This document shows, piece after piece, positions 1 through 64,000 of a stretch of 64,000 bases of DNA. The notes under the pieces are model-generated. The model did no database searches and was not told the DNA's origin. It saw nothing but the letters and a program-made list of their open reading frames with translations. Every line of letters begins with the position of its first letter. The stretch's first letter is position 1. Position numbers and translations under genes: made by a program. Origin of the DNA: Veillonella criceti (GTDB taxonomy: Bacteria; Bacillota; Negativicutes; Veillonellales; Veillonellaceae); NCBI RefSeq assembly GCF_900460315.1, contig NZ_UHIO01000001.1, forward strand, positions 272,001 to 336,000, given 5' to 3'.

Positions 1-1
1 A

Positions 2-3000
2 GGTGTAGATGGTACAGCTACAGCTAATGATAGTAGAGCAGGTGTGGGTACAACTGCTATCGGTCTTGGTACTTATTCAACTCGTGAATATTCTACAGCT
101 GTTGGTACCTATACAAGTGCTATTATGGGCAGTACGTCTGTTGGTTCCGGTGCTTTTGCCACTCAATATGGCTCTGCCTTTGGTCGTAACACCTATGCAA
201 ATAACAAGGCCGTTGCCGTAGGTGAAGCAGCTCGTGCCGCTGATGGCATAGCCATTGGTATAGGTGCTTCTGCTGGCCAATTCTACAAATACATTCAAAA
301 TGATGGCAGACAAAATATGGATTCTATTCAATACAGCATTGCCATTGGTCCTAATGCCACAGCCGTTGGTGGTACAGCCATTGGTGCTAAAGCAAAAACT
401 AATAATCTCTATGGCGTCGCTCTTGGTCAAAGCTCTAGCGTTTATTACAATGGCGTAGCTTTAGGTGTAAGTGCTCAAGTGACTAGAGAAGGCAATGGTG
501 GTGTTGCGTTAGGTACGTATAGTGTAGCTAACCGTGGTGCTGGTAGTATTGGTTACATGCCATTAGTTGATGGTGTGAAAGGTGAAGTTGCTGCTGATAA
601 TGCCACATTGGCTGGCTATATGGGCTTGTCTGATACTATTAAAAACTTTGAAACTACCTATAAAACTCAAATTGAAAAGTACAATGAACTTAATAAGGCT
701 TATAACGACGCTTCAAGCGCAGAAGCAGTACAAAAACAGATTATGCTAGCAACTAAGGGGCATGATGATGCTGCGTATAAAGCTGCAGAAGCTGAATATA
801 AAAGATTGAGCAAGGAAGCTGTAGCAGCTACTAATGCTCGTAATGCGTGGACTGCAGCTAACAAAGATTTCACTGCTGCTTTGGCAGAGTATGAAAGTGC
901 ATTAGCTCCATTTAAGGCGACTGATGGTGCCGTAAGTGTTGGCTCTACTTCCTATGTTGATGCTAAAACGGGTCAAAAATACCAAAATACACGTCAAATC
1001 ATCAATGTAGCAGCTGGTACAGAAGATACTGATGCTGTTAATGTGGCACAGTTAAAAGAAGTAGAAAAAGTAACGGCTGATAAAATGTCCAGCTTCACTG
1101 TAGGTGATGGTAAAAAAGCTGCAGACGGTGAAGAAGCACCAGCAACTCTTACTGTAGATGGTGAAAAAACACATTTTGATATTGTAGGTGCTAATGACAA
1201 CATTACGACTACAGTAGATTCAGATGGCCGTGCTATTCAAATTGGCTTATCTAATACGTTAGATCTCGGTAAAGACGGATCTATTTCCGTTGGTGCTAGT
1301 CCAGTAAAATTGGATGGTAATGGTTTAACTATTAAAGATGGTCCATCCATGACAAACAATGGTATTGATGCAGGTAATAAAACTATTACGAATGTAAAAA
1401 GTGATATTGCTGAAAAAGATGGAGCCGATTATTTAGCTAAATTAGAAAATGCTAATACTGCTAACCCTAATTCCGCGGTTAATGTAAGTGATCTTCAATC
1501 AACGGCTGATACTTTGAATAACAAAATTACCCAGACAGGTAATGATATTACAACAATTAATACCAATATCGGCAAACTTCAAGATGGTTTTAAAGTATCT
1601 GCAGGTAGTGTAACATCTGATGTGAAATTAGGTGGAGATACAGTGCCAACTATTACCTTTACTGGTGATAGTAATTTAACAGCTGAATTAGATGCCACTA
1701 CAAATACAGTACAATATAAAATTAATAAAGATAATCTTGCAACCACTTTAGGTGATACATTCACTAAGATTGATGCATCCAATTTACAAGGTGATACCAC
1801 TAATATCAATAATTGGAAGACTGTATTGGGTGTTACTGACGAACAATTAGGCCAAGCTAGTGCATGGAAGTTACAAGCAAATGGTAAGAATGAAACAACA
1901 ATATCTAAAGATACAGTAGTAAACTTTGTAAATGGCACAGGCACAGAAATCAGTAAAACAGATAATACGATTACGGTAGGTCTAGATGAAACAACTAACA
2001 CCAAGATTAACAACATTACTAATGTAACTGGTGATGTAACAAAATTAAAAGCAGGCTTTGATATTAAAGCTGGTACTACAACATCCAATATTGCCTTAGG
2101 TGGAGATAAGCCAACAATTACTTTTGCTGGTGATAGTAATTTAACAGCTGAATTAGATGCCACTACAAATACAGTACAATATAAAATTAATAAAGATAAT
2201 CTTGCTACCACTTTAGGTGATACATTCACTAAGATTGATGCATCCAATTTACAAGGTGATACCACTAATATCAATAATTGGAAGACTGTATTGGGTGTTA
2301 CTGACGAACAATTAGGCCAAGCTAGTGCATGGAAGTTACAAGCCAATGGAAAGAATGAAACTACGATTTCTAAAGACACTGTAGTAAACTTTGTAAATGG
2401 CACTGGGACAGAAGTAACTAAAGAAGGTAATACGATTAAGGTAGGCTTAGATGAAGCAACTAATACCAAGATTAATAACATTTCTAATGTCGTAAATAAA
2501 GATGGTAAGCTTAATATCGTAGGCGATTCTGATACAGGTGTTAAGGTTGAACAAGTAGATCCTAACGATGCTACACAAGGTGTTAAAGTATCTCTTGATG
2601 ATAAAATCTCTGTTGGCGGTGAAGACGGAGTTGTTATTGGTAAACAAAAAGTAACTCCTAAAACTGCTGATGGAACTGGTGAGCTTGCAGAAAAAGAAGG
2701 TAAGTATATTACCGGCCTTGAAAATACTTCTTGGAACCCAGAAGTGAATGGTATTGTAGAAGACCGTGCAGCGACTGAAGGTCAATTACGCGATGTGGCA
2801 AATAAAATTAATGAAGTAGGCGAGTCTATTGGCAATGGTGATCGTAAATTTGCCGGAGATAGTGGTACTGCTACAGCGAAACTTGGCAGCGAAATTAGCA
2901 TGACTGGTGGCGCTGATACTGCTAAATTAACGAATGGTAATATTGGTGTTGTTGCTAATGGCAGCAATTTATCCATTCAATTATCTCAAGATTTAACTGG

Positions 3001-3796
3001 CTTAAACTCTATCACAACGAAAGAGTTGACCAGTGAAAAAGCAACAATTGGCGATTTAAATGTTAATAATAGCTTCACCGTGGGCAAGGGTGATAATCAA
3101 ACTGTTATTAATAATGATGGGATTAGTATCAAAGGCAAAGATGGTAAAGATGGCGTAAGTATCTCTGGTGAAGGCATTGATATGGGTGGCAAAACTATCA
3201 CTAATGTTGGTGAAGCTACTAACCCTGGCGATGCTATTAGCAAAGGACAATTTGATAGAGAATTAAGTGAAGTGGTAGGTTCTGTAAACGATGGCATGGG
3301 GCAAATGAACAACCGCATGAATAAACTCGACAACCGCATGAATAAAGTTGGTGCTGGTGCAGCTGCTCTTGCTGGTTTACATCCATTGGAATTCAATCCT
3401 GATGATAAATTCTCTGCTGCTGTAGCTATGGGCAGTTACAAAGGCCAAGGCGCTGCTGCTCTTGGTGGGTTCTATCGTCCAAATGCTGATACTATGTTCA
3501 GTGTGTCTAGTACATTAGGTGATGAAACCATGTTTAACATTGGTTTATCCTTAAAATTCGGTGATAAAGGTGATGACATTTATCGTAACCCTAATGATAC
3601 TTCATTCCGAGCCTTAACTAATGAAGTAGCTTCCTTAAAAGAAGAAAATAAAGCATTAAATGATAAAATGGTTGAAAAAGAAAAATCCTTTGAAGCAACG
3701 AATAAGGCATTAAATGATAAAGTAACAGCACAACAAGTTGAATTAGAACAGCAACGTGCATTAATTCAACAATTAATGGCTAAAGTTGGTATGTAA
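2..3796 (+). CDS. Trimeric autotransporter adhesin, 5' end outside window
   Basis: YadA/Hia-type trimeric autotransporter (type Vc secretion), expected to form a surface fibre for adhesion. The frame is open to the left edge, so signal peptide and start lie upstream. In the visible part, head repeats with the AxGxxS/AIG pattern run to about residue 180. A charged, Ala-rich helical insert follows (about 200-300 of the visible protein). Next comes the canonical neck NVAAGTEDTDAVNVAQLK, then a long stalk with an almost exact internal duplication. The YadA anchor (LDNRMNKVGAGAAALAGLHP) is near the C-terminus. Unusually, the protein does not end at the last barrel strand but continues for roughly 70 residues of predicted coiled coil ending MAKVGM. 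A rho-independent terminator follows. Family assignment is firm; ligand unknown. Confidence 0.95.
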   Translation, partial: GVDGTATANDSRAGVGTTAIGLGTYSTREYSTAVGTYTSAIMGSTSVGSGAFATQYGSAFGRNTYANNKAVAVGEAARAADGIAIGIGASAGQFYKYIQNDGRQNMDSIQYSIAIGPNATAVGGTAIGAKAKTNNLYGVALGQSSSVYYNGVALGVSAQVTREGNGGVALGTYSVANRGAGSIGYMPLVDGVKGEVAADNATLAGYMGLSDTIKNFETTYKTQIEKYNELNKAYNDASSAEAVQKQIMLATKGHDDAAYKAAEAEYKRLSKEAVAATNARNAWTAANKDFTAALAEYESALAPFKATDGAVSVGSTSYVDAKTGQKYQNTRQIINVAAGTEDTDAVNVAQLKEVEKVTADKMSSFTVGDGKKAADGEEAPATLTVDGEKTHFDIVGANDNITTTVDSDGRAIQIGLSNTLDLGKDGSISVGASPVKLDGNGLTIKDGPSMTNNGIDAGNKTITNVKSDIAEKDGADYLAKLENANTANPNSAVNVSDLQSTADTLNNKITQTGNDITTINTNIGKLQDGFKVSAGSVTSDVKLGGDTVPTITFTGDSNLTAELDATTNTVQYKINKDNLATTLGDTFTKIDASNLQGDTTNINNWKTVLGVTDEQLGQASAWKLQANGKNETTISKDTVVNFVNGTGTEISKTDNTITVGLDETTNTKINNITNVTGDVTKLKAGFDIKAGTTTSNIALGGDKPTITFAGDSNLTAELDATTNTVQYKINKDNLATTLGDTFTKIDASNLQGDTTNINNWKTVLGVTDEQLGQASAWKLQANGKNETTISKDTVVNFVNGTGTEVTKEGNTIKVGLDEATNTKINNISNVVNKDGKLNIVGDSDTGVKVEQVDPNDATQGVKVSLDDKISVGGEDGVVIGKQKVTPKTADGTGELAEKEGKYITGLENTSWNPEVNGIVEDRAATEGQLRDVANKINEVGESIGNGDRKFAGDSGTATAKLGSEISMTGGADTAKLTNGNIGVVANGSNLSIQLSQDLTGLNSITTKELTSEKATIGDLNVNNSFTVGKGDNQTVINNDGISIKGKDGKDGVSISGEGIDMGGKTITNVGEATNPGDAISKGQFDRELSEVVGSVNDGMGQMNNRMNKLDNRMNKVGAGAAALAGLHPLEFNPDDKFSAAVAMGSYKGQGAAALGGFYRPNADTMFSVSSTLGDETMFNIGLSLKFGDKGDDIYRNPNDTSFRALTNEVASLKEENKALNDKMVEKEKSFEATNKALNDKVTAQQVELEQQRALIQQLMAKVGM
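1664..2413 (+). repeat. Two near-identical stalk repeats, 465-bp period
   Basis: Positions 1664-1948 recur at 2129-2413, exactly 465 bp (155 codons) downstream, with only a few silent-looking changes. Both copies encode the stretch from GDSNLTAELD to VNFVNGTGTE. Flanking units are more diverged. The in-frame period means that recombination between copies would shorten or lengthen the stalk without breaking the reading frame. Confidence 0.9.
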
Positions 3797-3860
3797 TTTT
3801 TATTAGTAGTAAAAATTTCTAATTAACTAATATAATTTTATAAGTTTTTTAGTAAATGAA

Positions 3861-3896
3861 AGGCGACTTTGTTATAGCTAGCAAAGTCGTCTTTTT
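3861..3896 (+). terminator. Rho-independent terminator of the large adhesin gene
   Basis: An 11-bp stem (3861-3871 with 3882-3892, one G-U pair) with a 10-nt loop, running into a short T tract. It separates the large adhesin from the next one. Confidence 0.85.
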
Positions 3897-4032
3897 ACAT
3901 GACATAAGTTGTATTAAAAAAGGGGAGAGATATGAGATAGCTATGAGTGTAGAATGAGAGTTATTAAATAAATGAGTATCATTTATGTTATATTTCAAAA
4001 GTATTAAATGAGATTTATCTGAAAAATACTAA

Positions 4033-4061
4033 TTGACACATTATTCATGTTGAATTATAAT
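4033..4061 (+). promoter_or_regulatory. Consensus sigma-70 promoter of the second adhesin
   Basis: TTGACA at 4033-4038 and TATAAT at 4056-4061 with a 17-bp spacer. It would start RNA near 4068 and give a 5' leader of about 107 nt before the ATG at 4175. The rest of the 378-nt gap after the first adhesin is AT-rich; I see no other feature there. Confidence 0.85.
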
Positions 4062-4174
4062 TTTACATAAATTTGTATTAAATGTGTTATTTATCAAATG
4101 TAATGCATTTATAGGTAAGATGAAGGTATTAGAGGCTTTTATCTATTAGGTAAAATTAGAATGGGAGAAAAAAC

Positions 4175-5247
4175 ATGAAAAAAACAGTTTTAAGTGCATT
4201 AGTAGCGACTACTTTGTTAGGTTCGTATAGTGTATTGGCACCGATGAAATTGCACCTCAAAATCTTGGTATGTATTCCTATGCAGCTGGTGATTATGCGT
4301 TAGCGGAAGCTGACCAATCTGTCGCAGTTGGCTTTGGTGCGGTTGTTTCAGCCGGTGAAAAAGATGCTGGTGTAAGTGGTGTGGCTATTGGTACGGGTAG
4401 CTATACAACAGCTATGGATGGTGTAGCATTAGGTTCTTACTCTGTAGCAGATCGTGCTTATGGTATGCATGGCTATGATCCTTCTACTAAAGGGCTTTAT
4501 ATTGGTGACGAAGAAATTTGGGTTGGTAGTGCAGGTGCCGTTTCAGTAGGAGGCGTTATTTCTGCCGAAGCTGAGAATGGCAATGAAGAAACTGCCATTA
4601 TTACTCGCCAAATCACCAATGTAGCGGCTGGTAGTGAAGATACTGATGCTGTTAATGTAGCTCAATTAAAGAAAGTAGTAAGCTTAACAGATGCTAATAA
4701 AGAAGCAATTGCTTCCAATAAATCTGCTATTGAAGCTAACAGCTTAGCTATTGCTGACACTAAAGCTGAATTAAAACAGGATGTAGCTTCTGTTAATAAT
4801 CGTGTAAGTAAGTTGGATAATCGTATGGATAAAGTAGGTGCTTCTGCGGCTGCTTTAGCAGCGTTGCATCCGCTTCAATTTAATGCTGATGATAAATTTA
4901 CCGTAGCTGCTGGTTTTGGTAATTATAAAGGGGAACAAGCTGTCGCTCTTGGTGGTTTCTATCAAGCTAATGAAGATTTATTATTTAGCTTAGGTGGTAC
5001 TTTAGGTGATGAAAAAATGGTCAATGCCGGTGTGTCCGTTCGCTTTGGTGAAAAAGGAGAAGCAGTACGAGTAAATGATCCAGAATCTGTTCGTCAATTG
5101 AACTCTGAAGTACAGGATTTACGCGCTAAAAATGCTAATTTAGAAACAACGGTAGCTGATCAACAGAGTCGCTTAGCTGCACAAGATGCTGAACTTCAAG
5201 CACAGCGTAAAGTGATTGAACAATTAGTAGCTAAAGTAGGTTTATAA
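4175..5247 (+). pseudogene. Trimeric autotransporter adhesin with a frameshift after the signal peptide
   Basis: A short YadA-type adhesin. ATG at 4175, after GGGAGA, begins a good signal peptide (MKKTVLSALVATTLLGSYSVLA), but this frame stops about 20 codons later. The mature protein continues in another frame from about 4243 (DEIAPQNLGMYSYAAGDY) to 5247. One extra base near 4241 would join them into about 357 residues. The passenger has YadA head repeats, the neck NVAAGSEDTDAVNVAQLK, a short stalk, a YadA anchor (LDNRMDKVGASAAALAALHP) and a coiled-coil tail of about 60 residues ending VAKVGL. The internal ATG at 4270 has no ribosome binding site and no signal peptide. Promoter and terminator are intact, so this is a recent lesion, a switch, or a sequencing error. 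Confidence 0.85.
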
Positions 5248-5302
5248 TTGTTTAACATTTCTTAAACAAACGATAACAATCCTATATAATACTATTAATA
5301 GG

Positions 5303-5350
5303 AAAACCTTCTATGATACAATATTGTATTATAGAAGGTTTTTTATTTTT
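5303..5350 (+). terminator. Rho-independent terminator after the second adhesin
   Basis: AAAACCTTCTAT (5303-5314) pairs with ATAGAAGGTTTT (5331-5342). The sequence between can also pair, and a T-rich tail follows. Confidence 0.88.
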
Positions 5351-5415
5351 ATAGCAGGTTTTTTATTTTAAGAAATTTCATGAAGAGGCATGCTAGTGTA
5401 TGATAAGGATGTTTT

Positions 5416-6123
5416 ATGAAAGCGGAAACTAAGATAAAAGTAATAATAGGCATATTGGCGGTTGTATTATTAGGTAGTATCGAATTGTTTGTGCCAGGTT
5501 TTTATGCAGATATGGTTGATTTACTTGGTACTGGTGATGTACAGCATATAGCAGAAGTATTGCAAAGTTATGGTGCGTGGGCTATTGTAATTAGCTTTAT
5601 TTTAGATGTAATTATTAATATAGCGGGTTTTTTACCATCTATCTTTTTTTCAACGGCCAATGGATTAATTTTTGGGCTTGTGCCTGGGATTCTTATTTCT
5701 TGGCTTGCTGAAACGGTGGGTGTTATTATTAGTTTTATGCTTATGCGTTATATTTTGCGCGAATCGGCAGAAAAGCTAATTAGGAAAAGCCAGTTTCTGT
5801 TGAAGGTTGATGATTTTAGCAGTAATAATGGATTAGCCGTTATGCTTTTTGCACGAACAATTCCCTATTTTCCATCAGGAATTATTACAGCGCTAGGAGC
5901 GATTAGTCGTATCAGTCTCCGCGACTATGCAATTGCTAATTTAATTGGTAAATTTCCGTCCACAGCCTTAGAGGTTGTGGTTGGCCATGATGCCGTAATG
6001 CTTCATGAGCATTTAGATCGACTGACTATTATCATTGTAGTGGCTACGGTAGTCTATATCATTGCTTGGTTTGCTTACAAGCGATGGATGAAGAAACGTG
6101 AACAAGCTAAGGATTCAGAGTAG
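5416..6123 (+). CDS. TVP38/TMEM64 (SNARE-associated, DedA-like) membrane protein
   Basis: A 235-residue integral membrane protein of the TVP38/TMEM64/VTT group. Members are inner-membrane proteins; some DedA-superfamily relatives move lipid carriers or phospholipids. Visible features are an N-terminal membrane segment (about 9-27), further hydrophobic segments near 55-72, 80-108 and 207-224, and the conserved FARTIPYFPSG loop at 145-155 with the following GxxSRISLRDY. The ATG at 5416 follows AAGGATG. It stands alone between two hairpins. The family is clear; the specific substrate is not. Confidence 0.85.
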   Translation: MKAETKIKVIIGILAVVLLGSIELFVPGFYADMVDLLGTGDVQHIAEVLQSYGAWAIVISFILDVIINIAGFLPSIFFSTANGLIFGLVPGILISWLAETVGVIISFMLMRYILRESAEKLIRKSQFLLKVDDFSSNNGLAVMLFARTIPYFPSGIITALGAISRISLRDYAIANLIGKFPSTALEVVVGHDAVMLHEHLDRLTIIIVVATVVYIIAWFAYKRWMKKREQAKDSE

Positions 6124-6168
6124 CCAAGTGTAGCATTTCGTAGTAAAATGAATAATTATATTATATAT

Positions 6169-6192
6169 AAGCGTGCTCTTTGGGGCACGCTT
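6169..6192 (+). terminator. Hairpin without a clear T tract (possible weak terminator)
   Basis: AAGCGTGC at 6169-6176 pairs with GCACGCTT at 6185-6192. The downstream bases are GTATCAT, not a T run, so intrinsic termination is uncertain. Confidence 0.4.
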
Positions 6193-6250
6193 GTATCATA
6201 CATAGTATTGTGTAGTATAAGTAGCATAGTAGGAAAAAGGAGCGAGTTTT

Positions 6251-7447
6251 ATGAGTTTTACATTTCAAATTCCGGAAAAAGCAACCTTAAAAGGGCCTAA
6301 CTTTATTCGTAAAGTCTTTGAACGTGGTGCTGGGATTCCAGGCTTTATCAGTTTTGGCATTGGTAATCCTGCATCAGAGGCTATTCCTGTAAAGGCGATT
6401 CAAGAAGCATTTGATTATGTAGTGAATAGTAAGCCTATTGAATTATTGCAATATGGCCCTATGGCAGGGGATGCTACCTTAGCTGAACAGACTATTGAGC
6501 GATTAATTACAGTACGTCATATGCCTCGTGAAGGGCAGCAGTTATTAATTTCCATTGGGGCGGGGCAAGATTTGGGACTAGTACCTCGTACGCTTTGCGA
6601 AGCGGGGGACGAAGTGTATATGGATGCCTATACTTTCACTAATGGCATTACGGCCGTTCGTAATGTGGGGGCAAAACCGATTGGTATTGCTATGGATAAG
6701 GACGGTATGATTCCGGAAGCCTTAGAAGAAAAAGCAAAGTCGGGGAAGGGCAAATATATTTATTTAATTCCTAATTTTCAAAATCCAACAGGCATCACGA
6801 TGCCGCTAGAACGTCGCAAAGCAATTTATGCGGTAGCAGCTAAATATAATCTATTTATTTATGAAGATGATCCGTATGGTGAAATTCGTTTTACTGATTA
6901 TAGCGTGCCTACTTTTAAGGAAATGGATACAGATAATCGTGTTATTTATGCAGGGTCTTATTCTAAAACCTTATCGGCTGGTTTGCGTGTGGGCTTTTTA
7001 TATGGGCCTAAGCAGGCTATTGAAGCGATTCAAGCGCTTAAAAATAATTCAGATGGGCAAATGCCATTGGTTACACAGCGTGTGGTTTCACGATTATTAG
7101 AGGTTCTCGATTATGATGCACAAATTCAACAGGTAGCAAACGTATATAAAGAAAAAGCAGAGTTAATGATGGCAACCTTCCGTGAACATGGCAGTGATAA
7201 AGTTCATTTTGTAGAACCGACAGGTGGTATGTTCCTATGGATGACGATGCCGGATAGTGTAGATTGTGATGCTTTCTTTGAAGCTTGTATGGCGCACAAA
7301 GTAGGGATTGTTCCTGGGGCCGCTTTTGCAGCTGATGGTGTACCGGCAGGGCAATCGTTCCGTTTCAGTTTCACATATCCATCGAAAGAAGATATTGTAA
7401 AGGGTATGACAATTGTTGGACAATTGACGAAAGAATTTGTGAAATAG
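6251..7447 (+). CDS. PLP-dependent aminotransferase (class I/II, 2-aminoadipate transaminase-like)
   Basis: A 398-residue fold-type I aminotransferase. The PLP-binding signature is visible: PNFQNPTG at 174-181, EDDPYG at 205-210 with the PLP-pyridine Asp, the Schiff-base Lys239 in SYSKT, and the phosphate-binding Arg in GLRVGF. The sequence resembles the LysN/MocR-type aminotransferase branch, which takes aromatic, branched or 2-aminoadipate substrates. The actual amino acid cannot be read from sequence. ATG at 6251 follows AAGGAG. A second, clearly different member lies at 50516-51703. Confidence 0.9.
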   Translation: MSFTFQIPEKATLKGPNFIRKVFERGAGIPGFISFGIGNPASEAIPVKAIQEAFDYVVNSKPIELLQYGPMAGDATLAEQTIERLITVRHMPREGQQLLISIGAGQDLGLVPRTLCEAGDEVYMDAYTFTNGITAVRNVGAKPIGIAMDKDGMIPEALEEKAKSGKGKYIYLIPNFQNPTGITMPLERRKAIYAVAAKYNLFIYEDDPYGEIRFTDYSVPTFKEMDTDNRVIYAGSYSKTLSAGLRVGFLYGPKQAIEAIQALKNNSDGQMPLVTQRVVSRLLEVLDYDAQIQQVANVYKEKAELMMATFREHGSDKVHFVEPTGGMFLWMTMPDSVDCDAFFEACMAHKVGIVPGAAFAADGVPAGQSFRFSFTYPSKEDIVKGMTIVGQLTKEFVK

Positions 7448-7506
7448 AGGATATAGAGTTACTATAAAATAGGGATTAAAATAGATCTTAAACTATAAAT
7501 ATAAAA

Positions 7507-7549
7507 GAGCGCAGGACATATGACAGTTCGTTATAATAGTCTTGCGCTC
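7507..7549 (+). terminator. Long-looped inverted repeat after the aminotransferase
   Basis: GAGCGCAGGAC at 7507-7517 pairs with GTCTTGCGCTC at 7539-7549 (one G-U) across a 21-nt loop. The tail is T-poor (CTTATATTG), so I call it a possible terminator only. Confidence 0.45.
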
Positions 7550-7556
7550 CTTATAT

Positions 7557-7584
7557 TGAAAAAAATTGATGAATATGCTAAAAT
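7557..7584 (+). promoter_or_regulatory. Promoter for the mrp-like gene
   Basis: TTGAAA (7557-7562), 16-bp spacer, TAAAAT (7579-7584) preceded by TGC, an extended -10. Position fits the gene starting at 7658. Confidence 0.6.
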
Positions 7585-7657
7585 TTAAAAGAAGATATAC
7601 GTCTTCAACTATAATATATAGGTAACAGCAATAGCTGATTGAAAGTAGGTGTAGATT

Positions 7658-8485
7658 ATGGCATGTGGCAGTTCAGGTGGCTGCAGCGGTTGCTCGTCAG
7701 CTTCATCTTGCGGTAGTGCTCAACAAACTCCGCCAGATTTGACGGCAAAACTTAATGAATTAAGTAGTGTTAAACACGTCATTGGTGTAGTAAGTGGTAA
7801 AGGTGGCGTAGGGAAATCGCTCGTAACCTCTTTATTGGCCATTACTATGGCTCGTCGTGGTTTTAAAGTAGGGATTCTTGATGGTGATATTACAGGCCCA
7901 TCCATTCCTAAAGTATTTGGTATTAAAGGCAAGGCGCATGTAGACGAATTGGGCATATATCCATTAACGTCTGAAGGTGGTATCGATGTTATGTCGGTCA
8001 ACCTTTTATTAGAAAATGAAACAGATCCTGTATTATGGCGTGGTCCGATTGTGGGCAATGTGGTTAAGCAGTTCTATACAGATGTAATTTGGAAAGATTT
8101 AGATTACTTATTTGTAGATATGCCACCAGGAACAGGTGACGTAGCCTTGACAGTATTTCAATCTTTATCTTTAGATGGCATTGTAGTGGTTACTTCGCCA
8201 CAAGATTTGGTATCTATGATTGTAGAAAAGGCTGTGAAAATGGCTGAACTTATGCAGATTCCAATCATTGGCGTAGTAGAGAATTTCTCGTATTTCCATT
8301 GTCCAGATAATGGTAAGGATTACAAAATCTTTGGTGATAGTCATATTGACGATGTTTTAAAACGATATGGTTTATTATTATTAGGTCGTTTACCAATTGA
8401 TCCAAACGTAGCAGCGCTTTGTGATGCCGGTAAGTTAGAAGAGATTGACAAAACGAACTTAGAATCCGTAGAATTACCTCAGTAG
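7658..8485 (+). CDS. Mrp/NBP35 family ATP-binding Fe-S cluster carrier
   Basis: A 275-residue P-loop ATPase of the Mrp/ApbC/NBP35 group, cytosolic proteins that carry and hand over Fe-S clusters. It has the deviant Walker A GKGGVGKS at 47-54, the switch-like DGDITGPSIPK (75-85) and MPPGTGD (155-161). The N-terminus is a Cys/Ser/Gly-rich tail with Cys3, 9, 12 and 18. The C-terminal CxxC that normally holds a bridging cluster is reduced to CPDN at 215-218, leaving one of the two cysteines; the N-terminal cysteines might compensate (inference). A strong terminator follows, so it is probably monocistronic. Confidence 0.92.
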   Translation: MACGSSGGCSGCSSASSCGSAQQTPPDLTAKLNELSSVKHVIGVVSGKGGVGKSLVTSLLAITMARRGFKVGILDGDITGPSIPKVFGIKGKAHVDELGIYPLTSEGGIDVMSVNLLLENETDPVLWRGPIVGNVVKQFYTDVIWKDLDYLFVDMPPGTGDVALTVFQSLSLDGIVVVTSPQDLVSMIVEKAVKMAELMQIPIIGVVENFSYFHCPDNGKDYKIFGDSHIDDVLKRYGLLLLGRLPIDPNVAALCDAGKLEEIDKTNLESVELPQ

Positions 8486-8511
8486 GTTATTTTAAATCGG
8501 GCTCTTATATG

Positions 8512-8560
8512 GCAGGCTGCTCATCTTTATTGTATGAAAGAGGAGCAGCCTGCACTTTTT
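8512..8560 (+). terminator. Strong rho-independent terminator
   Basis: GCAGGCTGCTC (8512-8522) pairs perfectly with GAGCAGCCTGC (8543-8553), followed by ACTTTTT. Confidence 0.92.
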
Positions 8561-8615
8561 ATATATAAGACATAATTCAAGTGACAAAGTTGTTATCAGA
8601 AAGAAGGCGTATGCA

Positions 8616-10016
8616 TTGAAAAAGTATTTGTCTTGGATTATTCCAATCGTAGTCGGTTTGGCCATATGGTTTTCACCAGTGCCAGAAGGTCTAAAACCAC
8701 AGGCTTGGCATTTATTTGCAATTTTTGCAGGCACAATTTTAGGATTTATTTTACAGCCATTACCTATTGGTGCATTATCAATTATTAGTATTGTTGTGTC
8801 CGCGGTTACTAACACGTTGAAGATTGGTGACGGGTTAGCCGGTTTTGCTAATACGGCAATTTGGTTAATCGTAGCCGCATTCTTATTCTCTCGTGGTTTT
8901 ATTAAAACAGGCTTAGGGAAACGTATTGCCTATACATTAATTACAGCTGTTGGTAGTAATTCTTTGAAATTATCCTATGCGTTAGTGTTAAGTGATCTTA
9001 TCTTATCGCCAGCAACACCATCTAATACAGCTCGTGCTGGTGGGGTTATTTTCCCAATTACTAAATCATTAGCGTCTGCTTTTGGTTCTGAACCAGGCCC
9101 TACTGCACGTAAGATTGGTGCCTTTTTGATTCAGTCTATTTATCAAGGGAATACAATTACATCAGCTATGTTTATGACATCTATGGCTGGTAACACATTG
9201 GTTGCCTCCTTGATTGCCGCTTCCTTTGGTTACACTATTACTTGGGGCGATTGGGCTGTAGCCGCTATTGTGCCAGGCTTAGCAGCCTTAATTGTTATGC
9301 CATTGGTATTATATTTTATCTATCCACCAGAATTAAAAGATACGCGTGAAATTCAGGCTCATATTGCCGATGAATTAAAAGGCTTAGGGGCTATGAGTTT
9401 TGCGGAAAAAGTAATGCTTGGCGTATTTATTTTATCCTTAGTATTATGGGCTACTAGCCAATTTACAGGTCTTAATGCGACTACTGTTGCTTTATTGGGC
9501 GTAAGTATTCTTTTAATTTCTAAAGTATTAACCTGGTCTGATGTAACGGAAGAAAAAGGTGGCTGGGATACATTGATTTGGATGGGGACTATGATGGCCC
9601 TTGCTTCTCAGCTTAATAAATTAGGTTTCATTCCTTGGTTTGCAGATTTGGTAGGCGCTGAAGTACAAGGGATTAACTGGGTAGCTGCATTCTTAATCTT
9701 GTTATTAGTATATACATATTCTCATTATATCTTTGCAAGTCTTACTGTACACATTACAGCCATGTATGTTGTATTCGTAGCCGTTGCTATTAGTGCTGGT
9801 ACACCTCCATATTTAGCGATGTTTGCATTTGCATTCTTCTCTAACTTATGTATGTCCTTGACTCACTATGCAGCAGGTCCTTCACCAATCTGTTTCAATG
9901 CTGGTTATATGACACAGAATACTTGGTGGCGCCTTGGCTTTATCGCTTCGGTGATTAACTTAATTATCTGGTTAGGCCTTGGTTCCGTATGGTGGAAAGT
10001 ATTAGGTCTTTGGTAA
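8616..10016 (+). CDS. DASS-family (SLC13-type) anion/dicarboxylate transporter
   Basis: A 466-residue polytopic inner-membrane transporter of the divalent anion:Na+ symporter family, the group that includes CitT and the plant 2-oxoglutarate/malate carriers. Signs are the N-terminal WFSPVPEGLKPQAWHLFAIF segment, about a dozen hydrophobic segments, and the SNTARAGG motif (an SNT signature typical of the family). Later comes THYAAGPSPICFNAGY, the second signature region. The start is TTG at 8616, 8 nt after AGAAGG; the nearby ATG at 8611 is out of frame. A dicarboxylate exchanger would suit a lactate/malate-fermenting Veillonella-like cell (inference). Confidence 0.9.
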   Translation: MKKYLSWIIPIVVGLAIWFSPVPEGLKPQAWHLFAIFAGTILGFILQPLPIGALSIISIVVSAVTNTLKIGDGLAGFANTAIWLIVAAFLFSRGFIKTGLGKRIAYTLITAVGSNSLKLSYALVLSDLILSPATPSNTARAGGVIFPITKSLASAFGSEPGPTARKIGAFLIQSIYQGNTITSAMFMTSMAGNTLVASLIAASFGYTITWGDWAVAAIVPGLAALIVMPLVLYFIYPPELKDTREIQAHIADELKGLGAMSFAEKVMLGVFILSLVLWATSQFTGLNATTVALLGVSILLISKVLTWSDVTEEKGGWDTLIWMGTMMALASQLNKLGFIPWFADLVGAEVQGINWVAAFLILLLVYTYSHYIFASLTVHITAMYVVFVAVAISAGTPPYLAMFAFAFFSNLCMSLTHYAAGPSPICFNAGYMTQNTWWRLGFIASVINLIIWLGLGSVWWKVLGLW

Positions 10017-10094
10017 TCGATACATACAAGTACGATACTATGGCTGTCGGTAATTTATATATTAGATTATGTATCAGATAATAGGTAAATAATT

Positions 10095-10170
10095 AAGAAG
10101 GTTTTGCTTATCTCTAGAGTGATTAAAAATTCTTGTCACTTGAGGAGGTAACAAAGCCTTCTTTTTTGTT
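10095..10170 (+). terminator. Long stem terminator after the DASS transporter
   Basis: AAGAAGGTTTTG (10095-10106) pairs with CAAAGCCTTCTT (10152-10163, one G-U). The intervening bases form a partial inner stem, and a T run follows. Confidence 0.85.
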
Positions 10171-10183
10171 TTAGCTGTAAGTG

Positions 10184-10192
10184 TGCTATAAT
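10184..10192 (+). promoter_or_regulatory. Extended -10 promoter for the M18 peptidase
   Basis: TGC followed by TATAAT at 10187-10192. The -35 region is poor (a T-rich stretch left by the preceding terminator). Confidence 0.55.
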
Positions 10193-10222
10193 ATCTATAT
10201 ACTTGAGCATGTGAGGTGAACT

Positions 10223-11503
10223 ATGAACACAGTAGCACGTTTATTAGAATATATAGATAATAGCACTTCACCGTATCATACGGTCAAAGCAAGTGCAGAC
10301 TTACTAAAAGCGAAAGGGTTTAAAGAATTACAGCTTGATGAACTTTGGGCGTTTAGTGAAGGTGACTATTTTGTTAAGGTCTATGATACGACATTAATAG
10401 CTTTTCACGTGGGAACTAATTTACGCGATTCTTTGAGAATTGTATCGGCTCATACGGATTTTCCTGCTTTGCGGGTAAAACCCAATCCTTTAATAGAAGC
10501 AAAAGGGTATGGTAAGCTTAATGTGGAGACCTATGGTGGTCTTATTTTGAACACCTGGTTGGATCGCCCTTTGTCTATGGCTGGGGTGGTGGTGACTCGT
10601 TCTGAAGATCCTTTTCATCCAGAAATTCATTACGTTGATATAGCACGCCCCTTATTGACTATTCCTAATTTAGCCATTCATATGAACCGTAATATTAACG
10701 ATGGCGTGGCCCTGGATAAACAGCTGCATATGTTACCTTTGTTTATGATGGCTAATGAAACAGAGGCTATTAATGATGAATGGCTTATTTTTTTAAGTGA
10801 ACAAGTAAAACGGCCTGCTGAGGATATTTTATCCTATGAGTTGACATTATATCCTGTGGAGGGTGGTACTACGTTTGGTCGTTATGATGAATTTATCAGT
10901 TCGCCACGAATTGATAATTTAACGTCTTGCATGGCTTGTCTTGAAGGTATTTTGGAAGCACAACAGGTAGAGGCTGAAGGCTTACGGTTAATTGCTTTAT
11001 TTGATAATGAAGAGGTGGGGAGCCGGACTAAACAAGGTGGTGCGTCCACTATATTATCGCAGCTAGTAGAGCGAATTTATATGGCTACGGGTCATACAAA
11101 AGCAGAGTGTTATGCTGATATTGCTGGCGGTTTTATGCTGTCTGCTGATGTGGCTCATGGCTATCATCCAAATTATCCTGAGAAAAATGATATGACTAAT
11201 GTACCGGTATTAAATCAAGGGTTAGTATTAAAGGTAGCGGCTAGTCAATCTTATGCGGGTGATGCGTGGGCTATGGCGACAGTTAAAGCGTTGTGTGAAA
11301 CAAATGATATTCCATACCAAATATATGTAAATCGTTCCAATATTCCTGGTGGTTCTACTGTGGGGTCTATTTCATCGGCTATGCTAACTATGCGTACCAT
11401 GGATGTAGGGGTTCCTATTTTAGCGATGCATTCAGCACGTGAAACAATGGGCGCGAATGACCAAGAAGCATTGGAACACCTGATGAGGGCATTTTTACGA
11501 TAG
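10223..11503 (+). CDS. apeB: M18 family aminopeptidase (aspartyl aminopeptidase-like)
   Basis: A 426-residue zinc metallopeptidase of family M18, a cytosolic dodecameric aminopeptidase that takes acidic or neutral N-terminal residues. Metal and catalytic motifs are visible: HTDFPALRVKP at 77-87 (His77, Asp79), FDNEEVGS near 270 with the catalytic Glu pair, the Asp of SADVAHGYHPNYPEKN, and the C-terminal HSARETMGANDQ His. Length matches the bacterial ApeB/DNPEP group. ATG at 10223 follows GAGGTG. The gene is followed after 7 nt by a membrane protein gene, probably co-transcribed. A second, longer M18 enzyme of a different subgroup is at 25700. Confidence 0.92.
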   Translation: MNTVARLLEYIDNSTSPYHTVKASADLLKAKGFKELQLDELWAFSEGDYFVKVYDTTLIAFHVGTNLRDSLRIVSAHTDFPALRVKPNPLIEAKGYGKLNVETYGGLILNTWLDRPLSMAGVVVTRSEDPFHPEIHYVDIARPLLTIPNLAIHMNRNINDGVALDKQLHMLPLFMMANETEAINDEWLIFLSEQVKRPAEDILSYELTLYPVEGGTTFGRYDEFISSPRIDNLTSCMACLEGILEAQQVEAEGLRLIALFDNEEVGSRTKQGGASTILSQLVERIYMATGHTKAECYADIAGGFMLSADVAHGYHPNYPEKNDMTNVPVLNQGLVLKVAASQSYAGDAWAMATVKALCETNDIPYQIYVNRSNIPGGSTVGSISSAMLTMRTMDVGVPILAMHSARETMGANDQEALEHLMRAFLR

Positions 11504-11510
11504 GAGTCCT

Positions 11511-12206
11511 ATGTTAACAGAGTATACAGTGCTTATTACGGACGTCTTAAATACGCCCTATGGTAAGCTTATCTTAATTGTTTTGATATTTTTAGCAGGT
11601 CTTGGTATGTCGCTAGTACCGGAAACGGTAGCGACTATTTTACCTCGTCTGGCCGGTCATATATATAAGCGCATTTATTTTGCCATTGGTATGACTGCTT
11701 CAATTATTGTTGTCGGTGTGTTAGGGTCTTGGATATTAGGCCCTTACAGTATTGGTGGTGCCGCTTACATTATTTGGGCTGTCCTATTAGTGGCTGTAGC
11801 GCTACAAGCTTTTGAGTGGGTAGCGTTTATTCATCCAGCACCGCTTCGTACTCGTGAAGACCGACGGGTAGAACGGCGGGGCACACCTCGACAGCGGACA
11901 ATGGCAATTATTCGTCAGGGGCTATTAGTTGGTTTGTTGTGGCGCTATGATCGTTTGCCTATTTATGTATGGCTTGTAGCAACGATTGCCATTGCTGGCT
12001 GGAAGTTAGCGTCCGTTTTAATTATATCGTTTATTATTGGTTATTTAATCCCTGTATTTTGGTTAACTAATCGACTAGAACGATTAGCTAGACTCGTAAC
12101 TCGACCAAATTACCGTACTGGTATTTTTTGGTTTAAACGTTTGATGGGGACAGTTATGGTATTGGAGGCCTTATATTTCTTAGGGCTTTTAATTACATAT
12201 TATTAA
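11511..12206 (+). CDS. Multi-pass membrane protein of unknown function
   Basis: I do not recognise this 231-residue protein. It has hydrophobic segments near 16-38, 52-74, 82-104, 148-165, 168-186 and 211-229, separated by a strongly basic cytosolic loop (about 113-130, RTREDRRVERRGTPRQR). Six helices are likely, with the N-terminal hydrophilic end short. No cysteine pair or transporter motif is visible; a loose resemblance to CcdA/DsbD-like proteins is not supported because the cysteines are missing. ATG follows AGGAG that overlaps the stop of the M18 gene, so translation is probably coupled. Confidence 0.75.
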   Translation: MLTEYTVLITDVLNTPYGKLILIVLIFLAGLGMSLVPETVATILPRLAGHIYKRIYFAIGMTASIIVVGVLGSWILGPYSIGGAAYIIWAVLLVAVALQAFEWVAFIHPAPLRTREDRRVERRGTPRQRTMAIIRQGLLVGLLWRYDRLPIYVWLVATIAIAGWKLASVLIISFIIGYLIPVFWLTNRLERLARLVTRPNYRTGIFWFKRLMGTVMVLEALYFLGLLITYY

Positions 12207-12311
12207 TGGTTATCTCATGTATGTATTGTGTATACATGGAAAATAAAGGTTGTATTCTGGAGGGAATACTTCTACAATGTAGAGAGGTAACAATGTTGAG
12301 GAGGAAGTCTC

Positions 12312-15300
12312 ATGAAAGAAATTAAATCTGTGTTGGTTGCCAACCGAGGTGAAATTGCTATTCGTGTATTCCGTGCTTGTAATGAAATGGGCATTCGCAC
12401 AGTAGCTATTTACTCAAAAGAAGATTCATTGTCCTTACACCGTAATCAGGCGGATGAAGCCTATTTAGTAGGACGAGGAAAAAAACCAGTCGATGCGTAT
12501 TTAGATATTGAAGATATCATCCGCATTGCTCATGAACATGATGTAGATGCCATCCATCCAGGCTACGGCTTCTTGGCAGAGAATGCCCGTTTTGCTAAGC
12601 GATGTGAAGAAGAAGGCATCATTTTTATTGGACCTCGTTTAGAACATTTGGAAATGTTCGGCGATAAGGTTAATGCGCGTATTCAGGCGAAATTAGCTGG
12701 TATCCCTATGATTCCAGGTAGTGATGGGCCTCTTAATAATTTTGAAGAATTAGAAGAATTTGCTAAAACACATGGATTCCCATTGATGATCAAAGCCGTT
12801 AATGGTGGTGGCGGTCGTGGTATGCGTGCCGTTGAATCGATGGGTGAACTTCGTGAAGCTTATGATCGTGCTAAATCAGAAGCGAAAATGGCGTTTGGCG
12901 ATGATGATGTTTATGTAGAAAAACTTATTGTTGAACCAAAACATATTGAAGTTCAGATTATGGGTGATGCACATGGTAATGTAGTTCATTTATATGAACG
13001 TGACTGCTCCGTTCAACGTCGTCACCAAAAAGTAGTAGAAATGGCCCCAGCTTTTGCATTGCCATTGGAAACTCGGCAGCGCATTTGTGAAGCGGCTGTT
13101 AAGATTATGAAAAATGTAAAATACGTAGGGGCTGGTACGGTAGAATTCCTCGTTACTAATGACGGTAATTTCTACTTCATAGAAGTAAACCCTCGTATTC
13201 AAGTAGAACATACAATTACTGAATTAATTACCGGTATTGATATTGTTCATACTCAAATTCGTGTAGCTGAAGGATATTCCTTATTTGATGAAGAAGTAGG
13301 GATTCCTTCTCAAGATAAAATTGAATGTAATGGACAGGCGATTCAATGCCGTATTACGACAGAAGATCCTAGCAACAATTTTATGCCAGATACTGGTAAA
13401 TTGGTAGCTTATCGTTCTAGTGGTGGTTTTGGTATTCGTCTTGATGGCGGTAATGCCTTCACTGGATCCGTTATTACTCCTTACTATGATTCTTTACTTG
13501 TAAAAGCCTCTTCTTGGGCGTTAACACCAGAAGAATCAATTCAGAAAATGCTTCGTTGTTTGCGCGAATTCCGTATTCGTGGTGTTAAAACGAATATCCA
13601 TTTCTTAATTAATGTATTAGAAAGTCCAGAATTTGTTGCCGGCACTTGTAATGTAAACTTTATTGATGAACATCCAGAATTGTTTATTTTTAAACAAGTT
13701 CGTGACCGCGGTACTAAGATGTTGCGTTATATTGCTGACGTAACTGTTAATGGGTACCAAGGCCTTGGTCGTCAAGATGTACCTGATTTTGAACCTATTC
13801 AGATGCCACCATTGCTTTCTATTAAACCACCAGCTGGTACTAAGCAGAAATTTGATGAATTAGGACCAGAAGGATTCTCTAAATGGTTAATGGATCAAAA
13901 GCAAGTGTATTTTACAGATACAACTTGGCGTGATGCGCATCAATCTTTATTTGCTACTCGTTTGCGTACCGTTGATATGGCTCGTGTAGTGGGAGAAGCT
14001 GCTCGTGGCGTGCCTAACTTATTCTCTTTAGAATGTTGGGGCGGTGCTACTTTTGACGTAGCGTATCGTTTCCTACATGAAGATCCATGGGAACGTCTTC
14101 GCATGTTCCGCAAAGAAGTCCCAAATGTATTGTTACAGATGCTACTTCGTGGTGCCAATGCTGTTGGTTATACAAGTTATCCAGATAATGTAGTACGTCA
14201 ATTTATTAAATTGGCGGCTGCTAATGGGGTTGATGTCTTCCGCGTATTTGATAGCTTGAACAGTTTAGATAATATGCATGTAGCTATTGATGAAGTGCGC
14301 AATCAGAATAAGATTGCTGAAGTATCCTTGTGCTATACTGGTGATATTTTAGATGCTAGCCGTCCTAAATATAATTTAGACTATTATGTGAAGATGGCGA
14401 AAGAAGTGGAAAAAGCAGGGGCTAATATTATTGCTATTAAAGATATGGCGGGGCTTTTGAAACCACAAGCGGCTTACAATTTAGTGTCGGCTTTAAAAGA
14501 TGCTGTTGATTTGCCAATTCACTTGCATACTCATGAAGGAGCTGGCAATGCAATTTATAGTTATGGCCGTGCTATTGATGCCGGTGTTGATGTGGTTGAC
14601 GTAGCCTATTCGGCCTTTGCAAATGGTACTAGCCAACCAAGCATGAACTCTTTATACTACGGTTTATCTGGACATGAACGTCAGCCTGAAATGGATGCTA
14701 ACTACATGGAACACATGTCTCATTACTTTGCCTCCATTCGTCCATACTACAAAGGGGTAGATAAAACTAATCCATATCCTAGCACAGAAGTTTATCAGCA
14801 TGAAATGCCAGGTGGTCAGTTCTCCAATTTACAACAACAAGCTAAGAGTGTTGGACTTGGTGAACGTTGGGATGAAGTTAAGAAAGTATATCATCAAGTT
14901 AGCATGATGTTTGGTGATATTATTAAAGTAACACCATCGTCTAAAGTTGTTGGTGATATGACGTTATTCATGGTTCAAAATGATTTGACTGAAGAAGATA
15001 TTTATAATAAAGGGGAAACATTAGACTTCCCACAATCCGTTGTGGAATTCTTCCAAGGTTATTTAGGGGTACCATATCAAGGGTTCCCTGAAAAATTACA
15101 GAAAATTATCTTAAAAGGTAAGAAACCATTAAAAGGTCGTCCTGGTGCATCTTTAGAACCAGTTGATTTTGAAGATGTTCGTAAAAAATTACTTGATATG
15201 GGATCGCCAGCTACTGATGAAGACGTCATTGCGTATTGCTTATATCCAAAAGTATATAGTGACTATGTAGAATTCAATAGTGATTATGATGATATTTCTG

Positions 15301-15758
15301 TATTAGATACGCCAACGTTCTTCTTTGGCATGCGTCGTGGCGAATCTATTCATGTAACGATTGAAAAAGGTAAAATGTTGATTATTAAATTAATCCATGT
15401 GAGTGAAGTGGATGAAGATGGTAATCGCATTATTAGCTTTGAATTTAATGGTCAACCACGCGATATTAAAGTACGTGATAAACATGTTAAAACAACAGGT
15501 GTGGTGCGTCATAAAGTGGATAAAACACAACCTGGTGAAGTGGGGGCTACTTTATCTGGTTCTGTTGTTAAGATTCTCGTTAAGAGTGGTCAAAGTGTCT
15601 TGAAAGGGGAACCATTAATCGTAACTGAAGCTATGAAAATGGAAACAACCATTACATCACCAATCGATGGTATTGTTGGTGAAGTCTATGTTCGTGAAGG
15701 TAGCCGTATTGAAAGTGGCGATTGCTTGATTAAAATTCAAGACCGTTCTAACTCTTAA
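12312..15758 (+). CDS. pyc: Pyruvate carboxylase
   Basis: A full-length single-chain pyruvate carboxylase (1148 residues), which makes oxaloacetate from pyruvate, bicarbonate and ATP. Domain order is biotin carboxylase (about 1-455, with the Gly-rich ATP loop GGGGRGM and EVNPRIQVEHTITE), carboxyltransferase (about 530-1000, opening VYFTDTTWRDAHQSL, with the metal HLHTHEG motif), the tetramerisation linker, and a C-terminal biotinyl domain whose EAMKM places biotin on Lys1109. ATG follows GAGGAGG. Upstream, 12252-12269 can form the hairpin GTATTC/GAATAC in the leader. A UUCG terminator ends the unit. It fits anaplerosis or reductive propionate formation from lactate (inference). Confidence 0.97.
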   Translation: MKEIKSVLVANRGEIAIRVFRACNEMGIRTVAIYSKEDSLSLHRNQADEAYLVGRGKKPVDAYLDIEDIIRIAHEHDVDAIHPGYGFLAENARFAKRCEEEGIIFIGPRLEHLEMFGDKVNARIQAKLAGIPMIPGSDGPLNNFEELEEFAKTHGFPLMIKAVNGGGGRGMRAVESMGELREAYDRAKSEAKMAFGDDDVYVEKLIVEPKHIEVQIMGDAHGNVVHLYERDCSVQRRHQKVVEMAPAFALPLETRQRICEAAVKIMKNVKYVGAGTVEFLVTNDGNFYFIEVNPRIQVEHTITELITGIDIVHTQIRVAEGYSLFDEEVGIPSQDKIECNGQAIQCRITTEDPSNNFMPDTGKLVAYRSSGGFGIRLDGGNAFTGSVITPYYDSLLVKASSWALTPEESIQKMLRCLREFRIRGVKTNIHFLINVLESPEFVAGTCNVNFIDEHPELFIFKQVRDRGTKMLRYIADVTVNGYQGLGRQDVPDFEPIQMPPLLSIKPPAGTKQKFDELGPEGFSKWLMDQKQVYFTDTTWRDAHQSLFATRLRTVDMARVVGEAARGVPNLFSLECWGGATFDVAYRFLHEDPWERLRMFRKEVPNVLLQMLLRGANAVGYTSYPDNVVRQFIKLAAANGVDVFRVFDSLNSLDNMHVAIDEVRNQNKIAEVSLCYTGDILDASRPKYNLDYYVKMAKEVEKAGANIIAIKDMAGLLKPQAAYNLVSALKDAVDLPIHLHTHEGAGNAIYSYGRAIDAGVDVVDVAYSAFANGTSQPSMNSLYYGLSGHERQPEMDANYMEHMSHYFASIRPYYKGVDKTNPYPSTEVYQHEMPGGQFSNLQQQAKSVGLGERWDEVKKVYHQVSMMFGDIIKVTPSSKVVGDMTLFMVQNDLTEEDIYNKGETLDFPQSVVEFFQGYLGVPYQGFPEKLQKIILKGKKPLKGRPGASLEPVDFEDVRKKLLDMGSPATDEDVIAYCLYPKVYSDYVEFNSDYDDISVLDTPTFFFGMRRGESIHVTIEKGKMLIIKLIHVSEVDEDGNRIISFEFNGQPRDIKVRDKHVKTTGVVRHKVDKTQPGEVGATLSGSVVKILVKSGQSVLKGEPLIVTEAMKMETTITSPIDGIVGEVYVREGSRIESGDCLIKIQDRSNS

Positions 15759-15824
15759 TACATACCTTTCCATGAATTGAATAGTTTGCAAATAGGAATT
15801 GTTTCATTTTATTCCTATTGATTG

Positions 15825-15853
15825 AGAAGAGGCCTTCGGGCCTCTTCTTTTTG
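15825..15853 (+). terminator. UUCG-loop terminator after pyc
   Basis: A perfect 10-bp stem AGAAGAGGCC/GGCCTCTTCT (15825-15834, 15839-15848) with loop TTCG and a T run. A second dyad, AATAGGAAT/ATTCCTATT (15791-15799, 15811-15819), lies just before it. Confidence 0.95.
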
Positions 15854-15864
15854 TATAAAAGTTC

Positions 15865-15895
15865 TTGACTTAAAGTTGACTTCAAGGTGTACAGT
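15865..15895 (+). promoter_or_regulatory. MerR-type promoter/operator with a 19-bp spacer
   Basis: TTGACT (15865-15870) and TACAGT (15890-15895) are 19 bp apart, too far for normal sigma-70 opening. The spacer and its left flank hold the dyad CTTAAAGT-TG-ACTTCAAG (15869-15886, 7 of 8 positions paired). This architecture is the hallmark of MerR-family activators, which untwist the spacer on inducer binding. No MerR-like gene is in the window. The next gene is the cupin at 15967. Confidence 0.7.
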
Positions 15896-15966
15896 GAATG
15901 TGTTGAATATTATAAATGAAATCACAGGCAATTAGTGAGTATTAACAGCAAAGATGGAGGCTATTA

Positions 15967-16455
15967 ATGAGTACGCAAACAAATAAAACCGAGTATATGA
16001 GTGCGAATGGAGTCCCTGTAGCAGTGGCAACTACCCAAGCAGACCATGCTAAATCAATGGTCTTTCCTATTGGCGAAGAAAATGTAGCATTTGTGCAATA
16101 TTTTGTTGGGAACAGTTATTTAGCACCTGTAGAAACTAAGGCATTAGGTATCTATAATGTAACGTTTGAACCTAAATGTCGCAATCATTGGCATATTCAT
16201 CAGGCGACAAAGGGGGGTGGCCAAATTTTAATTGGTGTTGCTGGTCGTGGCTTTTATCAGACTTGGGGCGAAGAACCAAAGGAAATTTTGCCAGGAACGG
16301 TCATTACAATTCCGGCTGGTGTGAAACATTGGCATGGTGCTGATGCTGATCATTGGTTTTCTCATTTAGCGATTGAAGTACCTGGAGAAGATACGAGTAC
16401 AGAGTGGCTTGAACCGGTTAGTGACGAGCAATATTTCGGTGTTGTTACAAAGTAA
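15967..16455 (+). CDS. Cupin-domain protein
   Basis: A 162-residue single-domain cupin. Motif 1 is visible as NHWHIHQATKGGGQILIGVAG with His74, His76 and His78. Motif 2 is PGTVITIPAGVKHWHGA (109-125) with His121 and His123. The histidines would bind a metal in a small beta-barrel. Cupins of this type often sit with carboxymuconolactone-decarboxylase-like or aldehyde/quinone-stress genes, but no such neighbour is present here. The gene is monocistronic: MerR-like promoter before it, terminator after it. The reaction cannot be told from sequence. Confidence 0.88.
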   Translation: MSTQTNKTEYMSANGVPVAVATTQADHAKSMVFPIGEENVAFVQYFVGNSYLAPVETKALGIYNVTFEPKCRNHWHIHQATKGGGQILIGVAGRGFYQTWGEEPKEILPGTVITIPAGVKHWHGADADHWFSHLAIEVPGEDTSTEWLEPVSDEQYFGVVTK

Positions 16456-16512
16456 TAAGAGTAATACATTAAGTTAAAGAGACATATAAAGTAAAAATAG
16501 GAATGAGTAAAG

Positions 16513-16542
16513 GGCTGTTGCGTAAAGTAACAGCCTTTTTTC
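16513..16542 (+). terminator. Rho-independent terminator after the cupin gene
   Basis: GGCTGTT (16513-16519) pairs with AACAGCC (16529-16535), followed by six T. Confidence 0.88.
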
Positions 16543-16574
16543 TATGGACTTTGATAGTCCTTTTCGCCATTTCG

Positions 16575-16583
16575 TGTTACAAT
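16575..16583 (+). promoter_or_regulatory. Extended -10 promoter for the VirK/YbjX-like gene
   Basis: TGT plus TACAAT at 16578-16583, with no good -35 box. Downstream, GATAAT occurs at 16641 and within the perfect palindrome GATAATTATC at 16654-16663, a possible operator. Confidence 0.45.
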
Positions 16584-16696
16584 AGATTAGAAACCCTTTA
16601 CCATATAAGGCGTTTTAAAAAAGATGAAATACAACATATTGATAATTTTTAGGGATAATTATCTTTTTAGATATGTTTGGTGTTAGGAGTGTAGGT

Positions 16697-17617
16697 ATGT
16701 TTTCATATGGGAAAAAACAATGGGAATTAGGTCGTTCTATTTATGGGTATAAAAGTTGGCGAGAGAAACGCCGTATTACCTTGTTTGTGGGCCGTTCATA
16801 TAAAAATAAGAAACAGTTAACGGAATTGACCGAGTATTTTGAAAATTATCAACCATTACCTAATCTATTAGCTCGTCATGAAGGTATTTATGAAGTTATT
16901 AATCGTGTGTTTTTGTTTAAAAATTCTACGGCACAACAACGTCTAGAGGCTATTAAGGAACATTTTGACATGTTGCCACAGTATTTTAAACCGCAGGCGA
17001 TTACAGAGCTGTATAATCCTGATGTTAGTCATGCGATTGTGATTTGGGAGAATGAAGAACTGAATTTAAAAAGTGAGTTATGGTTTCATACAGGCCAACG
17101 TAAAGAAGGCTTTTTGAGCTTATTTTTGAATTATGATGGAGATTGGGTATACCATATTAATTTCCGCTTAGGGCATGGTTTTGATGGTAAGCCTTGTATT
17201 TGGATCGGTACTATTCAAGGATCGCGTAATGGCTTAGACAAAGCTAAAAAGATTACGAAGAAGATGCATAGCTACCGACCTAAAAATTTTATGTTTTTCT
17301 TGATTCGTCAATTAGCAACTAATATGGGAATTTCTTCTTTGTATGCTATTTCAGATGAAGGATTTTATACGAATAGTCATTTGATTCGTGGCAATCGTTC
17401 AAAGAAGGTTCAATTTGATCCATTTTGGGAGGAATTAGGGGGCGCTGTTTGTCCAGAAGATAACAAATATTTCCGCATTCCATTAGAAGAAGAGCGTAAA
17501 ACCTATGAAACAGCGAAAACACATAAACGCAATATGTATCGTAAACGCTATGAGATGTTAGATCAGTTTATTGAAGAAATTGCAGATAATAGTAAGCAGT
17601 ACCTACTAGTGAAATAA
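16697..17617 (+). CDS. VirK/YbjX (DUF535) family protein
   Basis: A protein of about 306 residues matching the DUF535 (VirK/YbjX) family in the order of its conserved blocks: HEGIYEVINRVFLF near the front, INFRLGHGFDGKPCIWIGTIQGSR in the middle, and LATNMGISSLYAISDEG followed by YTNSHLIRGNRSKKVQFDPFWEELGG near the end. Enterobacterial members have been linked to envelope and peptide-resistance phenotypes; the biochemistry is unknown. Start chosen at 16697 because TTAGGAG lies 8 nt upstream; an in-frame ATG at 16673 lacks a ribosome binding site. nrdR follows after a short gap. Confidence 0.8.
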   Translation: MFSYGKKQWELGRSIYGYKSWREKRRITLFVGRSYKNKKQLTELTEYFENYQPLPNLLARHEGIYEVINRVFLFKNSTAQQRLEAIKEHFDMLPQYFKPQAITELYNPDVSHAIVIWENEELNLKSELWFHTGQRKEGFLSLFLNYDGDWVYHINFRLGHGFDGKPCIWIGTIQGSRNGLDKAKKITKKMHSYRPKNFMFFLIRQLATNMGISSLYAISDEGFYTNSHLIRGNRSKKVQFDPFWEELGGAVCPEDNKYFRIPLEEERKTYETAKTHKRNMYRKRYEMLDQFIEEIADNSKQYLLVK

Positions 17618-17652
17618 GCTAGTAAATTATGTCAGAGAAAAGAGGTGTCCTC

Positions 17653-18117
17653 ATGAGATGTCCGTATTGTAAACATACAGAAAATAAAGTAACGGATTCC
17701 CGTGCGACTGATGATGATAATAGCATTCGTCGACGTCGTGAATGTTTAGCCTGTGGGCGACGTTTCACAACCTATGAAGTCATCGAGGATGTACCAATTA
17801 TGGTTATTAAATCGAGCGGTAGTTATGAAATGTTTGATCGTAGCAAATTATTAAATGGCTTGTTACGATCTTGTAATAAGCGTAATATTCCTCGTGAAAC
17901 CTTAGAAAATGTGGTGAAAAATGTAGAAGATGCGATTCGCAATCGTTCACAGCAGGAGATAAAATCATCGGAAATTGGTGATTTAGTACTTAAAGAATTA
18001 AAAACTATTGATGAAGTAGCCTATGTACGCTTTGCTTCCGTATATCGTAATTTTGAAGACGTACAAGCTTTTGTAGCCGTATTAAAAGATTTACGTAATC
18101 ATGAGGAGTCAAAATGA
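17653..18117 (+). CDS. nrdR: Transcriptional repressor NrdR
   Basis: NrdR senses ATP/dATP and represses ribonucleotide reductase genes. The 154-residue protein starts MRCPYC and has the four zinc-ribbon cysteines (3, 6, 31, 34) followed by the ATP-cone domain (about 46-136). The ATG at 17653 is used because AGAGGTG precedes it and all family members begin this way; an earlier in-frame ATG at 17629 would add eight residues. No nrd gene is in the window, so its targets are elsewhere. The stop overlaps the next start by 4 nt. Confidence 0.96.
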
Positions 18118-19043
18118 TAGATTTACATTGCGATACGATAATGATGCTTATTGATCATCCTAATGAGGGTGATTTAGGGCAAAATCCATGGAAAATTGAT
18201 ATTTCAAAGCTAAAAAAAGGTGGCTATACGCTTCAAGATTTTGCACTCTTTGTTGAGTTAGATCAAGAAATAGATCCATATGGTCGATATGAAGCGATGC
18301 GTCAGCTGTTTAATGAACAGATGGCAATGTATGCGGATGATATTGTTCATGTTCGCTCCTATGAGGACTTTGTAACAGCTCGTGCTGCTGGTAAATTGAG
18401 TGCTTTATTATCGGTGGAAGAAGGAGGCGTATTTGAAGGTTCCTTAGAGCGATTGAAAAAAGCCTACGATGATGGTGTGCGTTTAATTACAATTAGTTGG
18501 AATTTTCCTAATGGCTTATCTTATCCTAATGGTAAGGACCATGAAGGTAAAGGGTTAACGCCAAAAGGCATTGAATTTGTACAGTATATGGAAGAATTGG
18601 GCATGATTGTAGATTGCTCGCATCTCAATGATGCCGGTACATTTCAATTAGGTGAGATCTTACAAAAGCCGTTTATTGCTTCGCACTCCAATGCACGGGC
18701 TTTAACAAATCACCCTCGTAATTTAACCGATGATTTGATTCGCTTGATTGCCAATAAAGGGGGCGTTATTGGCCTTAATTTTGCGCAAGCTTTTTTGGGA
18801 ACGAATCGAGTTAGTCAAATTGAGGACATTGTACGTCATGGTCTGTACTTACGCAATGTAGGTGGTTCTGATGTAGTAGCCTTAGGGACTGATTTTGATG
18901 GCATTCGTCCTGATACAGAAATTGTCGATGCTAGTGAAATGCCACGGTTGTATGAGGCGTTCCGCAAAGCAGGACTCAGTGAAACAGACACGGATAAAAT
19001 TTTTAGTAAGAATGCAGAGCGTCTATTGCAGACGATTTTATAA
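18114..19043 (+). CDS. Membrane dipeptidase-like (peptidase M19)
   Basis: A 309-residue zinc dipeptidase of family M19 (renal dipeptidase family), which cuts dipeptides, including some with D-residues. Visible metal and active-site elements are DLHCDT (His5, Asp7), the bridging Glu in SVEEGG near 101-106, the His of DCSHLND, SHSNAR near 190, and GTDFDG near the end. There is no signal peptide, so it is probably cytosolic. ATGA overlap with nrdR and a 12-nt gap to gmhA point to co-transcription. Confidence 0.93.
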
Positions 19044-19055
19044 TAGGAGGCTTGT

Positions 19056-19640
19056 ATGGAATTAGCAGGTGAGATTAATCCTATCATTGCGGAACGTTTT
19101 ACGGATCATCTTGATGTATTTGGCCAGACTATGGAACAGATGGAGACGATTCAACTGATTGCGGAACGTTGTAAGACAGCTTTGGCTGCTGGTAATAAAG
19201 TATTTTTTTGTGGTAATGGTGGCTCTGCTGCTGATGCGCAACATTTGGCAGCGGAATTAATTGGTCGATTTCAAAAAGAACGTCGTTCATTAGCTTCTAT
19301 TGCGTTAACAACTGATACATCTATTTTAACCGCAGTCGCTAATGATTATGGCTATGATGAAGTATTTGCTCGCCAAGTGGAAGGCTTAGGCCGTTCTGGA
19401 GATGTGTTAATTGGTATTTCTACGTCTGGCAATAGTGCAAATGTTGTTAAAGCGGCTCTTAAAGCGCGTGACACAGGTATGCATACAATTGCTTTTACTG
19501 GTGAAGGTGGCGGTAAACTCAATGAAATTTGTGACATTACATTAGCCATTCCGTCAAAAGTAACCGCGCGTATTCAGGAAATGCATATTTTGGTTGGGCA
19601 CATAATTTGTGAATTGGTGGAAGAAGAATATGATAAGTAA
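19056..19640 (+). CDS. gmhA: Sedoheptulose 7-phosphate isomerase
   Basis: First step of ADP-heptose synthesis: sedoheptulose 7-phosphate to D-glycero-D-manno-heptose 7-phosphate. The 194-residue single SIS domain shows FCGNGGSAADAQHLAAEL (phosphate loop and catalytic His region), the GISTSGNSANV loop and the C-terminal MHILVGHIICELVE with the second active-site His. ATG at 19056 follows AGGAGG. It heads the run gmhA-hldE-hldD-gmhB-GT9-GT9. The 3' end overlaps hldE by 11 nt. Confidence 0.96.
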   Translation: MELAGEINPIIAERFTDHLDVFGQTMEQMETIQLIAERCKTALAAGNKVFFCGNGGSAADAQHLAAELIGRFQKERRSLASIALTTDTSILTAVANDYGYDEVFARQVEGLGRSGDVLIGISTSGNSANVVKAALKARDTGMHTIAFTGEGGGKLNEICDITLAIPSKVTARIQEMHILVGHIICELVEEEYDK

Positions 19641-21111
19641 AACAATCCATGAATTTTTAACCCGAAAATTACCAGAACTTCGTATTGCCGTTATTGGTGA
19701 TATTATGGTGGATCGATATGTGTTTGGTGATGTGGGCCGCATTTCACCAGAAGCACCGGTGCCGGTTAACCGTGTTACCGATGTGAAAGAAGTACTTGGT
19801 GGTGCTGCTAATGTGGCGAATAATTTGGCCAATTTAGATTGCCAAGTGTTTTTAGGTGGTGTAGCAGGTACAGATAGTCATGGTGACTTATTAACGAACC
19901 TATTAGATACAGCCCATATTAATCATGAAGGTGTATTACGTTTAGCAAGTCGTCAAACGACGACTAAGATGCGTATTTTAGGTGGCCGTCAGCAGATGAT
20001 GCGCCTTGACTTTGAAGAACCAGAAGCAATAGTGGAGGAAGAAGCCCATCATTTATTAACTTGGCTTTCGAATCTTTGTAAAAAAGGGCTAGATGGTATT
20101 GTTATTTCTGATTATGGCAAAGGTGTTTGTACGCCTGCTGTGTTGGAAGCAGTGATTTCGTTAGCTAATGCTAACGGAATTAAGACGATTGTAGATCCAA
20201 AGGGAAATGATTGGTCCAAGTATGCTGGTGCTACTTTTATTACACCGAATGTAAAAGAACTGAGCGAATATATTGGACGGTCTTTGGATAATACTGATGA
20301 AGCTATTGTTGCAGCGGCCAAGGAAACACTGGCTGCAGTAGCCTTTGATTATGTAGTAGCGACTCGTTCGGCTAAAGGGATTACTGTTGTTAGTCGACAA
20401 GGCCAAATTTGGCATAATCCAGCTACACAACAAGAGGTATTTGATGTGAGTGGCGCTGGTGATACGGTGGTAGCCATGATTATTACGGCTATGGCGGCTG
20501 GTTTAACGGTGCGTGGCACCTTGCATGTAGCTAATGCAGCAGCTGGCGTTGTTGTTTCTAAAGTAGGGACGTATCCAATTCATCGTCAGGAATTATTAAC
20601 GTTATGGGAATCCATTCGTCATCGTCAAGCAGATCCAATTACTGCTTATAGCCGTGAAGAAATGGCAAGTAAAATTAGACAATGGCAAAATGAAGGACAT
20701 ACGGTTGTTTTTACTAATGGTTGTTTTGACATTTTGCATAGTGGGCATTTATCATATCTACGAGATGCAGCCCGCTTAGGTGATCATTTAGTGGTAGGAG
20801 TTAATTCCGATGCATCGGTGAAACGCCTAAAAGGTGAAGCTAGACCGATTAATAGTGAATCCTCTCGGGCTGAATTAATGGGTGCTTTAGGCTTTGTTGA
20901 TGGGGTTGTCTTATTTGAAGAGGATACACCAGCTGAATTATTGAGTGATTTGCGCCCTAATATTTTAGTTAAGGGTGGCGATTATACCGCAGAGCAAGTG
21001 ATTGGCCGCGAATTTGTGGATAAAGTTATTATTTTACCATTTAAAGAGGGCTATTCTACAACAGGAATTATAGAGAAAATTAAGGCCTTAGTGCAGGAGG
21101 GATTATTATGA
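19630..21111 (+). CDS. hldE: Bifunctional heptose 7-P kinase / heptose 1-P adenylyltransferase
   Basis: Two fused activities of the ADP-heptose pathway in about 493 residues. The N-terminal PfkB/ribokinase-type kinase (about 1-320) has VIGDIMVDRYVFG, the GGAANVANNLANL substrate loop and the catalytic SGAGDT near 273. The C-terminal nucleotidyltransferase (about 345-490) has FTNGCFDILHSGHL near 361 with the HxGH element. Start placed at ATG 19630, inside the end of gmhA, since family members start a few residues before the kinase; an in-frame ATG at 19609 is an alternative. The next gene, hldD, overlaps by 4 nt. Confidence 0.96.
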   Translation: MISKTIHEFLTRKLPELRIAVIGDIMVDRYVFGDVGRISPEAPVPVNRVTDVKEVLGGAANVANNLANLDCQVFLGGVAGTDSHGDLLTNLLDTAHINHEGVLRLASRQTTTKMRILGGRQQMMRLDFEEPEAIVEEEAHHLLTWLSNLCKKGLDGIVISDYGKGVCTPAVLEAVISLANANGIKTIVDPKGNDWSKYAGATFITPNVKELSEYIGRSLDNTDEAIVAAAKETLAAVAFDYVVATRSAKGITVVSRQGQIWHNPATQQEVFDVSGAGDTVVAMIITAMAAGLTVRGTLHVANAAAGVVVSKVGTYPIHRQELLTLWESIRHRQADPITAYSREEMASKIRQWQNEGHTVVFTNGCFDILHSGHLSYLRDAARLGDHLVVGVNSDASVKRLKGEARPINSESSRAELMGALGFVDGVVLFEEDTPAELLSDLRPNILVKGGDYTAEQVIGREFVDKVIILPFKEGYSTTGIIEKIKALVQEGLL

Positions 21112-22073
21112 TTATTGTAACTGGTGGTGCCGGTTTTATAGGCAGTAATATTGTAAAACAGTTGAATGAACAAGGCCGTAATGATATTTTAATCGTAGAT
21201 GATTTAACAGATGGTAGTAAAATTCGCAATTTACAGATGCTAGATTTTTATGATTATGTAGATTGCATTGATTTTGATGAGGCCGTAGCAGCGAATACAT
21301 TTGATATTGGTCCTATTGATGTGATTTTTCACGAAGGGGCTTGCGCTGATACCATGAACTATGATGGTCGCTATATGATGCACAATAACTTTGAAGGGAC
21401 TAAGAATTTGTTCCATTACTGTCAAGAACGGCGAGTGCCTTTTATTTATGCCTCGTCAGCCTCTACCTATGGTCATGGCACTCATGGTTTTACAGAAAAG
21501 CCCGAATGTGAAGAAGCATTAAATCCATATGCGTATTCTAAATTATTCTTTGATCGCTATTTACGTCGTTTTGAAGGTCAGTTGCAATCTCAAGTCGTGG
21601 GATTACGTTATTTTAATGTATTTGGTCCTAATGAAAATCATAAAGGTAATATGGCTTCACTTGTGCGTCAAATGTTCTATAAGCTTCGTGAAACTGGTGA
21701 AATTACGTTATTTGAAGGTACAGATGGATATGGCGATGGTGAACAAGTCCGTGATTTTATTTATGTAAAAGACGTAGTTAATGTCAATTTATTCTTCTGG
21801 GAACATCCTGAAATTAGTGGCATTTTTAACTGTGGTACTGGAGAAGCGAAGAGTTTTAATCGTTTTATGAAAGCGGTTATTGCATATAATGGTTCTGGCG
21901 CATTACGGTATATTCCATTCCCAGAAGTGTTAAAAGGAAAATATCAAAGTTATACAGAAGCTGATACTACTAAGTTGATGAGTGTAGGTTATGATAAGGG
22001 ATTCACTAATTTAGAAGACGCTGTAGCCGAATACTGTGAATTGTTAGATCATAACGAAGGATATGTACGATAA
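21108..22073 (+). CDS. hldD: ADP-glyceromanno-heptose 6-epimerase
   Basis: Converts ADP-D-glycero-D-manno-heptose to ADP-L-glycero-D-manno-heptose, the last sugar-nucleotide step. The 321-residue short-chain dehydrogenase/reductase-type epimerase has the Rossmann loop GGAGFIGSN (6-14), HEGACADTMNYDGRYM typical of HldD, SSASTYG and the catalytic YAYSK. ATG at 21108 follows AGGAGGG and overlaps the hldE stop. Confidence 0.96.
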   Translation: MIIVTGGAGFIGSNIVKQLNEQGRNDILIVDDLTDGSKIRNLQMLDFYDYVDCIDFDEAVAANTFDIGPIDVIFHEGACADTMNYDGRYMMHNNFEGTKNLFHYCQERRVPFIYASSASTYGHGTHGFTEKPECEEALNPYAYSKLFFDRYLRRFEGQLQSQVVGLRYFNVFGPNENHKGNMASLVRQMFYKLRETGEITLFEGTDGYGDGEQVRDFIYVKDVVNVNLFFWEHPEISGIFNCGTGEAKSFNRFMKAVIAYNGSGALRYIPFPEVLKGKYQSYTEADTTKLMSVGYDKGFTNLEDAVAEYCELLDHNEGYVR

Positions 22074-22093
22074 TTATTAGGAAGAGGGAGCCT

Positions 22094-22633
22094 ATGCGTA
22101 AGGTTTTATTTTTAGATCGTGATGGTGTGATTAATGTAGATGTAAATTATTTATATCGCGTGGAAGATTTGCAGTTTGTACCTGGCGCACCGGAAGCGTT
22201 AGTAGCGGCGGTAAATGCTGGTTATGATTTAATTGTCGTGACAAATCAAAGTGGTATTGCGCGCGGATATTATACGGAAAAAGATATGCATACACTTCAT
22301 GAAGAAATCAATCGACGCCTTACAGCACAAGGGGCTCCCATCCTTCATTTTTACTATTGTCCTCATCATGTACAAGGGACAGTGCCAGAATTTACTAAGG
22401 AATGTGAATGCCGTAAACCTAAGTCTGGCTTGTTACGACAAGCTATGAGTGATTATGAGATTGACCAATCCCTTAGTTTTATGGTTGGGGATAAGTCATC
22501 TGATATAACAGCGGCAGAAGGAGCTGGTCTAGCTGGCTATTTATTTGATGGAACAAATTTAGAAACATTTTTATTGCCGATTTTACAAAAGTATGAAACA
22601 AAAGCAAAGGGGACGAGCCATGAAAGAGTATAA
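22094..22633 (+). CDS. gmhB: D-glycero-D-manno-heptose 1,7-bisphosphate 7-phosphatase
   Basis: HAD-superfamily phosphatase acting between the two HldE reactions. 179 residues, with nucleophile Asp8 and Asp10 in LDRDGVIN, TNQSGIARG, the zinc-site cluster CPHH...CECRKPKSG and the final GDKSSDI metal motif. All fit GmhB. ATG follows GAGGGAG. The gene overlaps the next one (GT9) by 14 nt. Confidence 0.95.
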   Translation: MRKVLFLDRDGVINVDVNYLYRVEDLQFVPGAPEALVAAVNAGYDLIVVTNQSGIARGYYTEKDMHTLHEEINRRLTAQGAPILHFYYCPHHVQGTVPEFTKECECRKPKSGLLRQAMSDYEIDQSLSFMVGDKSSDITAAEGAGLAGYLFDGTNLETFLLPILQKYETKAKGTSHERV

Positions 22634-23633
22634 ACGCATATTAATCGTTAAAATGAGTTCCCTTGGTGATGTAATTCATGCGTTGCCCACCTTGTATGCG
22701 ATTCGCAAGAATTGGCCGAACGCGCATATTACCTGGGCAGTGCATGAACAATTTAGTGGACCTTTACCGGGAAAGCCTTGGATTGATGAGGTGCTTTTCA
22801 TTGATAAAAAGAAGTTGAAATCCCTACGCTATTTATGGTCCTTGCGTAAAGTGTTGCACAGTCATATGTTTGATATGTGCCTAGATTTACAATGCTTAGC
22901 AAAAAGTGCTATTGTAGCAGCTCTTTCTGGGGCTAAGGAAAAATATGGTTATTGGGAATTACGTGAAGGCAGTCAACTAATTAATAAAGCGTTAGTAGGT
23001 CCTAATAAATATGGCCATGTGATTGAGCGTTATTTAGATACTGTGCGCGCGTTAGGTGGTGAAGTTACGGGTGTAGAGTTTCCTATTAATGAATCTCCTG
23101 AAGCAGCGGCTAGTTGTATTTCAAAATTAACGGATGCAGGCTTACCGCAGGGGCATGATTATGTTGTTATGGCGCCAGGTGCTCGTTGGGCTGTTAAAGA
23201 ATGGCCTATTTCCTCATTTGGGGCGTTGGCTAATCGATTGGCGGAGGCTAAGCAATATGTAGTTCTTATTGGGGCCAAGGGAGATAAGGCTAAAGCACAA
23301 GCGATTAAAGACAAGGCTAAGAGTGAAGCGGTGTTTGATATGACTGGTGAAACGAGTTTAGAAGAATTAATTGAACTTATTCGTGGTGCCAAATTATTTA
23401 TTAGTGCCGATACAGGTCCATTACATATTGCTAATGCGTTGAAACGACCTTTAATTGGTCTATATGGCACAACATCACCTGAGCGGACGGGACCCTATGG
23501 TGGTGATTATGTACATTGCATTGTATCGCCTACGTCCAAAGCAACACCAGAGAATCCACTAGTGGATGATCCCGATTGTATGTCTCAAATTTCAGTTGAT
23601 CAAGTATGGGCTACTGCTAAGACCCTATTATGA
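22620..23633 (+). CDS. waaC: Heptosyltransferase I-like GT9 glycosyltransferase
   Basis: A 337-residue family 9 glycosyltransferase, expected to add the first L-glycero-D-manno-heptose to Kdo of lipid A at the cytosolic face of the inner membrane. Typical features are the N-terminal MSSLGDVIHALPTL, the APGARWAVKEWP loop, and the C-terminal nucleotide-sugar site SADTGPLHIANAL followed by GLYGTTSPERTGPYG. Start at ATG 22620 is set by AAAGGGGA 8 nt upstream. The assignment as type I rather than II rests on the SSLGD start and SADTGPLH; it is probable, not proven. Confidence 0.85.
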   Translation: MKEYKRILIVKMSSLGDVIHALPTLYAIRKNWPNAHITWAVHEQFSGPLPGKPWIDEVLFIDKKKLKSLRYLWSLRKVLHSHMFDMCLDLQCLAKSAIVAALSGAKEKYGYWELREGSQLINKALVGPNKYGHVIERYLDTVRALGGEVTGVEFPINESPEAAASCISKLTDAGLPQGHDYVVMAPGARWAVKEWPISSFGALANRLAEAKQYVVLIGAKGDKAKAQAIKDKAKSEAVFDMTGETSLEELIELIRGAKLFISADTGPLHIANALKRPLIGLYGTTSPERTGPYGGDYVHCIVSPTSKATPENPLVDDPDCMSQISVDQVWATAKTLL

Positions 23634-23647
23634 TAAAGGAGGTTTAT

Positions 23648-24703
23648 ATGGAGTTAAATCATAAACGAATTGTAGTCACCTTCTTAATGCATTTAGGTGA
23701 TGTTATTTTAACAACACCGTTTCTACATGCCTTACGTCAAGCGGCGCCAGACAGCCACATTACATTTGTAATGGATAGAAAATTGAAAGAGGTTATGCAG
23801 TATAATCCAAATATAGATCGCATTGTTTGTATTGACAAAAAAGGGCGGGACAATAGTATTGCCGCTCTACAAAACATTGCAAAATATGTTCGGCAATCTG
23901 GTGGAAAACCTGATGTTGTAATTAATTTGCATCCAAATGAACGAACGAGCTTCTTTGCTTGGGCTTTGCATGGTAAAGTAACGACCGGGATGAGTCATTT
24001 TCTATTTCGGCCATTTATGACAAAATATACACGTCTTGATCGAAAAACACGTCATGCGGCGGATATGTATATTAATGTGCTAGAACAGTTAGGTGTCACT
24101 GACACTTCGAATAAGGGGTTAGAAATTTATACGTCTCCCGAATGGGAGAAAACAGTAGCTGCTTTTTACCAAAAACATGGTGTTTCAGACGTTGATACGG
24201 TGATTGGTTTTAATGTAGGTAGTGCTGTGCCTGAGAAGCGGTGGCCTCAAGAACGTTTTGCTCAGGTGGCAGATTATTTCTGCGAAAAAGGTTATAAAGT
24301 TGTCTTTTTTGGTGGGCCTATGGATGTAGACATGGTTGATTCAGTTGTTGTTCATATGCATCATACGCCGATTGTAGCTACGGGGCAGTTTAGTTTAGGT
24401 GAATTGGCAGCCGCTATTCATCGGTGCAGTTTATTTATCACCAATGATTCAGGTCCTATGCATGTAGCAGTCAGTCAACACGTACCACTGGTAGCCTTAT
24501 ATGGCCCATCGAATCCTAAATTTTACGGACCTTACACGAAAAATTGTGTTGTTTTAGAATCTATGGAAACTTATGAAGTAGGCAAGAGTATGAAACAAGT
24601 CATTAAAGAGGGTAAGTATAAAGGTCTTAGTGTTATTTCCGTTGATTCTGTTATTGAAGCGGCTCAATCGTTACTCTGTGAAACGGGGAATGAGGATTCG
24701 TAA
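23648..24703 (+). CDS. Second GT9 heptosyltransferase (LPS core)
   Basis: A 351-residue GT9 protein with the N-terminal LMHLGDVILTTPFLHAL, a basic middle part, GFNVGSAVPEKRWPQERFA and the donor-binding TNDSGPMHVAVS followed by LYGPSNPKFYGPY. It probably adds a further heptose to the inner core (WaaF/WaaQ-type). ATG at 23648 is chosen because AAAGGAGG precedes it directly; the in-frame ATG at 23630 overlaps the previous stop. It is followed by the exonuclease gene with a TAATG overlap. Confidence 0.87.
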   Translation: MELNHKRIVVTFLMHLGDVILTTPFLHALRQAAPDSHITFVMDRKLKEVMQYNPNIDRIVCIDKKGRDNSIAALQNIAKYVRQSGGKPDVVINLHPNERTSFFAWALHGKVTTGMSHFLFRPFMTKYTRLDRKTRHAADMYINVLEQLGVTDTSNKGLEIYTSPEWEKTVAAFYQKHGVSDVDTVIGFNVGSAVPEKRWPQERFAQVADYFCEKGYKVVFFGGPMDVDMVDSVVVHMHHTPIVATGQFSLGELAAAIHRCSLFITNDSGPMHVAVSQHVPLVALYGPSNPKFYGPYTKNCVVLESMETYEVGKSMKQVIKEGKYKGLSVISVDSVIEAAQSLLCETGNEDS

Positions 24704-25686
24704 TGGAGTATGTAATTTTTGATTTGGAATGGAACCAGCCATTTGCCAATGATATTAGTTTTATGAAACGAACCGGTTTACCCGTATCGGGGGAAATTAT
24801 CCAAATTGGGGCCGTTAAATTAGATGATAATTTGTCGATTATTGATACGTTTAGCATGCTAATTAAACCACAATATTTGACGCGCATGCATAAGCATGTA
24901 GAAAAATTGACTCATATTTCGGCGGCAGATTTAGCTTTAGGCGTTACCTTTGGACAAGCCTACCGTAGTTTTGAGAATTGGTGTGGCCCTCAAGCCGTTC
25001 TTTTAACTTGGGGGTCTGATGATATAGTAATGCTACGAGAGAATTTAAAACTGTTTGGTTTGCCTAGTCGGATTAAACATACTTGGTATGACGCACAATT
25101 AATTTTTGCTTATCTTCAACATGGCAATACACAACAAGTGGCGTTGGGGAAAGCCTTAGAGGAGTTAGCCATTACAAAAGATGATTTACCGGCCCACGAT
25201 GCGTTAAACGACTCTATTTTTACGGGCCGTGTGTGTAAAGCAATTCCTCTTGCTGAAGGGATTGCCCAATATGATGACATTGTAAAAAATACTTATTCAC
25301 CCGCTTATTATCCTGAGGCACTTAGCTTTTTTATCTATGAGAATTTCACGGATAAACGAATTGTACTGCATGATAATCGGGTGCGACATGCTCATTGTCC
25401 AATGTGCCAAACTTTATTAACTATGGAGAAAATCCAGCGTCTTAGTGGTGACAAATTTCTTAGTCTAGGGCGTTGTCGCCATCATGGATTGCTGGCTGTA
25501 CATTGGCGTATTGGTAAGTATATGAAGCGAGGCAATGTACTTCGTTACTATGTGACAAAGATGTTAACGGAAGCTCCAGAAAAATTACAAACGTTGTATG
25601 CGGAGCGGACAGAACAAAACAGAATTAAAGAAGAAGCTTATTTGGCTCGTTTGGCGTCACAGAAACAAAAAGATACAGTAAGTTAG
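24703..25686 (+). CDS. DEDD-type 3'-5' exonuclease domain protein
   Basis: A 327-residue protein with an N-terminal DnaQ-like exonuclease fold. The metal ligands are in FDLEWNQ (Asp7, Glu9), the middle Asp in LLTWGSDDIVM, and the final Asp of PAHDALNDS (with the DEDDh His). Residues about 225-265 hold HCPMC...GRCRHHG, likely a small zinc-binding element. The C-terminal tail is charged and helical. The substrate (RNA or DNA) is not evident. Stop/start overlap TAATG with the GT9 gene suggests coupling. Confidence 0.83.
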   Translation: MEYVIFDLEWNQPFANDISFMKRTGLPVSGEIIQIGAVKLDDNLSIIDTFSMLIKPQYLTRMHKHVEKLTHISAADLALGVTFGQAYRSFENWCGPQAVLLTWGSDDIVMLRENLKLFGLPSRIKHTWYDAQLIFAYLQHGNTQQVALGKALEELAITKDDLPAHDALNDSIFTGRVCKAIPLAEGIAQYDDIVKNTYSPAYYPEALSFFIYENFTDKRIVLHDNRVRHAHCPMCQTLLTMEKIQRLSGDKFLSLGRCRHHGLLAVHWRIGKYMKRGNVLRYYVTKMLTEAPEKLQTLYAERTEQNRIKEEAYLARLASQKQKDTVS

Positions 25687-25699
25687 GAAGGATGATAGT

Positions 25700-27097
25700 A
25701 TGGAACGCAAATATGCATGGCATGAATATACAGAAAAAGACATACAAGCAATGGAAGCTTTATGTCAGGATTACATGCGTTTTTTAGATATTGGTAAAAC
25801 AGAACGTGAATGCATTGATGAAACAATTCGTCAAGCTGAAGCTAAAGGGTATAAAAATTTAAAAGAGTTACAAAAAGCAGGGCAACCCATTAAAGCGGGC
25901 GATAAAGTGTATGCTGTTCATATGAAAAAAATAATAGCTCTCTTTAATATTGGTAATGAGTCTTTAGAGCAAGGTTTTAATATTTTAGGGGCTCATATTG
26001 ATTCGCCACGTCTTGATGTAAAACAAAATCCTTTTTATGAAAATAATAATTTAGCATTCTTCGATACGCACTACTATGGTGGTATCAAGAAATACCAGTG
26101 GGTAGCTATGCCATTGGCACTACATGGTGTGGTTGTTAAGAAAGATGGCACAGTGATTCCTCTGGCTATTGGCGAAAAAGATACAGATCCGGTGTTCTGT
26201 GTGACTGATTTATTGCCACATTTAGGACAGGAACAAATGGAGAAAAAAGCCAACAAAGTAATTGAAGGGGAAAACCTTGATTTACTAATAGGTAGCCAGC
26301 CCGTAAAAGGTGAATTAAAAGAGGGTGTTACCAAATTCTTAAGTAAAATTTTTGAAACGGAATATGGCTTTACCGAAGAAGACTTGCTGTCAGCTGAACT
26401 TGAAATTGTACCCGCAGGTCGTGCTCGCGAAATGGGGTTTGATCGTAGCATGATTTTAGCATATGGGCAAGATGATCGTGTATGTGCTTATACATCGTTA
26501 GCGGCTATGTTAGACGTAGAAAAAGTAACCCGCACTACATGTACTTTATTGGTGGATAAAGAAGAAATTGGTTCGGTAGGTGCTACGGGCATGCAGTCTC
26601 GTTGGTTTGAAAATGTGGTGGCCGAACTCTTAGCTATGGCAGGGCATAATTCACCGCTGGCTGTGCGCCGTACGTTAGAACGCAGTCGCATGTTATCTTC
26701 TGATGTAAGTGCTGGGTATGATCCTTTGTATGCATCTGCTTTTGAAGCTAAAAATTCAGCGTTCCTCGGAAAAGGTGTTGTGTTTAATAAGTTTACTGGC
26801 GCTCGTGGTAAATCCGGTTCTAATGATGCTAATGCAGAGTATATGGGCTTTATTCGTCGTATTATGGATGATAATCAAGTTAATTTCCAAACGGCTGAAC
26901 TTGGTAAAGTTGATCTTGGCGGTGGTGGTACCATTGCTTATATTATGGCGTTATACGGTATGAATGTTATTGACTGTGGTGTTGCTGTATTAAGTATGCA
27001 TGCACCTTGGGAAGTGACTAGTAAAGCCGATGTATATGAAGCTAAAAAATGCTATGTAGCTTTCTTGAAAGCGGCAGGGGAGGAACAGGGCCTATAA
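25700..27097 (+). CDS. M18 family aminopeptidase (aminopeptidase I type)
   Basis: A 465-residue M18 zinc aminopeptidase of the longer subgroup found in Firmicutes and Thermotoga. Motifs are GAHIDSPRLDVKQNP with His and Asp ligands, VDKEEIGSVGATG with the catalytic Glu pair, SSDVSAGYDP, and SMHAPWEVTSKAD at the C-terminal His. It differs clearly in sequence and length from the M18 enzyme at 10223, so they are not a recent duplication. The stop codon shares a base with the next start. Confidence 0.9.
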   Translation: MERKYAWHEYTEKDIQAMEALCQDYMRFLDIGKTERECIDETIRQAEAKGYKNLKELQKAGQPIKAGDKVYAVHMKKIIALFNIGNESLEQGFNILGAHIDSPRLDVKQNPFYENNNLAFFDTHYYGGIKKYQWVAMPLALHGVVVKKDGTVIPLAIGEKDTDPVFCVTDLLPHLGQEQMEKKANKVIEGENLDLLIGSQPVKGELKEGVTKFLSKIFETEYGFTEEDLLSAELEIVPAGRAREMGFDRSMILAYGQDDRVCAYTSLAAMLDVEKVTRTTCTLLVDKEEIGSVGATGMQSRWFENVVAELLAMAGHNSPLAVRRTLERSRMLSSDVSAGYDPLYASAFEAKNSAFLGKGVVFNKFTGARGKSGSNDANAEYMGFIRRIMDDNQVNFQTAELGKVDLGGGGTIAYIMALYGMNVIDCGVAVLSMHAPWEVTSKADVYEAKKCYVAFLKAAGEEQGL

Positions 27098-27450
27098 TGA
27101 AAGACGCAAATAAAGAAAAGAAAACAGTGCGAATTGATATTTTTGATATTGAAGAAGACAAAGCACAGCAATATCTAAAAGATCGTGAAGACTGTGCTCA
27201 AGCAGCTGAAGCGGTAATGGCAAAATATTGTAAGGACATTAAACGGGAAACCCTTGATCCAGAAGAAGGTCAGGGCGTAGTCGGCTATTTTAAAACGGGA
27301 GAGGTTTTATTATCCGTTCTTCTTGATCCCTTTGAAATTCCTGTTATGAAAGTGGCTATGGAACGTGGTAAATTAGAAGAATATGTATTAGCGGCTAACG
27401 GGTTTACCCTTGAAACGATTCAAGAGGTTATGAAGGAGGCAGATAAGTAA
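27097..27450 (+). CDS. Small cytosolic protein of unknown function
   Basis: A 117-residue acidic, mostly helical soluble protein with no signal peptide or membrane segment; I do not recognise a family. Translation would start at ATG 27097, which overlaps the M18 stop (TAATG) and follows GGGGAGGA. It in turn overlaps the next gene by one base. The double overlap suggests it is translationally linked to the M18 peptidase and the ArsC-like gene. Confidence 0.75.
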   Translation: MKDANKEKKTVRIDIFDIEEDKAQQYLKDREDCAQAAEAVMAKYCKDIKRETLDPEEGQGVVGYFKTGEVLLSVLLDPFEIPVMKVAMERGKLEEYVLAANGFTLETIQEVMKEADK

Positions 27451-27818
27451 TGCTATTTGTAGAATATCCTACGTGTACAACTTGTAAACGCGCTAAAAAA
27501 TATTTGGAAAGTCATAATATTGAATTTACGGATCGTAATATAAAAGAAGAAAATCCAACAGTGGAAGAGTTAGGGCTATGGCAACCTAAAAGTGGTAAAG
27601 AGATAAAGAAATTTTTTAATACATCGGGACAGGTATATCGGAGTGAAAATATTAAAGAACGGTTACCTGAGATGAGTGATGAAGAGAAACTCGCCTTATT
27701 AGCGACAAATGGCATGCTTGTGAAACGTCCTATTTTAGTATTAGCGGACACAGTATTAGTTGGTTTTAAAGAAGCTGAATGGGAAGAGGCCTTGCGTCGC
27801 AATGGATATTTAAAATAA
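27450..27818 (+). CDS. ArsC/Spx-family thioredoxin-fold protein
   Basis: A 122-residue ArsC/Spx/YffB-type protein. CTTC at residues 9-12 gives the N-terminal redox/catalytic cysteine, and LVKRPILV near 91-98 is the conserved Arg-Pro loop. Members include glutaredoxin-dependent arsenate reductases and the RNA-polymerase-binding regulator Spx. The CxxC favours an Spx/MgsR- or YffB-like role, but sequence alone does not decide. Confidence 0.85.
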   Translation: MLFVEYPTCTTCKRAKKYLESHNIEFTDRNIKEENPTVEELGLWQPKSGKEIKKFFNTSGQVYRSENIKERLPEMSDEEKLALLATNGMLVKRPILVLADTVLVGFKEAEWEEALRRNGYLK

Positions 27819-27837
27819 AACTTGCTTTATTTTCCTA

Positions 27838-27866
27838 TTGAAATAGAAAAAGAAACAAGCTATAAT
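27838..27866 (+). promoter_or_regulatory. Sigma-70 promoter for the ABC importer operon
   Basis: TTGAAA (27838-27843), 17-bp spacer, TATAAT (27861-27866), 58 nt before the ATG at 27924. Confidence 0.8.
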
Positions 27867-27923
27867 AAATGCAATATCCCGTGTAGGTGGATACATGTAG
27901 TATGGTAGAAGGGAGCATTTTAT

Positions 27924-28904
27924 ATGTGGAAAAAACGTGTAGTAGTGGCTGCTGCTACAGCTTTGATGGCTGTAGGTTTGCTTAGTGGCTGCGGTAGTGA
28001 CAATGGTAGTGGTGCAGATAAGCAATACAAAGTAGGGGTGATTCAATTAGTAGAACATCCTGCTTTAGATGCAGCTAATAAAGGGTTTGTGGATGGTCTT
28101 GCATCCAAAGGGTTTAAGGATAATGTAAAAATTGACCAACAAAATGCCCAGGCAGACCAATCTAATTTGAATAGTATTGCGCAACGCTTTGTTTCAGATA
28201 AGGAAGATTTAGTATTAGCGATTGCTACACCATCAGCGCAGGCTATGGCGAATGCATCAAAAGATATTCCAATTTTAGGAACGGCGATTACCGATTATGT
28301 ACAAGCTAAATTGGTACATAGCAATGAAAAACCAGGTACTAACGTAAGTGGTACTACTGATATGAATCCTGTAGAAAAACAGGTAGACTTGATTACTCGT
28401 GTTTTACCAAATGCGAAAAAAGTGGGCTTAATTTATAGTGCTAGTGAAGTCAATTCACAGTTACAAGCGGCACGAATGAAAGCGCATGCTAAAGAAAAAG
28501 GTCTTGAAGTGGTAGAAGCAACTGTGCAAAATGTAAATGATATTCAACAGGCTGCACAAAATCTTGTATCTCAAGGCGTACAAGCTATTTATATGCCAAC
28601 CGATAATGTAGTCGCTTCGGCAATGCCTAATTTGGTAAAAATTACAGATGAAGCTAAAATTCCTGTATTCCCAGGTGAAGATAATATCGTTAAAATTGGT
28701 GGTTTAGCAACCTACTCGGTTGATTACTATCAATTAGGGTTCCAAGCTGGTTTGATGGGCGCTAAAATCTTATCTGGCGAAGCTAAAGTCAGTGATATGC
28801 CGATTGAAAGTCAGCAAGAATTTAAACTTGTAATTAATGAAGATGTAGCGAAACGGCTTGGTATTACATTGCCGGCTGATGTAGTACAGGAAGCAAGTAA
28901 ATAA
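27924..28904 (+). CDS. ABC transporter substrate-binding lipoprotein (ABC_sub_bind family)
   Basis: A 326-residue periplasmic solute-binding lipoprotein. The signal peptide ends in the lipobox LLSG-Cys23. The mature part has GVIQLVEHPALDAANKGF and YMPTDNVVASAMP, typical of the ABC substrate-binding family that includes TrpX-like proteins of Firmicutes. With the permease and ATPase that follow it resembles trpXYZ, proposed for tryptophan in some Firmicutes; the substrate here is not proven. A terminator-like hairpin separates it from the permease gene, so it may be made in excess. Confidence 0.9.
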   Translation: MWKKRVVVAAATALMAVGLLSGCGSDNGSGADKQYKVGVIQLVEHPALDAANKGFVDGLASKGFKDNVKIDQQNAQADQSNLNSIAQRFVSDKEDLVLAIATPSAQAMANASKDIPILGTAITDYVQAKLVHSNEKPGTNVSGTTDMNPVEKQVDLITRVLPNAKKVGLIYSASEVNSQLQAARMKAHAKEKGLEVVEATVQNVNDIQQAAQNLVSQGVQAIYMPTDNVVASAMPNLVKITDEAKIPVFPGEDNIVKIGGLATYSVDYYQLGFQAGLMGAKILSGEAKVSDMPIESQQEFKLVINEDVAKRLGITLPADVVQEASK

Positions 28905-28909
28905 TTCAC

Positions 28910-28940
28910 AAAGAAAAGGGCTTCGGCCTTTTTCTTTTTA
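28910..28940 (+). terminator. Internal terminator/attenuator hairpin in the ABC operon
   Basis: A 12-bp stem (28910-28921 with 28926-28937, one G-U) capped by TTCG and rich in A on the left and T on the right, so the T tract is partly in the stem. It sits between the binding-protein and permease genes. Confidence 0.8.
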
Positions 28941-28955
28941 TTGATGGAGGAACGT

Positions 28956-29825
28956 ATGGAAAACCTTATTATTTCAACCTTAGGGCAGGGTTTATTATGG
29001 TCTCTCTTGGCCATTGGTGTATTTATTACTTTTAGAGTTCTTGATATTGCCGATTTGACGGTAGAAGGTAGTTTCCCTTTGGGGGCCGCTATATCGGTAA
29101 CATTAATTGTAGCTGGTGTGAATCCTATAGTATCTATTTTAGGTGCTGCTGTAGGTGGTATGTTAGCTGGTGTTGTCACTGGCTGGGTACATACTAAGTT
29201 GAAAATTCCGGCTCTCTTAGCAGGGATTTTAACAATGATTGCTTTGTATTCGGTTAATCTACATGTTATGGGTAAAGCTAATGTATCTTTATTGCGGATG
29301 AATACAATTTATACATATTTTGAAACAATGAATATTCCGGCTACTTGGGCCCTTGCTATTGTCGGTTTATTAGTAGCTATCATTACGGGGATTTTCTTGT
29401 TTTGGTTTTTTGGAACTGAAATCGGTGCGGCCATCCGTGCTACTGGTGTTAATCCGCAAATGATTCGTGCGCAAGGGGTTAACACCGATACGATGATTGT
29501 ACTAGGATTGTTATTATCTAATGCCTTTGTGGCTGTAGCCGGTGCTTTAGTCGCACAGGGTAATGGTTATGCTGATGTGGGGATGGGCGTTGGTACCATC
29601 GTTATTGGCTTAGCTTCAGTTATCATTGGGGAAGTGTTATTCGGCACTAAATCGTTCGTACAGAATTTAGTGGCTGTTGTGTTAGGTTCTGTTGTATATC
29701 GTATTGTAATCGCTGTTGTATTATATTTAGGTATGCCACCAAATGACTTAAAGTTATTTACTGCTGTATTAGTTGCTATTGCCTTGTCATTACCGACATT
29801 AAAGGCCAAATGGCAGAGTCGTTAA
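28956..29825 (+). CDS. ABC transporter permease
   Basis: A 289-residue branched-chain-type (BPD_transp_2) inner-membrane permease with about eight hydrophobic segments and the cytosolic loop FGTEIGAAIRATGVNPQMIRAQGVN that contacts the ATPase. It is the membrane part of the importer with the lipoprotein before and the ATPase after. Start at ATG 28956, after GGAGG; two earlier in-frame start codons (28941, 28944) overlap the ribosome binding site. Confidence 0.9.
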   Translation: MENLIISTLGQGLLWSLLAIGVFITFRVLDIADLTVEGSFPLGAAISVTLIVAGVNPIVSILGAAVGGMLAGVVTGWVHTKLKIPALLAGILTMIALYSVNLHVMGKANVSLLRMNTIYTYFETMNIPATWALAIVGLLVAIITGIFLFWFFGTEIGAAIRATGVNPQMIRAQGVNTDTMIVLGLLLSNAFVAVAGALVAQGNGYADVGMGVGTIVIGLASVIIGEVLFGTKSFVQNLVAVVLGSVVYRIVIAVVLYLGMPPNDLKLFTAVLVAIALSLPTLKAKWQSR

Positions 29826-29838
29826 GGAGGAGCTACCT

Positions 29839-30633
29839 ATGTTAGAAGTGAAACAAATTGTGAAAACCTTTTTTAAGGGCACGGTTAATGAAAAAGTAGC
29901 CCTCCATGGTGTGGATTTACGATTGGAATCAGGTGATTTTGCTACTGTGATTGGTGGTAATGGAGCTGGTAAAAGTACTTTATTAAATTCGATTGCTGGT
30001 GTATTTCCTGTAGATTCTGGTTCTATTCACATTAATGATACGGATATTACGAAAATGCCAGAATACAAACGAGCTGCTTTTATTGGCCGTGTGTTCCAAG
30101 ATCCGATGCTTGGTACAGCTGGTAATATGCAGATTGAAGAGAATTTGTTGTTGGCTCTGCGTCGTGGTAAGCGAATGGGGTTAAAATGGGCTTTTGTACC
30201 TAAGGAACGAGAACTTTTTAGAGAACGCTTGTCCTTATTAGGTTTAGGCTTAGAAGATCGTTTAACAGCTCGTATGGGGCTGTTGAGTGGTGGTCAACGC
30301 CAATCGATTACGCTATTGATGGCCACTATGTTACGTCCTGAGTTATTATTATTGGATGAACATACAGCAGCACTTGACCCTAAGACAGCTGAAAATGTAT
30401 TGAATCTTACTGATAAGTTAGTGCAGGAGCATAATTTAACGACGCTTATGATTACGCATAATATGCGTGATGCTTTGCGTTTTGGTAATCGTCTTATTAT
30501 GATGAACAATGGTCGCATTATTTTTGATGTGCGCGGTGAAGAAAAGAAAAAATTAACGGTACAAGACTTGTTAGAACGTTTTGAAGTGGCTGGTGATACT
30601 GTAAGTGACCGCATGGTATTAGGGACTAAGTAA
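29839..30633 (+). CDS. ABC transporter ATP-binding protein
   Basis: A 264-residue ATPase driving the importer. Walker A is GGNGAGKST (38-46), the signature is LLSGGQRQ, Walker B is LLLLDEHTAALDP and the switch His is in ITHNM. Unusually, it ends with a short tail after LLERFEVAG. ATG follows AAGGAGG. Downstream there is no T-rich terminator; instead the dyads before rpsO begin. Confidence 0.93.
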   Translation: MLEVKQIVKTFFKGTVNEKVALHGVDLRLESGDFATVIGGNGAGKSTLLNSIAGVFPVDSGSIHINDTDITKMPEYKRAAFIGRVFQDPMLGTAGNMQIEENLLLALRRGKRMGLKWAFVPKERELFRERLSLLGLGLEDRLTARMGLLSGGQRQSITLLMATMLRPELLLLDEHTAALDPKTAENVLNLTDKLVQEHNLTTLMITHNMRDALRFGNRLIMMNNGRIIFDVRGEEKKKLTVQDLLERFEVAGDTVSDRMVLGTK

Positions 30634-30638
30634 ACTGC

Positions 30639-30706
30639 TTGAATCAGATACTTGAATCAGATTCAAGTTGGCATCAGGTGGTAATAGTATATTGAATTAT
30701 ATTCAA
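30639..30706 (+). promoter_or_regulatory. Paired TTGAAT-N3-ATTCAA dyads upstream of rpsO
   Basis: Two perfect 15-bp dyads, TTGAAT-CAG-ATTCAA (30652-30666) and TTGAAT-TAT-ATTCAA (30692-30706), lie 40 bp apart centre to centre, about four helical turns. A lone half site TTGAAT is at 30639. They end 8 bp before the -35 box at 30714. The layout looks like a repressor or activator array, though each could also form an RNA hairpin at the end of the ABC transcript. Confidence 0.6.
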
Positions 30707-30713
30707 GTCGTTC

Positions 30714-30742
30714 TTTACAAGAAGTATTGTATATAGTATACT
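30714..30742 (+). promoter_or_regulatory. Promoter of rpsO
   Basis: TTTACA (30714-30719), 17-bp spacer, TATACT (30737-30742). Transcription would start near 30749, giving a leader of about 90 nt. Confidence 0.8.
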
Positions 30743-30748
30743 GATTGA

Positions 30749-30826
30749 GGTGCAACAGGCACTGATAACGCAGGCGAAGTATGCGAGTCTCCAACGTTTA
30801 CTTTGGCTTAGCGAGGTTTTTATTTT
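30749..30826 (+). promoter_or_regulatory. Structured rpsO leader, possible S15 autoregulatory site
   Basis: Three short hairpins can form in sequence: GTGC/GCAC (30750-30753, 30759-30762), CGCA/TGCG (30769-30772, 30782-30785) and CCAA/TTGG (30791-30794, 30803-30806), all before AGGAGG. Ribosomal protein S15 represses its own mRNA through leader structures in several bacterial groups, so this is a candidate; the match to any known class is not established. Confidence 0.35.
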
Positions 30827-30840
30827 TAGGAGGAAACGAA

Positions 30841-31107
30841 ATGTTAACTACAGAAGCTAAACAAGCTATCATCAAAGAATTTGCTGTTCATGAAGGCGAC
30901 ACTGGGTCTCCAGAAGTTCAAATTGCGATTTTAACTAACCGCATTTTATATCTTACTGAACATTTGAAGGAACATAAAAAAGATCATCATTCCCGTCGTG
31001 GTCTTTTGAAATTAGTTGGTCAACGTCGTAACATGCTTGACTACCTTCGTCGTAAAGATATTGAACGTTACCGTGCAATTCTTGAAAAATTAAACTTACG
31101 TAAATAA
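30841..31107 (+). CDS. rpsO: 30S ribosomal protein S15
   Basis: S15 binds the central domain of 16S rRNA early in 30S assembly. The 88-residue protein shows the family signature from [15 protein letters not shown] through [16 protein letters not shown] to [13 protein letters not shown] at 30841 follows AGGAGG; an upstream in-frame start at 30781 lies inside the leader and is not used. pnp follows in the classic rpsO-pnp order, but a terminator lies between them. Confidence 0.98.
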
Positions 31108-31118
31108 TTGCGTAACTT

Positions 31119-31145
31119 AAAAAGCGGCCTTGGCCGCTTTTTTTA
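31119..31145 (+). terminator. Rho-independent terminator between rpsO and pnp
   Basis: AAGCGGC/GCCGCTT (31122-31128, 31133-31139) with loop CTTG and a T run that follows. Confidence 0.9.
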
Positions 31146-31284
31146 TATATAGTTATTTTACACGAAGGGAAAATAGAACTTATTCTAATAAAAGTGTGAA
31201 AAAGACTTTTATTTTATCCTATAATCCTTTACAATAAGAGGGAATGTAAAAATTGTAGAAGAGTAACTCAGAGGAGGAATCGGA

Positions 31285-33354
31285 ATGGAACAATTCCAAA
31301 TGGACCTTGCAGGTCGTACCCTTACTATTGAAACAGGGGAGCTTGCAAAACAAGCAGGTGGTGCTGCCTTAGTACGTTATGGTGATACAGTGGTATTGGT
31401 AACCGCTACAGCATCTAAAGAAGCCAAAGATATTGACTTCTTCCCATTAACAGTAGATTATGAAGAAAAAATGTATGCTGTAGGACGTATTCCTGGCGGC
31501 TTTGTAAAGCGTGAAGGACGCCCTCCTGAAACTGCGATTCTCCATAGTCGTTTAATTGACCGTCCGATTCGCCCATTATTTGATAAAGGTTGCCGTAATG
31601 ATGTTCATGTATGTGCGACTGTACTATCCGTTGATCAAGATAACGCGCCAGAAATTTGTGGCATGATTGGTGCTTCGGCAGCCTTGGCTTTATCTGATAT
31701 TCCATGGGCCGGCCCTATTGCTGGTGTACGCATTGGTCGTGTGGGTGGCACTTTTATTATCAACCCGACGGTAGCTCAATTAGCGGCCAGTGATTTAAAT
31801 GTAGTCGTGGCTGGTACTAAAGATGCTATTTTGATGGTAGAAGGTGGCGCTCAAGAAGTAGCAGAAGATGTGTTGTTAGATGCTATTATGACAGCACACG
31901 AAGAAATTAAACGCATTGTAGCTTTCCAAGAAGAAATGGTAGCTGTAGCAGGTAAAGAAAAACGCCTATTACCAACACATACTTTGAATGAAGATATTTT
32001 AGCGGCTGTTAAAGACTATGCGCATGATGCCCTAGATAAAGCAGTTCGTTGTGCTGATAAACAACAACGTGATGCTCAACAAGATGAAGTCTATGCTGAT
32101 ACAAAAGCTCATTTTGAAGAGATTTATCCAGATAATATGGATGATGTATCTATGGCGCTTGAAAAGATGACGAAAGAAATTGTTCGTCATATGATTACGG
32201 TTGAAAAAATTCGTCCAGACGGCCGTCAGTTAGATGAAGTGCGTCCAATTAGTGTACGCGTTGGTGTATTACCTCGCACTCATGGATCTGGTTTATTTAC
32301 TCGTGGTCAAACACAAGTACTTAATATTTGTACATTAGCACCATTGTCTGAAAAACAGACGATTGATGGTATTGGTATTGAAACGGAAAAACGTTACATC
32401 CACCACTATAATTTCCCATCCTATTCTGTAGGGGAAGCGCGCTCCTCCCGTGGCCCTGGCCGTCGTGAAATTGGTCATGGCGCTTTAGCTGAACGTGCCT
32501 TACTTGCTGTATTACCAACAGAAGACGAATTCCCATATGCTATGCGTTTAGTATCTGAAGTGTTAGAATCTAATGGTTCTAGTTCCATGGCGTCTGTATG
32601 TGGTAGTACTTTATCCTTAATGGATGCAGGTGTGCCTATTAAAGCACCAGTAGCCGGGATTGCTATGGGTCTTGTAACACAGGGCGAGCATTACACGATT
32701 TTAACCGATATTCAAGGCATGGAAGATGCACTTGGCGATATGGACTTCAAAGTAGCCGGTACTGATAAAGGGGTTACTGCGATTCAGATGGATATTAAAA
32801 TTTCCGGTTTATCTCGTGAAATCTTAAAAGAAGCCTTAGAACAAGCCCATAAAGGCCGTATGCATATTATGGGTAAAATGTTAGACGTGATTGACGCGCC
32901 GCGTGGCAATATGTCCCCGTGGGCACCACGCATTATTACCATGAACATTGACCCTGATAAGATTCGTGATGTAATCGGTCAAGGTGGTAAAGTTATCCGT
33001 AGTATTATTGATGAAACTGGTGCTAAAATTGACATCGAAGATGATGGTACAATTTTCATTTCTGCCGTAGAAGAAGCATCAGCTAATAAAGCAATAGAGA
33101 TTATTACTAACTTAACTAAGGAAGTTGAAGTTGGTGAAGTATACCTTGGTAAAGTAACACGTCTTATGAACTTTGGCGCTTTTGTTGAAGTGTTACCTGG
33201 TAAAGAAGGGTTGGTACATATTTCAAAATTAGCTAAAGAACGTGTGGAAAATGTAGAAGATGTAGTTAATGTGGGCGATGAAATTATGGTTAAAGTTATT
33301 GAAATTGATAAACAGGGCCGTATTAATTTATCCCGCAAGGATTGTTTGAAATAA
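31285..33354 (+). CDS. pnp: Polyribonucleotide nucleotidyltransferase (PNPase)
   Basis: Phosphorolytic 3'-5' exoribonuclease. The 689-residue protein has two RNase PH domains (about 1-210 and 310-540, the second with [20 protein letters not shown]), a linking helical domain, a KH domain ([15 protein letters not shown], near 555-615) and a C-terminal S1 domain ([20 protein letters not shown]). ATG follows GAGGAGG. A TATAAT at 31220-31225 is the likely -10 of its own promoter. Confidence 0.98.
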
Positions 33355-33381
33355 ACTACCGATTGAAAGAGGAGTCGTTAG

Positions 33382-33831
33382 ATGGATATACGTGGATTTG
33401 AAGTTGTCTCGCAGTATGAAGATAAAGATATTGCATTACCTAGACGAAAAACAACGGAAAGTGCAGGGTATGATATTGAATGTGCTGAGGCCGTGACAAT
33501 TAACCCCGGTGAAATGAAGTTAGTTGCTACGGGTCTTAAGGCCTTTATGAATTATGATGAATACTTGGCGATTCATATTCGTTCAAGTATGGCCATTAAG
33601 CGGCATCTCATGCTAGTAAATAGCACTGGGATTATTGATAGTGATTACTATAACAATGAAGAAAATGAAGGTCATATTTTAATTGCTCTTATTAATATGG
33701 GGCAGGAAGCTGTAAGTCTTGAAAAAGGTGAACGGGTGGCTCAAGGTATTTTCTCTAAATATTTGATTACTAGTGATGATGATGCAACTGGCATTCGGAC
33801 TGGTGGGATTGGTAGCACAGGTAATAATTAA
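33382..33831 (+). CDS. dut: dUTP diphosphatase
   Basis: Hydrolyses dUTP to dUMP and keeps uracil out of DNA. 149 residues with the trimeric-dUTPase motifs AGYDIE, RSSMAI, GIIDSDYYNNE (catalytic Asp), GERVAQGIF and the C-terminal glycine-rich RTGGIGSTG lid. ATG follows GAGGAG, 27 nt after the pnp stop, so the two are probably co-transcribed. Confidence 0.96.
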   Translation: MDIRGFEVVSQYEDKDIALPRRKTTESAGYDIECAEAVTINPGEMKLVATGLKAFMNYDEYLAIHIRSSMAIKRHLMLVNSTGIIDSDYYNNEENEGHILIALINMGQEAVSLEKGERVAQGIFSKYLITSDDDATGIRTGGIGSTGNN

Positions 33832-33837
33832 TTAAAC

Positions 33838-33933
33838 AAATACTCCCAGAGTGAGTGGTACGCTTATGCTTGGCTATATTTTATAGCTCAATGGATACGT
33901 TGATACACAAAGCTCTGAGGAGTATTTTCTTTT
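33838..33933 (+). terminator. Elaborate terminator after dut
   Basis: AAATACTCCCAGAG (33838-33851) pairs with CTCTGAGGAGTATTT (33913-33927), with one extra base on the right arm, and TTCTTTTTG follows. The 61 nt between hold a further stem GGCTATA/TATAGCT, so the whole forms a branched structure larger than the other terminators here. Confidence 0.75.
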
Positions 33934-33945
33934 TGTCATTTTATC

Positions 33946-33973
33946 TTTACCTTTAGTAAGAGTGTGTTACAAT
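33946..33973 (+). promoter_or_regulatory. Promoter for the NUDIX gene
   Basis: TTTACC (33946-33951), 16-bp spacer, TACAAT (33968-33973) with TGT before it (extended -10). Confidence 0.65.
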
Positions 33974-34012
33974 AATTAGAGAATATATAGTCATTAAGGT
34001 AGGAGATTGGAC

Positions 34013-34546
34013 ATGAGCTTACATAGAGAAAAACAATTATCGTCGGAAATGAAATTTGATGGTCGCTTAATTAAAGTAACGTTTGACGTAGCCGATGTAA
34101 ATGGGAAAGAAGCCTGGCGTGAAGTTGTACATCATCCAGGAGCGAGTGCTATTGTCGTTATTGATGACCAAGGTCGCATTGTAATGGAACGACAATTCCG
34201 TTATGCTTTGGATTGTGGTTTGTTAGAAATTCCGGCTGGTAAGTTAGATGCAGGGGAAGATCCACTGGCTTGTGCTAAACGTGAGCTTGAAGAAGAAACG
34301 GGGTATAAAGCTAGTGAATGGATTTCATTAGGCACGATTGCTACAAGTCCAGGCTTTTGCAATGAACTTATTCATCTCTATGTTGCGAAAGGGCTTAGCA
34401 AGGGGCAGACGCATTGGGATGACGATGAATATGTAGAATTGGAATATTACTCGTTTGAAGACTTAATGGAAGCAATTCGTAATGAGGAAATTAAAGATAG
34501 TAAAACGCTAGCTGCCTTGGCGTTAGCAATGCCATATCTTAAATAA
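34013..34546 (+). CDS. NUDIX hydrolase, ADP-ribose pyrophosphatase-like
   Basis: A 177-residue NUDIX enzyme. The box GX5EX7REUXEEXGU is complete: GKLDAGEDPLACAKRELEEE then TGY (about 80-102). RQFRYALDCGLLEIPAGKLD before it and the SPGFCNELIHLYVA stretch after it are typical of ADP-ribose pyrophosphatases, which clear ADP-ribose to AMP and ribose 5-phosphate. ATG at 34013 is preferred over TTG at 34007 because AGGAG ends at 34005. Ribose 5-phosphate production fits with deoB next door. Confidence 0.92.
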   Translation: MSLHREKQLSSEMKFDGRLIKVTFDVADVNGKEAWREVVHHPGASAIVVIDDQGRIVMERQFRYALDCGLLEIPAGKLDAGEDPLACAKRELEEETGYKASEWISLGTIATSPGFCNELIHLYVAKGLSKGQTHWDDDEYVELEYYSFEDLMEAIRNEEIKDSKTLAALALAMPYLK

Positions 34547-34631
34547 TTAGTATATGAATAGTGATTACCATGTAGTAAGTGGCATTATCAGCGTGAGTTT
34601 AAGTGATGGAATATAGGAATTGAGGCCTAGT

Positions 34632-35807
34632 ATGTTTAAACGAATTATTTTAATTGTCATGGATAGTGTGGGCGTTGGTCATGCTAGTGATGCAGCTGCT
34701 TTTGGCGACGAAGGAGCTAATACGGTAGGCCATATTGAAGCACAGGCTGGTCTTTTACGTTGTCCGACTTTAAAACGATTGGGGCTTGCTAATATTGCAG
34801 ATATTCAATCCAATGAAGAACCTGTGACCGGTTTATTTGGACGTCTTCATGAAATAAGTCGTGGTAAAGATACGACTAGTGGTCATTGGGAATTATTAGG
34901 ACATCCGGTAGATGTGCCGTTTCCTACGTTTTACGAAGGATTTCCTGCAGACGTGATGGAGGCTTTTACTCGAGAAACAGGATATGGTTATTTAGGTAAT
35001 GAAGTAGCCTCTGGAACAGAAATTATAGAACGATTAGGGGCGGAGCATCTAAAAACAGGTAAACCTATTGTGTATACATCAGCTGATTCCGTGTTTCAAA
35101 TTGCGGCTCATGAAGATGTGATTCCCTTAGAAGAATTATATCGAATTTGTAAGGTTACTCGTGAAAAAGTATGTATTGGTGATTATTATGTAGGGCGTAT
35201 TATTGCTCGACCTTTTATCGGAGAATTAGGTCATTTTAAACGAACCGCGAATCGTCATGACTATAGTCGTATGCCTGAGAAGACTTTATACTGGGAAATG
35301 TTGCAACAGCATAACTTGCAAACGATTGGTGTTGGTAAAATTGGTGATATTTACGCTCAAGTGGGGATTGGTGAATCCTATCCAACAAAGTCGAATGCTC
35401 ACGGTATGAATGAAGCTGCTCGACTCTTAGGCGGTACTTTTAAAGAAGGACTCATGATGATTAACCTTGTTGAGTTTGATAGCCTTTATGGTCATCGTCG
35501 TAATGTAGACGGTTATAAACGGGCATTGGAAGATTTTGACTATCAATTAGGTGGTTTTTTAGAGTTATTACAGGCTGATGATTTATTGCTAATTACAGCT
35601 GATCATGGTAATGATCCTACTTGGACAGGAACTGACCATACGCGAGAACTAGTTCCTTTGTTGGGGTATTGTAACGATTTATCAAAACCAGTTGCGTTAG
35701 GTGATCGTGCTAGCTTTGCTGACGTAGGGCAGACCATATTAGATAATTTTGGTCTTGTTGGCGAGGTGGGCACAAGCTTTTTAGGCTCTATTAAGGAGGC
35801 AAAATAG
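34632..35807 (+). CDS. deoB: Phosphopentomutase
   Basis: Interconverts ribose 1-phosphate and ribose 5-phosphate (and the deoxy forms) in nucleoside salvage. 391 residues of the alkaline-phosphatase fold with the metal-binding MDSVGVGHASD start, the phospho-threonine region KDTTSGHWELLG, and ITADHGNDPTWTGTDHTRE near the end. ATG 34632 is chosen because GAGG lies 6 nt upstream; a TTG at 34620 is an unlikely alternative. The next gene follows after 1 nt. Confidence 0.96.
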   Translation: MFKRIILIVMDSVGVGHASDAAAFGDEGANTVGHIEAQAGLLRCPTLKRLGLANIADIQSNEEPVTGLFGRLHEISRGKDTTSGHWELLGHPVDVPFPTFYEGFPADVMEAFTRETGYGYLGNEVASGTEIIERLGAEHLKTGKPIVYTSADSVFQIAAHEDVIPLEELYRICKVTREKVCIGDYYVGRIIARPFIGELGHFKRTANRHDYSRMPEKTLYWEMLQQHNLQTIGVGKIGDIYAQVGIGESYPTKSNAHGMNEAARLLGGTFKEGLMMINLVEFDSLYGHRRNVDGYKRALEDFDYQLGGFLELLQADDLLLITADHGNDPTWTGTDHTRELVPLLGYCNDLSKPVALGDRASFADVGQTILDNFGLVGEVGTSFLGSIKEAK

Positions 35808-35808
35808 T

Positions 35809-36114
35809 ATGAGTTGTACACATAATAAGAAAGAAATCCCTACCAATCCACAAGAAAGAGCACGTTATGATTGGGCAAAGAAGCAAACTGAAGTAGCTAA
35901 AGCACAAGGTATGGATAGTGCTGAATTGCATGCGCTATTTAAATATATTATGGAATTAGATGTAGAAGCTGTGAGTCAATCTGGCACAGAGGAAGTCCAT
36001 GCAGTATTTCGTCGAGCTTTAGGCCAAGCTACAACGGCGCTTGAAGCTGGTCAGCCAGAAGCTGTAGCGCTTAACTTATTCCGTTGTATTATGCATGGGG
36101 ATTTGAAGAACTAA
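35809..36114 (+). CDS. Small soluble protein of unknown function
   Basis: A 101-residue, mostly helical protein with no membrane segment; the family is not recognised. It starts one base after the deoB stop, with AAGGAGG inside the end of deoB, so it is co-translated with the phosphopentomutase. Cys3 and a Cys near the end are the only cysteines. A terminator follows. Confidence 0.75.
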   Translation: MSCTHNKKEIPTNPQERARYDWAKKQTEVAKAQGMDSAELHALFKYIMELDVEAVSQSGTEEVHAVFRRALGQATTALEAGQPEAVALNLFRCIMHGDLKN

Positions 36115-36130
36115 TAAGACAGAAATAACA

Positions 36131-36175
36131 AAAGGAACTACGGCTCAATTAATATTTGAGAGTAGTTCCTTTTTA
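36131..36175 (+). terminator. Rho-independent terminator after the deoB unit
   Basis: AAAGGAACTAC (36131-36141) pairs with GTAGTTCCTTT (36162-36172), inner CTCAA/TTGAG stem, T-rich tail. From here to 36308 I see no further feature. Confidence 0.9.
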
Positions 36176-36308
36176 TATGCATAAATTTATATATAGTTTT
36201 AGATGTACAAGTATTAAACTTCATGATGTAGGATTGTTATATGACTCCCCAGTATAGAATTATAAGGGGGATAGACTATTATTAATGCTAACAGGGAAAA
36301 GAGAATAT

Positions 36309-36342
36309 AAAAAAAGCGCCGTAACTAGGTTACAACGCTTTT
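36309..36342 (-). terminator. Terminator of rpsT (minus strand)
   Basis: On the minus strand AAAAGCG-TT-GTAAC pairs with GTTAC-GG-CGCTTTT (two G-U pairs) around a CTAG loop, followed by a T run. Confidence 0.9.
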
Positions 36343-36360
36343 AGTGCCTTTGCCTTAGAA

Positions 36361-36621
36361 TTATAAAGCATTCACTTTAGCAGCCAAGTTTGATTTTTTA
36401 CGAGCTGCTGTGTTTTTATGAAGAACGCCTTTGGAGGCTGCTTTATCAATTACGCTAGTAGCTTGAACAAGTGCTTTCTTAGCATCTTCTACTGCGCCAG
36501 CTTCTACAGCTTCAACCGTTTTGCGTGTAGCTGTACGAATTTGAGATTTCACAGCGGAGTTTTTCGCACGACGTTCAGCGTCTGTTTTTACGCTTCTAAT
36601 ACTGGATTTGATATTTGGCAA
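36361..36621 (-). CDS. rpsT: 30S ribosomal protein S20 with a TTG start
   Basis: S20 binds the 5' domain and h44 of 16S rRNA. The protein is 86 residues: PNIKSSIRSVKTDAERRAKN after the initiator, then basic helices ending in AARKKSNLAAKVNAL. The start codon is TTG at 36621 (read on the minus strand), placed by AAGGAGGTGA five bases upstream; the longer reading frame reaching 36690 would run through the promoter. Escherichia coli rpsT also starts with UUG, and there the poor start is tied to autoregulation by S20, so the same could hold here (inference). It is one of only two minus-strand genes. Confidence 0.96.
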   Translation of the reverse strand: MPNIKSSIRSVKTDAERRAKNSAVKSQIRTATRKTVEAVEAGAVEDAKKALVQATSVIDKAASKGVLHKNTAARKKSNLAAKVNAL

Positions 36622-36661
36622 TTGAGTCACCTCCTTATGATTACAATAATATACCTGAATA

Positions 36662-36690
36662 ATTATAGCATAGAGCGTATGGTTGTGCAA
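36662..36690 (-). promoter_or_regulatory. Promoter of rpsT
   Basis: On the minus strand TTGCAC (36685-36690), 17-bp spacer, TATAAT (36662-36667). Back to back with the polA promoter. Confidence 0.8.
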
Positions 36691-36723
36691 TACCTTTGAC
36701 AGATTAGTTTTGTTATATATTTA

Positions 36724-36732
36724 TGATATAAT
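36724..36732 (+). promoter_or_regulatory. Extended -10 promoter of polA
   Basis: TGA plus TATAAT at 36727-36732. A TTGACA at 36696-36701 is 25 bp away, too far to pair with this -10. Confidence 0.6.
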
Positions 36733-36795
36733 AGTTTAAGATATATGAATTGGTAAAGTTAATATACGTTTAATTAGATTTTGACGAGGTGTTTT

Positions 36796-39453
36796 ATGAA
36801 AAAATTAATGATTATAGATGGGAGTAGCCTGTTATATCGCGCTTTCTTTGCACTACCACCGCTTAGTAATGCCCTAGGAGTGCCAACCAATGCGGTATAT
36901 GGATTTTTGACTATGCTCGTAAAATTATATAATGATTTACAGCCTGATTATGTGGCGGTGGCTTTTGATAAGGGGAAAGAAACCTTCCGTACAGAATTAT
37001 ACGCTGATTATAAAGGCAATCGCCCTAATGCACCTGATGATTTACGGCCTCAATTTGGTCTTATTCGTGAAGTGCTTGAAGCATTAGGTATTTCTGTCAT
37101 TGAACAGGAAGGCTATGAAGGGGATGACATTATTGGCTCCTTAAGTAAAAAGTTAGGTAATAAAGAGACGGCTGTTTATATTATTACTGGGGATCGTGAT
37201 AGTTTACAACTTGTTGATGAACATAGTACTGTGTATCTAACTAAAAAAGGGATTAGTGATATGCTTGAAGTACGACCAGAGACTATGGTAGCTCAATATG
37301 GTTATGGCCCAGAGCAAGTGATTGATATGAAGGCCCTCATGGGGGATAGCTCGGATAATATTCCTGGTGTACCTGGTGTTGGTGAAAAAACAGCCCTTAA
37401 ACTTCTTACAGAATATGGAACCTTAGAAGGTGTATATGATCACATTGATGGTATTAAAGGGAAACTAAAAGAAAAACTATCGGATAATAAAGAACTGGCT
37501 TTTTTATCCCGTACATTAGCTACCATTAAAACCGATATGGATTTAGCGTACACCTTAGACGATTTTGTAACAGCTGCTCATGAATCGGAAATTGTACCAC
37601 TTTTTGATCGTCTTGGCTTTCATAACGTCACTCCGCGTCTTATAAAAGCCATGGGGCTTACGGCGCCAACTCCAACAGATAGTGAATCTTTATTTGCTGC
37701 TTTTGCTGAATCACCAATTGAGGGGCATGAGGTGAAAGAAACGCTGACCTTATTAAGCAGTGAAGAGATTACAGCGGAGTTTTACACAAATAAAGAGTTA
37801 GCCTTCCACGTAATGCCTAAAGGTGCTCATCCATTTCGTACTATAGATACGTTGTATGTGAGTAATGGTGATGCAGTAGCTAAGCTGTTAGGTGATACAA
37901 AAGCTAACAATGAATTGATGGTGGATATGTTACAAATGGCCAGTGGTATTGTAACTGAAGATGCTAAATTACTTTTGGAAGTAACGGGCAAAGATACACC
38001 AGGTCCTCTTAATTTATTTGATACTTCAGCAGAACCACGTGTTTGGGATTTAACCTTGATGGCGTATTTAGCGGACCCTACACGTACTAATTATGGCATT
38101 TCTTATTTATGTGAACGATTTAGTGCGCCTGTTGTACCAGCTAGTGGTGATGATGCTGAATTTGTAGCTACTGTAGAAGCTTTATTGGCTATGAAACCAG
38201 TAGCAGTTGAAGTGTTACAAGATAATGGTCTTTGGGACTTATATAAGAGGATTGAATTACCGTTAATTCGCACCTTGCTTGTCATGGAAAAAAATGGCAT
38301 TTATATTGACAAAGTAGCATTAGAAAAGACACAAAATCGTTTTGAAGAAGAAGCTAATGAATTGCGCACGGCAATTTATAAGGAAGCTGGCGAAGAATTT
38401 AATATTAATTCGCCTAAACAATTAGGGGTTATTTTATTTGAAAAATTAAATTTGCCTGTTATCAAAAAGACAAAAACAGGCTATTCAACCAATGCTGAAG
38501 TGCTCGATATATTACGGAATGAGCATCCTATTATTGAGTTGATTTTAAAATATCGTACTGTAGTAAAATTGATTTCTACTTATTTAGAAGGGCTTAAACC
38601 ACTTATTAATGGTAAAACAGAGCGTATTCATAGTACGTTTAATCAGATGGTAACTGCGACAGGTCGGTTAAGTAGTTCAGATCCCAATTTACAAAATATT
38701 CCTGTCCGTACAGAAAAGGGCCGTGAGATTCGGGCGCTCTTCTTACCAGGTGAGGGGTATGATACCTTAGTCAGCGCCGACTATTCACAAATTGAGCTTC
38801 GTATTTTAGCGCATCTATCCGAAGATCCCGCACTTATTAAAGCCTTTTTAGAAGGAGAAGATATTCATCGTTTTACGGCGGCCGAAGTGTTGGGGAAATC
38901 GATTGAAGAGGTTACGCCTACGGAACGTTCCCATGCAAAGGCGGTTAACTTTGGTATTATTTATGGAATTAGTGACTTTGGTTTATCTCGAGATTTAGGT
39001 ATTACTCGAGGGGAAGCTAAAGATTATATTGATCTATATTTTAGTCGTTATCCAAAAGTTAAAGAATATATGGATGCTATGGTGGCAGAAGCTCATGAAA
39101 CGGGGATGGTGCGCACCATGTTTGGCCGTGTAAGGGCATTGCCAGATATTAATAGTCGTAATTTTAACCGTCGTTCTTTTGCAGAACGTACGGCAATGAA
39201 TACACCGATTCAAGGGAGTGCAGCGGATATTATTAAATTAGCAATGAATCAAGTCGCACAGCGTTTAGAGACAGAGCAATTGAAATCACGTCTTTTATTG
39301 CAAGTGCACGATGAGCTTGTATTGGAAGTGGTTACAGAAGAAGAAGCTAAGGTGGAGGCTTTATTAGCAGACATTATGGATAGCGTTGTGGAACTTAAAG
39401 TGCCTCTTATTGTTGATGTGCATAGTGCCACTAATTGGGCTGATGTAAAGTAA
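36796..39453 (+). CDS. polA: DNA polymerase I
   Basis: An 885-residue family A polymerase for Okazaki fragment processing and repair. The 5'-3' exonuclease (FLAP/H3TH) domain fills about 1-290. The middle domain (about 300-460) has the proofreading fold, but the usual acidic DxE motif is replaced by FYTNKELAF and later motifs are lost, so 3'-5' exonuclease is probably inactive, as in Bacillus-type enzymes. The polymerase domain (about 480-885) has SADYSQIELR (motif A), RSHAKAVNFGIIYG (motif B) and LQVHDELVLEV (motif C). ATG 36796 follows GAGGTG. mutM and coaE follow. Confidence 0.97.
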   Translation: MKKLMIIDGSSLLYRAFFALPPLSNALGVPTNAVYGFLTMLVKLYNDLQPDYVAVAFDKGKETFRTELYADYKGNRPNAPDDLRPQFGLIREVLEALGISVIEQEGYEGDDIIGSLSKKLGNKETAVYIITGDRDSLQLVDEHSTVYLTKKGISDMLEVRPETMVAQYGYGPEQVIDMKALMGDSSDNIPGVPGVGEKTALKLLTEYGTLEGVYDHIDGIKGKLKEKLSDNKELAFLSRTLATIKTDMDLAYTLDDFVTAAHESEIVPLFDRLGFHNVTPRLIKAMGLTAPTPTDSESLFAAFAESPIEGHEVKETLTLLSSEEITAEFYTNKELAFHVMPKGAHPFRTIDTLYVSNGDAVAKLLGDTKANNELMVDMLQMASGIVTEDAKLLLEVTGKDTPGPLNLFDTSAEPRVWDLTLMAYLADPTRTNYGISYLCERFSAPVVPASGDDAEFVATVEALLAMKPVAVEVLQDNGLWDLYKRIELPLIRTLLVMEKNGIYIDKVALEKTQNRFEEEANELRTAIYKEAGEEFNINSPKQLGVILFEKLNLPVIKKTKTGYSTNAEVLDILRNEHPIIELILKYRTVVKLISTYLEGLKPLINGKTERIHSTFNQMVTATGRLSSSDPNLQNIPVRTEKGREIRALFLPGEGYDTLVSADYSQIELRILAHLSEDPALIKAFLEGEDIHRFTAAEVLGKSIEEVTPTERSHAKAVNFGIIYGISDFGLSRDLGITRGEAKDYIDLYFSRYPKVKEYMDAMVAEAHETGMVRTMFGRVRALPDINSRNFNRRSFAERTAMNTPIQGSAADIIKLAMNQVAQRLETEQLKSRLLLQVHDELVLEVVTEEEAKVEALLADIMDSVVELKVPLIVDVHSATNWADVK

Positions 39454-39507
39454 TTGTAGGTAGTTTGCTAGCTTTGTAGGCTGGCCTAAGAATAAGTAGG
39501 TGATACG

Positions 39508-40332
39508 ATGCCAGAATTACCAGAAGTAGAGATTATCAAACGATATATTCATGAACAGACTGTTGGCAAAACGGTGGCATCGGTCGAATCTTTATTGCCA
39601 CGTATGTGGCGAAATTGTCCGCCACAAGTAGCAGCGTCTTTGGTTACGGGTCAAACGATTGAAGCTGTTAAACGGCGTGGAAAATATCTCATCATTACGT
39701 TTCAACAGACTTCGTTACAGTTAATTATTCATTTAAAACTAACAGGGCGTTTAATTTATCGCTCAACGGCTACGGTGGAACGCTTTGATCGTATTTTATT
39801 TTATTTTACTGATGGCACTTTGCTCGCTTATGGTGATGTGCGTACTTTAGGCGCTTTATATCTTTTTGAATCACCTAAGCAGATTGATTTAAAAGCATAT
39901 TTGCAAATGGGGGTAGAGCCCTTGAGTCAATCGTTTACGAGTGGTAAACTATATGAGTTGACTCGGCGAAGTACTATGCCTATTAAGCCTTTTTTATTGA
40001 GCCAGCAATATGTGGCGGGGATTGGCAATATTTATGCCGATGAAGCTTTATTCTTAGCCCATGTATTACCAACTCGCCCCGCCGACTCTTTGATAGAGAG
40101 TGAAACGAAGGCGTTGCATCGAGCGTTACGCAAAGTATTGCGTGATAGTTTAGCCCGTGGCGGTACTAGTTTTAGGGACTATAAAAATGGTGCTGGTGGC
40201 AAAGGGCAAAATCAAGAGCATTTATTGGTCTATGGTCGAGGTGGGAAACCTTGTATGCATTGTAAACGACCATTACAGGATATGACATTACGGGGACGTC
40301 ATACCGTATTTTGCAGTCATTGTCAAAAGTAA
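39508..40332 (+). CDS. mutM: Formamidopyrimidine-DNA glycosylase
   Basis: Removes 8-oxoguanine and ring-opened purines and cuts the abasic site. The 274-residue protein starts MPELPEVE (Pro2 and Glu3 catalytic), has the H2TH region GIGNIYADEALF, and ends in the zinc finger CMHC...CSHCQK. ATG follows AGGTGA. It sits between polA and coaE, a common repair/replication grouping in Firmicutes. Confidence 0.97.
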   Translation: MPELPEVEIIKRYIHEQTVGKTVASVESLLPRMWRNCPPQVAASLVTGQTIEAVKRRGKYLIITFQQTSLQLIIHLKLTGRLIYRSTATVERFDRILFYFTDGTLLAYGDVRTLGALYLFESPKQIDLKAYLQMGVEPLSQSFTSGKLYELTRRSTMPIKPFLLSQQYVAGIGNIYADEALFLAHVLPTRPADSLIESETKALHRALRKVLRDSLARGGTSFRDYKNGAGGKGQNQEHLLVYGRGGKPCMHCKRPLQDMTLRGRHTVFCSHCQK

Positions 40333-40362
40333 TAACAACTAATCTTATTAGTAGGAGTTTGT

Positions 40363-40977
40363 ATGTATAAAATTGGATTAACTGGTGGTATTGCCTCAGG
40401 CAAAAGCACTGTTTCAGAATGGTTGGCCCAAAAAGGGGCCCCTGTAATTGATGCCGATGTGGTCGCTCGTGAAGTGGTGGCCCTAGGCACACCGGGGTTA
40501 AGTGAATTAGTAGCTTATTTTGGTGATTCTATTTTACAAGGGGATGGAACACTCGATAGACCTAAGTTAGGGGCTATTATTTTCAATGATGAAGCTAAAC
40601 GTAAAATGTTAAATGATATATTACATCGTTACATTCATGAACGAATTGATGAATTAGCTATGATGCATTATGAACAAGGATTCGGTGCGGTGATTTACGA
40701 TATTCCTTTACTTATTGAGACTAATTGGTATAAAGAGATGGATGAAGTGTGGTTAGTTGCCTTAGAACCAGAAGTACAAAAAGCACGTCTTATGGCTCGA
40801 AATGGATTGAGTGAAGAAGAGGCACAGGCGCGTATATCTAGTCAAATGTCCTTGGCTGATAAGAAGACCTATAGTCAAGTTATTATTGATAATAATGGCA
40901 CCCTTGAAGAGTTAATGGATCAGTTAATCCAATTGTGGCAGACAAAAGGGGATTTATTTGCTAAGGAGGATTCATGA
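40363..40977 (+). CDS. coaE: Dephospho-CoA kinase
   Basis: Last step of CoA synthesis. 204 residues with the P-loop GLTGGIASGKST (5-16), the DADVVARE substrate segment and the lid region. ATG follows TAGGAG. It overlaps the transglycosylase gene by 4 nt (ATGA). Confidence 0.96.
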   Translation: MYKIGLTGGIASGKSTVSEWLAQKGAPVIDADVVAREVVALGTPGLSELVAYFGDSILQGDGTLDRPKLGAIIFNDEAKRKMLNDILHRYIHERIDELAMMHYEQGFGAVIYDIPLLIETNWYKEMDEVWLVALEPEVQKARLMARNGLSEEEAQARISSQMSLADKKTYSQVIIDNNGTLEELMDQLIQLWQTKGDLFAKEDS

Positions 40978-41540
40978 GAGGCTCTACATTTCTAGCCTGG
41001 TGTTTGGTTCTGTTAGGTTGGTACTACTTTTGTGTAGGCGAGCCTTATTTAGCACGGACGTATGCCTATCCATTAGAACATAGTGAAATTGTGTATGCAG
41101 AAGCGCAAGCTAATAAAGTTCCATATTCATTGGTGGCGGGTGTCATTTTAGCAGAAAGTAAATTCAATGAACATGCTGAATCAGCACCAGGTGCTTTAGG
41201 GCTTATGCAACTTATGCCAGACACGGCGCACTGGATTGCAGAACAATTAGATGAAGCAAAATTGACAGATAGTGATATTCGTAAACCGGCTACGAATATA
41301 AAATTAGGTACTTGGTATTTAGCGTATTTATTAGACGAATTTAAGGGCAATAAAGTATTAGCTTTGGCTGCTTATAATGCAGGGCGTGGTCATGTAGAAG
41401 AGTGGATGACACAATATGGTTGGACCACGGAGTTTGATGCAATTGATGAAATACCTTTTCCTGAAACACGTGAATATGTAGCTACTGTCCTTAAGAATGA
41501 GGCTCATTATGAGTCACTATATTCAGTGAATCGTAAGTAG
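40974..41540 (+). CDS. Lytic transglycosylase (SLT domain)
   Basis: A 188-residue peptidoglycan-cleaving enzyme. An N-terminal membrane segment (about 5-22) acts as anchor or uncleaved signal. The SLT/GH23-type domain has the catalytic Glu61 in AESKFN, GALGLMQLMPDTA and the AAYNAGRGHVEEW block. ATG overlaps the coaE stop, with AAGGAGG before it, so it is translated with CoA and repair genes. Confidence 0.93.
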   Translation: MRGSTFLAWCLVLLGWYYFCVGEPYLARTYAYPLEHSEIVYAEAQANKVPYSLVAGVILAESKFNEHAESAPGALGLMQLMPDTAHWIAEQLDEAKLTDSDIRKPATNIKLGTWYLAYLLDEFKGNKVLALAAYNAGRGHVEEWMTQYGWTTEFDAIDEIPFPETREYVATVLKNEAHYESLYSVNRK

Positions 41541-41624
41541 TCTATGGCGTAGCTCCATCGTGGGGCTTAAGGAGACTGTTAGACATAGGTAGGATTGTAA
41601 ATGCTAGAGAAAGGAGGCTTAATA

Positions 41625-42287
41625 ATGGCTGATGCAATCGCAGAGTGTAAAGATAGAATTTATGATTTTTCTTGGTTGCCTGAAACGATTGGCGATTTTA
41701 CTTTGATAATTGATACGGTAGAAGATTCTGAATTAGGCTTTCGCTTTTTTCACTATGAAAATTCATTAGGTTGGCGCTGGGAAGCGATTTATGATAAGGA
41801 AGTTAATGACTTTACAGTCCATGTAGTGATGCCTTTATTTTCATTTGTAGATATTAACTTTGTACGTAACACTTGGGATGAATATGAAGCAGTCCTTCGA
41901 GAGCGCGGTATATCAGCGGTGACCCAGCGGTTAGTAGAACCCCATCAAATGTTTACCTATGCGTATAAGCAAAAGGGATTAGCTGATTGGGTTTATGATG
42001 AAGTATTACCGCCAGCCGTAGGGCCTTTTACCCGAGATATTGCACCGAGTAATGGCATTTGCATGATTAATGGTTCCTTTATTATTGCTGAATATTGTAA
42101 GTCAAAGGATCCATCAGGTCTGTTACTGTTTTACAATGTGTTACGCGATGAATTCTTTGTAGAATTAAGACGCCATAATTATCCAGAAATTAATCATGAC
42201 TTTGATGCTGTAACGATTCCGGAATTGGAAGAAAAATTAACAAGTCAGTTAACTAATGTATTGACAGACTTGGAAAATCGTTTGTAG
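41625..42287 (+). CDS. Soluble protein of unknown function
   Basis: A 220-residue acidic protein; I do not recognise the family. It has alternating aromatic-rich beta-like stretches (DFTVHVVMPLFSFVDINFV, FTYAYKQKGLADWVYDE) and a helical C-terminus, with no signal peptide or membrane segment. ATG at 41625 is chosen because AAAGGAGG lies 7 nt upstream; an in-frame ATG at 41601 is less likely. It is followed by the promoter of the rimP-nusA operon, so it ends its own unit. Confidence 0.75.
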   Translation: MADAIAECKDRIYDFSWLPETIGDFTLIIDTVEDSELGFRFFHYENSLGWRWEAIYDKEVNDFTVHVVMPLFSFVDINFVRNTWDEYEAVLRERGISAVTQRLVEPHQMFTYAYKQKGLADWVYDEVLPPAVGPFTRDIAPSNGICMINGSFIIAEYCKSKDPSGLLLFYNVLRDEFFVELRRHNYPEINHDFDAVTIPELEEKLTSQLTNVLTDLENRL

Positions 42288-42290
42288 TAT

Positions 42291-42319
42291 TTGTGTTTTT
42301 GCAGTGTTCATGATATAAT
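42291..42319 (+). promoter_or_regulatory. Promoter of the rimP-nusA-infB operon
   Basis: TTGTGT (42291-42296), 17-bp spacer, TATAAT (42314-42319) with TGA before it (extended -10). It gives a leader of about 130 nt. Confidence 0.7.
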
Positions 42320-42348
42320 ATACGTGATTTGATATAAGCTTTTTTAGA

Positions 42349-42376
42349 AGAGTGGGCCTTGGCTCACTCTTTACTT
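42349..42376 (+). terminator. Leader hairpin before rimP (possible attenuator)
   Basis: AGAGTGGG pairs with CTCACTCT (42349-42356, 42363-42370, one G-U), with a TTACTTTA tail. It lies inside the leader, between promoter and rimP. Confidence 0.4.
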
Positions 42377-42454
42377 TATAGTAAAAACTCTATGCAGGCG
42401 ATATGCGTAGTCATGGATAACAAGTGTTACATCATATTAAAGGAGGCGATGACT

Positions 42455-42913
42455 ATGAAAAGAGAAGCCGTCGAAGAATTTGTAGCTTCTATTGTAGAAG
42501 GTATTGTAGAAGGTACAGATATGGAGCTAGTAGACGTAGAATACGTCCGGGAACGGGATTGGTATTTACGTGTATACTTAGACAAGCCAGGTGGGGTAGA
42601 CCTTGATGACTGTCAGATAGTTAGCGAAAAGTTAAGTGAAGTGTTAGATGCGAAAGATCCAATTAAGGAGAATTACTTATTAGAAGTATCGTCTCCAGGC
42701 CTTGATCGTGTACTTAAAAAAGATAAAGACTTTGTGCGCTATAATGGCTCCGACGTTGATGTACAACTGTTTAAGCCGATAGATGGGAAAAAACAATTTA
42801 CTGGAGCATTAGCTGGTTTTTCCGATACGACGATCACTATTACGGTTGGTGAGGAGCCGATTGAATTGGAACGCAGTGCCATTGCTCAGATTCGCTTACA
42901 TTTTGAATTTTAA
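42455..42913 (+). CDS. rimP: Ribosome maturation factor RimP
   Basis: Needed for late 30S maturation. 152 residues with the typical VEGTDMELVDVEYVRE start, YLRVYLDKPGGVDLDDC and YLLEVSSPGLDR. The start is set by the ribosome binding site: AAGGAGG ends at 42446, so ATG 42455 (8 nt) is used rather than ATG 42449 (2 nt). First gene of the operon rimP-nusA-ylxR-ylxQ-infB-rbfA. Confidence 0.96.
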   Translation: MKREAVEEFVASIVEGIVEGTDMELVDVEYVRERDWYLRVYLDKPGGVDLDDCQIVSEKLSEVLDAKDPIKENYLLEVSSPGLDRVLKKDKDFVRYNGSDVDVQLFKPIDGKKQFTGALAGFSDTTITITVGEEPIELERSAIAQIRLHFEF

Positions 42914-42941
42914 AACTAATAGGATATTGGAGGAATAATCA

Positions 42942-44036
42942 GTGAGTCAAGAATTAGTACAGGCAGTTATGGTGTTAACCAAACAAAAGGGTGTGTCACC
43001 AGAAGTGGTGTTTGAGTCCTTGGAGGCATCATTATTGCAGGCTTATCGTAAAGAGCCAGGCTCTAATCAAGAAGCATATGTAGAATTAAATCGTGAAACT
43101 GGTGAATATAAAGTATTTGCTAAGAAAACAGTAGTAGCGGACGTGGAAGACCCTGAAAAAGAAATTGCCTTAGCTGAGGCACAACAAAAAGATATGCGTT
43201 TTGAAGTGGGCGATATTGTAGAAGTGGATGTAACACCTAAGAATTTTGGTCGTAGTGCAGCACACACAGCGAAACAAATGTTGATTCAGCGTTTAAAAGA
43301 AGCGGAACGCAGTATTGTATATGAAGAATACTTTAGCCGTGAAGGTGATATTATTACAGGCTTAGTACAGCGTGTTGAAGGGCGCAATGTATTCGTTGAC
43401 TTAGGTAAAACGGAAGCTATTTTACCACCAGCGGAACAGATTCCTACAGAAACATATAAAGCGGGCGATCGCATTAAATGCTATATTGTAGAAGTAAAGA
43501 AAACTACCAAAGGTCCACAGATTATGATTAGTCGTACCCATCCTGGCCTTTTAAAACGTTTATTTGAATTAGAAGTTCCTGAGATATATGAAGGCGTTAT
43601 TGAATTAAAATCTGTTGCTCGTGAACCAGGTATGCGTTCTAAAATTGCAGTAGTATCTCGTGATGAAACAATTGATGCTGTAGGTGCCTGTGTAGGGCCT
43701 AAAGGACAACGTGTTCAAAATATCGTTGATGAATTACATGATGAAAAAATCGATATTGTAAAATGGGATGAAGATCCAGCAGTTTACATTGCAAATTCTT
43801 TAAGTCCAGCTAAAGTTATTTCTGTTGATGTGGACGAAGAAGAAAAAACATCAAGGGTTGTTGTTCCTGATTATCAATTGTCATTGGCGATTGGTAAAGC
43901 GGGGCAGAATGCTCGTTTAGCGGCTAAATTAACAAACTGGAAGATTGATATTAAGAGTGAAACACAAGCTGATACAGAAGAATCTAGTGCTGAGGTTTCC
44001 GTAGAATCCCTCCTTGAAGAGGATGGTGAAGCTTAA
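42942..44036 (+). CDS. nusA: Transcription termination/antitermination factor NusA
   Basis: RNA-polymerase-bound factor for pausing, termination and antitermination. 364 residues in the order N-terminal domain, S1 (GDIITGLVQRVEGRNVFVDL), KH1 and KH2 (IAVVSRDETIDAVGACVGPKGQRV; LAIGKAGQNARLAAKLT). It lacks the extra C-terminal acidic repeats of proteobacteria, as usual in Firmicutes. Start is GTG at 42942, after GGAGGA. Confidence 0.97.
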   Translation: MSQELVQAVMVLTKQKGVSPEVVFESLEASLLQAYRKEPGSNQEAYVELNRETGEYKVFAKKTVVADVEDPEKEIALAEAQQKDMRFEVGDIVEVDVTPKNFGRSAAHTAKQMLIQRLKEAERSIVYEEYFSREGDIITGLVQRVEGRNVFVDLGKTEAILPPAEQIPTETYKAGDRIKCYIVEVKKTTKGPQIMISRTHPGLLKRLFELEVPEIYEGVIELKSVAREPGMRSKIAVVSRDETIDAVGACVGPKGQRVQNIVDELHDEKIDIVKWDEDPAVYIANSLSPAKVISVDVDEEEKTSRVVVPDYQLSLAIGKAGQNARLAAKLTNWKIDIKSETQADTEESSAEVSVESLLEEDGEA

Positions 44037-44308
44037 TGAAGAAGAAATCACCACCAATGCGCATTTGTGTAGGCTGTGGCGAACTTCGGAATAAGAAAGA
44101 GATGTTGCGCATTGTAGTATCGCCAGAAGGAACCATTGCGATTGATCGCACTGGCAAAGCAGCGGGGCGTGGCGCTTATATTGAGCCAAAAACAGAATGT
44201 TTTGAAACAGCATATAAAGCAAAGCGTTTAGAGCGCTCTTTAAAACGAGCCGTTTCAGCTGATATATATGAGAATCTGCGATCTGAATTATTCTCGAATG
44301 AGGAATAA
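44036..44308 (+). CDS. rnpM: YlxR/RnpM RNA-binding protein
   Basis: A 90-residue DUF448 protein, first known as YlxR and reported to modulate RNase P in Bacillus. The signature is RICVGCGELRNKKEMLRIV followed by GRGAYIE. Its place between nusA and the L7Ae-like gene is conserved in Firmicutes. TAATG overlap with nusA. Confidence 0.95.
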   Translation: MKKKSPPMRICVGCGELRNKKEMLRIVVSPEGTIAIDRTGKAAGRGAYIEPKTECFETAYKAKRLERSLKRAVSADIYENLRSELFSNEE

Positions 44309-44316
44309 TATATATC

Positions 44317-44622
44317 ATGGATACGACTAAATTAAAAAACTTGCTAGGTATGGCACAACGGGCTGGAAAGTTATTGTCCGGTGATTTTGTAGCAGAAAAA
44401 GCGATAAAGCGTGGTCAGATACCATTAGCCCTATTAGCTTTGGATTGTGCAAAAAATAATGCAGAAAAATATAATTGGTTAGCCCAGCAACATAATGTTC
44501 CTTTACGTGAGGTACTCAGTAAAGCTGAATTAGGGCAAGCTATCGGAAAAGAACAACGAGCTATTGTTCTCGTCAATGATGCGGGATTTGCCAAAGCAAT
44601 GCTCAAAGAAATAGATAATTGA
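44317..44622 (+). CDS. L7Ae-family ribosomal/RNA-binding protein (YlxQ)
   Basis: A 101-residue L7Ae/L30e-fold protein (MAQRAGKLLSGDFVAEKAIK is the usual start) expected to bind kink-turn RNA. Its function in bacteria is not settled. The ATG at 44317 lies about 12 nt after GAGGAATA, so the ribosome binding site is weak. Confidence 0.92.
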   Translation: MDTTKLKNLLGMAQRAGKLLSGDFVAEKAIKRGQIPLALLALDCAKNNAEKYNWLAQQHNVPLREVLSKAELGQAIGKEQRAIVLVNDAGFAKAMLKEIDN

Positions 44623-44638
44623 TTAAGGGGGCATGCAG

Positions 44639-47179
44639 ATGTCAAAAAAAAGAATACGTGATTTAAGTAAAGAATTAAATGTAGAAAATAAACGGATTAT
44701 AGACTTTTTAAGTCGTAATGGTTATGAATCTAAAACGCCAGCAAGTGGTCTTGATGAAGCAGGTGTAGCTTTAGTTGAAAAGCACTTTAAGAAACCTGAT
44801 ATTGCAAATCAGACACCTAAAAAGGTAGCAGAGGCACCTAAGGCAGACGCTAAAGGTACACCAAAAACAGCGGAACAACCTAAGAAGCAGGACGCTCATA
44901 AAACGTCGACTCATAAAGGCGAAGGCCGTAAACAAGAGTCTGCAAAAGCAGAGGCTCATAAAGGAAGTGGGCAAGGTCATAAAGGGACGGAAGCTAAACA
45001 AGAAAACCGCAATCAGAAGCATGGCAATAAACCAGCACAGCGTCAAGAAAATCGTCAGGAAAATAAAGGGCAAGAACGCAATATGAGTCGTAATGCGGAT
45101 AAGAAAAATGAAACTAATAACCGCAATGACCGTCCTGAACGCTCTAATGACCGTCCTGAACGCTCTAATGACCGTCCTGAACGCTCTAATGATCATTCAA
45201 ATGACCGCAAAAATAATCGAGAAACTCGTAATAATAAAGAAACTCGTGGCAATCGTGACGGTAATAATAACAATGATCGTCGCAATAAAAAGGACAAGAA
45301 AAACCGCAATGGTAACCGTCCACAATCGTTATTATCTACGTCTTTGGCAAAAAGCAAAAATCGCGTAAAACAACGTAATGAACAAAACCGTCAACATAAA
45401 GAAGAAGAAAAACGTAAAGCAGAAGCAATGATTGCTACTCACATTGAAATTGGTCAATCTTTAACTGTTAAAGAATTGGCTGAAACAATGGGCCGTGAAG
45501 TGAGTGAAATCATTAAAAAACTTATGTTACTAGGTGTAATGGCAACGATTAATCAGGAAATTGATTTTGAAACAGCCGCTATCGTTGCGGAAGAATTTGG
45601 CGTATCCGTTTCAGAAGCAGCACCAGAAGAAGATCCAACAGAAGTTCGTGAAATTGAAGATTCACCTGAAAGTTTACAACCACGTCCACCAGTAGTTACT
45701 ATTATGGGTCACGTTGACCATGGTAAAACTTCTTTATTGGACGTAATTCGTCAAACAAATGTAACTGCATCTGAAGCTGGTGGGATTACGCAGCATATTG
45801 GGGCCTATATGGTTCGCTATAAGGGCAATAAGATTACATTCTTAGATACACCTGGTCATGAAGCCTTTACGGCAATGCGTCTTCGTGGCGCCCAATCAAC
45901 TGATATCGCCGTCTTGGTGGTGGCAGCTGATGATGGTGTAATGCCTCAGACTATTGAAGCGATTAATCATGCTAAATCAGCGAATGTGCCAATTATTGTG
46001 GCTATTAATAAAATGGACAAACCAGGAGCTAACCCAGACCATGTAAAACAACAATTAGCTGAACATGGTTTATTACCAGAAGAATGGGGTGGCGATATTA
46101 TCATGGTACCTGTGTCGGCTAAACAGCGCCAGGGAATTGATGACTTATTAGAAAATATCTTGCTTGTAGCTGAAGTAATGGAATTAAAAGCCAATCCAAA
46201 TCGTAATGCGCAAGGTGTAGTGATTGAAGCTAAACTTGATAAAGGCCGTGGTCCTGTATGTACAGTATTAGTACAAAAAGGTAGTTTGCGTGTTGGCGAT
46301 AACATTATTGCTGGGGTAGCGTATGGTAAAGTTCGTGCCATGACTAATGAACGCGGTGAAAAAGTAAAAGTAGCTCGTCCATCAATGCCAGTGGAAGTAC
46401 TTGGCTTGTCTGATGTACCACAAGCTGGTGAAATTATGGATGCTGTTGATGATAATGAAGCACGTGCTATTGCTGAAAGTCGTGTAGAAAAGCAACGTAT
46501 GGCTGAATTAGGGGCCACCCATAAAGTAACCTTGGATGATATTTTTAATCAGATTCAACAAGGTGAGTTAAAAGATTTAAATATTATTATTAAAGCTGAC
46601 GTGCAAGGGTCTGTTGAAGCTTTACGTCAATCGCTAGAAGCGATTAAAAATCCAGAAGTACGTATTGTTATTGTCCATGCAGCGGTAGGGGCTATTAATG
46701 AGTCTGACGTTATGTTAGCCTCGGCTTCTAATGCTATTATTATTGGTTTCAACGTACGTCCTGATGCAGTAGTACGTAAAGCTGCTGAAAAAGAAAGTGT
46801 AGACCTTCGTACATATCGAGTTATTTATGATGCTATTAATGATGTAGAAAGTGCTATGCGCGGTATGTTAACGCCAGAATTTAAAGAGGTAATTCTTGGC
46901 CGTGCTGAAGTACGTCAAGTTATTTCTACACCAAAAGCAATTGTAGCCGGTTCGTATATTACAGAAGGTAAGATTACGAATAAATCCGAAATTCGTTTAA
47001 TTCGTGATGGCGTAGTTGTTCATGAAGGACAAGTAGACTCCTTACGTCGCTTTAAAGATGAAGTAAAAGAAGTGAAGAGTGGTTTTGAATGTGGTATTTC
47101 CATTGAACGTTACCGTGATATTAAAGAAGGCGATATAATTGAAGCCTTTATGATGGAAGAAATCGCGCCACAGATTTAG
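44639..47179 (+). CDS. infB: Translation initiation factor IF-2
   Basis: GTPase that brings initiator tRNA to the 30S subunit. 846 residues. The N-terminal IF2_N motif ([18 protein letters not shown]) is followed by an unusually charged, Asn/Arg/Glu-rich, low-complexity linker of roughly 200 residues that includes a perfect triple NDRPERS repeat. A second IF2_N module ([19 protein letters not shown]) comes next. The G domain then has GHVDHGKT near 356, DTPGHEAF and NKMDKPG, with domains II, III and C1-C2 after it. Start 44639 is set by AAGGGGG 8 nt upstream; ATG 44633 is too close. Confidence 0.97.
45125..45187 (+). repeat. Three perfect 21-bp tandem repeats in infB
   Basis: Units at 45125-45145, 45146-45166 and 45167-45187 are identical and each encodes NDRPERS. 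Length changes by whole units keep the frame. The following residues ([14 protein letters not shown]) are degenerate relatives. Confidence 0.95.
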
Positions 47180-47188
47180 GAGGCGTCT

Positions 47189-47557
47189 ATGAGTGACGTA
47201 CGAGTACGTAAATTACAAGAATTTATAAAACAAGAAGTAAGTAGCATGTTAATGCGTGGTCTTAAAGACCCACGCATTGGCTTTGTTACTGTAACCGATG
47301 TAGAAGTAACGGGAGATTTGCGACAAGCAACGATTTATGTAAGCTTATTTGGTAAAGAGGAAGAAAAGAAAGCCTCTTTACAAGCGTTACGTCATGCTGC
47401 TGGCCATGTGCGTAGCGAATTGGGTAAGGTATTACGACTTCGCTATGTACCCGAAATTTCCTTTGATGCTGATACTTCATTAGATTACAGTATGCATATC
47501 GAATCCTTGTTACATGATATAAAAAAGGATGAAGAACAAAATGGCAATCATAACTAA
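47189..47557 (+). CDS. rbfA: 30S ribosome-binding factor A
   Basis: RbfA helps 30S maturation and cold adaptation by binding near the 5' end of 16S rRNA. 122 residues with RKLQEFIKQEVSSMLMRGLKDPRIGFVTVTDVEV, the KH-like fold and RYVPEISFDADTSLDY at the C-terminal end. ATG follows AGGAGG, 9 nt after infB. The 3' end overlaps nrnA by 17 nt. Confidence 0.96.
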   Translation: MSDVRVRKLQEFIKQEVSSMLMRGLKDPRIGFVTVTDVEVTGDLRQATIYVSLFGKEEEKKASLQALRHAAGHVRSELGKVLRLRYVPEISFDADTSLDYSMHIESLLHDIKKDEEQNGNHN

Positions 47558-48479
47558 GGAAGCATTAAAAAACGCCTTAGATGAAGCACAGCGCATTATA
47601 TTGACGGTTCATGTACATCCCGACGGCGATGCCATCGGCTCCATGGTCGCTTTTTATGAAGCTCTTAGCAATGAAGGGAAAGAAGTGACTATGGTAGTCG
47701 ATGATACGGTACCTGCTAAATATAGTTTTTTAGCACAGGTAGCCCATATTAAGCAGCCGTCTGAGGTGTTAGATTGGCAAGCTGACATGTTATTAGTGCT
47801 TGATGCGAGTACGTTTGAGCGTATTGGCAAAGTGGGGTCTTTATGCAAAGCACCAATCTTTAATATTGATCATCATATTTCAAATAGCCAATTTGCTGAT
47901 AGTTTGTATTTATGTCCTGAGTTTGCCGCTACTGGTGAAATTTTGACGTATTTATGTGACAGTTGGGGTTGGCCAATTACACCGTCTATGGCTAATGCTT
48001 TATATATGGCGATTGCTACTGATTGTGGCTTTTTCCGTTTCAGCAATACAACAGAGCAAACCTTGCGTATGGGGGCTCTTTGTGTGGCTAATGGAGCACA
48101 ACCTAATATCGTATCAGAACATGTGGAAGTGACTACGGCCGCACGTATTGAAGTGATGAAGGAAGCCTTGCAGACAATTCAGTTTTTTAAAGCTGGCCGT
48201 GTGGCTATCATTGCTTTGGATGAGGCCTTAATGGCAAAAGTAGGCGATGATACGGATGGTTACGTAGATTTAATTCGTAATGTGGATACGGTGGATATTG
48301 CTATTTTATTAAAAGCGGTTGATGCACACACTACGCGGGTAAGTTTACGTGCTAAAGTTACCGATGTAAATGCGATTGCTAATCAATTTGGTGGTGGTGG
48401 CCATGTGAAAGCTGCGGGCTGTACGATTAATGCGAATATTCAAGGGGCTATTGAGCATTTATTAGCGGTGATAGCCTAA
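47541..48479 (+). CDS. nrnA: DHH-family nano-RNase / pAp phosphatase
   Basis: NrnA-type enzymes degrade very short RNAs and remove the 3' phosphate of pAp. About 312 residues. The metal ligands are in VHVHPDGDAIGS, FNIDHHISNSQFAD (DHH motif), and the C-terminal DHHA1 signature GGGGHVKAAG. ATG 47541 is preferred; 47529 is close behind AAAGGA and is an alternative. rbfA-nrnA-truB-ribF is a common Firmicute order. Confidence 0.93.
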   Translation: MAIITKEALKNALDEAQRIILTVHVHPDGDAIGSMVAFYEALSNEGKEVTMVVDDTVPAKYSFLAQVAHIKQPSEVLDWQADMLLVLDASTFERIGKVGSLCKAPIFNIDHHISNSQFADSLYLCPEFAATGEILTYLCDSWGWPITPSMANALYMAIATDCGFFRFSNTTEQTLRMGALCVANGAQPNIVSEHVEVTTAARIEVMKEALQTIQFFKAGRVAIIALDEALMAKVGDDTDGYVDLIRNVDTVDIAILLKAVDAHTTRVSLRAKVTDVNAIANQFGGGGHVKAAGCTINANIQGAIEHLLAVIA

Positions 48480-49357
48480 TGGATGGTGTATTTCCTTTTT
48501 TGAAACCACCAGGGATTACAAGTCACGATGCGGTTGGTATTTGTCGACGAATTTTAAAAGAACGTCGTATTGGTCACAGTGGGACTTTAGACCCATTAGC
48601 GTATGGTGTTTTGCCTATTTTTGTAGGTAAGGCGACACGAATTATAGAATATACAGAAAGTGCATCCAAAACATATGTAGCAGAATGCCGCTTTGGTTAT
48701 GGTACTGATACAGAGGATAGTACGGGTACGCCTTTAATGGCTGAAATCATACCGAGCCATATTCCAACGTGGAGTCAATTAGAACAAGTACTGATTGGTT
48801 TTGTTGGCGAACAGTTGCAACAGCCATCCATATATTCTGCGATTAAAATTAATGGTCGGCGAGCTTATGAATTAGCTCGTGAAGGCATTGAATTTACGTT
48901 GCCTAGTCGAACTATTACAATTAGTGAGTGCCAACTATTAGCCTATTCGTATCCCTATTTTACGATTCGTGTGTCGTGTTCAGCTGGTACGTATATTCGT
49001 GCTTTATTACGTGATATAACAACTCGATTGGGGATACCGGGGACTATGACGCAGTTAGTGCGTACCGCTGTAGGGCCGTATAGTATTGAGCAAGCGATAA
49101 CCGCTGAGGAATTAACGGTTAAGGGGGCAGCTTGCATATATCCTACGGAATCAGCCCTTAGTCATATGCCAACAGTAACAGTTTCGGCAGAGGGGCGTTT
49201 AGCGTTAAAACAAGGTAAACAATGGCCTTATGAAGCGATTCCCCATTTCAAAGGGATAGTACGGCAGTTATATTGTGCCTATAGTGATGAAGGCTTTTTT
49301 GGTGTTTTAGAAGGTACTAATGATACCTTGAAGGTTGCAAAAAATATTTTTTTATAG
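48479..49357 (+). CDS. truB: tRNA pseudouridine-55 synthase
   Basis: Makes pseudouridine 55 in the T arm of tRNAs. 292 residues with LKPPGITSHDAV, the catalytic Asp38 in HSGTLDPLA, and RVSCSAGTYIRALLRDI. The C-terminal PUA-like tail is present but short. The ATG overlaps the nrnA stop (TAATG). Confidence 0.96.
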   Translation: MDGVFPFLKPPGITSHDAVGICRRILKERRIGHSGTLDPLAYGVLPIFVGKATRIIEYTESASKTYVAECRFGYGTDTEDSTGTPLMAEIIPSHIPTWSQLEQVLIGFVGEQLQQPSIYSAIKINGRRAYELAREGIEFTLPSRTITISECQLLAYSYPYFTIRVSCSAGTYIRALLRDITTRLGIPGTMTQLVRTAVGPYSIEQAITAEELTVKGAACIYPTESALSHMPTVTVSAEGRLALKQGKQWPYEAIPHFKGIVRQLYCAYSDEGFFGVLEGTNDTLKVAKNIFL

Positions 49358-49367
49358 GAATTGATGT

Positions 49368-50300
49368 ATGAAAATTTTAACGTCCTTTGCAGAGTTACAA
49401 CAGTTAAAAACAAATATTGTCTATGCATTAGGCACTTTTGATGGTCTTCATCGTGGTCATCAATCAGTGATACAGCGTGCAGTAGCGGAAGCGAAGGCAG
49501 TTAAAGCGTGTACTGTAGTAGTAACATTTGATAATCATCCCTTGCACATATTAAATCCTGAGCGTTGTCCTACTATGCTCTTACAACCTGTGTTAAAAGG
49601 TGAAATTTTAAAGTCTTTAGGTGTCGACTATGCACTTCGTCTGCCTATGACTAAAGATTTATTAGCCATGCCAGCAGAAGCTTTTATAAGCGCTTTAACA
49701 GAGTATAATGACGTAAAAGCTTTCGTGGTTGGTCAAAACTTTACCTTTGGTGCTGGTGGTAAGGGAACGCCTGATTTAATTCAACAATTATTAGCAGCTA
49801 AAGGGATTGTTGTGCATGCGCTTTCATTAGCGCAGTGCCAAGAAATGAAAGAACATGTATCAAGTACTTTAATTCGAGAAGCTGTTCGTGAGGGAGATTT
49901 ATCTTTAACTTATACATTATTAGGGCGCCCTTATATGTTCCGAGGGACCGTTATTGAAGGTGACCGTCGTGGTCGTACCTTAGGTTTTCCTACGCTTAAT
50001 TTCTTATTTCCTAAAGAATTAACCTTGCCACCTGATGGTGTATATGTCAATCGTGTTTTACTTGATGGGCAATGGTATGAAGGCGTGGGGAATCTAGGGG
50101 ATAATCCTACATTTGAAAACCAATATCATCGTTTTGAAGTTCATTTATTTGGCTTTGATAAAATGGTATATGGTCATGAAGCAACTGTTGAATTTTGGCA
50201 ATTATTACGGCCAGAACAACGTTTTAATTCCTTAGAAGATCTTATTAAACAAATGAAAGTTGATGAGCAACGTGCTAAGGATTTCTTTGAGAAAAACTAA
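49368..50300 (+). CDS. ribF: Bifunctional riboflavin kinase/FAD synthetase
   Basis: Converts riboflavin to FMN and FAD. 310 residues with the nucleotidyltransferase motif GTFDGLHRGHQ (22-32) and the kinase domain (about 180-310) with RGTVIEGDRRGRTLGFPTLNF and PDGVYVN. Last gene of the translation operon; a strong terminator follows. Confidence 0.96.
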   Translation: MKILTSFAELQQLKTNIVYALGTFDGLHRGHQSVIQRAVAEAKAVKACTVVVTFDNHPLHILNPERCPTMLLQPVLKGEILKSLGVDYALRLPMTKDLLAMPAEAFISALTEYNDVKAFVVGQNFTFGAGGKGTPDLIQQLLAAKGIVVHALSLAQCQEMKEHVSSTLIREAVREGDLSLTYTLLGRPYMFRGTVIEGDRRGRTLGFPTLNFLFPKELTLPPDGVYVNRVLLDGQWYEGVGNLGDNPTFENQYHRFEVHLFGFDKMVYGHEATVEFWQLLRPEQRFNSLEDLIKQMKVDEQRAKDFFEKN

Positions 50301-50338
50301 TATGTATCACTTTGCCTATTTGGTAATATTGAAGCTGC

Positions 50339-50380
50339 AAGCACCTGTTATAGAGAATACTCATGACAGGTGCTTTTGAT
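50339..50380 (+). terminator. Terminator after ribF
   Basis: AAGCACCTGT (50339-50348) pairs with ACAGGTGCTT (50366-50375), followed by TTGATTTT. Confidence 0.88.
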
Positions 50381-50454
50381 TTTATTTATAAAAAAATCTA
50401 CTAACCAATATAATAAAATAAGTCCATTCCTTAAAAACTCTTGTGTGTTTTTAG

Positions 50455-50483
50455 TTGACATTTACCAACTATAAGAGTATGAT
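50455..50483 (+). promoter_or_regulatory. Promoter of the second aminotransferase
   Basis: TTGACA (50455-50460), 17-bp spacer, TATGAT (50478-50483); ATG at 50516 follows AAGGAGG. Confidence 0.85.
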
Positions 50484-50515
50484 AAAAAGCACAATAATTT
50501 AAGGAGGTTATCATT

Positions 50516-51703
50516 ATGGCTATACGTTTTTCAGATGCAGTAAATGCAATTAAGCATTCAGACACAGGGGATATTTTAAAGCTTATTGCGCAGCCAGATA
50601 TGATTTCGTTTGCTGGTGGTTTACCGGCAGAAGAATCATTTCCAGCTGAAGAAATCAGAAAGGCAGCCGAAGTCGTCTTAGACGGTGATGCAGGTAAAGC
50701 CTTGCAGTATGGTCCTTCACTTGGTTATGAACCTCTTCGGGAAAGTATTGCAAAGCGAATGAATCGCATTGTTAAGACCAATTTTACGAAAGATAATATT
50801 TTGGTTACTTGTGGTTCACAACAAGGACTTGATATGTTGTGTCGACTATTCTGTAATAAAGGTGACACTGTATTGGTCGAAAAGCCATCGTACTTAGGTG
50901 CTATTACAGCATTTAATTTAAGTGGTGTTAATTATGTAGAAATTCCTGGTGATGGGAAAGGGATGATTATTTCAGAACTTCGAAAAGCCTTGGAAACACA
51001 TACTGTACGTTTAATTTATGTAGTGACTGATTTCCAAAACCCAACCGGTATTACTTGGTCACGAGAACGCCGTCAAGAGTTTATGGATGTAGTTGATGAA
51101 TTTGAAGTACCTGTTATTGAGGATAATCCTTATGGTGAACTTCGCTATGAAGGAGAATATTTACCATCATTGAATACGTTTGATACTAAAGGCTTAGTTT
51201 GTTCTTTAGGTACTTTTTCTAAAACATTTGCACCAGGTTTCCGTCTTGGGTGGATTGCGGCTAATCCTTTATTCATTGAAAAATGTGATTTGTTAAAACA
51301 AAATATGGACTTATCTACAGCCCCATTTTCACAGCGCATTTGCGAAGCTTGGTTACAAAATTTTGACTTTGATGCTCATGTTCAGAAAATTATTAAATTA
51401 TATAAATCTCGTCGGGATGCTATGTTGCAAGCTATTGATGAGTTCTTTCCGAAAGAGGTATCACATACCTATCCAGAAGGGGGACTCTTTATTTGGTGTA
51501 CGCTTCCAGAACATTTGAAGTCACGGGATATCTTAAAGCAATGTATTGAAAGAAAAGTGGCTTTTGTTCCCGGGGAAGCCTTTTTCACATCGGAAGGGAA
51601 CACAAATTTCTTCCGTTTAAATTATTCTTGTAATGATGAAGCTACTATTCGTGACGGGATTAAGCGTATTGCTGATGTATTAAAGGCGAATTTAAACAAA
51701 TAA
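50516..51703 (+). CDS. PLP-dependent aminotransferase (2-aminoadipate transaminase-like)
   Basis: A 395-residue fold-type I enzyme with FAGGLPAEESFP, LQYGPSLGYEPLRE, FQNPTG near 173-178, EDNPYG (202-207), Schiff-base Lys236 in GTFSKT and the Arg of GFRLGW. This pattern fits the LysN/MocR-type aminotransferases that use aromatic, branched or 2-aminoadipate amino acids. It has its own promoter and terminator. The protein is only distantly similar to the aminotransferase at 6251. Confidence 0.92.
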   Translation: MAIRFSDAVNAIKHSDTGDILKLIAQPDMISFAGGLPAEESFPAEEIRKAAEVVLDGDAGKALQYGPSLGYEPLRESIAKRMNRIVKTNFTKDNILVTCGSQQGLDMLCRLFCNKGDTVLVEKPSYLGAITAFNLSGVNYVEIPGDGKGMIISELRKALETHTVRLIYVVTDFQNPTGITWSRERRQEFMDVVDEFEVPVIEDNPYGELRYEGEYLPSLNTFDTKGLVCSLGTFSKTFAPGFRLGWIAANPLFIEKCDLLKQNMDLSTAPFSQRICEAWLQNFDFDAHVQKIIKLYKSRRDAMLQAIDEFFPKEVSHTYPEGGLFIWCTLPEHLKSRDILKQCIERKVAFVPGEAFFTSEGNTNFFRLNYSCNDEATIRDGIKRIADVLKANLNK

Positions 51704-51740
51704 GCATTAATATTAACTAACATTATAAAATTAAGAATGG

Positions 51741-51781
51741 ATGACCTTTGCTATGTGATATAAGTAGTAAAGGTCATTTTT
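51741..51781 (+). terminator. Terminator after the second aminotransferase
   Basis: ATGACCTTT (51741-51749) pairs with AAAGGTCAT (51769-51777), T-rich tail. Confidence 0.88.
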
Positions 51782-51930
51782 GGATTAAGGCCGTTTTATC
51801 TTGCCTTGCTAGGAAATTCTTTGTAAATGCTACAAGAATATAAGGTAATATGGTAAAATATAAGAGCATGGGAAGATACAAATGTTCTTCTCAATATAAT
51901 TAAGTATACCTAAATAGAAGCGAGGTACCT

Positions 51931-52698
51931 ATGAATTTACAAGAAGCACGTCAGAAAATTGATGCTATAGATAAAGAATTAGTAAAAACATTTGAGGAAC
52001 GATTAAAAGTTATTTTAGAAATTGCTCGTATTAAAGAACAGGAAAATATTAGTATTTATGAACCTCAACGAGAACAAGAAGTACTGGCTAAAACGCTTAG
52101 CTATGTTGAGTCAAGCGAATTAAAAAGCTATGTAAGTCAGTTTGTAGAGTCAATTTTAGATATTAGTAAAACTTGTCAGAAACAACATATGCAACAGCAT
52201 ATTTTCTTGATTGGTATGCCAGGGGCAGGCAAGACGACGGTGGGCAAGGCCTTGGCGCAACATCAAGGAATGGAATTTTATGATCTTGATGCTGTGATTC
52301 AAGAAAAGACAGGTAAATCGATTCAGAATATTATCATCTACGATGGCGAAGAAGCGTTCCGTAACGATGAATTTGAAGCCATTACCGATATTGTAAATCA
52401 TAAAATGCCAGCTGTGATTGCTACGGGTGGTGGCACTGTATTATCCGAGGATACAGTGAATTTGATGCGCGAATCAGGATTTGTTGTCTTTATTCATCGT
52501 GATGTAACACAGATTTTAGATGATTTAGATATGGAAATTAGACCGCTTTTAAAAGAAAGTATTGAATATATTTTCCGCCTGTATGAAGAACGCTATCCAT
52601 TATATGAAAAAGTTTGTCATGTGAAGGTACAAAATGCAAGTACAATTGCTGACTCTGTAGAAGAAATTGTAGCCGCATTACCTAATGTGGTTCGGTAA
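51931..52698 (+). CDS. Fused chorismate mutase - shikimate kinase
   Basis: Two aromatic-pathway enzymes in one 255-residue chain. Residues 1-85 are an AroQ-type chorismate mutase (RQKIDAIDKELVKTFEERLK, EPQREQEVL). Residues about 90-255 are a shikimate kinase with P-loop GMPGAGKTT (95-103), YDLDAVIQ, and ATGGGTV before the LID segment with RPLLKE. The kinase makes shikimate 3-phosphate early in the pathway; the mutase acts after chorismate, so the fusion joins two steps that are not consecutive. A one-base overlap links it to recD2. Confidence 0.93.
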   Translation: MNLQEARQKIDAIDKELVKTFEERLKVILEIARIKEQENISIYEPQREQEVLAKTLSYVESSELKSYVSQFVESILDISKTCQKQHMQQHIFLIGMPGAGKTTVGKALAQHQGMEFYDLDAVIQEKTGKSIQNIIIYDGEEAFRNDEFEAITDIVNHKMPAVIATGGGTVLSEDTVNLMRESGFVVFIHRDVTQILDDLDMEIRPLLKESIEYIFRLYEERYPLYEKVCHVKVQNASTIADSVEEIVAALPNVVR

Positions 52699-54842
52699 TG
52701 GAAACATTGCGGGGCATAGTGCAGCGATTAATCTATCAAAATGAAAGCAATTCTTATTGTGTATTTCTTTTAGAAGATTATAATGAAGAGCGAATCGTTT
52801 GTACCGCTAATTTAGAAGCTCCTAAAGAAGGGGACGATTTAGAAGTAACCGGTCGTTACATTACCCATAAAAAATATGGTCGTCAATTTGAGACTGCCAC
52901 GATTGAACGTTTAAAACCCGATACCTTATATGGGGCAAAGCCATATTTGATTAATCTCGCTGTACGAGGGTTAGGTGAAAAGTCGATTGATAAAATTCTT
53001 GCCTATTTTGAGGACGATTTAATTACTGTTTTACGGGCTGAAGATCCTGTGGCTTTATTAGAAGTTCCTGGTTTGCGTAAAAGTGTGAAAGAAGATTTGT
53101 ATAATTCATTACGTGGTGAAGGGATTTTACAGGAAATTAATCGTTTTTTAGAAGCGGCTGGACTTAGCTCACGGTGGAGTCGTATTTTATATACAACATA
53201 TGGTGGAGCGGCCATTAATGTACTTGAGGATAATCCTTTTCGCCTTTTAGAACTTGATAGTACGATTACGTTTTCCATGGCCGATACTTTACGGGCTGCT
53301 TTAGAGATTGACCCTGGTGATGAACGGCGTATTGAAGCAGCTGTTATATATACATTACGCAATATTAGTGATAATGGACATAGCTGTATGCCTGCTGATG
53401 AATTAATCGGTTTAGTTTTTGATCGTTTAGGTGGATATGCTGAAGAAATTGCAACTCGTATAGAAGAATTATTAGAGTATGGTCAAATTATTGGCACTGA
53501 TTATGATGGTCTCTTATATATCTACAGCCCTAATATCTATCATGCAGAGTCTGAAGCAGCGTATTTAACTCAGCAGTTAATGGCTGATAGTGAAGTCATT
53601 CCGCTAGATATGGAAGCTTTTATTGAGCAGTTTGAAAGGAATAAACAAATTCATTTAGGCGATGCTCAGAAAGAAGCTATTCAATTGGCTTTACAAAATA
53701 AAATGGCCTTAATTACGGGCGGACCAGGTACGGGTAAAACAACGATTATTCAAGCGCTGGTGGAGGCGTTTCAGCAAACACCTCAAAATCGGATTCTTCT
53801 TTGTGCGCCTACCGGGCGTGCGGCTAAACGTTTGACAGAAGCTACTGGTTATGAAGCAACTACGATTCATCGCTTGTTGATGCCTATACAAGGTAGTGAT
53901 TCGTATGATTTTACAAAAAATGAAGATAATCTATTAGAAGCTGATGTTGTGATTGTAGATGAAGCTTCTATGCTTAATGTTCAGTTATATTATTCTTTAT
54001 TGGCTGCTATACCCGAATCAGCTTATGTAGTGATTGTAGGAGATGTCGATCAGTTACCACCGATTGGAGCTGGTTTTGTTTTACGTGATTTGCTAGATAG
54101 TGAAGTAATACCGTTTGTACGTTTAAACACTATATTTCGTCAGAAAGAAGGGAATCGCATCGTCCGTAATGCCCATGATATTAATCATGGGGATATGCCT
54201 GAATTGACACCTGTTGGGGAATTTACTTTTAGGGAAGTGCGTAGTGTAACTGAAATGATGCATCAGATAGTAGCTTTTTATACTTCATCACTAGAGAATG
54301 TAACAGATGAATTGGATGTACAAATTATTTCACCTATGCGTCGGGGTGTGGCTGGTAGTGTAGCTATTTCAAAAATTATTCAAGAGGCAGTGAATAAGAA
54401 GTCTACTTTACGTAGTGAAGTGAAAATTAATGGCCAAATCTATCGTGTAGGTGATAAGGTTATTCAAGTATTAAACAATTATGAGTTGGAAGTGTTCAAT
54501 GGGGAAATTGGTGTAATTTTTGCTATTTCAAAAACGGAAGTATCAATTCGATTTTTAGATAAAGAAGTTAAAGTTCCTATGGAGGATATGACATCTTTCA
54601 TGTTAGCCTATGCCATTACTGTACATAAAAGTCAGGGTAGTGAATATGGTATCGTGATTATTCCCTTTATTCCTACATATAATCAAATGTTACAACGAAA
54701 TTTATTATATACGGCCGTTACACGGGCTCGTAATAAAGTCATTGTTATTGGCACTAAGGGGGCTATACAAAAGGCTGTGCAGACGCAAAGTGGTACGGCA
54801 CGTTATAGTTTGTTTAAGGAACGTTTACAGGGAGTGATATAA
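52698..54842 (+). CDS. recD2: RecD2-type ATP-dependent DNA helicase
   Basis: A 714-residue SF1B 5'-3' helicase of the RecD2/RecD-like group found without RecBC in many Firmicutes. The N-terminal region (about 1-95, OB-like) and helix-hairpin-helix repeats (VRGLGEKSIDKILAYF, LEVPGLRKSV) lead to Walker A GGPGTGKTT (about 341-349), VIVDEASM, GDVDQLPPIG and AITVHKSQGSEY near the end. The start overlaps the previous stop by one base. Confidence 0.95.
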   Translation: METLRGIVQRLIYQNESNSYCVFLLEDYNEERIVCTANLEAPKEGDDLEVTGRYITHKKYGRQFETATIERLKPDTLYGAKPYLINLAVRGLGEKSIDKILAYFEDDLITVLRAEDPVALLEVPGLRKSVKEDLYNSLRGEGILQEINRFLEAAGLSSRWSRILYTTYGGAAINVLEDNPFRLLELDSTITFSMADTLRAALEIDPGDERRIEAAVIYTLRNISDNGHSCMPADELIGLVFDRLGGYAEEIATRIEELLEYGQIIGTDYDGLLYIYSPNIYHAESEAAYLTQQLMADSEVIPLDMEAFIEQFERNKQIHLGDAQKEAIQLALQNKMALITGGPGTGKTTIIQALVEAFQQTPQNRILLCAPTGRAAKRLTEATGYEATTIHRLLMPIQGSDSYDFTKNEDNLLEADVVIVDEASMLNVQLYYSLLAAIPESAYVVIVGDVDQLPPIGAGFVLRDLLDSEVIPFVRLNTIFRQKEGNRIVRNAHDINHGDMPELTPVGEFTFREVRSVTEMMHQIVAFYTSSLENVTDELDVQIISPMRRGVAGSVAISKIIQEAVNKKSTLRSEVKINGQIYRVGDKVIQVLNNYELEVFNGEIGVIFAISKTEVSIRFLDKEVKVPMEDMTSFMLAYAITVHKSQGSEYGIVIIPFIPTYNQMLQRNLLYTAVTRARNKVIVIGTKGAIQKAVQTQSGTARYSLFKERLQGVI

Positions 54843-55514
54843 GTGCAGTGGCTTGATTTTTTATTTCCACCAACGTGTCCTAGTTGTGGAAGTGAAGTAT
54901 GGCATGATGGAGAATGGTGCAAAACTTGTTTTGAAGAACTATATGATGTACGTTGTATTACTGATTTAGAAGGACAAAATTTAACTTGTGTATATGTAAT
55001 AGGTCATTATGATAAAGGATTAAAAAGCATTCTTCGTGATATAAAATTTCGCGGTCAAAAGGAGCGAGCTGTAGGCGTCGCTCCTTTTTTATATTCTTTT
55101 ATGCTTGCCTTGGCCAAATACAAATTAACACCTGATTATGTTATGCCTATACCAGTTAGTGAAACAAAGCGTAAATTAAGAGGTTATAATCAAGTTGATA
55201 TTCTTTTTAAGCATTGGATACAGCAGGTAGCCTTACATAATCAAACGAGTTGGCAGTGGATAGATGGCTTAGAAAAAACTGATTCTACTCATGCTATGTT
55301 TTCCTTAGGCCGAACTGAACGACATGAAAATATGAAACATGCCTTTACGCCATTATCTAGCATATTAGCAAAGAATATTTTGAAGGATAAAGTAATTTTA
55401 CTTGTAGATGATATATTTACTACAGGTGCTACCTTGGAAGCAGCAGCACAGGTACTTGTGAAGGATTATAAGGTGAAGGAAGTCGTGGGATTAGCTTTAG
55501 CAGGTGGGCATTAA
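54843..55514 (+). CDS. comF: ComF-family phosphoribosyltransferase-like protein
   Basis: ComF-type protein linked to DNA uptake in competent bacteria. 223 residues with an N-terminal zinc finger (Cys12, 15, 26, 29) and a PRTase-like domain with the PRPP loop LLVDDIFTTGATLE near 188-201. It starts with GTG directly after the recD2 stop. No comFA is present in the window; a RecD2-ComF pairing suggests a DNA uptake or repair setting (inference). Confidence 0.9.
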   Translation: MQWLDFLFPPTCPSCGSEVWHDGEWCKTCFEELYDVRCITDLEGQNLTCVYVIGHYDKGLKSILRDIKFRGQKERAVGVAPFLYSFMLALAKYKLTPDYVMPIPVSETKRKLRGYNQVDILFKHWIQQVALHNQTSWQWIDGLEKTDSTHAMFSLGRTERHENMKHAFTPLSSILAKNILKDKVILLVDDIFTTGATLEAAAQVLVKDYKVKEVVGLALAGGH

Positions 55515-55524
55515 ACAGAAGATA

Positions 55525-55555
55525 CAAAAAAGCAGCCTACCGAAGTAGACTGCTT
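55525..55555 (-). terminator. Convergent terminator between comF and the HD gene
   Basis: An 11-bp stem (one mismatch) with loop CGAA on the + strand, 55530-55540 with 55545-55555. The A run at 55525-55530 becomes a T run on the minus strand, so it mainly ends the minus-strand HD gene; it may also slow comF transcripts. Confidence 0.8.
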
Positions 55556-55593
55556 GCTGTATGAATTGGATAGTTACATAATAGCTTTATTGT

Positions 55594-56196
55594 TTAGCCG
55601 ATAATTTCAATAAAAGCTTTAACTAAATCAGGATCAAAATAGATACCAGATCCACTAAATAATTCCTGTTTAGCCGTTTTTTTGCTTTTAGACCAAGATT
55701 CTGTAGAAGGATTAATAGCGGAGTCGTAATAATCAGCAATACCAATAATACGAGCGCCTAGTGGAATATTACTCCCACAAAGATGTTTTGGAAAACCAGA
55801 ACCATCCCAACGTTCATGGTGATAGCGAATATAAGGAATAATCGGTTGGCAACATGGATAGTTTTCAATCATGTTTGCCCCATTCGCTGGATGTTGACGA
55901 TATTTAGACATTTCTTGACGATTAAAGAAGGGTGCTTTTTTTAAGACTGTAGAAGGCATCATAAGTAATCCTAAGTCATGCAATAATGCACCATGTCTAA
56001 TCTGTTCTATTTCGTTGGCTGGTAGTCCTAGTTTAGCGGCAATACTCACAGAATAATTGGCTACATTGATGGAATGTGTATAAAGCTCGTAGCTTTTCAT
56101 GCGAATCATCTGTAGTAATTGGGCGCTAATGGCTTCTAAGCTATCTTGCTCCAATTCATATAAGCCTGATGGCTGCATTAAAGATAACATAAACAT
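55594..56196 (-). CDS. HD-GYP-like phosphohydrolase domain protein
   Basis: A 200-residue HD-domain protein. It has His73-Asp74 in HGALLHDLGL, a later His in QHPANGANMI, and YHHERWDGSGFP, which is the HD-GYP pattern (HHExxDGxGYP) with Phe in place of Tyr. HD-GYP proteins cleave cyclic di-GMP or related dinucleotides; this chain has no sensor domain and ends with a conserved ADYYDS-like element. Start at 56196 (minus) with GGAAGGA 9 nt upstream; a longer in-frame start exists at 56226. No GGDEF protein is in the window. Confidence 0.85.
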   Translation of the reverse strand: MFMLSLMQPSGLYELEQDSLEAISAQLLQMIRMKSYELYTHSINVANYSVSIAAKLGLPANEIEQIRHGALLHDLGLLMMPSTVLKKAPFFNRQEMSKYRQHPANGANMIENYPCCQPIIPYIRYHHERWDGSGFPKHLCGSNIPLGARIIGIADYYDSAINPSTESWSKSKKTAKQELFSGSGIYFDPDLVKAFIEIIG

Positions 56197-56226
56197 AATA
56201 CTGAGTCCTTCCCTTTGTGTCCCCAT

Positions 56227-56431
56227 TTAACAAGTATACACATTATACAATATTATGAGCATTTTGGGTATAGGTCTATATTGCTATCTATGTATAAGCA
56301 ATTGAGGTAAAAATGAAAGAATTTTGAGAATCTAAAAGAGAATACAATAGGCAAGGGCTTTATAAACATTGAATCCTTTAACTAATGAAAGTAGCAAGTG
56401 GAAATTATCATATTCTTATATAATTTTTGTA
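56227..56431. other. AT-rich divergent gap, nothing certain
   Basis: Between the HD gene (minus) and the structured RNA (plus). A minus-strand TATAAT at 56242-56247 could be the -10 of the HD gene, but no good -35 is visible. Nothing else is supported. Confidence 0.4.
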
Positions 56432-56460
56432 TAGACAAAGTAAAATTCTTTGCGTATAAT
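56432..56460 (+). promoter_or_regulatory. Promoter of the structured RNA
   Basis: TAGACA (56432-56437), 17-bp spacer, TATAAT (56455-56460). The predicted start, near 56467, coincides with the first base of the closing stem of the RNA. Confidence 0.8.
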
Positions 56461-56466
56461 TTCTTC

Positions 56467-56700
56467 ATACGGGTCTGTGGTTGAAAGTCGAGGCCAGTCG
56501 CAGGCAAAACGATCCACGTAAGTAATGTAACGACATTATGAGCATGGTGCGGCTTAGATGTAAGACCTACCGATAGAATCGAGAGAAGTAGTAGTGGGGA
56601 GCCACAGGCTTAGGAGCGAACCTTCCAGTAGGCGAGTGTGGGGGCAAAGACCAGGTCAGCCGTATATAAAAGACAGCTTTTTAGCTGTCTTTTATTTTTA
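56467..56700 (+). ncRNA. Free-standing structured RNA of about 235 nt (class unproven)
   Basis: No reading frame of note occupies this stretch, yet it has a promoter, a closing helix and its own terminator. ATACGG (56467-56472) pairs with CCGTAT (56660-56665). Inside are hairpins TAATGT-AACG-ACATTA (56523-56538) and CGAT/ATCG (56571-56581). CTGTGG (56475-56480) can pair with CCACAG (56602-56607) while CCTAC (56566-56570) can pair with GTAGG (56628-56632); these two cross, making a pseudoknot. GGCTTAG occurs twice (56551, 56607). The terminator is an 11-bp stem (56668-56693) with loop TTTT. It does not show RNase P, tmRNA or SRP landmarks. The size and complexity are like the raiA-type RNAs of Firmicutes; the raiA/hpf gene is 3.5 kb downstream. 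This is a hypothesis. Confidence 0.7.
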
Positions 56701-56734
56701 TACAAAAAATTCTGAATTTTTATTCAATTAACTA

Positions 56735-56763
56735 TTGACTACTTATGCATAGTTATGTATAAT
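56735..56763 (+). promoter_or_regulatory. Promoter of the amino-acid binding protein gene
   Basis: TTGACT (56735-56740), 17-bp spacer containing the palindrome TATGCATA, TATAAT (56758-56763). It lies just after the terminator of the structured RNA, so the gene has its own start. Confidence 0.8.
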
Positions 56764-56845
56764 CATGTCATACCAATTAGAAAAACTCAGATAAAGAGAG
56801 AGTTTGAACTTATTATTATACAATGTAGAGTAGGAGATGGAAGTT

Positions 56846-57667
56846 ATGTTTACACAGAAAATGAAAAAAATTATGCTCACAGGTTTGGCTGTATTAGCCA
56901 TGGGCGCATTAGTGGCTGGTTGTGGTAGTGATACAGCAAGTACACAAGGTGATAATGGGAAGAAAGTTATTAAGGTAGGCACGAATGCAACTTTTGTACC
57001 GTTTGAATTCAAAGATGAATCCTCTCAAGATTTAACGGGCTTTGATATTGATATGGTTAAAGCTATCGCTAAAAAAATGAATGCTGATGTAGAATTCAAA
57101 AATGTAGCATTTGATGCGTTGATTCCAAGTTTGGGAAATAAAGATATTGATATGGCCGCTTCTGGTATGACAATTACTAAAGCAAGAGCCGGTAAAGTAT
57201 TATTTGCGTCGCCTTATTATGAATCCGGTATGGCTGTAGTTGTAAAAGGATCTTCTAGTATTAATAACTTGCAAGACTTAGAAGGAAAAAATATTTCTGT
57301 TCAAATGGGCACAACCGGTGCTGATTTAGCTAGTAAAATTGCTAATGCAACATTAAAACAATTCGACCATAGTAGTGATGCCCTTTTAGAACTTAATAAA
57401 GGAAGTGTAGACGCGGCTGTATTAGATTTACCAGTTGCTCAATATTATGCATCTAAACATCCAAATGATGATGTTAAAGTGATTTCGTATCCAAATACTA
57501 AAGAATACTTTGGCTTTGCTTTTGCTAAAGATAATAAAGACTTACAGGCTGCTGTAAATAAAGCCATTGCTGAAATGAAACAAGATGGTGAATTAAATGC
57601 TATTTATCAAAAATGGTTTAAAACTGATGCACCTGCAGATATGCCAACGGAATGGTCTGGTAAGTAA
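56846..57667 (+). CDS. Polar amino-acid ABC transporter substrate-binding lipoprotein
   Basis: A 273-residue type II solute-binding protein (SBP_bac_3, glutamine/arginine/cystine type). The lipobox is LVAG-Cys26. The mature part has VGTNATFVPFEFKD, GFDIDMVKAIAKKM, DMAASGMTIT and GTTGADLAS, all typical. Start at 56846 gives AGGAG a 9-nt spacing; ATG at 56837 would touch the ribosome binding site. It is separated from its permease and ATPase by a terminator and a new promoter. Specific ligand unknown. Confidence 0.93.
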   Translation: MFTQKMKKIMLTGLAVLAMGALVAGCGSDTASTQGDNGKKVIKVGTNATFVPFEFKDESSQDLTGFDIDMVKAIAKKMNADVEFKNVAFDALIPSLGNKDIDMAASGMTITKARAGKVLFASPYYESGMAVVVKGSSSINNLQDLEGKNISVQMGTTGADLASKIANATLKQFDHSSDALLELNKGSVDAAVLDLPVAQYYASKHPNDDVKVISYPNTKEYFGFAFAKDNKDLQAAVNKAIAEMKQDGELNAIYQKWFKTDAPADMPTEWSGK

Positions 57668-57717
57668 TAATTAAAAAATAATAAAATAATTAAAGTTAAT
57701 ATTATAGTGATAGATAT

Positions 57718-57762
57718 ACAGTACTATGCCTAAGTCAGTTTAAGTGTAGTACTGTTTCTTTT
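57718..57762 (+). terminator. Terminator after the binding-protein gene
   Basis: ACAGTACTA (57718-57726) pairs with TAGTACTGT (57747-57755), tail TTCTTTTA. Confidence 0.82.
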
Positions 57763-57839
57763 ATGAATATATATTCTTATGGCTTAAACTGTTCGTCATC
57801 CGTTTTAGTAAAGTGGATGAGTTTATGATTAAATAACTA

Positions 57840-57868
57840 TTGACATTGTATAAAAATACAATTATAAT
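57840..57868 (+). promoter_or_regulatory. Perfect promoter with an operator-like dyad in its spacer
   Basis: TTGACA (57840-57845), 17-bp spacer, TATAAT (57863-57868). The spacer plus the last -35 base form an exact dyad ATTGTAT-AAAA-ATACAAT (57845-57862). A protein bound here would block RNA polymerase; the ideal hexamers imply strong expression when it is off. About 110 nt of leader follow before the permease gene. Confidence 0.8.
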
Positions 57869-57977
57869 TACCTAAGCATAGTAATATAAGTCTATGCGTA
57901 TTTGTACTTGTATAAAGTTATTAATTTTAAGCGTTAAGAAAAATACTTTAAGATGTATACAAAGGAAAGGGTTAGCT

Positions 57978-58634
57978 ATGAGTTTTGATTGGAGTTTAAT
58001 TTGGGACAATTTCCCCATATTATTGCAAGGGGCCGTCATTACAATCCAAATTACAGTAATGGCTGTAGGTTGTGGTTTTTTCATTGGTATGATTGCTGCA
58101 TTAGCGAATTTATCGCGTTTTAAAATTATTCGTTTATTAGTAAAATGTTATGTAGAATTATTCCGTGGTACACCACTGTTGGTACAAATCTTTATGATTT
58201 ACTTTGCTTTGCCTATGGTAATCGGTCAATCCATCAATCCATATGTAGCAGCTGTTACGGCATGTAGTATTAACTCTGGTGCGTATGTATCTGAAATTTT
58301 CCGGGCCGGGATTCAATCTATTGATAAAGGACAAATGGAAGCTGGTCGTTCCTTAGGTTTAACTTGGGCACAGACTATGCGCTATATTGTAATGCCACAA
58401 GCCTTTAAAGCGATTATTCCGCCTCTTGGTAATGAATTTATCGCTATGATGAAAGATACATCGTTGGTATCTGTTATTGGCTTTGAAGAATTAACACGTC
58501 GTGGTCAACTTATTATTGCGCGTACTTATGGTTCTTTTGAGATTTGGACAGCTGTGGCCATTATCTATTTGGTAATGACATTGAGTATTTCACAGTTAGT
58601 GGCCTTCCTTGAAAGGAGATATAATATCAAATGA
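57978..58634 (+). CDS. Polar amino-acid ABC transporter permease
   Basis: A 218-residue HisMQ-type permease with about five membrane segments and the coupling loop [29 protein letters not shown]. Works with the lipoprotein at 56846 and the ATPase at 58631. The start at 57978 follows GGAAAGGG; in-frame upstream codons from 57894 would add a non-conserved leader. Overlaps the ATPase by 4 nt. Confidence 0.93.
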
Positions 58635-59350
58635 TTAAGATGATTGATGTTCATAAAAGTTTTGGCAAAAATGAAGTGCTAAAAGGGATTAATCTTCATG
58701 TAGAACGCGGTGAAGTAGTAGTTATTATTGGTCCTTCTGGTTCTGGTAAAAGTACAGTATTGCGTTGTATGAACTATTTAGAAGAACCTACGTCTGGCGA
58801 TGTTATCGTAGATGGGATGAATTTGAATAATAAAGAAAATATCAATAATGTGCGCGCTGAAGTGGGCATGGTATTTCAACGTTTTAACTTATTCCCTCAT
58901 ATGACGGTATTAGATAATATTACATTAGCCCCACAAAAAATTCGTAAGAGTTCTAAAGGGGAAGCTGAAACGATTGCTCTTGAGTTATTGGATAAAGTAG
59001 GGTTAAAAGACAAGGCTCATTCCTATCCAGAACAGCTGTCAGGTGGTCAACAGCAACGTGTGGCTATTGCCCGTGCTTTAGCTATGAAACCAAAAGTAAT
59101 GCTGTTCGATGAGCCGACATCAGCCCTTGATCCAGAAATGGTTAGTGAAGTATTAGATGTAATGAAAGAGTTAGCCAAGGAAGGTATGACAATGGTTGTC
59201 GTAACTCATGAAATGGGCTTTGCTAAAGAAGTAGGGACTCGAGTTCTTTTTGTGGATGAAGGAAAAATCTTGGAAGAAGGTACACCTGTTGATGTGTTTG
59301 AGCATCCCAAAAATGAACGTACGCAGTTATTCTTATCTAAAATTTTATAA
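58631..59350 (+). CDS. Polar amino-acid ABC transporter ATP-binding protein
   Basis: A 239-residue GlnQ/HisP-type ATPase: Walker [10 protein letters not shown] (33-41), Q-loop [12 protein letters not shown], signature LSGGQQQR, Walker [15 protein letters not shown] and switch VVTHEM. It is the ATP-driven motor of the importer. The translation signal GAAAGGAGA lies in the end of the permease gene. Confidence 0.95.
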
Positions 59351-59362
59351 AGTTGTTAGTAA

Positions 59363-59398
59363 AACGTCTTCCTATATAGGGAGACGTTATTTCTTTTA
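59363..59398 (+). terminator. Terminator after the ABC ATPase gene
   Basis: AACGTCT (59363-59369) pairs with AGACGTT (59382-59388), with an inner CCT/AGG stem and a T-rich tail. Confidence 0.85.
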
Positions 59399-59700
59399 TT
59401 CATATACAAATGATTGAACATATATATATTAAAAACACAAAGAAAACGTATGTATTTCATCAAATAAATGACTATGTATTTATTGAATGAAGATGAATAA
59501 ATTTGAATAATTTATAACTGATTAACTTAAAAATAATACATAAAATAAAAATAAATCTAATTTTATAAACTTGAATTTCAAAACTATAAATTCGCTGAAA
59601 AAGCCCATGGATTCTAGAGTTTTTAGCTGTTTAGAAATTATAAATCAAATTTAATAATCAACAAGATGTTTAATTTTGCATAATACTGCTATAAATAATT
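59399..59700. other. AT-rich non-coding stretch before the cold-shock gene
   Basis: Very A/T-rich, with a short dyad TTGAA-T-TTCAA near 59573, and no reading frame or clear promoter. From 59701 two TATAAT boxes (59712, 59728) are possible -10 elements of the cold-shock gene; none has a convincing -35. An untranslated leader of about 80 nt then precedes the gene, including a GTAC-TATAG-GTAC hairpin near 59777. Confidence 0.5.
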
Positions 59701-59821
59701 GTATGTATACTTATAATGCATATACAGTATAATATCCTTGTTTTTTAACACCTACTGTGCTAACATAGTTGAAGGGTACTATAGGTACTCTAATGCAGGG
59801 ATTTTTTAGGAGGAATTTTTT

Positions 59822-60019
59822 ATGCTCGGTAAAGTTAAGTGGTTCAGTGCAGAAAAAGGTTATGGATTTATTGAAAGAGAAGACGGTGGCGATGTATTCG
59901 TACATTTCTCCGCGATTCAAGAAGATGGTTTCAAGTCCTTGAATGAAGGTCAAGAAGTGAACTTTGAAATCGTTGATGGTGAACGCGGCCCACAGGCTAC
60001 GAATGTCACTAAAGCATAA
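59822..60019 (+). CDS. Cold-shock protein (CspA family)
   Basis: A 65-residue single-stranded nucleic-acid binding cold-shock domain with RNP1 KGYGFIE and RNP2 VFVHF, and the start [15 protein letters not shown]. The ATG follows AGGAGG. The long A/T-rich leader is usual for csp genes, where it mediates cold induction. Confidence 0.97.
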
Positions 60020-60031
60020 ATAACTACACTG

Positions 60032-60060
60032 AAAGATCGGCTTCGGCCGGTCTTTTTTCT
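60032..60060 (+). terminator. UUCG terminator after the cold-shock gene
   Basis: Stem closed by GGC-TTCG-GCC with flanking pairs (60032-60055, one G-U) and a T run. Confidence 0.93.
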
Positions 60061-60192
60061 TTTATATTAAAACTTAAAGAAAAATTAAAAAATTTTTTCA
60101 AAAAATAAAGAGGACTTTTGTACTTCCTTGGAGAATTAATATAATATAGAAACAAGTTCGATGTTAGAACTTGGAAGAAAGGATGTTTGCAT

Positions 60193-60723
60193 ATGAAAGT
60201 AACAGTAAGAGGTAAAAATTTAGAAGTAACTGCAGCACTACGTGAATACTTAGAAAAACGTGTGGACAAGCTTGCTCGTTATTTTGATGCACCATTTGAT
60301 GTACAAGCCGTGCTTTCTGTAGAAAAAGAAAATCGAGTAGTTGAATTGACTTGTTTTGTTGAAGGTGTTGTACTTCGTGGTGTAGCATCAAATACGGACA
60401 TGTATGCAGCTATCGATTTAGTAGTAGATAAAATTGTTCGTCAAATTCATAAGTATAAAACTCGTTTAGCTCGTAGATTTAAGAAGGAAGCTGGTTTCAA
60501 ACCAGATGCTTATGTGCCTGAAGTACCAGTTCAAGAAGAAGAAATTAGCGTAGTTCGTCGTAAACATTTTGCGGTACGCCCTATGAATGTTGAAGAAGCT
60601 ATTATGCAGATGAATTTAGTTGGTCATGACTTCTTTATGTTCTATAATGCAGAAACAGAAGTAATGAATGTAGTGTATCGTCGTAAAAACGGTTCCTATG
60701 GTTTGATTGAGCCAGAGGTTTAA
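60193..60723 (+). CDS. hpf: Long-form ribosome hibernation promoting factor (HPF)
   Basis: Long HPF (YvyD/RaiA family), which dimerises 70S ribosomes into inactive 100S particles in stationary phase. 176 residues: N-terminal ribosome-binding domain (MKVTVRGKNLEVTAALREYL, about 1-95), a linker, and the C-terminal dimerisation domain (IMQMNLVGHDFFMFYNAETE, about 125-176). The start ATG 60193 follows AAAGGA; TTG at 60187 is an alternative. A hairpin CAAGTTC/GAACTTG (60153-60173) lies in the leader. Confidence 0.96.
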   Translation: MKVTVRGKNLEVTAALREYLEKRVDKLARYFDAPFDVQAVLSVEKENRVVELTCFVEGVVLRGVASNTDMYAAIDLVVDKIVRQIHKYKTRLARRFKKEAGFKPDAYVPEVPVQEEEISVVRRKHFAVRPMNVEEAIMQMNLVGHDFFMFYNAETEVMNVVYRRKNGSYGLIEPEV

Positions 60724-60780
60724 GGGCTACTCCAGTGGGAGAGTAAACATAGGACGTTTAGATAATTAAATATTGATGTG

Positions 60781-60842
60781 AAGGATCATAGCCATTACAA
60801 AGCACAGTGTGTAATTAGGTTATGGTCCTTTACATTTGTTTT
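60781..60842 (+). terminator. Likely terminator after hpf
   Basis: AAGGATCATAGCC (60781-60793) pairs with GGTTATGGTCCTT (60818-60830, two G-U), inner stem ATTAC/GTAAT. The T-rich tail TACATTTGTTTT is imperfect. Confidence 0.65.
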
Positions 60843-60895
60843 AATTAATTTTTTCAAATAATTCATTCATAGGGCAGGTAATTTTTAGTTAAGCC

Positions 60896-60924
60896 TTGAC
60901 AAATGAGAATTTAAAACCTATTAT
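60896..60924 (+). promoter_or_regulatory. Promoter of the metNIQ T-box transcript
   Basis: TTGACA (60896-60901), 17-bp spacer, TATTAT (60919-60924). Confidence 0.85.
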
Positions 60925-60930
60925 ATTAGT

Positions 60931-61171
60931 ATGTTTTAAAAAGAAACGCGATGAACAAAATAAGTACAAGCAATGAACTAGACAGAGAAACAAGCCTTGG
61001 CTGGAAGCTTGTTATAGGGTAGTTGCTATGGAATGCCTTTGTGAGCGGGAGTATCGAAGCAGAGTAGATTCTCACGGCGTCCCACCGTTATGGGGTATGA
61101 GTACAACTTAGGTTGTAAACAGAGTGGAACCGCGGGCCACCGCCTCTGTATAGGGGGGCGGTGGCTTTTTT
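60931..61171 (+). promoter_or_regulatory. T-box leader, methionine specifier, upstream of metNIQ
   Basis: A T-box riboswitch that reads uncharged tRNA. The conserved T-box core AGAGTGGAACCGCGGG is at 61121-61136. It is followed by the terminator GCCACCGCC/GGCGGTGGC (61136-61144, 61157-61165) and a T run; the core can instead pair upstream to form the antiterminator. In the Stem I region an ATG at 61028-61030, in the expected 3' side bulge and followed by a purine, is the likely methionine specifier. Uncharged tRNA-Met would then turn on the metNIQ importer, in keeping with the genes that follow. Confidence 0.92.
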
Positions 61172-61194
61172 GTGCAATTTTTAGGAGGTGAACT

Positions 61195-62217
61195 ATGATT
61201 GAATTAAGGCATATTAATAAAGAATTTGTTGTAAAAAAACAACGAGTACAAGCTTTACAAGATGTATCGTTGACAATTAATGATGGCGATATATTTGGTA
61301 TTATTGGCTTTAGTGGAGCTGGCAAATCTACTTTATTGCGTATGGTGAATGCTCTTGAAACACCTACGAATGGGGATGTATTGATTGATGGGGTTAATAT
61401 TAATGCCTTAAGCCATAACGAATTACGGCAAGTACGTAAAGGAATTGGCATGGTATTCCAGTCATTCAATTTGCTCAACTCTAAGACTGTATATGATAAT
61501 ATTGCTATTCCCTTACGGCTTAATAAAGTGGCGGAAACGACTATAGAAAAACGAGTGAAAGAACTATTAGAATTTGTTAATTTGCCAGATAAAGCTAATG
61601 CGTATCCAACTCAACTTTCTGGCGGTCAGAAACAACGGGTAGGCATTGCTAGAGCATTGGCTACTAATCCATCGATTTTACTTTGTGATGAAGCAACTAG
61701 TGCGCTTGATCCAGAAACGACCGAAGCGATTTTGGAGTTGCTTAAACGAATTAATAAGGAATTTAATATTACTGTATTAGTGGTTACTCATGAAATTCAG
61801 GTTATTAAAGAGATTTGTAATCGCGTAGCGGTTATGGAACATGGTCGTGTTGTTGAAATGGGGTCGGTACTTGATGTATTTAGCCATCCTACACAGGCTA
61901 TGACAAAGCGATTTGTTCAAACTGTTATTCCAGAGCGCATTCCTGATAGTATTGTGGCTAATTTACAAAAAGATACACGTAACTATGAAGTCATTAAAGT
62001 TCGTTTTTTAGGTGATACCGTAACAAAGCATGTCATTTATGAAATAAATCGTACCTTACTAGCGGAAACAAATATTATTTTTGCTTCGGTTAATCAATTG
62101 CAAGATTCAGCCCTTGGTATTTTTATTCTACAAGTTGTGGGTGATACTGAGGCGATTCAATCTGTGAAACAATATATTACCGAAAGTGGCTTAGAATGGG
62201 AGGTGGTGAATTTATGA
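61195..62217 (+). CDS. metN: Methionine ABC transporter ATP-binding protein
   Basis: ATPase of the high-affinity methionine importer. 340 residues: Walker A GFSGAGKST (37-45), signature LSGGQKQR, Walker B ILLCDEATSALDPE, and a C-terminal ACT-like NIL domain (about 265-340) that lets cytoplasmic methionine inhibit transport in known MetN proteins. ATG follows AGGAGGTG. It overlaps metI by 4 nt. Confidence 0.96.
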   Translation: MIELRHINKEFVVKKQRVQALQDVSLTINDGDIFGIIGFSGAGKSTLLRMVNALETPTNGDVLIDGVNINALSHNELRQVRKGIGMVFQSFNLLNSKTVYDNIAIPLRLNKVAETTIEKRVKELLEFVNLPDKANAYPTQLSGGQKQRVGIARALATNPSILLCDEATSALDPETTEAILELLKRINKEFNITVLVVTHEIQVIKEICNRVAVMEHGRVVEMGSVLDVFSHPTQAMTKRFVQTVIPERIPDSIVANLQKDTRNYEVIKVRFLGDTVTKHVIYEINRTLLAETNIIFASVNQLQDSALGIFILQVVGDTEAIQSVKQYITESGLEWEVVNL

Positions 62218-62876
62218 TGCCAGATTTAGGTGTACCTAATGATCAAATTATTTTGGCGGCACAAGAAACATTATATATGGTATTTGTATCGCTTATCATT
62301 GGTTCTATTATTGGTTTGATTTTAGCAGTAGCATTAGTATTGACAAATAAAGACGGTATTTTGCGCAATGATTATGTTTTTGTTGTGATTAATACAATCG
62401 TTAATATTATTCGTAGTGTACCGTTTATCATTTTAATGGTATTTATATTGCCGCTTACCAAACTTTTAGTGGGAACTCGTATTGGCACAACGGCCGCGTT
62501 AGTACCGCTTGTTATTTTTATAGCACCGTATTTAACGCGCTTATTTGAAAATTCCTTATTAGATGTGGATAAAGGAATTATTGAAGCTGCTCAGGCCATG
62601 GGGGCTTCTCATTTTGAGATTGTGTGGAATTTCATTTTGCCGGAAGCTAAAGCCTCCCTAATTTTGTCGGTTACAACTGGTACAATTGGGCTTATTGGTG
62701 CGACGGCTATGGCTGGCGCTATAGGGGCTGGTGGTGTTGGTGATTTAGCTCTTACTTATGGCTATGAACGACTTAATTTTCCATTAATGCTTTTTACCGT
62801 CGTAATTCTTGTAATTTTTGTACAGATTATCCAATCTATTGGTAATCACTTTGCCTTTAAAATGAGAAATCATTAA
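62214..62876 (+). CDS. metI: Methionine ABC transporter permease
   Basis: A 220-residue MetI-type permease with five membrane segments and the coupling loop GIIEAAQAMGASHFEIVWNFILPEA. Start at 62214 follows GGAGGTG and overlaps metN (ATGA); the in-frame codon at 62196 overlaps the ribosome binding site. Confidence 0.95.
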   Translation: MMPDLGVPNDQIILAAQETLYMVFVSLIIGSIIGLILAVALVLTNKDGILRNDYVFVVINTIVNIIRSVPFIILMVFILPLTKLLVGTRIGTTAALVPLVIFIAPYLTRLFENSLLDVDKGIIEAAQAMGASHFEIVWNFILPEAKASLILSVTTGTIGLIGATAMAGAIGAGGVGDLALTYGYERLNFPLMLFTVVILVIFVQIIQSIGNHFAFKMRNH

Positions 62877-62918
62877 TTGTAATTATTAAATTTGTTGAGA
62901 AAAGAAAGAAGGAGTAGT

Positions 62919-63749
62919 ATGAATTTGAAACGTTTTAAAAAATTAGGTGCGTTAGCTTTGTCTGTTGCATTAGGTGCAGTGCTATTAGCTGGTTGTGGTA
63001 ATGATGCTGGTTCCGCTGATAAGAAAGAATTAGTTTTTAGTAAATCGCAAGGCCCATATTCGGAATTATTTGAACAAGGCATTCAACCGATTTTGGAAAA
63101 GAAAGGCTATAAAATTACGGCTCGCGATATGTCGGACTTGGTACAGGCTGATGTAGCTTTAAATGACGGGGAAGTTGATTTCAATGTGGAACAACATACC
63201 GCTTATATGGAAAATTTCAACAATAAACAAGGCGGTCATTTAGTGGCTTTAACGGCAATTCCAACAGTACCAGCCGGTATTTATCCAGGGGCTAAAACAC
63301 AATTAAGTCAAATTGCCGATGGAGATACGATTGCAGTGCCAAATGATGCTTCCAATACAGCACGTGCTTATGCTGTATTACAAAAGGCTGGTCTTATTAA
63401 ATTAGATCCAAGCAAAGATTTGTCGACTGTCACTAAAGCAGACATTATTGACAATCCTCATAATTTAAACTTTGTAGAAATGAAATCTTTAACCATTCCT
63501 TCTGTTCGTACTGATTTTGCTTTTATTGTAATTACGGGCGCTATTGTTTATAATGCTAAAATTGATCCGGCTACCGCTTTAGTAAAAGAAGATATTTTAC
63601 CACATCTTTTACTTCAATTAGTTGTATTGGATAAAAATAAAGATACTCAATGGGCTAAAGACATTAAAGACGCATATAATTCCCCAGAATTTAAAGAGTA
63701 TATGAAAACGCATAACAATGGTTTATGGTATGTACCAGAAGATAAATAA
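62919..63749 (+). CDS. metQ: Methionine-binding lipoprotein
   Basis: Substrate-binding lipoprotein of the MetNIQ importer (NLPA family). 276 residues. The lipobox is LLAG-Cys26; GPYSELFEQGIQPILEKKGY and DVALNDGEVDFNVEQHTAYM are typical of MetQ. Start 62919 follows AAGGAG. A strong terminator follows. Confidence 0.95.
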   Translation: MNLKRFKKLGALALSVALGAVLLAGCGNDAGSADKKELVFSKSQGPYSELFEQGIQPILEKKGYKITARDMSDLVQADVALNDGEVDFNVEQHTAYMENFNNKQGGHLVALTAIPTVPAGIYPGAKTQLSQIADGDTIAVPNDASNTARAYAVLQKAGLIKLDPSKDLSTVTKADIIDNPHNLNFVEMKSLTIPSVRTDFAFIVITGAIVYNAKIDPATALVKEDILPHLLLQLVVLDKNKDTQWAKDIKDAYNSPEFKEYMKTHNNGLWYVPEDK

Positions 63750-63770
63750 GAAAAATAGTTAATTCATTTG

Positions 63771-63812
63771 ACGGTAGTGAACATCATTCAATGATGTTTG
63801 CTACCGTTTTTA
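63771..63812 (+). terminator. Terminator after metQ
   Basis: ACGGTAG pairs with CTACCGT, with an inner ACATCAT/ATGATGT stem, and a T-rich tail (63771-63812). Confidence 0.88.
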
Positions 63813-63821
63813 TATACTTTG

Positions 63822-63830
63822 TGATATAAT
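63822..63830 (+). promoter_or_regulatory. Extended -10 promoter before secA
   Basis: TGA followed by TATAAT (63825-63830), with no good -35. Confidence 0.55.
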
Positions 63831-63880
63831 AAATTGAATATGTATATATGAGAATATACAGTCTTAAGGAGTTGATTTAT

Positions 63881-64000
63881 TTGTTCGGTTTTATACAACG
63901 ATTAATTGGTAATAATAGTGCGCGTGAAATAAAAAAAATGCGCGCCATTGTAGAAGAAATTAATGGCTTAGAATCTAGTTTTAGTGGTTTAAGTGATAGT
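63881..64000 (+). CDS. secA: Preprotein translocase subunit SecA, N-terminal 40 codons
   Basis: SecA is the ATPase that pushes secreted proteins through SecYEG. Only the first 40 codons are in the window: FGFIQRLIGNNSAREIKKMR, then AIVEEINGLESSFSGLSDS, matching the N-terminal helix of Firmicute SecA (typically LG-KIF--NEREIKRLRKIVEEIN). The start is TTG at 63881, with TAAGGAG 9 nt upstream; the TTG at 63872 is next to the ribosome binding site and unlikely. The gene continues beyond the window. Confidence 0.88.
   Translation, partial: MFGFIQRLIGNNSAREIKKMRAIVEEINGLESSFSGLSDS

Follow-up and report, generated by a model that had tools for sequence, protein, structure and literature searches.

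A full-length raiA RNA in Veillonella criceti, in a genome without matches to Spo0A, GGDEF, or EAL proteins

We identified a full-length copy of the raiA RNA (ModT) in Veillonella criceti, in a genome (99.88% complete) with no match to Spo0A, to the diguanylate cyclases (GGDEF, no candidates) of cyclic di-GMP (c-di-GMP) signaling, or to EAL proteins. The RNA belongs to a known, widespread class, reported from more than 2,500 species (PMC11706538). It lies on the forward strand of the 64,000-nucleotide stretch analyzed here, which we call the window. We consider it probable, at about 60%, that this is a free-standing gene whose RNA acts in trans and has a housekeeping role in timing the exit from exponential growth. 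The growth-transition part of this reading is drawn by analogy from published work in a few Clostridia.

In a scan of the whole window with Rfam 15, positions 56464–56668 (+) matched RF03072 with 195.2 bits (E = 4.8e-50), just under twice the gathering cut-off of 101.3 bits, and the match covered model positions 1–209 of 209. It was the only RF03072 match in the genome. The first-pass annotation, made from the letters alone, had described a free-standing structured RNA here, guessed at a raiA-type RNA or otherwise a new class, suggested a comparison with Rfam, and named a significant match to a known class as grounds against novelty. Both the structured RNA and the guess are borne out, and a new class is ruled out by the RF03072 match. 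At gathering scores, the window held one further match, a T-box at 60942–61150. 6S RNA, tmRNA, RNase P RNA, and SRP RNA are abundant free-standing bacterial RNAs; none of them matched at gathering scores in the window, and the first-pass annotation had likewise seen no landmarks of the latter three. OLE, GOLLD, and ROOL RNAs, likewise large and structured, had no Rfam match in the window; according to PMC12286853, they were resolved as multimers, whereas the raiA motif was a monomer. Matches to Arrc11, IS128, and a group I intron from a permissive Rfam search were far under their cut-offs and were disregarded.

Three cryo-EM studies of raiA RNA have appeared, including PMC11751092 and PMC12286853. 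We named the helices after PMC11751092 where possible and located the following elements:
56464..56668, +: raiA (ModT) RNA, RF03072, from covariance-model match, alignment, and covariation; the 5′ end is likely near 56467.
56496..56502, +: 5′ strand of pk-1, in the loop of P3, pairing with 56548–56554, from covariation and Rfam pairs.
56548..56554, +: 3′ strand of pk-1, pairing with 56496–56502, from covariation and Rfam pairs.
56566..56570, +: 5′ strand of P4, pairing with 56628–56632; the second helix of the first-pass annotation.
56628..56632, +: 3′ strand of P4, pairing with 56566–56570.

The predicted fold had an energy of −73.4 kcal/mol (z = −2.75), and none of 200 shuffles was as good. 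When the Rfam pairs were mapped onto the window, P1 was formed by 56464–56482 with 56649–56668, with interruptions; its uninterrupted part opens with A56467-U56665, and 56465-56667 and 56466-56666 are non-standard pairs. P3a (56487–56490 with 56510–56513) and P3b (56493–56495 with 56503–56505) were added by reading the sequence with the loop numbers of PMC11751092. P1, P3, P4, and pk-1 are shared with the raiA RNAs of Clostridioides difficile and Clostridium acetobutylicum, as is the full-length match. The Veillonella RNA differs in its A/U-rich outer end of P1 and in the hairpin at 56571–56581, which is two pairs short of the Rfam consensus.

To analyze covariation, we used 59 copies (58 distinct), i.e., the window and 58 others chosen for breadth from 181 RNA-bearing genomes, aligned with MAFFT independently of structure. 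Standard pairs filled 97.3% of cells over the 51 family pairs, compared with 85.2% in shuffles; two-sided changes were found in 29 of the 51 pairs (18.7 in shuffles), and the covariation score was 0.414 (0.177 in shuffles). None of 500 shuffles attained any of the five covariation measures. Kinship alone can beat shuffles without any structure; sliding the pairs along the alignment, a control that preserves relatedness, reached at most 44.3% paired cells and 17 pairs with two-sided changes. The family fold is hence upheld among homologues, a check the first-pass annotation had suggested.

The seven-pair pseudoknot pk-1 of the cryo-EM model, which joins the loop of P3 to the pk loop (PMC11751092), is present in the window copy and had been overlooked in the first pass. 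It was paired in 99.5% of cells, with two-sided changes in two of seven pairs, i.e., C-G to U-A in 14 of 58 sequences and A-U to G-C in 3 of 58. P4 was paired in 100% of cells in the 58 distinct sequences, with one pair changed from G-C to A-U in 4 of 58. For pk-2 (two pairs, pk loop with J4-1c), the candidate columns were near-invariant and several registers fitted equally. The first-pass annotation had called the RNA pseudoknotted because of two crossing helices. One of these is real, but it is P4 and nested in P1. The other, 56475–56480 with 56602–56607, has complementary letters in the window (CTGTGG/CCACAG), but was paired in relatives in 56.4% of cells compared with 56.2% in shuffles, 228 of 500 of which were as high; we regard it as a chance match, and its 5′ strand belongs to P1. 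The RNA is thus pseudoknotted through pk-1, not through the helices originally named.

The surrounding signals and genes are:
54843..55514, +: comFC, upstream gene (phosphoribosyltransferase and zinc ribbon), by domain match.
55594..56226, −: stand-alone HD-GYP-type protein of 210 amino acids, divergent neighbor (PF13487, E = 3.5e-32).
56432..56460, +: sigma-70-type promoter sequence of the RNA, TAGACA-17 nt-TATAAT, 11 of 12 matches, kept in relatives.
56666..56695, +: intrinsic terminator of the RNA, by pattern search; it overlaps the last P1 bases.
56735..56763, +: promoter-like site of the next gene, TTGACT-17-TATAAT, 11 of 12 matches.
56837..57667, +: substrate-binding protein (SBP) of an amino-acid ABC transporter (PF00497, E = 2.2e-44).
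57894..58634 and 58631..59350, +: permease and ATPase following the SBP.
60187..60723, +: hpf/raiA gene for the ribosome hibernation factor, source of the RNA family name (PF02482, PF16321).

The RNA would be read from its own promoter and ended by its own terminator. Four promoter-like sites were found in a 621-base region where shuffles gave 2.7, so that the TAGACA-17-TATAAT match taken alone is weak. Among the copies inspected from the window's family (f1, presumably Veillonellaceae; f-codes denote families, G-codes genomes, and L-codes loci), 11 of 12 promoter positions matched in 14 of 14, with TAGACA in 12 and GTGACA in two as the −35 element and a spacer of 17 in 13 and of 18 in one. 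Transcription starting 7 nt past the −10 element, near A56467, would begin on the first uninterrupted pair of P1, in agreement with the first-pass proposal that the start falls on the first base of a closing stem. Shuffles gave 0.1 intrinsic terminators where one was found, and by eye all 14 f1 copies have a hairpin and T-run after the RNA, with letters quite different between genera. In the 55 bases after the RNA, two f3 copies and some f18 copies showed no clear hairpin with a T-run. For the long isoform of C. difficile, a terminator directly behind the RNA has likewise been discussed (PMC11706538). The 17-bp promoter spacing, the terminator, and the separate promoter before the next gene had all been noted in the first pass, and the corresponding sequences were found. 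Our literature search surfaced nothing on point on small-RNA or transcript data from Veillonella.

The gene order in the window is recD2, comFC, the divergent HD-GYP-type gene, the RNA, the SBP-permease-ATPase genes, cspA, and hpf; the f1 relatives agree with it over whatever part their stretches cover. The Hpf protein is 99% identical to that of Veillonella sp. R32 and 97–98% to those of V. seminalis, V. ratti, and V. intestinalis, so that by this one protein the window would belong to that group of the genus. A comFC gene upstream (the commonest upstream neighbor of raiA RNA, at 74%; PMC11706538) and an hpf/raiA gene nearby, usual but not required for the class, are shared with C. difficile and C. 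acetobutylicum. Unlike in these species, an HD-GYP-type gene stands between comFC and the RNA, and the host has no Spo0A, GGDEF, or EAL match.

We then compared the distribution of the RNA with that of Spo0A and GGDEF in 350 genomes of the class Negativicutes, drawn from a larger group. The RNA was found in 181 (177 over the cut-off) under filters stricter than in the window, and some of the RNA-less genomes are incomplete assemblies. Spo0A was found in 56 and GGDEF in 266. RNA and GGDEF occurred together in 103 genomes, the RNA without GGDEF in 78, GGDEF without the RNA in 163, and neither in six; for Spo0A the corresponding numbers were 51, 130, five, and 164. A Spo0A match was likewise missing from every one of the 78 genomes with the RNA but no GGDEF (78 of 181 without both); they comprise 27 of the 28 f1 genomes, 22 of the 32 genomes that carry the RNA elsewhere in the order, and a further 29. 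The RNA was present in 28 of 28 f1 genomes; Spo0A had no match in any of them and GGDEF none in 27, the exception being G144, of the same genus, with one weak GGDEF match (9.2e-11).

Family f14 (158 tallied genomes and G105) showed the opposite, with the RNA in 0 of 159 genomes and GGDEF in 157 of 159. The other 10 RNA-less genomes are from f4, f8, f11, f16, f18, f22, f28, and f35. A laxer search for diverged copies in 34 f14 genomes, G013, G019, and G247 gave just two matches, of 15.6 and 14.2 bits, at a threshold at which four of 14 control genomes also matched.

That the RNA occurs in non-spore-formers was already known; the f1 and f14 patterns are added here. From the absence of Spo0A, GGDEF, and EAL matches in the window's genome and of Spo0A and GGDEF in 78 of the 181 RNA-bearing genomes, we argue that c-di-GMP and sporulation are not the universal route of raiA RNA, in agreement with a more basic role. 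The literature search surfaced nothing on point on Veillonella with GGDEF, and no prior statement comparing GGDEF with raiA RNA was found in print, in a search largely blind to subscription papers.

Published work on C. difficile describes the RNA as abundant and stable in exponential growth, and its deletion as delaying entry into stationary phase and reducing sporulation via c-di-GMP made by DccA (PMC11706538). Reported phenotypes cover sporulation, aggregation, toxin production, and c-di-GMP level, and the biochemical function is described as unsolved. As many non-spore-formers carry ModT, the authors of PMC11706538 infer a more basic process, leaving the molecular function open. We favor a core task that would be a housekeeping step timing the exit from exponential growth, of which the sporulation and c-di-GMP effects in clostridia would be downstream or lineage-specific outputs. 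Since neither Spo0A nor GGDEF is detectable in the window's genome, the task cannot depend there on Spo0A or on c-di-GMP made by GGDEF enzymes. The RNA would act in trans as a compact, pseudoknotted molecule, RNP-like or ribozyme-like, rather than as a riboswitch for the gene that follows it. It has outlived its neighbors, which favors a trans-acting housekeeping role. Since f1 keeps the RNA without Spo0A and, in 27 of 28 genomes, without GGDEF, Veillonella offers a clean background for the primary function, and the HD-GYP neighbor is a concrete candidate for a part in it.

The latter leads to an alternative that we consider unlikely, although it survives best, i.e., that the RNA and the stand-alone HD-GYP orthologue work in one pathway with no need of c-di-GMP. 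In a genome that matches neither GGDEF nor EAL, the protein at 55594–56226 is the sole one of HD-GYP type and gives the single HD_5 match. Each of the 28 f1 genomes has exactly one such match; the gene adjoins the RNA in 27, and in G172 the two are on separate contigs. Adjacency was also found in 19 of 19 testable f18 loci (in the twentieth, L100, the sequence starts 3 nt ahead of the RNA) and in both f3 loci, but in none of three f2 and seven f4 loci examined. Among the 51 RNA-bearing genomes outside f1 without GGDEF and Spo0A, 48 have HD_5, 47 of them exactly one, which in G003 is a 38.4-bit fragment. More than one was found in G094, and none in G190, G225, and G229.

The orthologues form one family of about 200 residues, in most of which H, HD, H, and HHE..DG.G(Y/F)P are kept. 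A later AD, whose aspartate we take to be a metal site, reads AN or CN in many proteins of f18 and is altered in L169 and in some f4 members. In L157, HK replaces HD, and the L171 protein is truncated. Activity is hence not certain in all members. With a profile that separated orthologues (249–334 bits) from other HD-GYP proteins (<180 bits) in 79 hand-chosen genomes, we found the orthologue in 25 of 28 RNA-bearing genomes and in three of 51 RNA-less ones, including 0 of 41 from f14. The three (G061, G177, G213) are fragmented assemblies, and other members of their families have the RNA.

Against a shared pathway, the RNA is kept in G004 (f7), G017 (f20), and G078 (f30), which lack the orthologue, and in G190, which has no HD_5 match. 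In an RpoB tree (one domain, quick method, 10 of 53 inner branches left open), f7 and f20 stand beside f14, which has neither, so that on this branch loss of the orthologue probably preceded loss of the RNA. An independent-pairs test on well-supported branches gave four pairs, on average 2.5 changing the same way, none the opposite way, and 1.5 without difference (median p = 0.25). Here, the broken HD-GYP of G003 was scored as absent, G187, G006, G014, and G016 were left unscored for HD-GYP, and G246, G008, G061, and G213, without an RpoB match, were outside the tree. With the three exceptions and so few pairs, strict co-inheritance is not established.

Gene order suggests another origin of the adjacency. 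comFC adjoins the orthologue in 22 of 28 loci scanned (three of the 28 from f18). In families with larger genomes the orthologue lay on the RNA's contig, some 11–175 kb away in about 15 cases compared by eye, and the RNA often follows fliD-fliS (FliD in L130, L143, L144, and L151; FliS in L130); elsewhere the gene before it is for a glycosyltransferase, an oxidoreductase, or an unassigned product, and in L140 for another HD_5 protein. We took families as flagellated or sporulating from fliD/fliS and Spo0A. This arrangement suggests an ancestral recD2-comFC-HD order and that Veillonella lost a flagellar island which had separated the RNA from it; adjacency would then be a consequence of genome reduction and not by itself evidence of shared function. 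The coupling is thus a suggestive lead and not established, and our literature search surfaced nothing on point on HD-GYP with raiA. A broader form, in which an ancient growth-transition module independent of sporulation and c-di-GMP has the HD-GYP orthologue as partner (sensor, ligand source, or target), appears to us equally doubtful. If it were true, Veillonella would carry a stripped-down module, the RNA directly beside HD-GYP, free of flagellar genes in between, in a genome that matches none of Spo0A, GGDEF, and EAL.

Less likely still is that the RNA, as a riboswitch or leader, controls the downstream amino-acid ABC transporter in cis, although Rfam types RF03072 as 'Cis-reg; riboswitch' and, in 27 of 40 loci, an SBP match lies downstream on the same strand as the RNA. 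Hpf is placed in the same way in 20 of 40, so that the first-pass use of the hpf gene as a hint of raiA RNA was sound. By sequence patterns, the window has no riboswitch expression platform joined to the next gene; the RNA has its own terminator, and the SBP gene behind it has a promoter-like site of its own. Moreover, the gene directly after the RNA differs by lineage (zinc-finger protein, permease, cspA, or SBP), and complementation in trans has been published for C. difficile (PMC11706538).

In other families a small protein of one kind starts 33–66 nt after the RNA in 20 of 22 testable loci (23 examined, L141 being cut), mostly behind the same ribosome-binding site; L144 and L148 have a permease and cspA instead. 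Two of these zinc-finger (treble-clef) proteins were checked and correspond to PF13451/PF23477. Four copies shown from such families run on into the ribosome-binding site of the gene, and in L130, L139, L145, L151, and others no obvious terminator stands between RNA and gene. Because of this leader-like placement and the Rfam type, the RNA may have a cis role there. As a general rule, coupling to the zinc-finger gene is rejected, since PF13451 had no match in 28 of 28 f1 genomes, which have the RNA, and occurs in roughly 150 of the 159 f14 genomes, which do not (an approximate figure, as a hand tally of positive rows was two above the total of 268). No paper on a zinc ribbon with raiA surfaced in our literature search.

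That the RNA works through c-di-GMP in Veillonella, as in C. difficile, is very improbable. The loss of the RNA raises c-di-GMP through DccA in that species (PMC11706538), and an HD-GYP-type protein adjoins the RNA here, but the window's genome has no GGDEF or EAL match, GGDEF was found in one of 28 f1 genomes, and f14 combines near-universal GGDEF with the absence of the RNA. A functionless relic, for which the flagellar and zinc-finger neighbors missing in Veillonella might speak, is the least credible reading given the full-length consensus match, the intact pseudoknot, the kept promoter, and the presence of the RNA throughout f1.

Two further observations were made. The T-box leader (RF00230, 102.6 bits) at 60942–61150 immediately precedes an ATP-binding ABC transporter gene (61195–62217), presumably of the MetN type. 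The PF00562 match of RpoB spans 1599–1665 bases in f1 (L248, L249, L250, L252, L255) compared with about 1250–1335 mostly elsewhere, pointing to a probable insertion in the f1 protein.
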